Below, piece by piece: positions 1 through 26,169 of a stretch of DNA of 26,169 bases. Position 1 is the stretch's first letter; every line of letters starts with the position of its first letter. This DNA is from a virus: IMG/VR virus record IMGVR_UViG_3300025128_000280, positions 1 to 26,169 of that record. One strand, given 5' to 3'. The notes beneath the pieces are model-generated. The model was not told the origin of the DNA. It worked only from the letters and a program-made list of their open reading frames with translations, and ran no database searches. The translations under genes were made by a program, and so were the position numbers.

Positions 1-1332
1 CCTGAACAAGAGTATACGCTTATTGCTTCGGAAGAAGACCTTATGTTTAATTTTGAACATGAACAACTTACTGAAGTTTTTGAAGAAGCGCCTACGGAAT
101 TTTTAGAATTTGAAACAATAGAAGAATTAGAGGAGTGGTTTGAAGATGAACAAGAGCAAGAGGAAGAATTGGTTGAAGAATTGGTTGAAGAAGAAATGGA
201 TGAAAATTCAGATTTGGAGGATAGCGAGAGCCTTGCGGAAGAGAGAGAAGATTCAGAAGAAGATTCGGAAATTAGTCTTGTAGAAGAGGAAGACGACGAG
301 AAGAAAGAAAAACAGCTTAATGTGGTTGCAGAAACCATTAGAGCCGCCAGCAATAGCGTAAGCGGAACTACATCAGGCACATCTATACAGTCTACAGGCA
401 ATTCTGTGGCTTCTGGGGGCGTTTCTAGCACTACAAGTACCGCAGTAGCCAGTTCAGCCTCAGGAGGCGGTATAAGCACCAGTAATTCACCCAGTATTTC
501 GGCTCAAGTGGCGAGTTCAGCAATACAAACACAACAGGTTTTATCTATGAGTGCAGGCTCTGCTGGGATAGGTGGGTCTAATATTGGTGTAGATACTTCA
601 TCTACTTTTGGCACTTCTGGAAGCATGGATACAAGCAGTGTAGTAGCAAGCACAGGTTCTATTGGGATGGGCGGGTCTAGTGTTAGTGCAGATACTTCAT
701 CTGCTTCTGAAAGTGCGGACAGAAGTAGTTTATCAACGGGCGCGAATAATACAGCAGTAGGGAATACTACGAGTGCGGATAACACAGCAGTTGGCAATAC
801 TGCTGGTGACAACAATACTGCTATAGGATCAGATACCGCCAACACCACTGAAACCACTGACAACAGTAGTGTTGCAAGTAATACAGGTGGTGACAACAAT
901 ACAGCAGTAGGCAATACAGGTGGTGACAATAATATCGCAGTAGGGAATACCACGGGTGGACAAAACACCGCAGTTGGTTCAATGGAGACAGAAATAGCTA
1001 CAGCGATGGGTGAAGTATCCGCCTCTGAGGCTGATCAAATAGCTGATCAAATTGTGGCTCAAAACATAGAAGATCAGCAAGAACAGTTAGAAGAACAACA
1101 GCAGATAACAGGCGAATATGGTGATGAAGCCCAGTTAATTGCTTATATGGGTTTTGTTCCCGGATTCGATGACTACAAGCAAGTTGCCCTTGCTGATGCG
1201 TCCGTCTGGTATGCACCTAAAACAATTTATGGTAATGTATCTATACCAGACAATAATTCTGCGTTTATCGGCCTGTATGGAAACAGTTTAACCGGTATGA
1301 AAAATTTAATTAATATGCAACCTAATTTATAG
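1..1332 (+). CDS. Fibre-like low-complexity virion protein, N-terminus outside window
   Basis: The reading frame is open from base 1, so the gene probably begins upstream; the first in-window ATG (base 43) sits mid-frame without a Shine-Dalgarno (SD) sequence. From that Met the visible order is: an extremely acidic Glu/Asp segment (about residues 1-95), a Ser/Thr/Gly/Ala-rich segment (100-235), NNTAVGNT-type repeats resembling YadA-head/trimeric-fibre repeats (about 233-313), a Gln/Glu helical stretch (320-350), and a folded-looking C-terminus (360-429) with VALADASVWYAPKTIYG. From memory, a similar C-terminal motif (D-x-x-F/W-Y-x-x-K-x-I-Y, followed by a conserved D-N) recurs in marine phage proteins of unknown role. 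It precedes the lysis cassette, as tail-fibre genes often do. A surface or tail appendage is inferred; an acidic scaffold-like protein is the alternative. Confidence 0.6.
   Translation, partial: PEQEYTLIASEEDLMFNFEHEQLTEVFEEAPTEFLEFETIEELEEWFEDEQEQEEELVEELVEEEMDENSDLEDSESLAEEREDSEEDSEISLVEEEDDEKKEKQLNVVAETIRAASNSVSGTTSGTSIQSTGNSVASGGVSSTTSTAVASSASGGGISTSNSPSISAQVASSAIQTQQVLSMSAGSAGIGGSNIGVDTSSTFGTSGSMDTSSVVASTGSIGMGGSSVSADTSSASESADRSSLSTGANNTAVGNTTSADNTAVGNTAGDNNTAIGSDTANTTETTDNSSVASNTGGDNNTAVGNTGGDNNIAVGNTTGGQNTAVGSMETEIATAMGEVSASEADQIADQIVAQNIEDQQEQLEEQQQITGEYGDEAQLIAYMGFVPGFDDYKQVALADASVWYAPKTIYGNVSIPDNNSAFIGLYGNSLTGMKNLINMQPNL
739..981 (+). repeat. YadA-like NNTAVG coding repeats
   Basis: About seven imperfect copies of a 10-11-residue unit with the core NTAVGNT(x)GDN are encoded here. 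The central copies follow a 33-base period (unit GNTGGDNNTAV). The pattern of small polar residues with a recurring A-V/I-G resembles the beta-roll repeats of YadA-type adhesin heads and some phage fibres. That similarity is by eye only. Confidence 0.6.
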
Positions 1333-1340
1333 GAGTGAAA

Positions 1341-1706
1341 ATGGATTGGTTTCAATCAAAAGCGGCACAGATCATAGGCTTGGTTTCTATTATAGGAACA
1401 CTAGCTGGGTTTGGCTACACAGGCGCTACCTATGTTAATAGGATAGAAAATTTAGAAAATAAAATAGCCAAATATGTTAATGAAACAGACGCACTAGCTG
1501 ATCAGATTACTGATCTGGATAAAAAAGTGGTTGCTGTTGATGAACAAATTAAATCCTTAAATATAGAAACACAAGATTTAAGCCCGATTAAATCGGATAT
1601 TGTTGCTTTACAAACAAGCGTTGCAGGGATAAATGCAAGTGTGGATTTGATCTATGCTGATGTACAGTCTTTAAAGAATATAAACGATAACCCATTGGCG
1701 AATTGA
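1341..1706 (+). CDS. Small membrane-anchored coiled-coil protein
   Basis: The protein has 121 residues. I prefer the ATG at 1341 to the GTG at 1335 because AGGAG (1331-1335) lies 5 bases before it and overlaps the GTG. A short amphipathic N-terminus (MDWFQSKAAQ) is followed by one membrane segment (about residues 9-30, IIGLVSIIGTLAGFGYTGAT) and then by a long heptad-rich region (33-115) with regular Leu/Ile/Val spacing. It ends one base before the holin-like gene and is clearly co-transcribed with it. Its place at the head of the lysis cassette suggests a membrane-associated lysis accessory protein, but no family was recognised. Confidence 0.7.
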   Translation: MDWFQSKAAQIIGLVSIIGTLAGFGYTGATYVNRIENLENKIAKYVNETDALADQITDLDKKVVAVDEQIKSLNIETQDLSPIKSDIVALQTSVAGINASVDLIYADVQSLKNINDNPLAN

Positions 1707-1707
1707 T

Positions 1708-2103
1708 ATGAACGATGAACATTATCCTAGCGGAAGATTTGGTGGAGACATGGATCGAAATGAGGTTGAAATGGACCTTAACAAGTTCATGGCCATGGTA
1801 CAAGAAATTGGTGCGCTTAAAGACAAGATAAGAGACTTAGAAGATGTTAAGAACAACAACCCTTTTCAAAAGGTTATTTTTATAGCCCAAGCTGTTGATA
1901 GCTGGAGAATATTTCCAAGAGCTTTTTTGTCTATTTATATGTACTTATTGTACTACACAACCTTCTGGTTTATGGATTTACCGGAACCCAGCTTTGAACA
2001 ATCGGGTTTAATCTCTATTGTTGTAGGTGCAGGTGCTGCTTGGTTCGGGCTGTATGCTGGAACATCGGGTAGTTCAAAGAGTTTTAAAGGTGAAAAAGAA
2101 TAA
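1708..2103 (+). CDS. Putative holin-like membrane protein
   Basis: 131 residues. A charged N-terminal helix (about 20-50, coiled-coil-like) is followed by a hydrophobic segment (about 70-91, FPRAFLSIYMYLLYYTTFWF) and a second one (about 100-120, SGLISIVVGAGAAWFGLYAG), then a short polar basic tail. Small size, two membrane segments, a charged C-terminus and the position just upstream of a spanin pair fit a holin, which would time lysis by opening the inner membrane. The GAGAAWFGLY motif reminds me of 3-TM holins in marine phages and gene-transfer agents; this is from memory. No adjacent endolysin gene was found. Confidence 0.55.
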   Translation: MNDEHYPSGRFGGDMDRNEVEMDLNKFMAMVQEIGALKDKIRDLEDVKNNNPFQKVIFIAQAVDSWRIFPRAFLSIYMYLLYYTTFWFMDLPEPSFEQSGLISIVVGAGAAWFGLYAGTSGSSKSFKGEKE

Positions 2104-2120
2104 GAAAAAACAAACACAAA

Positions 2121-2146
2121 AACCGCACAAAGAGAAAATTGCGGTT
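2121..2146 (+). other. Short inverted repeat between holin-like gene and basic protein
   Basis: AACCGCA (2121-2127) and TGCGGTT (2140-2146) are perfect reverse complements around a 12-base A-rich loop, in the only rightward gap of more than 100 bases (2104-2214) in the lysis cassette. There is no T-tract after it, so it is not a standard terminator. It could be an mRNA stability or processing hairpin. Nothing else was seen in this gap except the SD sequence for the next gene. Confidence 0.3.
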
Positions 2147-2214
2147 GGTTGTGGAAAAGTAATGAGCAATCGTAGAAAAGTAACCAAACACTATTAATAT
2201 TTAAGGAGGCTAAT

Positions 2215-2400
2215 ATGGCTATAGGTTTAAGCAAATGGTTTAAAGAAACGTTTCTAGGTATCGAAGAAAAGGTGGTAAGAAATCGTACCAAGAAGGGAAA
2301 ATATGTAGCGGACGATAAGTCAACACCCAACATTAATGAAGCATATAAAACCATTAATATTAAGAAAAAGAAAACTATTAAGAAAAAGATAAGAAGATGA
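2215..2400 (+). CDS. Small basic protein, unknown function
   Basis: 61 residues, preceded by a very strong SD (AAGGAGG, 2203-2209) 5 bases before the ATG. The N-terminus (MAIGLSKWFKETFLG) can form an amphipathic helix. The C-terminal 15 residues are almost all Lys, Arg, Ile and Thr (KKKKTIKKKIRR), giving a very high positive charge. The stop overlaps the next start as ATGA, so translation is coupled to the i-spanin-like gene. A nucleic-acid- or membrane-binding role is possible, but I recognise no family. Confidence 0.65.
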   Translation: MAIGLSKWFKETFLGIEEKVVRNRTKKGKYVADDKSTPNINEAYKTINIKKKKTIKKKIRR

Positions 2401-2819
2401 AACTGGCCCTGGTCTTAGGGGGACTTTTGTTTGTCTCTGTTTCTATTAATATGATTATGTTAGCTAAATTAGACACAGCAAAAGTTGAACTACAAACAGC
2501 TATTAATAATCAAGCGGTGCTTGAAAGAACTGTCCAAGAACAAAATGATCAGATTGTAAAAGCCCTTGAATCGGCTAAAAAGACTCAAGCTCAGATTCAA
2601 AACTTGAACACTCAATACTCTGCAAGCCAAGCGCAAGTAACAAACTTAAGAAATAAGTTTGCAAAGCACAATCTCGAAGGCATGGCACTCGCTAAACCTG
2701 GGCTATTGCAAGGGAAAGTTAATAAAGCCACCGCCAGAGTAATGGTCAATCTAACTGCAATCACTAATCCAGAACAATTTGATGAAAAAGCTGCTGATAA
2801 TACCACTACTACTAATTAA
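2397..2819 (+). CDS. Rz-like inner-membrane spanin (i-spanin)
   Basis: 140 residues. An N-terminal signal-anchor (about residues 2-23, LALVLGGLLFVSVSINMIML) is followed by a periplasmic coiled coil (25-90) rich in Gln/Asn/Ala heptads and a variable Thr/Asn-rich tail. This is the architecture of a Rz-type i-spanin, which bridges the inner membrane to an outer-membrane partner and fuses the membranes in the last step of Gram-negative host lysis. The decisive support is context: the 3' end overlaps, in another frame, the start of a lipoprotein gene, which is the classic Rz/Rz1 arrangement. It starts at an ATGA overlap with the preceding gene. Confidence 0.75.
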   Translation: MKLALVLGGLLFVSVSINMIMLAKLDTAKVELQTAINNQAVLERTVQEQNDQIVKALESAKKTQAQIQNLNTQYSASQAQVTNLRNKFAKHNLEGMALAKPGLLQGKVNKATARVMVNLTAITNPEQFDEKAADNTTTTN

Positions 2820-3168
2820 CGGTTGCTCTTCGTTCTCTTTGTTCGGAGATAGAACCAGTCCGCAACCACAAGTTAAGCCTGTGGAAGTGGTCAGTGTGGC
2901 AAAAAGAGCGCCAATCTACCATCCGCCACTCCCAGAACCCATTGAATCGGCTGCAATTGAGTGGAGAATACTCTCTCCTGATGTAATGCAAGCCTATTTA
3001 ATAGCAATTGAAGCTGGTGAAGAGCCAAGAGTCGCGTATTATGGGCTAACTTCCCAAAGTTATGAGAATTTAAGCATGACAATGGGCGAAATTACCCGAT
3101 ACATAGAACAAATTTTACACATTGTCGGTTATTATAAAGAGTTAGATGAAGAAGAGGAAAAGGAATAA
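2782..3168 (+). CDS. Rz1-like outer-membrane lipoprotein spanin (o-spanin)
   Basis: The best start is ATG 2782 (128 residues), inside the i-spanin gene in the +1 frame. A TTG at 2779 is the only longer alternative. The N-terminus KKLLIIPLLLINGCSS is a lipoprotein signal with lipobox L-I-N-G-C, so Cys15 would be lipidated. A Pro-rich stretch follows (PQPQVKPVEVV, then YHPPLPEPIE), typical of Rz1 proteins. At 128 residues it is long for an o-spanin; the extra C-terminal part has a conserved-looking E-W-R-I-L-S-P-D motif and an acidic tail. A Gram-negative host is implied. It overlaps the next gene by one base (TAATG). Confidence 0.75.
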   Translation: MKKLLIIPLLLINGCSSFSLFGDRTSPQPQVKPVEVVSVAKRAPIYHPPLPEPIESAAIEWRILSPDVMQAYLIAIEAGEEPRVAYYGLTSQSYENLSMTMGEITRYIEQILHIVGYYKELDEEEEKE

Positions 3169-5054
3169 TGGCTTACAATAAATTTCAAATGCTTCCAGGA
3201 ATTAACCGAGAGGGGACCGCCTTTTCGGCCCAAGGAGGATGGTTTGACGGCAATCTTGTTCGGTTTAGAAAAGGGTTCCCTGAAAAAATAGGGGGCTGGG
3301 TCAAAGAACAAATCAGTACTTATCTAGGAACCGGACGTTCCTTGCATGCGTGGGTGTCTCTAGCCACCACCAAATATTTAGCTGTTGGCACGACGGTAAA
3401 ATACTATGTTAAAGAAGGGGATAATTTTTATGATATTACCCCAATAAGGGCTACAACTTCAGCGGGGGACGTCACGTTTTCAGCGAGTAATGGTTCTTCC
3501 ACTGTCACTGTTGCTGATACTTCTCACGGCGCTAGTAAAGGAGACTATGTTACCTATAGCGGAGCCGCTTCATTAGGAGGTTTGGTTATTGCCGCAGCGC
3601 TTAACCAAGAATACTCTATTGATTCAATCGTTGACGCCAATAGCTATAAAATTATAGCGAAAGACACAGATGGGGATACGATCACGGCTAATTCCAGTGA
3701 TTCTGGAAATGGGGGCAGTAGTGTTGTCGGTGCTTATCAAATTAGTGTCGGATTAGATGATTATGTATCTGGTTCAGGGTTCGGTGCAGGAATTTGGGGC
3801 GACGGAACCTTTGGTTCTACTTCAGGGCTTGCTTTTAATAATCAGTTAAGGCTTTGGACACAGGACAATTTTGGAGAAGACCTCATCATTAACCCAAGAG
3901 CCGGGGGGATTTTTTATTGGACCGAGAACAACGGAACAAGCGTTCGTGCTGTCAGTTTAACCGCTCTAGGAGCCAATTTACCTCCTACCTTAGCACTGCA
4001 AACTTTGGTTAGTGACGTTGACCGACACGTTATTTGTCTAGGTGCAGACCCTTTAGATGATGCAGGAGTAGCTAGAACCAGTGCTATTGATCCCCTGTTT
4101 ATTTGTTGGTGCGATCAAGAAAATATTAATGAATGGGAGCCCACTTACACTAACACCGCCGGATCGTTAAGGCTCTCGGCTGGAACTCAAATAGTGGGTG
4201 GACTGCGTTCCCGACAAGAAGTTTTAATTTGGACGGACGATGCGCTCTATAATATGCGTTTTATTGGTCCTCCGTATACTTTTGGAGTCAACCTGATTAA
4301 TCAAGGTGTAGGTCTAATTTCGCCAAAGGGTGTTATTAATGCACCACCAGGAGTTTTTTGGATGGACCGTTCCGGATTTTATATGTATGGCGGTACTATT
4401 AATAGGGTCCCGTGCTCGGTGCATGAGTATGTGTTCACCGACTTTAACCAAGCACAGTCCTTTAAAGTGTTTGCTTTTTTGAACCGTCAGTTTAATGAGG
4501 TGGGATGGTTCTATCCTTCCGGTGACTCTACAGAAATTGACCGTTATGTGACATATAACTATCAGGATAAAGTTTGGGCTTATGGCCAATTAACTCGTTA
4601 CGCATGGTTGGATGAAGGGGTACAGCCTTATCCGAGAGCAACCGGAGTAGATACAAGCAACTATGTTTATAAACATGAAACAGGGAACGATGCAGACGGC
4701 TCACCCATGGACAATGTTTATATTGAATCCGCTGATTTCGCCTTGGACGCTATAGGCAACACCTATACACAACTACAAAACGCTATACCGGATGTCCGTT
4801 TTCTCGGTGACGGTGGCTCGGACCAAGTGGTTAATTTTGTGTTAAAAACAAGAAATTTTCCTAATGAGACCTTAATAACCAAAAGCACTAATCAAGTAAC
4901 AGCGAGCACAACTAAAGTTGATTTACGAGGAAGGGCACGACAAGCGGTTGTTCGTTTGGAGTCCGATGATGATGCAACGACAGGTGAAAGGCTTGGGGTT
5001 GGCTGGAGGCTCGGGGACATGAGGCTTAATACTAGGTCTGACGGGCGAAGATAG
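3168..5054 (+). CDS. Putative tail-hub / DNA-stabilisation-like virion protein
   Basis: 628 residues, starting at a TAATG overlap after a GAGGAAAAGGA ribosome site. The N-terminus (INREGTAFSAQGGWFDGNLV, then R-F-R-K-G-F-P-E-K-I-G-G-W) and the C-terminus (ending LGVGWRLGDMRLNTRSDGRR) resemble, from memory, the large tail-hub or stabilisation proteins of podoviruses loosely related to P22 gp10, which plug the portal after packaging. An apparent insert at about residues 95-180 (HGASKGDYVTYSG, then LNQEYSIDSIVDANSYKI) looks like the small beta-rich module (often annotated FCCH-like) that recurs in phage tail proteins. The rest is rich in aromatic, Gly and beta-prone residues. Virion protein is likely; the exact structural role is inference. 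Confidence 0.6.
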   Translation: MAYNKFQMLPGINREGTAFSAQGGWFDGNLVRFRKGFPEKIGGWVKEQISTYLGTGRSLHAWVSLATTKYLAVGTTVKYYVKEGDNFYDITPIRATTSAGDVTFSASNGSSTVTVADTSHGASKGDYVTYSGAASLGGLVIAAALNQEYSIDSIVDANSYKIIAKDTDGDTITANSSDSGNGGSSVVGAYQISVGLDDYVSGSGFGAGIWGDGTFGSTSGLAFNNQLRLWTQDNFGEDLIINPRAGGIFYWTENNGTSVRAVSLTALGANLPPTLALQTLVSDVDRHVICLGADPLDDAGVARTSAIDPLFICWCDQENINEWEPTYTNTAGSLRLSAGTQIVGGLRSRQEVLIWTDDALYNMRFIGPPYTFGVNLINQGVGLISPKGVINAPPGVFWMDRSGFYMYGGTINRVPCSVHEYVFTDFNQAQSFKVFAFLNRQFNEVGWFYPSGDSTEIDRYVTYNYQDKVWAYGQLTRYAWLDEGVQPYPRATGVDTSNYVYKHETGNDADGSPMDNVYIESADFALDAIGNTYTQLQNAIPDVRFLGDGGSDQVVNFVLKTRNFPNETLITKSTNQVTASTTKVDLRGRARQAVVRLESDDDATTGERLGVGWRLGDMRLNTRSDGRR

Positions 5055-5380
5055 TGGCACGATTACTGGACACACGATTGCCCACTGCCATGGACGAAGT
5101 GGACTCCGATTTATTTAACCGTTTAGTAAGAATCCTGGAATTAAATTTACAAGGCTTTGATCCCACGGCAACTTATCAGTATACTAACACGGTCCGCGAT
5201 AAAAACTTATTTAGTCGTGGAGACATCATTTGGAACCTGACAGAAGACGGTCTTCAGGTCTTTGATGGCAAAGAGTGGCAAACATTATACGCGCCCAGTG
5301 GAAAGGGTGTGAAGGCCACGGGACAGCTCGGCAAACTAACAGTGTCGACAAACGGTGCAACCACGGTCCCAATACTATAA
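5054..5380 (+). CDS. Small conserved virion-associated protein
   Basis: 108 residues. The start is GTG at 5054, overlapping the preceding TAG by one base. Features: a helical LFNRLVRILELNLQGFDP segment (about 21-38), then a beta-rich half with DIIWNLTEDGLQVFDGKEW. This helix plus D-V-I-W-N/L-Q-V-W/F pattern is familiar to me as a short protein found after the tail-hub gene in marine podovirus-like phages. It may be a hub or fibre connector. No enzyme motif is present. Confidence 0.6.
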   Translation: MARLLDTRLPTAMDEVDSDLFNRLVRILELNLQGFDPTATYQYTNTVRDKNLFSRGDIIWNLTEDGLQVFDGKEWQTLYAPSGKGVKATGQLGKLTVSTNGATTVPIL

Positions 5381-6171
5381 TGCCTATAACTAACATAAAC
5401 GGCGGCTATAAATGGGGTAAGTCCGGAAAGACTTATCCAACAAAAGCCGGAGCAGCAAGACAAGCCCGGGCAGCATATGCTTCGGGATATAAAGGATACA
5501 AATACGGAGGATCGGTGCCAAAATATAATAAAGCAGTGTCTATTCCTGGTTCTGGAATAGCTAATCTGCCTCCAGGGTTTGGTGGTTTTCCTTCAAACAC
5601 AGGTCAGGTAGGCGTTAATATAAGCCCACAAGGTGTCGGTATAGGCACAATGATTGACCCCGGTTCGGTTGCGGGCAGTCAAAGCATGGGAGAAGCCTAC
5701 AAAAGATTCTTCGCAGGGTTGCTTGGACAAGGTAACACAAGCTCTGCGGCAGCGGAAAGGTTTAGAAACGCAGGGCCTTCAGGAGATATGGCCCTTCAAA
5801 GAATAAGTAGTGGCATATACAACGCTCCCGGCGGAAAAAGTTCGGGTAAAGGTGCGGGAGGACTTCGTGGTCAGGAGAACCGAGCCAGAAAGAACGAACA
5901 AAAAGCGTATAAACAGGCTGTAAGAGAAGCTGCAGCGAAATATGACCCGACTTATTGGGTAACAAACTATGGGCTTAGTCCAGAACAAGCAGCATCCGCA
6001 GCGGAAAGATATAAATCAAAGTATTCCCCTGAATACTTTGCTAACAAAATGAAAGAAAAAAACATGGGTATACACAGTGTACTCAAAGACGACTGGGAGA
6101 GTTTCGCTGATTCTTACGGCGTTCCTTACAAGATAGACGAGCTTATGGCGGCAGCAGGGGGTGATGGTTAA
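5380..6171 (+). CDS. Virion protein with GKSGKxYPT N-terminal motif
   Basis: 263 residues from ATG 5380, which overlaps the previous stop as TAATG; a longer frame to 5275 runs through the preceding gene and is rejected. The N-terminus has NGGYKWGKSGKTYPT followed by an Ala/Arg/Tyr/Gly-rich helix. This motif recurs in many phage structural or maturation proteins. The middle is Gly/Pro-rich and probably flexible, with basic helical stretches at about 165-195 (RGQENRARKNEQKAYKQ) and 210-240 (SPEQAASAAERYKSKYSPEY). It is translated in one chain with the surrounding virion genes. The exact role is unknown. Confidence 0.55.
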   Translation: MPITNINGGYKWGKSGKTYPTKAGAARQARAAYASGYKGYKYGGSVPKYNKAVSIPGSGIANLPPGFGGFPSNTGQVGVNISPQGVGIGTMIDPGSVAGSQSMGEAYKRFFAGLLGQGNTSSAAAERFRNAGPSGDMALQRISSGIYNAPGGKSSGKGAGGLRGQENRARKNEQKAYKQAVREAAAKYDPTYWVTNYGLSPEQAASAAERYKSKYSPEYFANKMKEKNMGIHSVLKDDWESFADSYGVPYKIDELMAAAGGDG

Positions 6172-7294
6172 TATGATGCGTTCAGGAATAATGCGTTTAC
6201 AAGAGGGAGGTTCTCCTTGGTACATAAATATTTTGAGCTCCGGCTCCAAAGGCGCAGGGGAAACAGCAGCAGAAAAAGCACGCCGCGAGTTTTTAGAGAA
6301 ATGGTTTGAAGACCATAGTTTAGCTGTCCCTGTTGGGCAAGAAAATTGGGACCCGTTTGCCGGAGATTCTGACAAAGAATTTGAATTATGGTTGGCTTAC
6401 GATGTGATGTTTCCCGGGACTGTTCCTGATCCAACAGGGACGCCAACGCCTACACCGACTCCTACACCGACTCCTACACCGACTCCTACACCGACTCCTA
6501 CACCGACTCCTACACCGACGCCAGCAGGAACAATAGAAGAAATCACTGTCACGGAGATGGCACAAAACGGCTTCCCCCCAGGTGCCACGGCAGTATTAGT
6601 CGGCGGCGTGCTTTATAACCTTATAGGTTCCGGTGCAACGGGTTATTGGGCCAACTCAGAAACAGGAGATTTGTACAAGCAAGATGGAACACCCATGGAT
6701 CCTCCCAACCTCGGTGGTGCGAGTGGTACGAGCGGTGCCGGCGGTCTTTTCGGATTGGGCATTGGTCCGTGGCTCAGGGACCTGTTTGGAGCGACCGGTG
6801 CTGGCGGTGATTTTTTAGCCAGTATTTTCGGAAAAGATGGCAATATAAAAGACTTACTGGATCTTTTTTTCGGAGGCAAAGCAATCAAAGGGGCTTGGGA
6901 TGCGCTTCAATATGAAGTGCCCACCGGTCAAGGGGCAGCGAGGAGTGAGTTTGAAAAAGACAATCCGTTTACAGGTAATATGACCCTTGCTGGAATGGCT
7001 CCGAACTATTTACAAGGACAGGACTACGGCATCCCGGTAGGACAGCAAGGCATTCCGGCAGCCACACACACAATTGGAAAGCCTTATGCTGAACCTTTAG
7101 TTGAAGAAGTCGCATCAGGTCAAAAGGGTGGTATTATGAATACAAAAGGACACGGAGACGTTATTCCGGCGCTTTTAGAACCTGATGAGTTTGTGTTTAC
7201 GCGAAAAGCAGTTCAAAACATGGGCGGCGGTGACGCCAGGCAGGGGGCAAAGAAAATGTATAGTATAATGAAAAATTTAGAGGGGATGAGATAA
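6164..7294 (+). CDS. Virion protein with Thr-Pro linker and EFVFTRKAV C-terminal motif
   Basis: 376 residues from ATG 6164. GTG 6161 and ATG 6173 are alternatives: the run AGGGGG (6156-6161) is too close to 6164 but somewhat far from 6173. A globular N-terminal part (about 1-90) is joined by a pure Thr-Pro linker (about 93-120) to a Gly/Ala-rich region with hydrophobic patches (GLFGLGIGPWLRDLFGATGA). The C-terminus has GDVIPALLEPDEFVFTRKAV followed by a Gly/Ala-rich A-x-x-M-Y-x-x-M-x-x-L-E ending, a recurrent terminal motif of marine podovirus structural proteins. The linker suggests two domains held apart, as in a fibre adaptor or internal protein. It ends in a TAATG overlap. Confidence 0.55.
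   Translation: MVNMMRSGIMRLQEGGSPWYINILSSGSKGAGETAAEKARREFLEKWFEDHSLAVPVGQENWDPFAGDSDKEFELWLAYDVMFPGTVPDPTGTPTPTPTPTPTPTPTPTPTPTPTPTPTPAGTIEEITVTEMAQNGFPPGATAVLVGGVLYNLIGSGATGYWANSETGDLYKQDGTPMDPPNLGGASGTSGAGGLFGLGIGPWLRDLFGATGAGGDFLASIFGKDGNIKDLLDLFFGGKAIKGAWDALQYEVPTGQGAARSEFEKDNPFTGNMTLAGMAPNYLQGQDYGIPVGQQGIPAATHTIGKPYAEPLVEEVASGQKGGIMNTKGHGDVIPALLEPDEFVFTRKAVQNMGGGDARQGAKKMYSIMKNLEGMR
6451..6522 (+). repeat. 12-base tandem repeat encoding a Thr-Pro linker
   Basis: Six head-to-tail copies of TACACCGACTCC are seen; the last copy has one T-to-G change, and a degenerate copy precedes them (6441-6450). Because 12 is a multiple of 3, gain or loss of units keeps the frame and only changes linker length by four residues (T-P-T-P). 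Near-identical DNA, not just identical protein, points to recent expansion by slippage. Confidence 0.9.
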
Positions 7295-8223
7295 TGGCAG
7301 ATGAGACATCTACCCAAGGACCGGGGACCACGGTTTCATTTGAACCGCCTTGGATTGAACAAATGCGGCGCGGTTTTCTGGACAACGCCTGGACCTGGGC
7401 AGGACAGCCTACACCCGTTCCAACACAACAGTTTGCAGGATTAGACCCTTATGAAATGCAGGCTAGAAATTTAACCTCTGGTTTAGGTGGTTTTCAACCT
7501 TATATACAAGGAGGCGCCGGGGCTTACGGACAAGGGCTCGGGGCCCTGGGCCAAGGCGTGCAGGCTGGTTATTACGGGGCACAGGGATATGATCCGAACA
7601 TGGGCAAAGCCTTTTACAACCCTTATGAAGATCAAGTGGTGCAAAAATCTCTTGATGACGTATACAAAAACTTTACACAACAAGACATGCAATCAAGATA
7701 TGGTGCAGTGGGCTCAGGAGCTTATGGTGGCGGTCGTGGACGGATCATGGAACAAGAACGCTTTAATCAACTCGGTCGAGGTATGGCGGATACAGCCGGA
7801 CAATTACGATCAGGTGGCTACAGTGCAGCACAACAGCAGGCACAAAACGCTTTTGCCGATCAGCAAAAAAGGATGCAGCAAGCAGGGCAACTGGGTGTGC
7901 AGGGAGCCAATATGTACGGGCAGCTTGGACAAGGGATCGCGGGCCTAGGACGAACAGGACAAGAGTTGTTGGGTAATCAAATTAATATGATGAACACTTT
8001 GGGCGGACAAGCCCGAGGCATTGCCGACCAAAGATTAGCTTCTCAATATAAAACCGCACAAGGACTGGCAGACGAGCCGTTTAATCGACTGGGCGGATTG
8101 ATGAAACTACTTACCAGTATGTTCCCGAAAACTCAGGGCGCCGGAATCACCACTCAATACGGTAATGTAGATGACCAAGAGCAGTTGCTCAAGGATTTGT
8201 TTAAATCATTAGGGTGGACTTAA
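7294..8223 (+). CDS. Gln/Gly/Ala-rich internal or tail virion protein
   Basis: 309 residues, beginning at a TAATG overlap. The Gln/Gly/Ala/Tyr content is very high, with YxxGLGALGQGVQAG-type repeats at about 68-95. A central motif FYNPYEDQVVQKSLDDV (about 107-123), then GAVGSGAYGGGRGR, matches my memory of a common podovirus/pelagiphage structural family (N-P-Y-x-x-x-V-V, later A-x-G-A-F/Y-G-G-x-R). Long helices follow (165-270). The C-terminal EQLLKDLFKSLGWT is a short amphipathic Leu/Phe helix. Position before two larger virion proteins fits a T7 gp14/gp15-like ejection-protein slot, but this is by analogy only. Confidence 0.55.
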   Translation: MADETSTQGPGTTVSFEPPWIEQMRRGFLDNAWTWAGQPTPVPTQQFAGLDPYEMQARNLTSGLGGFQPYIQGGAGAYGQGLGALGQGVQAGYYGAQGYDPNMGKAFYNPYEDQVVQKSLDDVYKNFTQQDMQSRYGAVGSGAYGGGRGRIMEQERFNQLGRGMADTAGQLRSGGYSAAQQQAQNAFADQQKRMQQAGQLGVQGANMYGQLGQGIAGLGRTGQELLGNQINMMNTLGGQARGIADQRLASQYKTAQGLADEPFNRLGGLMKLLTSMFPKTQGAGITTQYGNVDDQEQLLKDLFKSLGWT

Positions 8224-9935
8224 TGAACTGGAACAAGCGGCCCATGTTTAGAAATGCAGTGAACATGCACGGAGGCGGCATGGTGCCAATGCCTCGTATG
8301 CAACAAGGCACAGGTCCTAAGGGCATCCCTTCGGTTTCACCGGATCTTTTTAGCCCGGCGGAGTTTATGGGTGAACCCCTTAATGAAATGACAGGTACCG
8401 GAACTGGAATCAGTGGAGCAGGCTTTTTCCCTGAAGGCATGCCCATAGGAGGATCCCCTGCGGTAACGGACACAGGTATTGTTGCCGGATTAGATGAAGA
8501 AATGGTCGCAGAGCCGGAAGTTAAAGAAAACAAACTAGAGTTGGCTAAACAACAAGCCATGTCTATTTTTGACCAATCCTTTGAAGAAACCATGGCGGTC
8601 ATGCAAGCACAAATAGCGGCAGGCGGCATGTCGATGCAGGACATGGACGTGGTGTTGATGGATGAAATCGAAGTTCTTGAAGGTCAAGCCGAGGCTACGG
8701 TCAAAGAAGCCATGGGTTTACCACAAGACGTGGACTTAATTCCCGCGGAAGTGGCACAAAGTTATTTAGAGAAAGCACGCATGATTGTAAGTGCCCCACC
8801 GGCGCAAGAACAGCCTATGGAGATGCCTATGGGCATAGAAACAATGGCCCAAGAAGTACAAGGAATGAGAGGGGGAAGCGGTTCTAGTGGTGTACAACTC
8901 GAAGAAGAAGAGGAAGAAACCGATCCGTTGTCCATCATCGAAGAGAACCGTAGAAGCTCAATAGAAAGACAAGATGTATTAAGAGAACGAGAAAGACAAG
9001 CTGCCAGAGATAGACAAGGCGTCCTTGATACAAAAATAAGAGCCGGTGATTTCAGTGAAGGGTTTAAAACGGATTGGAGTAAATTAGAGAGACTAAAAGA
9101 AGAGGTCAAAGCCGTTGCGTCAGAAGAAGCCATGAACACAAGTTCTTATTCTCCCGCAGTTTCTACCATGGGAGGTAAATGGCTTGGAGCGTTACATACT
9201 ACACCAAAAAGAGCAAAGCTTGCCGGTAGAAAAGCCGTTCTTAATTATGAAATGGAAATTGAAAAACTAAAACAAGCCGAACAACAAGCGCTAAAACAGG
9301 GCGATGCTCAGATGCTACGAAACGTTTTTGAACAAACACAAAAAATAGAAGACCAGTTATCAAACACCTTGTTAAGCACCACTGGGGCAATAGAAAAACA
9401 AGCCATAACAGAAACCGGAGACATTCTGACCAAACAGATCGGGGACGAAGGCTTTACGGACACATGGCGCACGGACCAATATTGGAGGGACGTATTAAAA
9501 GATCCAGCCTCTGATGACATAGACAAAAGAATCGCAGAACAAGCATTAGGTATTGGTTCTGGAAAAGGCGACGTAGCTACGCGAACCGCTGAGTTTGTAA
9601 AACTAGCGAACGCTGCTTGGAAAGATTATGCAAGCCCTGGCGGTGGCACAATGAGTTATGACAGTAAAGTAGAGAGATTTATAAAAGAGTTTGCGCCTAT
9701 AATCGAGTTTCATGGGTCAACCATTCTTCCAACAGACCCTAACTTCTCGGATGTCGTAAGAAACTATATGATGTCACAAGACAGCGGTGCCCAAGCAACG
9801 CCCTCTGCGCCTAAAACCTGGGATCTTGATGCAATGGGTATTACCAAAGACCAAGTTAATGCCATGATTGAAGCAGGGTTGTTTAACTCCGGAGACACTT
9901 TAAAAATAGGCGACAAAGAAACGCTGGTTCCGTAA
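8223..9935 (+). CDS. Helical virion protein, possibly ejected internal protein
   Basis: 570 residues from ATG 8223 (TAATG overlap); a GTG at 8214 would add three residues. The N-terminus is Gly/Met-rich (VNMHGGGMVPMPRMQQG), a pattern common at the start of marine phage virion proteins. Next come an acidic helical domain (about 95-190), a Glu-rich low-complexity spot (EEEEEET, about 230-240), then a highly charged helical region (245-400) with coiled-coil potential and a mixed C-terminal domain. No catalytic motif is visible. It lies directly before the giant protein, so a partner in the internal core or ejection apparatus is plausible but unproven. Confidence 0.55.
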   Translation: MNWNKRPMFRNAVNMHGGGMVPMPRMQQGTGPKGIPSVSPDLFSPAEFMGEPLNEMTGTGTGISGAGFFPEGMPIGGSPAVTDTGIVAGLDEEMVAEPEVKENKLELAKQQAMSIFDQSFEETMAVMQAQIAAGGMSMQDMDVVLMDEIEVLEGQAEATVKEAMGLPQDVDLIPAEVAQSYLEKARMIVSAPPAQEQPMEMPMGIETMAQEVQGMRGGSGSSGVQLEEEEEETDPLSIIEENRRSSIERQDVLRERERQAARDRQGVLDTKIRAGDFSEGFKTDWSKLERLKEEVKAVASEEAMNTSSYSPAVSTMGGKWLGALHTTPKRAKLAGRKAVLNYEMEIEKLKQAEQQALKQGDAQMLRNVFEQTQKIEDQLSNTLLSTTGAIEKQAITETGDILTKQIGDEGFTDTWRTDQYWRDVLKDPASDDIDKRIAEQALGIGSGKGDVATRTAEFVKLANAAWKDYASPGGGTMSYDSKVERFIKEFAPIIEFHGSTILPTDPNFSDVVRNYMMSQDSGAQATPSAPKTWDLDAMGITKDQVNAMIEAGLFNSGDTLKIGDKETLVP

Positions 9936-9936
9936 C

Positions 9937-12900
9937 ATGGCTTCTTTAACGCAGGCCCAACTTGACGAGCTTTTTTCTCCGGAGGGCACTGAAATACCCC
10001 CTCCCCCGCCCGAAGAAGAAGATTTACCCGATGTCCGCGGACAACGGAAACAGTCTTGGAGAGAGATGGTTGGAGAAGCGTCTTTAATCAAACAACAAAT
10101 TGGACTAGACGCTTCTGAAGAAGTTGCAGAAACCTTTGAAGGTATTGGCCCTCAAATCGGACAAGTGTTCAAAAACGCTAAAGACGCCTTGAAATTGAGC
10201 GCTTTAGAAGCCTCACGTTACGGTTTTACTCAAGCGCCTGGTGCCTATGCAGGAATCCCTAAGAGCATCGAAGAACGAGAACTGTTAAACCAGCAAATTG
10301 ACGAAGCTGCTGTAGAACTAATTAAACAAATCCAACTGGGTATTAAAAAAGTCGAGGACCTAAATCCGGAAGACTTAAATAATCTGCAACAAGGGATCAG
10401 AAGCGGTGTGATAAGTTTTTCCATGATGGCACCGTTATTGGCAGCAAGTATTTTTACAAAAAGTCCCACTCCTCTAATCACCGGCATGTCTTTACTCACC
10501 GCCGGAGACAGTTATACGAGTGGAAGAGCCGAGGGTTTATCTCACGAAGACGCTTTTACTTATGGCGCAATAGACGGTTTCATCGAAGGCGTGACCGAAA
10601 TAATTCCCGCCAAAACGCTTTTAAAATTATTTCCCGGCGCCAAAGATACGGCCGGAAGATTCTCCGTAAACGCTCTTAAGTTTCTTTTTCAAGACATCGC
10701 CGGCGAGCAGGCAGCCACTTGGTTGCAAAACCTAAACGCTTATCAGTATGATTTGGACAAGGAAAGGTTGGCTATTGAAGATGATCCGAACCTGGACGGC
10801 GTGGAAAAAGAACAGCTTTTAGGTGAATTGGCTAAAAAACGTGCGGTAATAACCTTTTTTGCGACTCTTACAGCCGGGGGCATGCAGGTCGGTACTGCTA
10901 AAATGATCGACTACGGCTTGTCAGAGAAAGAAATTCAGGAAAGCTTAAACCCACAAATAACCGAACAGTTGGAACTGTTTCCGAATATTGGGACAGAACA
11001 AACAGTTGCTGAAGGCTTACTTCTTCTTGGACAGGCGCAATCGGGAGCGGTGCAGTCTTTAAACGATCTTTTAGAACAAAAACAAGGCCTATTGACTGAC
11101 CCCACCCTTAAAGAAGACAAGAAAAAACAAAAAGCTGCAATTGATGAAATAGACAAACAAATACTTGAAGCGGAACAGAAAGTGGAACGCATTGAACAAA
11201 CGCGTATCGAGTTTGAGAACAATGATGAACGATTAAAGCGTCTAAGAGAGATCGAAGAAGAGCTTGAGTATAGCGAAGACGCACAAATAACCGCGGAACT
11301 TGAGCAGGAAAAAACAGCCCTCTTATCGGAAATCAAGATGGAAGGACCGGGGACCGGGGTTGAACGACTAGAGCCGGTTGAGTACACACCTTTTGAGATT
11401 GAAGAAGGAGTAGTTGGTTTAGAAAACTCTCCGGAAGCACAAAAACAAAAAGGCAAAACAGGGTTTTTCAATTCTACTGTGCAAAGATTGTATGACGAGC
11501 TTATAGAACCGCGGACCGCGGAAAACATTGTTATAGCTTACAACACGATACGACAGAAAATGGCAGACTCAGGGTTTGTTTCCGATGGTGTTGTAGATCA
11601 AAAAGCGCCTGTGGTTATTAAGCAAGCGCAAAAAGACCTTCGACGTTTGTTGCGTTTGTCAAAAAACCTTTTAAACAAACGTTTAGCGATCAGTCGTTTA
11701 CAGAACAAATTGGCAGACGGCACCATAGAAGAGACAGAGTACAATCAAAAAGTGTTAAAAAATAATCAGTCGATTGTTGAAACCGAAGCAAACATCGACA
11801 AAATTATTGAACGCTCTCAGGAACCTGCACTAACGTTGCCGGATCTCCCTGAAAACTTAGAAAATCCTTATGGGGTCAACAGCCGTTTTTTTGTGCCCAA
11901 AGGGTTTAGAAGAACCATACGAGAAAAAATACTTCCCTACAGGTTTAACAATGTTGTTGTGTATAGGCCCACGGCGGAAAAAGAAGAGGTGTTCCAAGAA
12001 AATTTGCCTGAGGAAGAAGTGGACCCTATGCCAAAAATTCCTTTTAAGAAAATTAAATATGACTCCACAATCAGACTGTATTTTTATGATATGGCTGGAA
12101 CAGGAACTCTTGAAGAAAGAGCGCTTAAAGATCCGCTAACCGGGGAAGTTTTTTATGCGGAATACGATGCTATAGAGTTTGTTGATCCGCTTTCAGGAAC
12201 ACTGGAACTTAACGAAACCCTGTTGCCCTCTATTGAAATGGACGGTAAAACCTACCAGGCGCTATGGGAGCCGGGCACCCAGTCAAAAGCTCTGGTTAAA
12301 ATGATGGGTGATCCAGCAATGTCGCCGGACATAATGAAAGAGTTTTATGAAACAAAAGATCCTCGCATTCTTGCTGCTTTTTGGTATGACCGTTATAAGA
12401 GCTTGTTCCGTCCAAGAGGCGTGCGTCCGACAATCATGGAAGAACTACAAACGGGTCCCGAAGGCCCGATAGCCAAGGGCAGATTGTCTGAAAGACAGCT
12501 TAATCGAATTTTTAGAAACATTGCAACCATTCAAAAAACCTTAGAAAAAAATATTGAAAAAGGGCTGGTAAAAATAAAGGCCACTATTGATGATGAAGGC
12601 ATAATCTACGAGTCGGGAGACTTAGGTGGCAGTTGGAAATTTTATCTTGATCCGGTCACGACCATGGACCGTTTTAAAGAGCTGATTGCCAAATCTTTTA
12701 GGGGCAATAAAAAAGCGCAAAAAGAATTAAGGCGATTGGGTCAGGGAGAACTGGTCGATGCTATTGTCCAAGGAAGAAAAAGAATCAGCAAAAACTCAAG
12801 GCGTATTATTGACTTGGTTAAAAAGATTGATCCGGACTACACCGTTTATAGCAAAGAAAAAATAGAGATGATTGAGGATACGATTGAGCGCTACATGGGC

Positions 12901-15672
12901 AGAATTTTTGGCGCGTATGTGTTCCCTGATTGGCGTCCTCCCAACAGACTAACCGCTACAAAAAGAGAAAAAGATCAGCACAACGCTGCGGTCGAGCAGT
13001 TGGCAGCAATCTATGCAGAAAAACAAGGAACGCCAATAGAAGAAGCCACAGCACTAGCCGAAAAAGACCTAGATATTTTATACAGCGGCACAGGCCAGCA
13101 ACGAGCCGAGCTTTTTGTGTCCATGTTTGAGTTTACCCCACCCTATCTAACGGCTGAAACGGGGGGAGAAACCTTATTGTTGCCGCAACTTAAACAAAAA
13201 AGAGCGGACATTCCGAGCGAGGTAAGAAAAGCTTTGGGCGAAGTCACCGAGTCTTGGGCACAAGCACAAATGACCGCAATGAAACAAGAGCAGTTTATTG
13301 CTGTGACCGAATATTTATTAGAGTTAGCAGAAATTGGTAACGCCCCTGCAACACGTTTTCTTTCTTTGGTTGAAACACCAAACTACAACACACAAATCAC
13401 CGTTCCCGGAGATGTGCTAAACCCTCTTAACGGGTATTACACAACGCCTGCCATGGCGCAAGCGATTATGAAAACCATGGGTTACGGTCCGTTGCGCCGT
13501 TATTTAAACGACATGCCCGCACTCCTTAATCCTCTTAAGCAGCCTTTTTTAAGTGCACAGGGGGCCATGGGGTATATCTCTCTTGCTTATTTAAACCTCT
13601 CCATAAAAACACAAAGTAGAAACCTACAAAGCGCGATGTTCTTTCCTCAAATGTCGGGCAACTGGCAAGCGTATAAAAACCCGCGTGCAGCAGCACAGTA
13701 TATTAAAGAACAGTTTGGAGACATGTCTTCAGCGGAACTGGATTTTATTGTGAAAGAAAATATTATTGGCTCAAGTGTGATGCTCGGGGAGCGAAAAGCA
13801 ATGCTTGACAGAATGCAGGGCATGGCGACTTGGCAAGAGTTTACCGATTATTTAGAAGAAAGCGCTGTTAGCAGGGGAGAAAAAGGTAAAAAAGCTCTTC
13901 AAAGGTCGTTGCGCACAGCAGAAGAACTGTATCAACTGGCGGACGACATACCTAAAATAATGAACTATCTTGGAGAAAGAGAATCGGGTTTTGGTATCTT
14001 TGCTCCGGAAGGTGTTCAAAACTTAACCGAACAACAAATAGAAGATCGTTTTGACATGATCTCTGAGTTGATTGTTGAGCAGGGCGGTCGAAAGGTGACG
14101 CGTTCAAAAAGCACGCCGGCCGAGAACCTACAAAAAGCCATTCATGCTAGGGCTTCATTTCTTACTCGAAGAAACATTCCAAACTATAATCGGTTGCCGA
14201 ACATCCTTGACGCTTTAAGAATGGGTTTAGTTGCAAACTTTCCAGGTTTTAACACCGCGGTAATAACAAGCCAAGCAAACATTATGAAAACCGCGTTGCT
14301 GGAGCACCAATTGGCACACTCGGACGATCCCGCAATTGACGCTGGGTTAAAGTTTCGCTTGCAAAAAAGAGCGGCCATGCGCGGAGTGTCCAACGCTGCT
14401 TGGATGGTCGGACCAGGAACGTTTATGGCAGCCGCTTCTGCGCTACGCTTTGCAGGGAAAACAGCCAAAGTAGCAGGAATCAGTGTTGGGGCAACGGCAA
14501 TAATTGCTCCTCAAGCATTGTCTCGTTTTGTCGCTGAATGGGCGGTCAACAACAACCTTATTTTTGTGTCTGATCCCGATGAAGACGGCACATTTGAGGT
14601 CTATGATTTTTCGCACACGGATGGTTTTACGTTAATCTCTGAGCCGTCCAGGCTGCTCTTAAAGTATCTTGCCACCGACTATTATTTGGGTGAAGAGGCT
14701 TCAGACAAAGTTTGGGACACCCTTATGCAGTCTTTAAAGAACGTGCGATCAAGTTACACTGATGAAAAAATTATGAAAAGGGCGGTTTTGGAGTTTAGCA
14801 GCGGGAAAGACCGAGAAACAGGGAAATTCTACATAGATACAGAAGCGCCTTGGTGGGTGCAACTAAAAGACAAACTCGAACGGTTTATTAGCACTGTGTC
14901 GCCAAAAATTTTCCACGAAACCCTTGATATAGGAAAGGCTCTGGTGCTTACAGGAGAAGAAGCGCTGGATAAAAAAGGCAGAGAAAGAAATCTTTTGCGT
15001 TCTCTGGCCTATACTTTGGGGCTTAAAACCGAGCAATATACGCCTAAAGAAGTTATCCACGACTATAAAGTTTCTGATTTTACTACAGCATTAGAGACCA
15101 GCGAAAAATGGGCTAAAAGTGTTTTCTTTAGAGCCGAGGGCAGCGAACTGGGTTACGACGACATGCCGGCAATGGTTGCAGCTTACGATGAGTTGCAACG
15201 ACAACATTTTGAGCAGGTCAGAAATTTGCGTTTGGACATTCATTGGATGGCACCGATTCTTGGTACTTCTCCTGCTGAGACATTTAACTTTCTTGCACAA
15301 GAAGGTCGTCTCGAGTCTTTACGAACAGCGGACAGAGCAAACATCATACCGGATCGCAACGACAATCCGTTGTATGTGCCAACAAGTCTTTCCAGCTTTG
15401 TAAAGGCGTATGGTGGTCAGCTTAGAAAACTCCAAAGGAAAAACCCGGAGCTTTTATCAGATCAAGAGATAGAAGAACGCGTTAATACTTTGGCTGAAAG
15501 AATAGAAAGATTGTCTTATAACAAGTGGGCACAAAAACCTGTTTCATGGACATGGCAGGGGGTTGTTCAACAAGCAAGGGAGTTTGAAGAAAATAAAAAG
15601 AACCAAGACATTACAAGCCCAACAACGCTTTCTGACGAAGAGTTAAACGCTCTTTTTACTATAGAAGACTAA
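9937..15672 (+). CDS. Giant internal/ejection-type virion protein (1911 aa)
   Basis: This is the largest gene in the window. Order: an acidic, Pro-rich N-terminus beginning MASLTQAQLDELFSPEG; helical region with a hydrophobic segment (about 155-190, SFSMMAPLLAASIF, then PLITGMSLLTAG); a motif with SGRAEGLSHEDAFTYGAIDG recalling the helical linkers of phage polyvalent proteins; a strong coiled coil (about 370-470); mixed domains (480-1200); RRNIPNYNRLPNILDALR (about 1408), a motif I associate with giant marine phage virion proteins; a second hydrophobic region (about 1482-1530, AAWMVGPGTFMAAASALRFA and after); and a C-terminus ending TLSDEELNALFTIED. Size, helices and hydrophobic regions at both ends fit a T7 gp16-like ejected protein that forms a channel across the cell envelope. 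I saw no clear peptidase, lysozyme or polymerase motif. Confidence 0.6.
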   Translation: MASLTQAQLDELFSPEGTEIPPPPPEEEDLPDVRGQRKQSWREMVGEASLIKQQIGLDASEEVAETFEGIGPQIGQVFKNAKDALKLSALEASRYGFTQAPGAYAGIPKSIEERELLNQQIDEAAVELIKQIQLGIKKVEDLNPEDLNNLQQGIRSGVISFSMMAPLLAASIFTKSPTPLITGMSLLTAGDSYTSGRAEGLSHEDAFTYGAIDGFIEGVTEIIPAKTLLKLFPGAKDTAGRFSVNALKFLFQDIAGEQAATWLQNLNAYQYDLDKERLAIEDDPNLDGVEKEQLLGELAKKRAVITFFATLTAGGMQVGTAKMIDYGLSEKEIQESLNPQITEQLELFPNIGTEQTVAEGLLLLGQAQSGAVQSLNDLLEQKQGLLTDPTLKEDKKKQKAAIDEIDKQILEAEQKVERIEQTRIEFENNDERLKRLREIEEELEYSEDAQITAELEQEKTALLSEIKMEGPGTGVERLEPVEYTPFEIEEGVVGLENSPEAQKQKGKTGFFNSTVQRLYDELIEPRTAENIVIAYNTIRQKMADSGFVSDGVVDQKAPVVIKQAQKDLRRLLRLSKNLLNKRLAISRLQNKLADGTIEETEYNQKVLKNNQSIVETEANIDKIIERSQEPALTLPDLPENLENPYGVNSRFFVPKGFRRTIREKILPYRFNNVVVYRPTAEKEEVFQENLPEEEVDPMPKIPFKKIKYDSTIRLYFYDMAGTGTLEERALKDPLTGEVFYAEYDAIEFVDPLSGTLELNETLLPSIEMDGKTYQALWEPGTQSKALVKMMGDPAMSPDIMKEFYETKDPRILAAFWYDRYKSLFRPRGVRPTIMEELQTGPEGPIAKGRLSERQLNRIFRNIATIQKTLEKNIEKGLVKIKATIDDEGIIYESGDLGGSWKFYLDPVTTMDRFKELIAKSFRGNKKAQKELRRLGQGELVDAIVQGRKRISKNSRRIIDLVKKIDPDYTVYSKEKIEMIEDTIERYMGRIFGAYVFPDWRPPNRLTATKREKDQHNAAVEQLAAIYAEKQGTPIEEATALAEKDLDILYSGTGQQRAELFVSMFEFTPPYLTAETGGETLLLPQLKQKRADIPSEVRKALGEVTESWAQAQMTAMKQEQFIAVTEYLLELAEIGNAPATRFLSLVETPNYNTQITVPGDVLNPLNGYYTTPAMAQAIMKTMGYGPLRRYLNDMPALLNPLKQPFLSAQGAMGYISLAYLNLSIKTQSRNLQSAMFFPQMSGNWQAYKNPRAAAQYIKEQFGDMSSAELDFIVKENIIGSSVMLGERKAMLDRMQGMATWQEFTDYLEESAVSRGEKGKKALQRSLRTAEELYQLADDIPKIMNYLGERESGFGIFAPEGVQNLTEQQIEDRFDMISELIVEQGGRKVTRSKSTPAENLQKAIHARASFLTRRNIPNYNRLPNILDALRMGLVANFPGFNTAVITSQANIMKTALLEHQLAHSDDPAIDAGLKFRLQKRAAMRGVSNAAWMVGPGTFMAAASALRFAGKTAKVAGISVGATAIIAPQALSRFVAEWAVNNNLIFVSDPDEDGTFEVYDFSHTDGFTLISEPSRLLLKYLATDYYLGEEASDKVWDTLMQSLKNVRSSYTDEKIMKRAVLEFSSGKDRETGKFYIDTEAPWWVQLKDKLERFISTVSPKIFHETLDIGKALVLTGEEALDKKGRERNLLRSLAYTLGLKTEQYTPKEVIHDYKVSDFTTALETSEKWAKSVFFRAEGSELGYDDMPAMVAAYDELQRQHFEQVRNLRLDIHWMAPILGTSPAETFNFLAQEGRLESLRTADRANIIPDRNDNPLYVPTSLSSFVKAYGGQLRKLQRKNPELLSDQEIEERVNTLAERIERLSYNKWAQKPVSWTWQGVVQQAREFEENKKNQDITSPTTLSDEELNALFTIED

Positions 15673-16345
15673 ACTGGTCCACTCTCTCGTTCCAAGCCTC
15701 AACGGCGCGGTCAAACTCACGGCTTTCCAGAACAAACTCTTGATAAAAGCCGTCCACTGAGCACATCATAATGACGCCTTTTCTGATGTCAGTGCCATGT
15801 AGTGCGTTGTGCGCTGTCGCATAAGCGGCAAGTTGTTGAAAATAGTCCCAAACGTAACGTCTGCTCTTCTTAGGTATATTGGTTTGTTTAAAGTCCATAA
15901 TGGCCTCTTCACCCAAATGTTTGCCGATCACATCTGCGGTGCCGGCATACTTACCCGGATAATATAAAGGCACTTCACAGCCATACACTTGGTCAATGGA
16001 CGGAAACCCTTGGTCCATGATGGTGCAAGCCATTTTATAGGCTCTCTTTTTTTCGTGGGTGTCTGGGTAATAGTTCCAAATACTGCCTTCTTTTAACTGT
16101 TTTTCAAGAATAGCGTGCATTTCGCTACCGCGAGCAGCGGCTTCGCTGCGTATACGCTCGGCTTCCTCTTCTCCCACCTTCTCAACCCATTTTTTCAGGC
16201 TGTCTCCTTTCTTGGTTCCGGACAAGATAGTGGTGACAGAGGGAAGTTTTTCCTCTCCGTAAATATAAAGACGTCTACCGTCTTCTGTCTCCTGTGTGAG
16301 CTCTACGTATTCGTAGGGAGATTCAAACGGTATATCGTGTTTCAT
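15659..16345 (-). CDS. RecB/Cas4-type PD-(D/E)XK exonuclease
   Basis: 228 residues. The nuclease core is readable: LPSVTTIL (34-41), the metal-binding His of RGSEMH (His77), Asp138 in GTADVI, the D-F-K of motif III (Asp151, Lys153, MDFKQTN) and the helical QxxxY motif (Gln171-Tyr175, QLAAY). This His-Asp-Asp-x-Lys-QxxxY set defines RecB/AddB/Cas4/lambda-exo-like nucleases of the PD-(D/E)XK superfamily, which degrade or resect DNA ends. Length matches stand-alone phage versions, and no Fe-S cysteine cluster of the Cas4 type is obvious. The start overlaps the small upstream gene by TAATG. Its tail overlaps the giant virion gene on the other strand by 14 bases. A role in recombination or host DNA breakdown is inferred. 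Confidence 0.85.
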   Translation of the reverse strand: MKHDIPFESPYEYVELTQETEDGRRLYIYGEEKLPSVTTILSGTKKGDSLKKWVEKVGEEEAERIRSEAAARGSEMHAILEKQLKEGSIWNYYPDTHEKKRAYKMACTIMDQGFPSIDQVYGCEVPLYYPGKYAGTADVIGKHLGEEAIMDFKQTNIPKKSRRYVWDYFQQLAAYATAHNALHGTDIRKGVIMMCSVDGFYQEFVLESREFDRAVEAWNERVDQFSLL

Positions 16346-16491
16346 TATTTGACGTTTTCTTTCTTTGCCATTTCTTTAATGGCTTGCGCAAAAACATTGC
16401 TCGTAGGTCTTTCGGTGTGTGTACCAATCCTCCTGGCTAGTTCTACTATTTCTTTGCGTATAGCTACGCTTTTCCACTTTTTAGTGTTCAT
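16345..16491 (-). CDS. 48-residue ribbon-helix-helix (Arc/MetJ-type) DNA-binding protein
   Basis: The start codon (CAT on + at 16489-16491) has AAGGAG (16497-16502 on +) five bases upstream. The protein has a beta strand with KSVAIRKE (about 7-14), a helix VELARRIG (16-23), a turn THTERPTS (24-31) and a helix SNVFAQAIKEMAKK (31-44). This strand-helix-turn-helix order, with alternating strand residues and the S-N-V-x-x-Q-A-I second helix, is the RHH fold signature; RHH dimers bind short operators. The stop overlaps the nuclease start (TAATG), so the two are translationally coupled. An own promoter and a 19-base palindrome lie just upstream, which suggests autoregulation of this two-gene unit. 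Confidence 0.7.
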   Translation of the reverse strand: MNTKKWKSVAIRKEIVELARRIGTHTERPTSNVFAQAIKEMAKKENVK

Positions 16492-16518
16492 AGGTTCTCC
16501 TTATGTTTTATCTGATAG

Positions 16519-16548
16519 ATTATAATACAAGTCTCTCAATATATACAA
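16519..16548 (-). promoter_or_regulatory. Leftward sigma70-like promoter for RHH-nuclease pair
   Basis: Reading the minus strand, a consensus -10 TATAAT (16519-16524) is preceded by an 18-base spacer and a weak -35 TTGTAT (16543-16548). Transcription would start near 16511, about 20 bases before the RHH start codon. It sits in the 63-base AT-rich gap after the polymerase stop, the only internal gap of the leftward operon with a good -10. Confidence 0.6.
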
Positions 16549-16556
16549 CATATATT
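16538..16556. promoter_or_regulatory. Operator-like inverted repeat over the -35 box
   Basis: AATATAT (16538-16544) and ATATATT (16550-16556) are perfect reverse complements around ACAAC, making a 19-base palindrome that covers the -35 hexamer of the RHH promoter and touches the polymerase stop codon. Its size and position fit an operator for the adjacent RHH protein. Pure A/T arms can occur by chance, which lowers confidence. Confidence 0.45.
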
Positions 16557-18414
16557 ATGACATTGAGTCGCCCCAGTTTTCTCCTATTTCCGCGTCCACT
16601 TTGTTCGGCACTTCGAGCAGCACGGCTTTTTCCATGGTCTTGACTATGCCTTCAACCTCCTTTTTATCGGAAACCGAGAAGACAAGTTCATCGTGTACCT
16701 GTAATAAAGGCCTATAGGACGCATTATAACAGTCCAGCATCGCTTTTTTCGTCATATCTGCTGCTGACCCCTGGATCAGCTTGTTCAACGCCTTATAAAC
16801 GAAAGCACGTTTTATGTCTCCATTGTATTCGTGCATCGCTTCTTTGTGTTTCATTGGTCGACCTGTCCCGTACTGACGTGGTTCCCACATATCAAAATGG
16901 CAGCGTCGTCCGAGTAGGGTTTTAATATACCCTCGTGTGGTTGCACTACGCATAACCGTGTCAGCCATTTGTCTAACAAAAGGCGCGTAAGTGTTAAACC
17001 GCATTAAAATATCACTGGCTTCTTCAACATCCACTCCTAACTGGTCGGCCAACTTGCCTTTGCCCATGCCGTACATAATGCCAAGACCAATGGTTTTAGC
17101 GGTTTTGCGATCAATGCCTACCAATTCCGCAACCTCTTGGTGAAAGTCTGCTTCCCCGGTAACATAGGCTTCTGCAATCATATCGGCTCCATCGTATCGA
17201 GAACGATAGGCAAAATGAGTTAATATTCTGGGTTCTTGTTGTGAAAAATCTGCCGAACACCATTTTTGTCCTTCTTCTGGGAGAAACAAAGAACGGATAA
17301 GCGGACCCAGTTCCTTATCTCTTGCCGGGACCTGTTGTAAATTGGGGTTGCTCATGGACAATCTTCCCGTCACCGTGCCTCCGGCCTCTCCTTTAAGTTG
17401 TCTAATATCAGCATGAATCCTGCCATTGTGCTCGTGCTTGATGATGGTGTCGATAAAGGTTTTGTGGGCTTTGTTCAGTTCTCTTACGCGCATAATCATC
17501 TGCGCCACGGGGTGTTCCTGATTAGCTAAAAACGCTTTGGTGAAACTAGGGTTGCCTTTAGCCGTATGGCTGTAAGGAATTTTGCAAGCATCAAAGACTT
17601 GTGCCACAGAGTTGGCTGCCCAAACTCTGACGTCTTTAATTCCTGATTCTTTTTCCACATCTTTTAAAGTTTTTTCTTCCTGTTTAACCAACTGCTTCTT
17701 TAATTGGTCGGCTCGCTCCAGGTCAACGCGTACCCCTGTTGTTTTCATGTTAAACAGCACCGGAAATAAATCCGTTTCCAGGTTAAAAATGTTCCATAGG
17801 TTCTGGTCTTCAAGGTGTATTTTAAAATGGTTCCAAAGCTTTAAAGTGAGTGCCGCGTCTTGCGTGGCATAGGTGCCAACATACGCTGAAGGCAATCGCC
17901 ACATCTCTGCTTTAGGATCAACCCCCCACTCCTCGGCGGCTTGTCTGAGCTCTGCTTCGGATTTACCTTCTTGTAAATACTCTATGCCAAGGGAATTAAG
18001 GGTGTACCAATACATGTTCTCATTAATTAAAGGCGCCACAACCATAGTGTCTACAACGCGACCTTTAACCTCAATCCCTGCTTGTCTTAACCAGCCGACA
18101 TCGTACATGGCGTTATGAAACACTTTGTCGTTGTCTCCGGACACAACGTCTTTAACAAACTGCAAGACTCTTTTCTTGGGAAAGTTAAAGCCGGCTTCAT
18201 GGGCAAAAGGAAAATAGTCGGCATAGCCGTCACAGGCAACGGAAACCCCGACGATCTCTCCATCGCCTCTGATGTAACCGGGGCCTTTGCTCTTTAGATT
18301 AGGGTCTCGAGTCTCGAGATCGACGGCAATTTCATCGGCATCAAGTAATTTTTGCGTAGGGAAAATATCCGGTGGTGTCCATTCTGTTGGGGGCTGAAAT
18401 GTTTTATAGGCCAT
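16555..18414 (-). CDS. polA: Family A DNA polymerase with 3'-5' exonuclease (Leu at Pol I position 762)
   Basis: 619 residues, the replicative polymerase. The N-terminal DnaQ-like proofreading domain has ExoI Asp32/Glu34 (VDLETRD), ExoII Asp105 (HNAMYDVGWL) and ExoIII Tyr182/Asp186 (YATQD). The polymerase domain has motif A Asp389 (ADFSQQEPR, with Q-Q-E-P instead of Q-I-E-L), the O-helix of motif B from Arg436 to Gly449 (RKTAKTIGLGIMYG; Arg436, Lys440, Tyr448 match E. coli R754, K758, Y766) and motif C His574-Asp575-Glu576 (VHDEL). All catalytic residues are present; no 5'-nuclease domain is present, as usual for phage versions. Leu444 aligns with E. coli Phe762. The start overlaps the helicase gene by 11 bases. 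Confidence 0.95.
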   Translation of the reverse strand: MAYKTFQPPTEWTPPDIFPTQKLLDADEIAVDLETRDPNLKSKGPGYIRGDGEIVGVSVACDGYADYFPFAHEAGFNFPKKRVLQFVKDVVSGDNDKVFHNAMYDVGWLRQAGIEVKGRVVDTMVVAPLINENMYWYTLNSLGIEYLQEGKSEAELRQAAEEWGVDPKAEMWRLPSAYVGTYATQDAALTLKLWNHFKIHLEDQNLWNIFNLETDLFPVLFNMKTTGVRVDLERADQLKKQLVKQEEKTLKDVEKESGIKDVRVWAANSVAQVFDACKIPYSHTAKGNPSFTKAFLANQEHPVAQMIMRVRELNKAHKTFIDTIIKHEHNGRIHADIRQLKGEAGGTVTGRLSMSNPNLQQVPARDKELGPLIRSLFLPEEGQKWCSADFSQQEPRILTHFAYRSRYDGADMIAEAYVTGEADFHQEVAELVGIDRKTAKTIGLGIMYGMGKGKLADQLGVDVEEASDILMRFNTYAPFVRQMADTVMRSATTRGYIKTLLGRRCHFDMWEPRQYGTGRPMKHKEAMHEYNGDIKRAFVYKALNKLIQGSAADMTKKAMLDCYNASYRPLLQVHDELVFSVSDKKEVEGIVKTMEKAVLLEVPNKVDAEIGENWGDSMS

Positions 18415-19942
18415 ATTTTAAACTCTCGTTTTGTGCGTTAATAAGGAAAAGATTTTCTTTTGCTCTGGTCACAGCGACATAGAATTGTCGGTGGAGACTG
18501 TCGGCGTTGAGCACAGCGTTTAGCTTTTGCGCCGGCGACAGGTCCAACAATACCGCTACGTTATCCGCTTCACCGCCCTTGGCTTTGTGTATCGTTGACA
18601 GCGCCACCCGCGGTTCAGCCTTTAAATCTTCGTTGTTGTTTAGAGCTTTCTTAATGAAGGCTCTTCGTTCTTCGTTAATTCTTCGTGTAAATATCTCTTC
18701 CCAGGATCGCCCCAAACACTCTTCTTTGAGACCGAAAGCGCTGACCACTGCTTTTTTAGACAGTTTTCTTTGTTTGTCTTCTTCTTTTGCCGGCGCCGAT
18801 AAAAACCCTCTTTTCACTTCGTTCTTGGTTAAATACCTGTAAACCGATTCCAGTTCTCCGGTGGTTATGTTGCTGCGTTTCTTGTTCAGTTTTTCCCAAC
18901 CTTCAATGGCCTTCATCATGGGGAAAGCAATGTAGCGAAAACCGTTGTGGGAAAACGGAATGCCGCGATCAATTAAATGCTTACGGTTTTTATCCAGCAT
19001 GTAGTCGCAAGAAGCAAGAATCAACCATTCGCCCTCGTCCAAAGGCAAAAACTCTGCGGAGTGCAGGTGCTCCAATGAGCCTTCCTCCTCTCGGGGTAAA
19101 TAAGCTTTGTTTTGTCGTCGTTGTATGCGTTGCACAATCTGCTCTGCCTGTTTGTGAATTTGCCGCGGCACTCTATACGACTGATCGAGGACCACGGTTT
19201 CGCCCTGCATAGCGATGAACCGATCCGGTCTGGCACCGTTCCATTCGTAAATGGCTTGGTCATCATCGCCGGCGATGTAAGTAACGGGGACCACGGACAT
19301 GAGTTTTTCTATCAAGCGCCAGTTTAGCTCTGCTAAGTCCTGAGCTTCGTCAACCACTAAAACTTTTAGGGGCGGCACTTTGCCTTTATTAATAAACTCA
19401 TTGATCATATCAGCAAACGAAAAAACGCCCTGTTCTTCTCGGTACTCTGCCCACGCGCGATCAATAATTTCCAGCATTGCCGGCACAACTTTTTGGCGTT
19501 GCTTTAACCCTGTTTTAAGGCGCTCTACGCCGACGCTATGGCAACTGGCTTTAGCGCTTTCTATGATTTGAAAATAGGGGTCTTCCAGCATCGCTTCCAA
19601 AGACTTGCGGGTGTTGCCGTGGTAGTGTTGGGTCAGAGGAAAGCTGTAGGTCTCTAAAAATTCTTTGATGTCTGCTCCTTCCATGACGCGAGTGATGCCC
19701 ATGACGCGTTTGCAGAACGCATGACTGGTGCAAAAATAAACCAGTTCGTCTTTGTCCAAACCGAAACGGGCTCGAGCCCGTGCTTTCCCCTCTTCTGCGG
19801 CTTTCACCGAAAAAGAGATAAAAGCAACTTGATCTGGAGCAACGCCTTCATCTAAGTGGTGCTCTATTTGTCGAAGCAGGGTAGTGGTTTTGCCGGTTCC
19901 CGGGGGTCCAAAATATTTGGTTGTGTGAAACCCTTTACTCAT
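18404..19942 (-). CDS. UvrD/Rep/PcrA-like SF1A DNA helicase
   Basis: 512 residues from the ATG at 19942 (AAGGA 8 bases upstream); a frame extension to 19993 runs into the preceding gene and is rejected. All SF1 motifs are visible: Walker A GPPGTGKTT (Lys18), motif Ia FISFSVKAA, motif II VLVVDEAQDL (Asp198-Glu199), motif III GDDDQAIYEWNGA (225-237), motif IV LDQSYRVP (Arg257), motif V STIHKAKGGEAD (449-460) and motif VI YVAVTRAKENL (488-498). It is shorter than UvrD (about 720 residues) because the 1B/2B insertions are reduced. It is an ATP-driven 3'-5' translocase by family. Encoded between primase and polymerase, it may serve as the replication helicase, since no DnaB-type gene is present, or act with the nuclease in recombination. 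Confidence 0.92.
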   Translation of the reverse strand: MSKGFHTTKYFGPPGTGKTTTLLRQIEHHLDEGVAPDQVAFISFSVKAAEEGKARARARFGLDKDELVYFCTSHAFCKRVMGITRVMEGADIKEFLETYSFPLTQHYHGNTRKSLEAMLEDPYFQIIESAKASCHSVGVERLKTGLKQRQKVVPAMLEIIDRAWAEYREEQGVFSFADMINEFINKGKVPPLKVLVVDEAQDLAELNWRLIEKLMSVVPVTYIAGDDDQAIYEWNGARPDRFIAMQGETVVLDQSYRVPRQIHKQAEQIVQRIQRRQNKAYLPREEEGSLEHLHSAEFLPLDEGEWLILASCDYMLDKNRKHLIDRGIPFSHNGFRYIAFPMMKAIEGWEKLNKKRSNITTGELESVYRYLTKNEVKRGFLSAPAKEEDKQRKLSKKAVVSAFGLKEECLGRSWEEIFTRRINEERRAFIKKALNNNEDLKAEPRVALSTIHKAKGGEADNVAVLLDLSPAQKLNAVLNADSLHRQFYVAVTRAKENLFLINAQNESLKYGL

Positions 19943-21533
19943 CTTCCCAGTCCTTTTTAGGTGTGTTGAGTTTAAAGTCTTTCGCACTAACAACTAAAAC
20001 GGACTGCTCAGGGGTGTCAAGAATCCAGATGGAGGTCGCGCCCGCCCCTTTGTCTATGTATTTTGTCGCTGTGTGGGCTCCCAGTTCTTTCAACTCGTTG
20101 AAGATTTCAGCGTCCCTTATGGCTTTCATGCCTTTAAATTCTTTGATGTATTTTACCAAATCTCGACCACGGAACCACCATTCATGGGGTTTGGCTTCTT
20201 CGTTTCTATACACCGCTCCGGCGGCAACGGCCACCCGGGCCGAGGACTCGGTGTTTTTACAGAACTCCAGGATCGCGTCTTGTAATAATCCCGCTTTGGT
20301 CATGTCCGGCGGCACTTCGATTTCCTGGACGTCTTGTAAAAGCGCGTTGAGTTTCATTACCCAATCCTTTTTCTTCAGGTCCGGAGGACACACGTTCAGC
20401 ACCTCCATACAGCGTTGTTGGTACAACGAAAAGTTGTGCAATTGTCGTGTCTCGAGGACCAGTGTCTGGCCCTCGATGTCCAAATGCCATAAGGGAGGGT
20501 CTGTTAAATACTTTCTAAGACCCGTTAGGCTGACTTCCTTTTCAGAAGCGTCAATGCCGTAACGTTTGGTTACGCAAACACCACTTTGGCAATGGTTCAC
20601 CAATGGCGGTGTGGTACACTTGTAACGATAGTCCGATTTCTCAAGACTATTCATTAAGGCATTCAACTCAGTGTGCGACAGGGGCTTGTGACACGCTGTT
20701 TTGTTTACCTCCTGAAGTTTGTCGCGCCATTCATCGCTTTCCGGGTGCATCTTTTTAAAGAGCACCCCGTAAGAGAAAAGAGCGTCGTTGCGGGTGCCTT
20801 CAGGTATCCCGTTTAGCTTCATGTGTACCAAACACGGTGGTGCCTGGTCCCAGAAGGATTCTTTCAAACCCTCCCCGTTAGCCTTTCGGCTTTTCTTTAT
20901 AGGTTTAAGTTGATCAAGTTGTTCCTCTGTAATAGCGGTTTTCTTAACAACCTGGATAAATTGTTCCGGGTTAAGGGCGTCTCCCTGCTTGTTCAGCCCA
21001 TAGCGAGTGGTTTCTTCCCCACCGAAATAGGGCATGTTTAACCAGTTGCCCGTTTGTTTTTCTTTTGGTAGCTGCTTGGCCCATTGATACTGTTTAGGAA
21101 AAATCTCGTCCTGAGTACGTCCCATAGCGGCGGCAATCTCTTCGAGTTTGGTTTTAAGTTTAAGCGCAGGCACCGGGATGTCTGTAAATAAAAACAGGTG
21201 CAGTCCGCCTGATTTAGTTAGGCAGGGGACCAAGGGCAGGTTCATGTCTTTGATTAGTTTTTGCAAACGCTCTATGTCAACCGGGTACTCGTCCACGTCA
21301 ATACATCCCCATCGACAGGTCTCGTCGTCTTTGATCGGGATAACCCCGATAGAGGTTTGTCCTTTTAAGTGCTGTTGCCAGTGGACCAAGGACAAAGGTT
21401 CCTGTAAAGTGCGACCTCTACCGTCTTTCTTTGTGCCTTTTGCTGTTTGTTTTGTTCCCTGTATTTCATAAACGCCATATGCTCGTCCCAAACCAGAAAA
21501 CACTGTCATAAATTCTACTGCTAATTCTTTCAC
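19935..21533 (-). CDS. TOTE-type archaeo-eukaryotic primase (AEP)
   Basis: 532 residues from GTG 21533, with AAGGGG (21539-21544) 5 bases upstream; the ATG eight codons in lacks a good SD. The AEP core shows the catalytic D-x-D (Asp79, Asp81 in CIDVDEY), SGGLHLF (Ser108-His112) and GNWLNMPYF (162-170). DEIFPKQ (142-148) is typical of primases of TOTE conflict systems and related phages. A PriCT-like GIPEGTRNDALFSYG follows (242-256), then a likely metal site (Cys306, His314/Cys315, Cys320, YKCTTPPLVNHCQSGVC). The C-terminal part, from about 330, ends in a winged-helix-like segment (WWFRGRDLVKYIKEF) and carries no helicase motor. It would make primers for the PolA encoded downstream. It overlaps the helicase start by 8 bases. 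Confidence 0.85.
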   Translation of the reverse strand: MKELAVEFMTVFSGLGRAYGVYEIQGTKQTAKGTKKDGRGRTLQEPLSLVHWQQHLKGQTSIGVIPIKDDETCRWGCIDVDEYPVDIERLQKLIKDMNLPLVPCLTKSGGLHLFLFTDIPVPALKLKTKLEEIAAAMGRTQDEIFPKQYQWAKQLPKEKQTGNWLNMPYFGGEETTRYGLNKQGDALNPEQFIQVVKKTAITEEQLDQLKPIKKSRKANGEGLKESFWDQAPPCLVHMKLNGIPEGTRNDALFSYGVLFKKMHPESDEWRDKLQEVNKTACHKPLSHTELNALMNSLEKSDYRYKCTTPPLVNHCQSGVCVTKRYGIDASEKEVSLTGLRKYLTDPPLWHLDIEGQTLVLETRQLHNFSLYQQRCMEVLNVCPPDLKKKDWVMKLNALLQDVQEIEVPPDMTKAGLLQDAILEFCKNTESSARVAVAAGAVYRNEEAKPHEWWFRGRDLVKYIKEFKGMKAIRDAEIFNELKELGAHTATKYIDKGAGATSIWILDTPEQSVLVVSAKDFKLNTPKKDWEDE

Positions 21534-21576
21534 TCAAGCCCCTTAAAGGGGTCCAACATAGAGATGAGGACCCCCC
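21530..21576 (-). promoter_or_regulatory. Mutually exclusive hairpins and 9-codon leader ORF at primase start
   Basis: In the leftward mRNA, GGGGUCC (21574-21568) can pair with GGACCCC (21554-21548) around a 13-base loop, with two more G-U pairs possible. The same CCCC run can instead pair with AGGGG (21543-21539), which is the primase SD. The two structures exclude each other. A short ORF, MLDPFKGLE, starts at 21559 and ends at 21530 with a GTGA overlap onto the primase GTG, so a ribosome reading it would open the second hairpin. The first hairpin is followed by only three U residues, so it might also work as a weak attenuator. Confidence 0.5.
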
Positions 21577-21594
21577 ACAAGCTAGCAATTCATA

Positions 21595-22368
21595 CTACCA
21601 GTCCGTGGACTGGTTTTCTAGTTCTGCGGCCGGTTTGCTTTCAGGAAGCACGGGCTGCATGCCGCCTTTTTGACAAAAGGTGGAAAACTCCTGAGCGTCC
21701 CCAAAAAGTTCTGCTTCTTTTTCATTCAGCGAACGTTCCTGGGTGATTGCATAGTTGTAGTAAGAGCCTTTAGGGCTTTCGACTTCTACGCTTCTTACCA
21801 CATAAAAATGTGAATAAGAAGGAGGCGTAAAGTCACCTTTGGCACCGTTCATACGGGTCCCGTTAATTAGACCGAGCCAGGTTCTTGAAACTTTGAGCTG
21901 TGAACGTGACATGTTGATCACGCAACGCTGTAGTTCGCCGTTGATTTCTGCAAAACCGTAATGGTTAGCGGTGTTTTGTAGAATCGTGGTGCTGCCGTCC
22001 GGCTTGGTTAAAATATCGTTGTAACTGGCGTCTCTTGTGGTCTGTGCCATCAACGGGGTGTTCAGCGGATGTACTCCGACAAAGCCCTCACGGCCCATTT
22101 TCCATTCGACGTAGTTTCGATCGTAGAAAACGGGGAGAAAGCGTATGCCTTCATCGCCGTCCACGAACGTATTGGTTGCAGTAAACATCAGATCACCTAC
22201 TTTGGCGTCTGGCGAATACTTAGCATGAGTCTTTTTAATTTGCGGGCTCATTGCTTGGATTATAGAGATACGCGGGGTTGCCAAATCATCCGCACTGATT
22301 TCGCCAATACCGGCGCCTGCGTTATCTTCAAATAGTGACATCATATTGTTCTGTTTTTTCGTAGCCAT
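21595..22368 (-). CDS. Putative single-stranded DNA-binding protein
   Basis: 257 residues, with AAGGAAG before the ATG. The N-terminus has DLATPRISIIQAMSPQIKK, then a beta-rich core with Gly turns (KVGDLMFTATNTFVDGDEG, IRFLPVFYDRNYVEW) and a C-terminal polar, mildly acidic tail ending ENQSTDW. I recall this D-L-x-x-P-R-I-S-I-L-Q-A-x-S-P-Q family in many phage replication modules, where it is annotated as unknown or ssDNA-binding. The operon position just before the primase, the beta-rich OB-like pattern and an acidic tail with a terminal aromatic (as in T7 gp2.5, which ends in Phe) all support an SSB role. No catalytic motif is seen. Function is inferred. Confidence 0.55.
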   Translation of the reverse strand: MATKKQNNMMSLFEDNAGAGIGEISADDLATPRISIIQAMSPQIKKTHAKYSPDAKVGDLMFTATNTFVDGDEGIRFLPVFYDRNYVEWKMGREGFVGVHPLNTPLMAQTTRDASYNDILTKPDGSTTILQNTANHYGFAEINGELQRCVINMSRSQLKVSRTWLGLINGTRMNGAKGDFTPPSYSHFYVVRSVEVESPKGSYYNYAITQERSLNEKEAELFGDAQEFSTFCQKGGMQPVLPESKPAAELENQSTDW

Positions 22369-22382
22369 TGTTCTTCCTTTAT

Positions 22383-22958
22383 TTACTTAGTTATTTTCGT
22401 TCGTTTCCCTCGGTACAAAGAAAATTGTTTTTGTACCTCCAGATTGAACATAGTGTCGCCACTTTCAATTCGTTCTTTGACGAACGCCTTGAGGGTGGAT
22501 GGGTGAACACTTTCGCGCTGTCTGGGCGAACGTCCTTCGCCTTGCAAAAGTGCCATTGTTTCTAGTGCTGTTTCATCTTCGCCTTTGCCGAAGGAAACGG
22601 TTACGTCGTTTTTAATAATGTCGCCATGGCCGTGCTCTCGGAGCCATTGGTGTGCTGCTTCTTTGTTTTTCTCAGTGATGCGCGTCGAATAGAAGTCTTC
22701 GATCGCTATTTTAGAACCGTCCTCAAGGCGCAGTTCCTTCATCCCGATGGCGGCCAGCCTGGCAGGAAGGTCTTCTTCCGATAATTGGCGGTATTGGTCC
22801 CTTAATTTACGCAATTTTTCTTCCGCGTTGCCGATTTCTCCGCCAATACGAAGCATTTGATCAATGCTTTTGCTTAGTGTGTCTAGTTGGGTGTCGTCTA
22901 GTTTAGTGACTTTACGCTCGGTCGCTTTTTCAAACAGGTCTACAATGTTGTCCTTCAT
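22383..22958 (-). CDS. Conserved phage protein next to SSB, function unknown
   Basis: 191 residues, the first gene of the leftward operon; AAGGA lies 9 bases before the ATG. An N-terminal coiled coil (about 15-60, DTLSKSIDQMLRIGGEIG then EEKLRKLRDQYRQL) is followed by a conserved-looking core, IGMKELRLEDGSKI, HQWLREHGHGDIIKNDVTVS and VHPSTLKAFVKERIESGD. I recognise the G-H-G-D-I-I-K-N-x-V and V-H-x-x-T-L-K-A-F-V signatures from a widespread phage family without assigned function that often lies by SSB and recombination genes. A DNA-binding or recombination-accessory role is a guess. Confidence 0.65.
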   Translation of the reverse strand: MKDNIVDLFEKATERKVTKLDDTQLDTLSKSIDQMLRIGGEIGNAEEKLRKLRDQYRQLSEEDLPARLAAIGMKELRLEDGSKIAIEDFYSTRITEKNKEAAHQWLREHGHGDIIKNDVTVSFGKGEDETALETMALLQGEGRSPRQRESVHPSTLKAFVKERIESGDTMFNLEVQKQFSLYRGKRTKITK

Positions 22959-23057
22959 TCGTTTTTCCTTTATCGTAACCGGAGTGCTTAATTATGAAAC
23001 AGTAAAATACTCGTTATATTTTAACAAGGGGGTCAGCCCTCCGGTCACTTTGTTTAT

Positions 23058-23076
23058 ACGGTTTCTATATAACCGT
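23058..23076. promoter_or_regulatory. 19-base palindrome, candidate operator
   Basis: ACGGTT (23058-23063) and AACCGT (23071-23076) are exact reverse complements around TCTATAT. It lies 13 bases before a rightward TATAAT (23089-23094), thus over the -35 zone of that possible promoter, in the centre of the divergent control region. Mixed GC/AT arms make chance less likely than for an AT-only palindrome. No binding protein is known. Confidence 0.45.
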
Positions 23077-23148
23077 TATTGTGATTTGTATAATGATAGT
23101 ATTCTAAAAAAGAAGCAAATGCAACTTTATTTTTAACCTATAAAAGAC

Positions 23149-23177
23149 TTGACCCATATCCTTAAGAAAGATATACT
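23149..23177 (+). promoter_or_regulatory. Strong sigma70-type early promoter
   Basis: -35 TTGACC (23149-23154), a 17-base spacer and -10 TATACT (23172-23177) match consensus at 5/6 and 5/6 with ideal spacing. An A/T-rich stretch upstream (from about 23121) could serve as an UP element. Start of transcription is expected near 23184, 27 bases before the first early gene, whose SD AAGGGG is at 23199-23204. Host RNA polymerase would read it, as expected for early phage genes. Confidence 0.8.
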
Positions 23178-23210
23178 TCCCATATAACTAATTTTAATAA
23201 GGGGCAAAAC

Positions 23211-23450
23211 ATGGCTGACGAACAGATAACATTTGAGGACACGAGATATTTTAGCACGGCGCATAAAAATCTTGAGAAATATTTAGAAATATGCGACGGA
23301 TTGGCCTTCACAGTGGTCAACGCGGAGGAAATACGCCGGTTGCAAAGTATGCCAGGCGCTTATCACGAGAGGTATGGAAAAAGGTTGTCTGCACAAGAGG
23401 AAACGTGGCTCAAGGAATACGATGCCATACATCCTTTGGAGTTAGGGTAA
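23211..23450 (+). CDS. First early gene, unknown function
   Basis: 79 residues, directly downstream of the strong early promoter and a good SD. The protein is mixed alpha/beta, mildly acidic and soluble, with EDTRYFSTAHKNLEKYLEI (9-27) and a helical MPGAYHERYGKRLSAQEETW (47-66). No transmembrane segment, cysteine cluster or known motif. As the most promoter-proximal early gene it should be made first and in high amounts, so a host-takeover role is possible. Its stop overlaps the next start (TAATG). Confidence 0.7.
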   Translation: MADEQITFEDTRYFSTAHKNLEKYLEICDGLAFTVVNAEEIRRLQSMPGAYHERYGKRLSAQEETWLKEYDAIHPLELG

Positions 23451-23761
23451 TGAGCATAGAAATTAAAATACACTACTATGAAGTCATCGAAGCTGTTGAG
23501 CTGTATATAAAAGAAAACCACGGATTAGATGTGGACTTAGATATTTACTCTGAGAATTGTGTGTTAGCGGAAGGTCTCGTGGAGGTGGAATATCGTGAAC
23601 TGGAACCTGTTTACAAAAAACACAAGAACGGGAAGGTGGTCAAAAGTCAATACGGGCACCCTGTCGTTGATCGTGAAAACTCTAACTACGCAAAAAAACA
23701 TTTGGATTTTGATGAGAGAGCCTCATTTGTTTTTAACATTAATAATAAAAGCGGGTGGTGA
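23450..23761 (+). CDS. Early gene, unknown function
   Basis: 103 residues from ATG 23450 (TAATG overlap); an upstream extension of this frame to 23291 overlaps the previous gene out of frame and is rejected. The N-terminus SIEIKIHYYEVIEAVELYIK combines a beta strand with an amphipathic helix and recalls small phage proteins with a V-x-x-A-V/I-x-x-Y-I/L helix. A basic KKHKNGKVVKSQYG patch (56-69) lies in the middle. Unrecognised. Confidence 0.7.
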   Translation: MSIEIKIHYYEVIEAVELYIKENHGLDVDLDIYSENCVLAEGLVEVEYRELEPVYKKHKNGKVVKSQYGHPVVDRENSNYAKKHLDFDERASFVFNINNKSGW

Positions 23762-23762
23762 T

Positions 23763-24035
23763 ATGAGAGAACCTATAGAAATGCAGGATTTGGTCAATCA
23801 GTTAAACAATGAACAGATCGTAGAGCTACTCAGAATTATATTCCACAACAGACCAACCGAAGTGTTTGTGGGAATGTATCCTAAAGGCATCATGCGGAGT
23901 GCAGACATAGACCAAGAAATACCTGTCTGTTTGAATGGCACAATGATTCAAATTAACACCGAGTATTCTTTCACAGAAGAGGCGATTGCTTGGGAGTTTA
24001 TGGACTTGCCTGGAACGGAGGGGAGTAATGACTGA
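23763..24035 (+). CDS. Early gene, small acidic protein
   Basis: 90 residues from ATG 23763, one base after the preceding TGA; the longer in-frame extension to 23595 lies inside the previous gene. N-terminal helix MQDLVNQLNNEQIVELLRII, then a beta-prone half (VFVGMYPKGI, IPVCLNGTMIQINTEYSF) and an acidic end. The stop overlaps the next start as TGATG. The composition fits a small soluble partner-binding protein. No family recognised. Confidence 0.7.
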   Translation: MREPIEMQDLVNQLNNEQIVELLRIIFHNRPTEVFVGMYPKGIMRSADIDQEIPVCLNGTMIQINTEYSFTEEAIAWEFMDLPGTEGSND

Positions 24036-24223
24036 TGAGTAACGACTACTACGATTACGTCATGGAACTGATCTATCAAGACATAGACGATGAAGACGAG
24101 AAGGGTTTATTGGACGACAAAATAAATACATTGGCCAAGGAACACAACCTTCATGCAGACGATGACCGAGACGATATTAAAGTAAAGATTGCCGAGGAGC
24201 GTGTTCAGGAGAGTTTTCAATGA
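24035..24223 (+). CDS. Early gene, very acidic small protein
   Basis: 62 residues, start overlapping the previous stop (TGATG). About a third of residues are Asp or Glu, with clusters DIDDEDEKGLLDD and HADDDRDDIK, and helix-prone throughout. Small, strongly acidic phage proteins are sometimes DNA mimics that block DNA-binding host proteins (Ocr and Arn are examples), but no homology is claimed. It ends in an ATGA overlap. Confidence 0.65.
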   Translation: MSNDYYDYVMELIYQDIDDEDEKGLLDDKINTLAKEHNLHADDDRDDIKVKIAEERVQESFQ

Positions 24224-24327
24224 GTGAAACAATATTATTTGATATTTTAAGACTGCTTGGGATTATCGTCTGTTTCGCAGCCCCGGCTTATATCATGTTT
24301 AAATATCCGGATGATCCGGAATGGTAG
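24220..24327 (+). CDS. 35-residue single-pass membrane protein
   Basis: Starts at an ATGA overlap with the previous stop. The sequence has a short N-terminus (MSETILF), one hydrophobic segment (about 8-27, DILRLLGIIVCFAAPAYIMF) and a polar tail ending DDPEW. Translational coupling and a clear membrane helix argue that it is a real gene despite its size. Confidence 0.6.
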   Translation: MSETILFDILRLLGIIVCFAAPAYIMFKYPDDPEW

Positions 24328-24336
24328 GGAGAAACA

Positions 24337-24405
24337 ATGAACAGGTTGAAAACACTAGAAAAAGAAAACCAGACTGGTCAAGTGTGGTGGGAACAGGATC
24401 AATGA
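24337..24405 (+). CDS. 22-residue micro-ORF, coupled
   Basis: MNRLKTLEKENQTGQVWWEQ plus two residues. GGGAG lies 5 bases before the ATG (24337), and the stop overlaps the next start as ATGA. A competing frame opening at 24321 would make a 62-residue protein that runs into the next gene; I prefer the micro-ORF because of its SD and overlap. It may be a coupling leader rather than a functional peptide. Confidence 0.4.
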   Translation: MNRLKTLEKENQTGQVWWEQDQ

Positions 24406-24509
24406 ACATTAATTTTAATTTTTGGTGGACTATTTTATTTATATTATTAGGCATAATATTTTTGCCGATTTATTTATTTGACTATATTAAGGAGAAGATT
24501 AATGAATAA
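24402..24509 (+). CDS. 35-residue membrane protein
   Basis: From ATG 24402 (ATGA overlap): a polar start MNINFNF, a strong hydrophobic helix (about 8-27, WWTILFILLGIIFLPIYLFD) and a charged tail YIKEKINE. This is the second 35-residue single-pass protein within 200 bases. If instead translation starts at ATG 24321 in the same frame, the protein has a 27-residue basic extension. The stop lies within the next gene's start region. Confidence 0.6.
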   Translation: MNINFNFWWTILFILLGIIFLPIYLFDYIKEKINE

Positions 24510-24924
24510 AAAGAGAGTAGTTATATGCTGCACAATAGGAGTAGGTCTTTTAATTTTCGGAGGGGTAAATTTCGAACTTTACGGGATTGACTCAAACATT
24601 AAAGCCCTGGCGGTTGCTTTGAGTTTAACTTTGGGATTGGTCCTCCCGATTTATGGGTTTACTGGGATGGGACTAGATAATAAAACAACAGCTAACAATG
24701 GGGAGAAACCAATGGCTAAAAAAGAAAAGAAAGAAAACTTAATGAAAGACGAACAAGATGCGGTCTTGAGTGTTGACTTAATGAAACGAGAAAAGGAACT
24801 GGAAACCAGGCGCAAGGAGATTGAATCTTTGCTGGCAGAGGTTACGAAAGAGGAAAAGGCTGTAGAAAAACGACTTCTTGAAAAAGGTTGGGTTCAGAAA
24901 GACGGTGTTTGGGGGATAGAATAA
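24502..24924 (+). CDS. Membrane protein with coiled-coil tail; possible internal start
   Basis: 140 residues from ATG 24502, with AAGGAG about 7 bases upstream inside the preceding gene. Two hydrophobic segments (about 6-23, VVICCTIGVGLLIFGGV, and 33-54, ALAVALSLTLGLVLPIYGF) are followed by a Lys/Glu-rich coiled coil (about 70-135). An in-frame ATG at 24712 has its own SD (GGGGAG, 24700-24705) and would make a soluble 70-residue form containing only the coiled coil. No family recognised; a membrane-tethered scaffold or host-envelope effector is possible. Confidence 0.65.
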   Translation: MNKKRVVICCTIGVGLLIFGGVNFELYGIDSNIKALAVALSLTLGLVLPIYGFTGMGLDNKTTANNGEKPMAKKEKKENLMKDEQDAVLSVDLMKREKELETRRKEIESLLAEVTKEEKAVEKRLLEKGWVQKDGVWGIE

Positions 24925-25169
24925 TGGATAAATGCGAAGTAGAACAAAACGAACACCACATAAGAATTAAGGTGGGTTGTATGGAGATATATGCAGAAAG
25001 CAATGATGTGCATGATCTCATTACAGTTTACCATGCAGACAATAGTCCACTTAGGTTCGAGGATCAAAAGATTGTGGACATTGCTAATGGAGAAATATTT
25101 GATCTAAGTAAGGATCTTAGCCTCGTGAGCAAAGAAACAATAAAAGACTTGATAAAGGAAAATGCTTAG
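24924..25169 (+). CDS. Early gene, small soluble protein
   Basis: 81 residues from ATG 24924 (TAATG overlap); the longer frame to 24888 is inside the preceding gene. The first half looks like a beta sheet (HHIRIKVGCMEIYAESN, then LITVYHADNSPLRF); the second half is helical (SLVSKETIKDLIKENA). Unrecognised. Confidence 0.65.
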   Translation: MDKCEVEQNEHHIRIKVGCMEIYAESNDVHDLITVYHADNSPLRFEDQKIVDIANGEIFDLSKDLSLVSKETIKDLIKENA

Positions 25170-25275
25170 GAAAATACTGAGTCTTCCACTCAATCTGCTT
25201 GACTGGATCAGGCAGGCATGGATAAGGATTAAACGCCTACCGGTGCAAAAAATTAAACGGAACAGGCGGCTTTAA
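25162..25275 (+). CDS. 37-residue cationic amphipathic protein
   Basis: ATG 25162 with AAGGAA at 25156-25161, overlapping the previous gene by 8 bases. Most of the protein is an alternating Leu/Ile/Trp and Lys/Arg pattern (MLRKILSLPLNLLDWIRQAW, then IRIKRLPVQKIKRNRRL), giving a strongly basic amphipathic helix. It could be membrane-active or bind nucleic acid. It fills what would otherwise be a gap before the next gene. Confidence 0.5.
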   Translation: MLRKILSLPLNLLDWIRQAWIRIKRLPVQKIKRNRRL

Positions 25276-25278
25276 ATA

Positions 25279-25551
25279 ATGGACGATGCGCTACAGCGAC
25301 TGGGAAACTGGACGGAGTATCTTGATGCCACCGGGGAGTCCATGCTGACTGCGGACGGGTTCGAGGATGCTTTTATGGGGGTGTCCCTGGAATGGGGTCC
25401 GCCGAGAGCGGTGTACAGTTATGACAAGTGTGTTGAGATACTGGAAAGAGACATGAATTACGAGGAGGCGGGCGAGTACATGGAATACAATGTGGTCGGA
25501 GCCTATGTGGGCGAACAAACGCCGGTGTTTGTAAGAGAGGAGGCCCAGTGA
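25279..25551 (+). CDS. Conserved phage hypothetical protein
   Basis: 90 residues. The C-terminal half (AVYSYDKCVEILERDMNYEE, then AGEYMEYNVVGAYVGEQTPV) matches a widespread small family that I recall from phages and some bacteria, with signature Y-E-E-A-x-E-Y-x-x-x-N-V-x-G-A-Y-x-G-E-x-T-P; its function is not established to my knowledge. The last bases carry AGGAGG (25538-25543), the ribosome site for the helicase gene, and the stop overlaps that start as GTGA, so both are translated together. Confidence 0.7.
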   Translation: MDDALQRLGNWTEYLDATGESMLTADGFEDAFMGVSLEWGPPRAVYSYDKCVEILERDMNYEEAGEYMEYNVVGAYVGEQTPVFVREEAQ

Positions 25552-26169
25552 ATATTAAAGAATACCCTTTTAAAACAACACCTTACGAGCACCAACTGAA
25601 AAGTTTACAGCGGTCTTTGCACCGCCAGGAGTACGCTTACTTTCTGGAAATGGGGTTGGGCAAGTCCAAGGTGTTATTGGATAATGCGGCGATTTTATTT
25701 GATGAGGGTAAAATTGATGCGTTGGTGGTGGTCACGCCGAAAGGAAATCTCCGAAATTGGGATAAATTGGAGATTCCAAGGCATTTGCCGGAGCATGTTG
25801 AACGCAAGGTTCTGGTGTGGCAACCCAATCACACGAAACAGTGGCGCCAAGCCTATGATGAGATGGTCAAGGACGATTCGCACGGCCAACTTAATATTTT
25901 AACAATTAACGTGGAAGCGTTTTCAACGAAGAAGGGTTGTGTTTTTGTGGAGAATTTTCTCAATGTGCACCATTGTATGATGGCGGTTGATGAATCAACG
26001 CTGATTAAAAATCCCAAAGCACAGCGGACCAAGAACTTGTTGAAGCTGTCTACTTTGCCGCGTTATAAACGGATTCTGACCGGGTTTCCGGTGACTAAAG
26101 CGCCGTTGGATTTGTTCTCACAGTGCGCTTTTCTGAGCCCCAATCTTCTGGGATTCAGCAGTTATTACG
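25548..26169 (+). CDS. SNF2-family helicase-like protein, 3' end outside window
   Basis: The frame opens at GTG 25548 (strong AGGAGG 4 bases upstream, GTGA overlap) and stays open to the window end, giving 207 residues. Motifs: YEHQ (Gln16), Walker A EMGLGKS (Lys39), motif Ia VVTPKGNLRNW (61-71), motif II VDESTLIKN (Asp148-Glu149, D-E-S-T instead of D-E-A-H) and motif III ILTGFP (176-181, where LTGTP is usual). The order and spacing identify the first RecA-like domain of an SNF2-type SF2 ATPase. Phages carry such proteins in replication or early modules; they translocate on duplex DNA, and here it may help remodel DNA or aid replication. The second RecA domain is not in view. Confidence 0.88.
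   Translation, partial: MNIKEYPFKTTPYEHQLKSLQRSLHRQEYAYFLEMGLGKSKVLLDNAAILFDEGKIDALVVVTPKGNLRNWDKLEIPRHLPEHVERKVLVWQPNHTKQWRQAYDEMVKDDSHGQLNILTINVEAFSTKKGCVFVENFLNVHHCMMAVDESTLIKNPKAQRTKNLLKLSTLPRYKRILTGFPVTKAPLDLFSQCAFLSPNLLGFSSYY

Follow-up and report, generated by a model that had tools for sequence, protein, structure and literature searches.

The interval between the polymerase and exonuclease genes of this virus raises the question of whether it encodes a regulator of its own, and whether that regulator controls the nuclease which follows it. The window, i.e., the whole stretch of DNA analysed here, is a 26,169-base virus record in which the structural genes lie on the + strand and a replication operon on the - strand. 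The operon comprises, in this order, an AEP-type primase, a UvrD-like helicase, DNA polymerase A, a gene of 48 codons, and a PD-(D/E)XK exonuclease. An Rfam scan of the window and a tRNA search have remained empty. The features of the locus are:

16555..18414, - strand: DNA polymerase A gene (polA), upstream neighbour (Pfam DNA_pol_A, 8e-69)
16538..16556, - strand: proposed operator, imperfect inverted repeat AATATAT-GTTGT-ATATATT (AATATATGTTGTATATATT) (sequence; relatives)
16543..16548, - strand: weak -35-like hexamer TTGTAT inside the palindrome, with an 18-nt spacer to the -10 hexamer (sequence inspection)
16519..16524, - strand: -10 hexamer TATAAT (sequence; conserved upstream of the start outside clade D)
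16497..16503, - strand: Shine-Dalgarno region AAGGAGA, approximate (sequence inspection)
16345..16491, - strand: gene of the 48-aa protein, most likely ribbon-helix-helix (RHH) (MNTKKWKSVAIRKEIVELARRIGTHTERPTSNVFAQAIKEMAKKENVK) (ORF; conservation; dN/dS; PHROG 3180; Foldseek)
15659..16345, - strand: PD-(D/E)XK (Cas4/RecB-like) exonuclease gene, 228 aa, proposed co-regulated target (phrog_298, 1.1e-46 over residues 7-214)

Comparison with relatives shows that a genuine coding gene of 48 codons occupies 16491-16345 (-) and that it is conserved. A sequence-only reading had proposed a short hidden gene here that overlaps the nuclease, and both points have been borne out: the open reading frame begins with ATG behind an AAGGAG Shine-Dalgarno sequence, its TAA stop overlaps the nuclease ATG as TAATG, and a scan with the protein alignment has detected homologues at 73 viral loci. 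Purifying selection acts on the gene (median dN/dS 0.12 over 47 distinct codon stretches), and its differences pile up at third codon positions (19,922 vs 6,307 and 4,653). Across the phage family, which consists of uncultivated marine phages, the protein measures 48-57 aa, and in the complete loci of the main family polA lies immediately upstream and the same Cas4/RecB-like exonuclease immediately downstream, except for contig L100 and the loci with a peroxiredoxin insert described below. Among the relatives compared, the reading frame has been kept everywhere, as that reading would have it, while the palindrome is missing from one related clade. A tblastn search of the RHH protein against phage records has given no match; the named phages nearest by polymerase are 023Pt_psg01 (53%), HTVC023P (51%), DSL-LC04 (50%) and HTVC027P (49%), of which HTVC023P and HTVC027P are Pelagibacter phages. 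Longer relatives of 72-80 aa that share MDIxKWKSVAI occur in L118-L122 and L125; polA lies ~1.5 kb upstream in L118-L122, and a nuclease match has not been found in the examined flanks.

The RHH pattern claimed for the protein is supported by the match of the window protein to PHROG 3180 'Arc-like repressor' (E 3.8e-6) and by Foldseek, where Arc structures occupy ranks 1-9, with weak E-values of ~1 to 4, in a list that also includes CopG, CdbA, SvtR and TacA. PHROG 3180 matches 26 of 28 members over nearly their full length with weak scores (best ~1e-6), and its threshold in the genome-wide search has been reached by some contigs, not all. Searching the RHH family against Pfam has returned chance matches only, with no Pfam RHH model matched, as has a PDB sequence search, in which Arc was not found; a distant homologue in 023Pt_psg01 (KYKSLSVP...) reaches E 0.0023 and 18.3 bits against Pfam RHH_1, under the 20.5 cut-off. 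The AlphaFold monomer (mean pLDDT 89) consists of two predicted helices, residues 3-26 and 30-44, with residues 27-29 as the joint between them. Superposition of this helix pair on Arc gives an rmsd of ~1.1-1.3 over 33-34 residues; VIA-align Z-scores do not exceed 4.8, with an unrelated enzyme as the one top-ranked match. The N-terminal segment, expected to build the intermolecular ribbon, is predicted to be helical in this monomer (residues 3-10), and the strand may form solely in the dimer. Its sequence W-x-S-V-A-I-R is invariant across the main family, and the invariant residues concentrate in WxSVAIR and TER..S.VFA, which is the pattern to be expected if, by analogy to Arc and CopG, the first were the DNA-reading strand and the second the dimer core. 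From sequence profile and fold comparison, the 48-aa protein is most likely an RHH protein.

Regarding its promoter, the consensus TATAAT noted earlier is present at 16524-16519 (-), and, clade D apart, every lineage has the same hexamer (TAAAAT in the L088 clade) ahead of the start codon. A perfect 19-base palindrome over the -35 box had also been described. Its coordinates (16538-16556) are exact and the -35-like TTGTAT, though weak, lies inside the repeat by position count, but perfection has to be withdrawn: in AATATATGTTGTATATATT an asymmetric GTTGT separates two perfect arms of 7 bp, which gives 7 matching pairs out of 9. The polA stop codon (16557-16555) overlaps the upstream end of the repeat. 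Owing to the weakness of TTGTAT as a -35 box, the promoter escaped a generic sigma-70 scan, and the single-strand structure at the promoter has a z of -0.74 (folded as DNA). The repeat is AT-rich, and its score has P ~0.10 when compared with dinucleotide-shuffled versions of the same 80 bp; consequently the window alone does not establish the palindrome, and the case rests on the relatives.

In the mechanism that we propose, the gene of a short Arc/CopG-type RHH protein, located where the replication operon ends, would be driven by a sigma-70-like promoter of its own, and dimers of the protein would bind the inverted-repeat operator over the -35 region and block RNA polymerase. Transcription of the RHH gene and of the overlapping exonuclease gene would thereby be shut off; after infection, the nuclease would consequently appear in a pulse or stay below a ceiling. 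We consider it likely that the protein limits its own and the nuclease transcription in this way, as a P22 Arc-like autorepressor; dimerisation, DNA binding, repression, its timing and any advantage of keeping nuclease levels down are what we infer, and nuclease could also be supplied by read-through from polA. Such a circuit suggests that the phages actively restrain the dosage of an exonuclease associated with replication.

An inverted repeat overlapping the RHH promoter is present in lineages A, including the window, and B. The B-lineage operator reads TTAGGATATATCCTAA or TTAAGATATATCTTAG, covers the -35 region, and is centred 17 nt before the -10 hexamer. The arms of B-type sites pair to 85% in Watson-Crick fashion at the true centre vs 22-43% when the centre is shifted by up to 5 bp. 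Of 17 distinct B-type sites, 8 have A:T at pair +/-5, 6 have G:C and 3 the intermediate G:T, and on the polymerase tree there are two changes in the left arm and four in the right, with contigs that form two independent pairs; the covariation is limited to one operator pair, and two independent pairs are too few to reach significance. In a search of 14 contigs for the operator types, a close operator-like site occurs once per contig in types A, B and C, the window included, at the RHH promoter, which argues for a local switch and against a global regulator with many sites in these types. The type-C repeats TTATAC-TTTT-GTATAA are no better than chance (P 0.2-0.7) and largely reflect the -10 box.

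The self-repressing promoter-operator layout is well supported by comparison in the A and B lineages; it does not extend to clade D. This clade, whose 15 rows in the polymerase tree are set apart from the other groups with clear support, has kept the RHH gene without such a palindrome or a well-placed promoter, its TATAAT being absent or too near the start. Accordingly, either this operator is not universal and the mode of control differs in clade D, or the RHH protein acts elsewhere there and has other targets. An alternative palindrome at the end of polA in clade D (TGACTCCATGGAGTCA, GGTGATTCTATGGAATCACC; P 0.003 in L025 and L020) has been rejected, as its pairing is broken in neighbouring D sequences. 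The protein might also mainly regulate other phage or host promoters, or be an architectural DNA-binding protein, with autoregulation being secondary or lineage-specific; clade D is compatible with this, as are distant RHH-like proteins with the same K[WY]KS strand at the N-terminus in HTVC023P, HTVC027P and psg01, whose genes lie apart from polA and have no nuclease gene next to them. Against such a wider role, the one close site per contig of the A, B and C lineages lies only at the RHH gene, and the linkage of RHH gene and nuclease persists outside the polA context in L100, which makes this role rather unlikely to be the main one. The misfits of clade D and type C are the reason why it keeps this weight, and why autorepression is held as likely and not more firmly. 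The small K[WY]KS proteins are annotated as hypothetical (HTVC027P, L158:11641-11820; HTVC023P, L159:8506-8727; 023Pt_psg01, L160:690-866), and AT-rich intergenic DNA resembling a promoter lies ahead of those in HTVC027P and psg01.

The inverted repeat could, on the other hand, be merely AT-rich promoter DNA on which the RHH protein does not act, in line with the P value of the window palindrome and with type-C repeats that the -10 box mostly accounts for. This is contradicted by perfect arms of 11 bp in L006 (TCCTAATATAT-GTTGT-ATATATTAGGA) and 12 bp in L017, by the changes that two distinct clades of B-type contigs show in both operator arms, by the constant distance to the -10 hexamer, and by the L088 group, in which the repeat has been retained with its GATATATC core despite a polA stop codon that has moved downstream, so that we regard this explanation as very improbable.

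The nuclease, beyond its phrog_298 assignment, matches Pfam PDDEXK_1 at 0.0043, under the cut-off of that model, and PADLOC Cas4 at 0.0024. The notion that it is toxic is unsupported: the phrog_298 exonuclease family is common (498 phage records), and the four cultured phages checked carry the nuclease without an adjacent RHH gene. A type II toxin-antitoxin pair, in which an RHH antitoxin binds and neutralises the downstream nuclease, is suggested by the small RHH gene directly upstream, the TAATG overlap and the palindromic promoter, and RHH antitoxins such as RelB, CopASO, TacA and VapB share the fold and an autoregulated promoter with palindromes, but those antitoxins have an extension that binds the toxin, and each has a cognate toxin. 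Neither has been seen here, where the 48-aa protein is RHH only, PADLOC returns no toxin-antitoxin match, and a peroxiredoxin gene splits the two partners in two small separate groups (L007 and L103-L105), so that the antitoxin-like reading is most improbable. Membership in the type II class thus fails for want of a toxin-binding region and of an obligate cognate toxin, and by the separability of the partners. The inserted peroxiredoxin is AhpC-like with a FYPKDFTFICPTE motif, identified by eye (L007:4148-4670, L105:4330-4850), and in L105 a further small ORF of ~60 aa precedes it.

Compared with known systems, the autorepressor that we propose resembles Arc of the P22 arc-ant (immI) operon, the closest fold match to the 48-aa protein and likewise a short phage RHH protein whose gene precedes that of the protein it controls. 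The controlled protein proposed here is a PD-(D/E)XK exonuclease, whereas in P22 it is the antirepressor; furthermore, the cassette sits in a replication operon, and the proposed operator covers the -35 region, presumably unlike the P22 site. Autogenous control of P22 arc has been described (Youderian et al., 1982, from the reference list of PMC2629481). In the MobC-nic operon of plasmid RA3, MobC is an RHH autorepressor of a bicistronic operon that it shares with a DNA-cleaving enzyme, a relaxase, and it acts via an imperfect palindrome in the promoter (PMC4175270). Perfecting this palindrome did not improve binding (PMC4175270), and imperfection is therefore no argument against an operator. 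MobC differs in its size of 176 aa, in its additional stimulation of conjugative transfer, in its relaxase partner, and in an operator that lies between -35 and -10 (PMC4175270). The literature searched contains no description of an Arc-like layout with such a nuclease. The RHH-nuclease cassette, real and conserved and probably self-repressing, adds a conserved autoregulatory element to the replication genes of mostly uncultivated marine phages, in a gene so small that it is easily overlooked.

The window itself combines parts of different descent. Its polymerase groups with those of L109 and L113 (96% identity to L113, support 100/99), both of which carry an RHH gene and promoter of type C, whereas promoter, RHH gene and nuclease of the window are of type A, and the nuclease tree places it with four other A contigs (support 100/100). 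DNA identity between the window and L113 is ~95% in most of polA and ~70% in the RHH gene. The RHH-nuclease pair of L100 lacks a polA upstream; it follows a terminator with a 15-bp stem and has its own TTGTTA-17-TATAAT, and with this terminator-bounded start and promoter the unit can stand alone. Promoter, RHH gene and nuclease behave as a cassette that is exchanged between phages with near-identical polymerase. More tentatively, and with some doubt, one RHH family with an invariant WxSVAIR strand may pair with at least two operator designs, TATATTA half-sites spaced by 7 bp in type A and abutting TATCTTA/TATCCTA in type B, perhaps also with a third that spans the -10 of type C, and be swapped as an operator-regulator-nuclease cassette; if true, it would offer a natural series for a minimal repressor that re-tunes operator spacing with its contact residues unchanged. 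Compensatory operator changes and cassette exchange would together form a testable natural series for repressor-operator co-evolution. Near the contig end of L088, a second, inverted nuclease-like fragment (L088:4972-5104, E 3.7e-11) is possibly an assembly artefact. Two contigs assigned to MAGs of Rhodopirellula and Maricaulis, L123 and L124, also contain the polA-RHH-nuclease block and are most likely mis-binned phage DNA.
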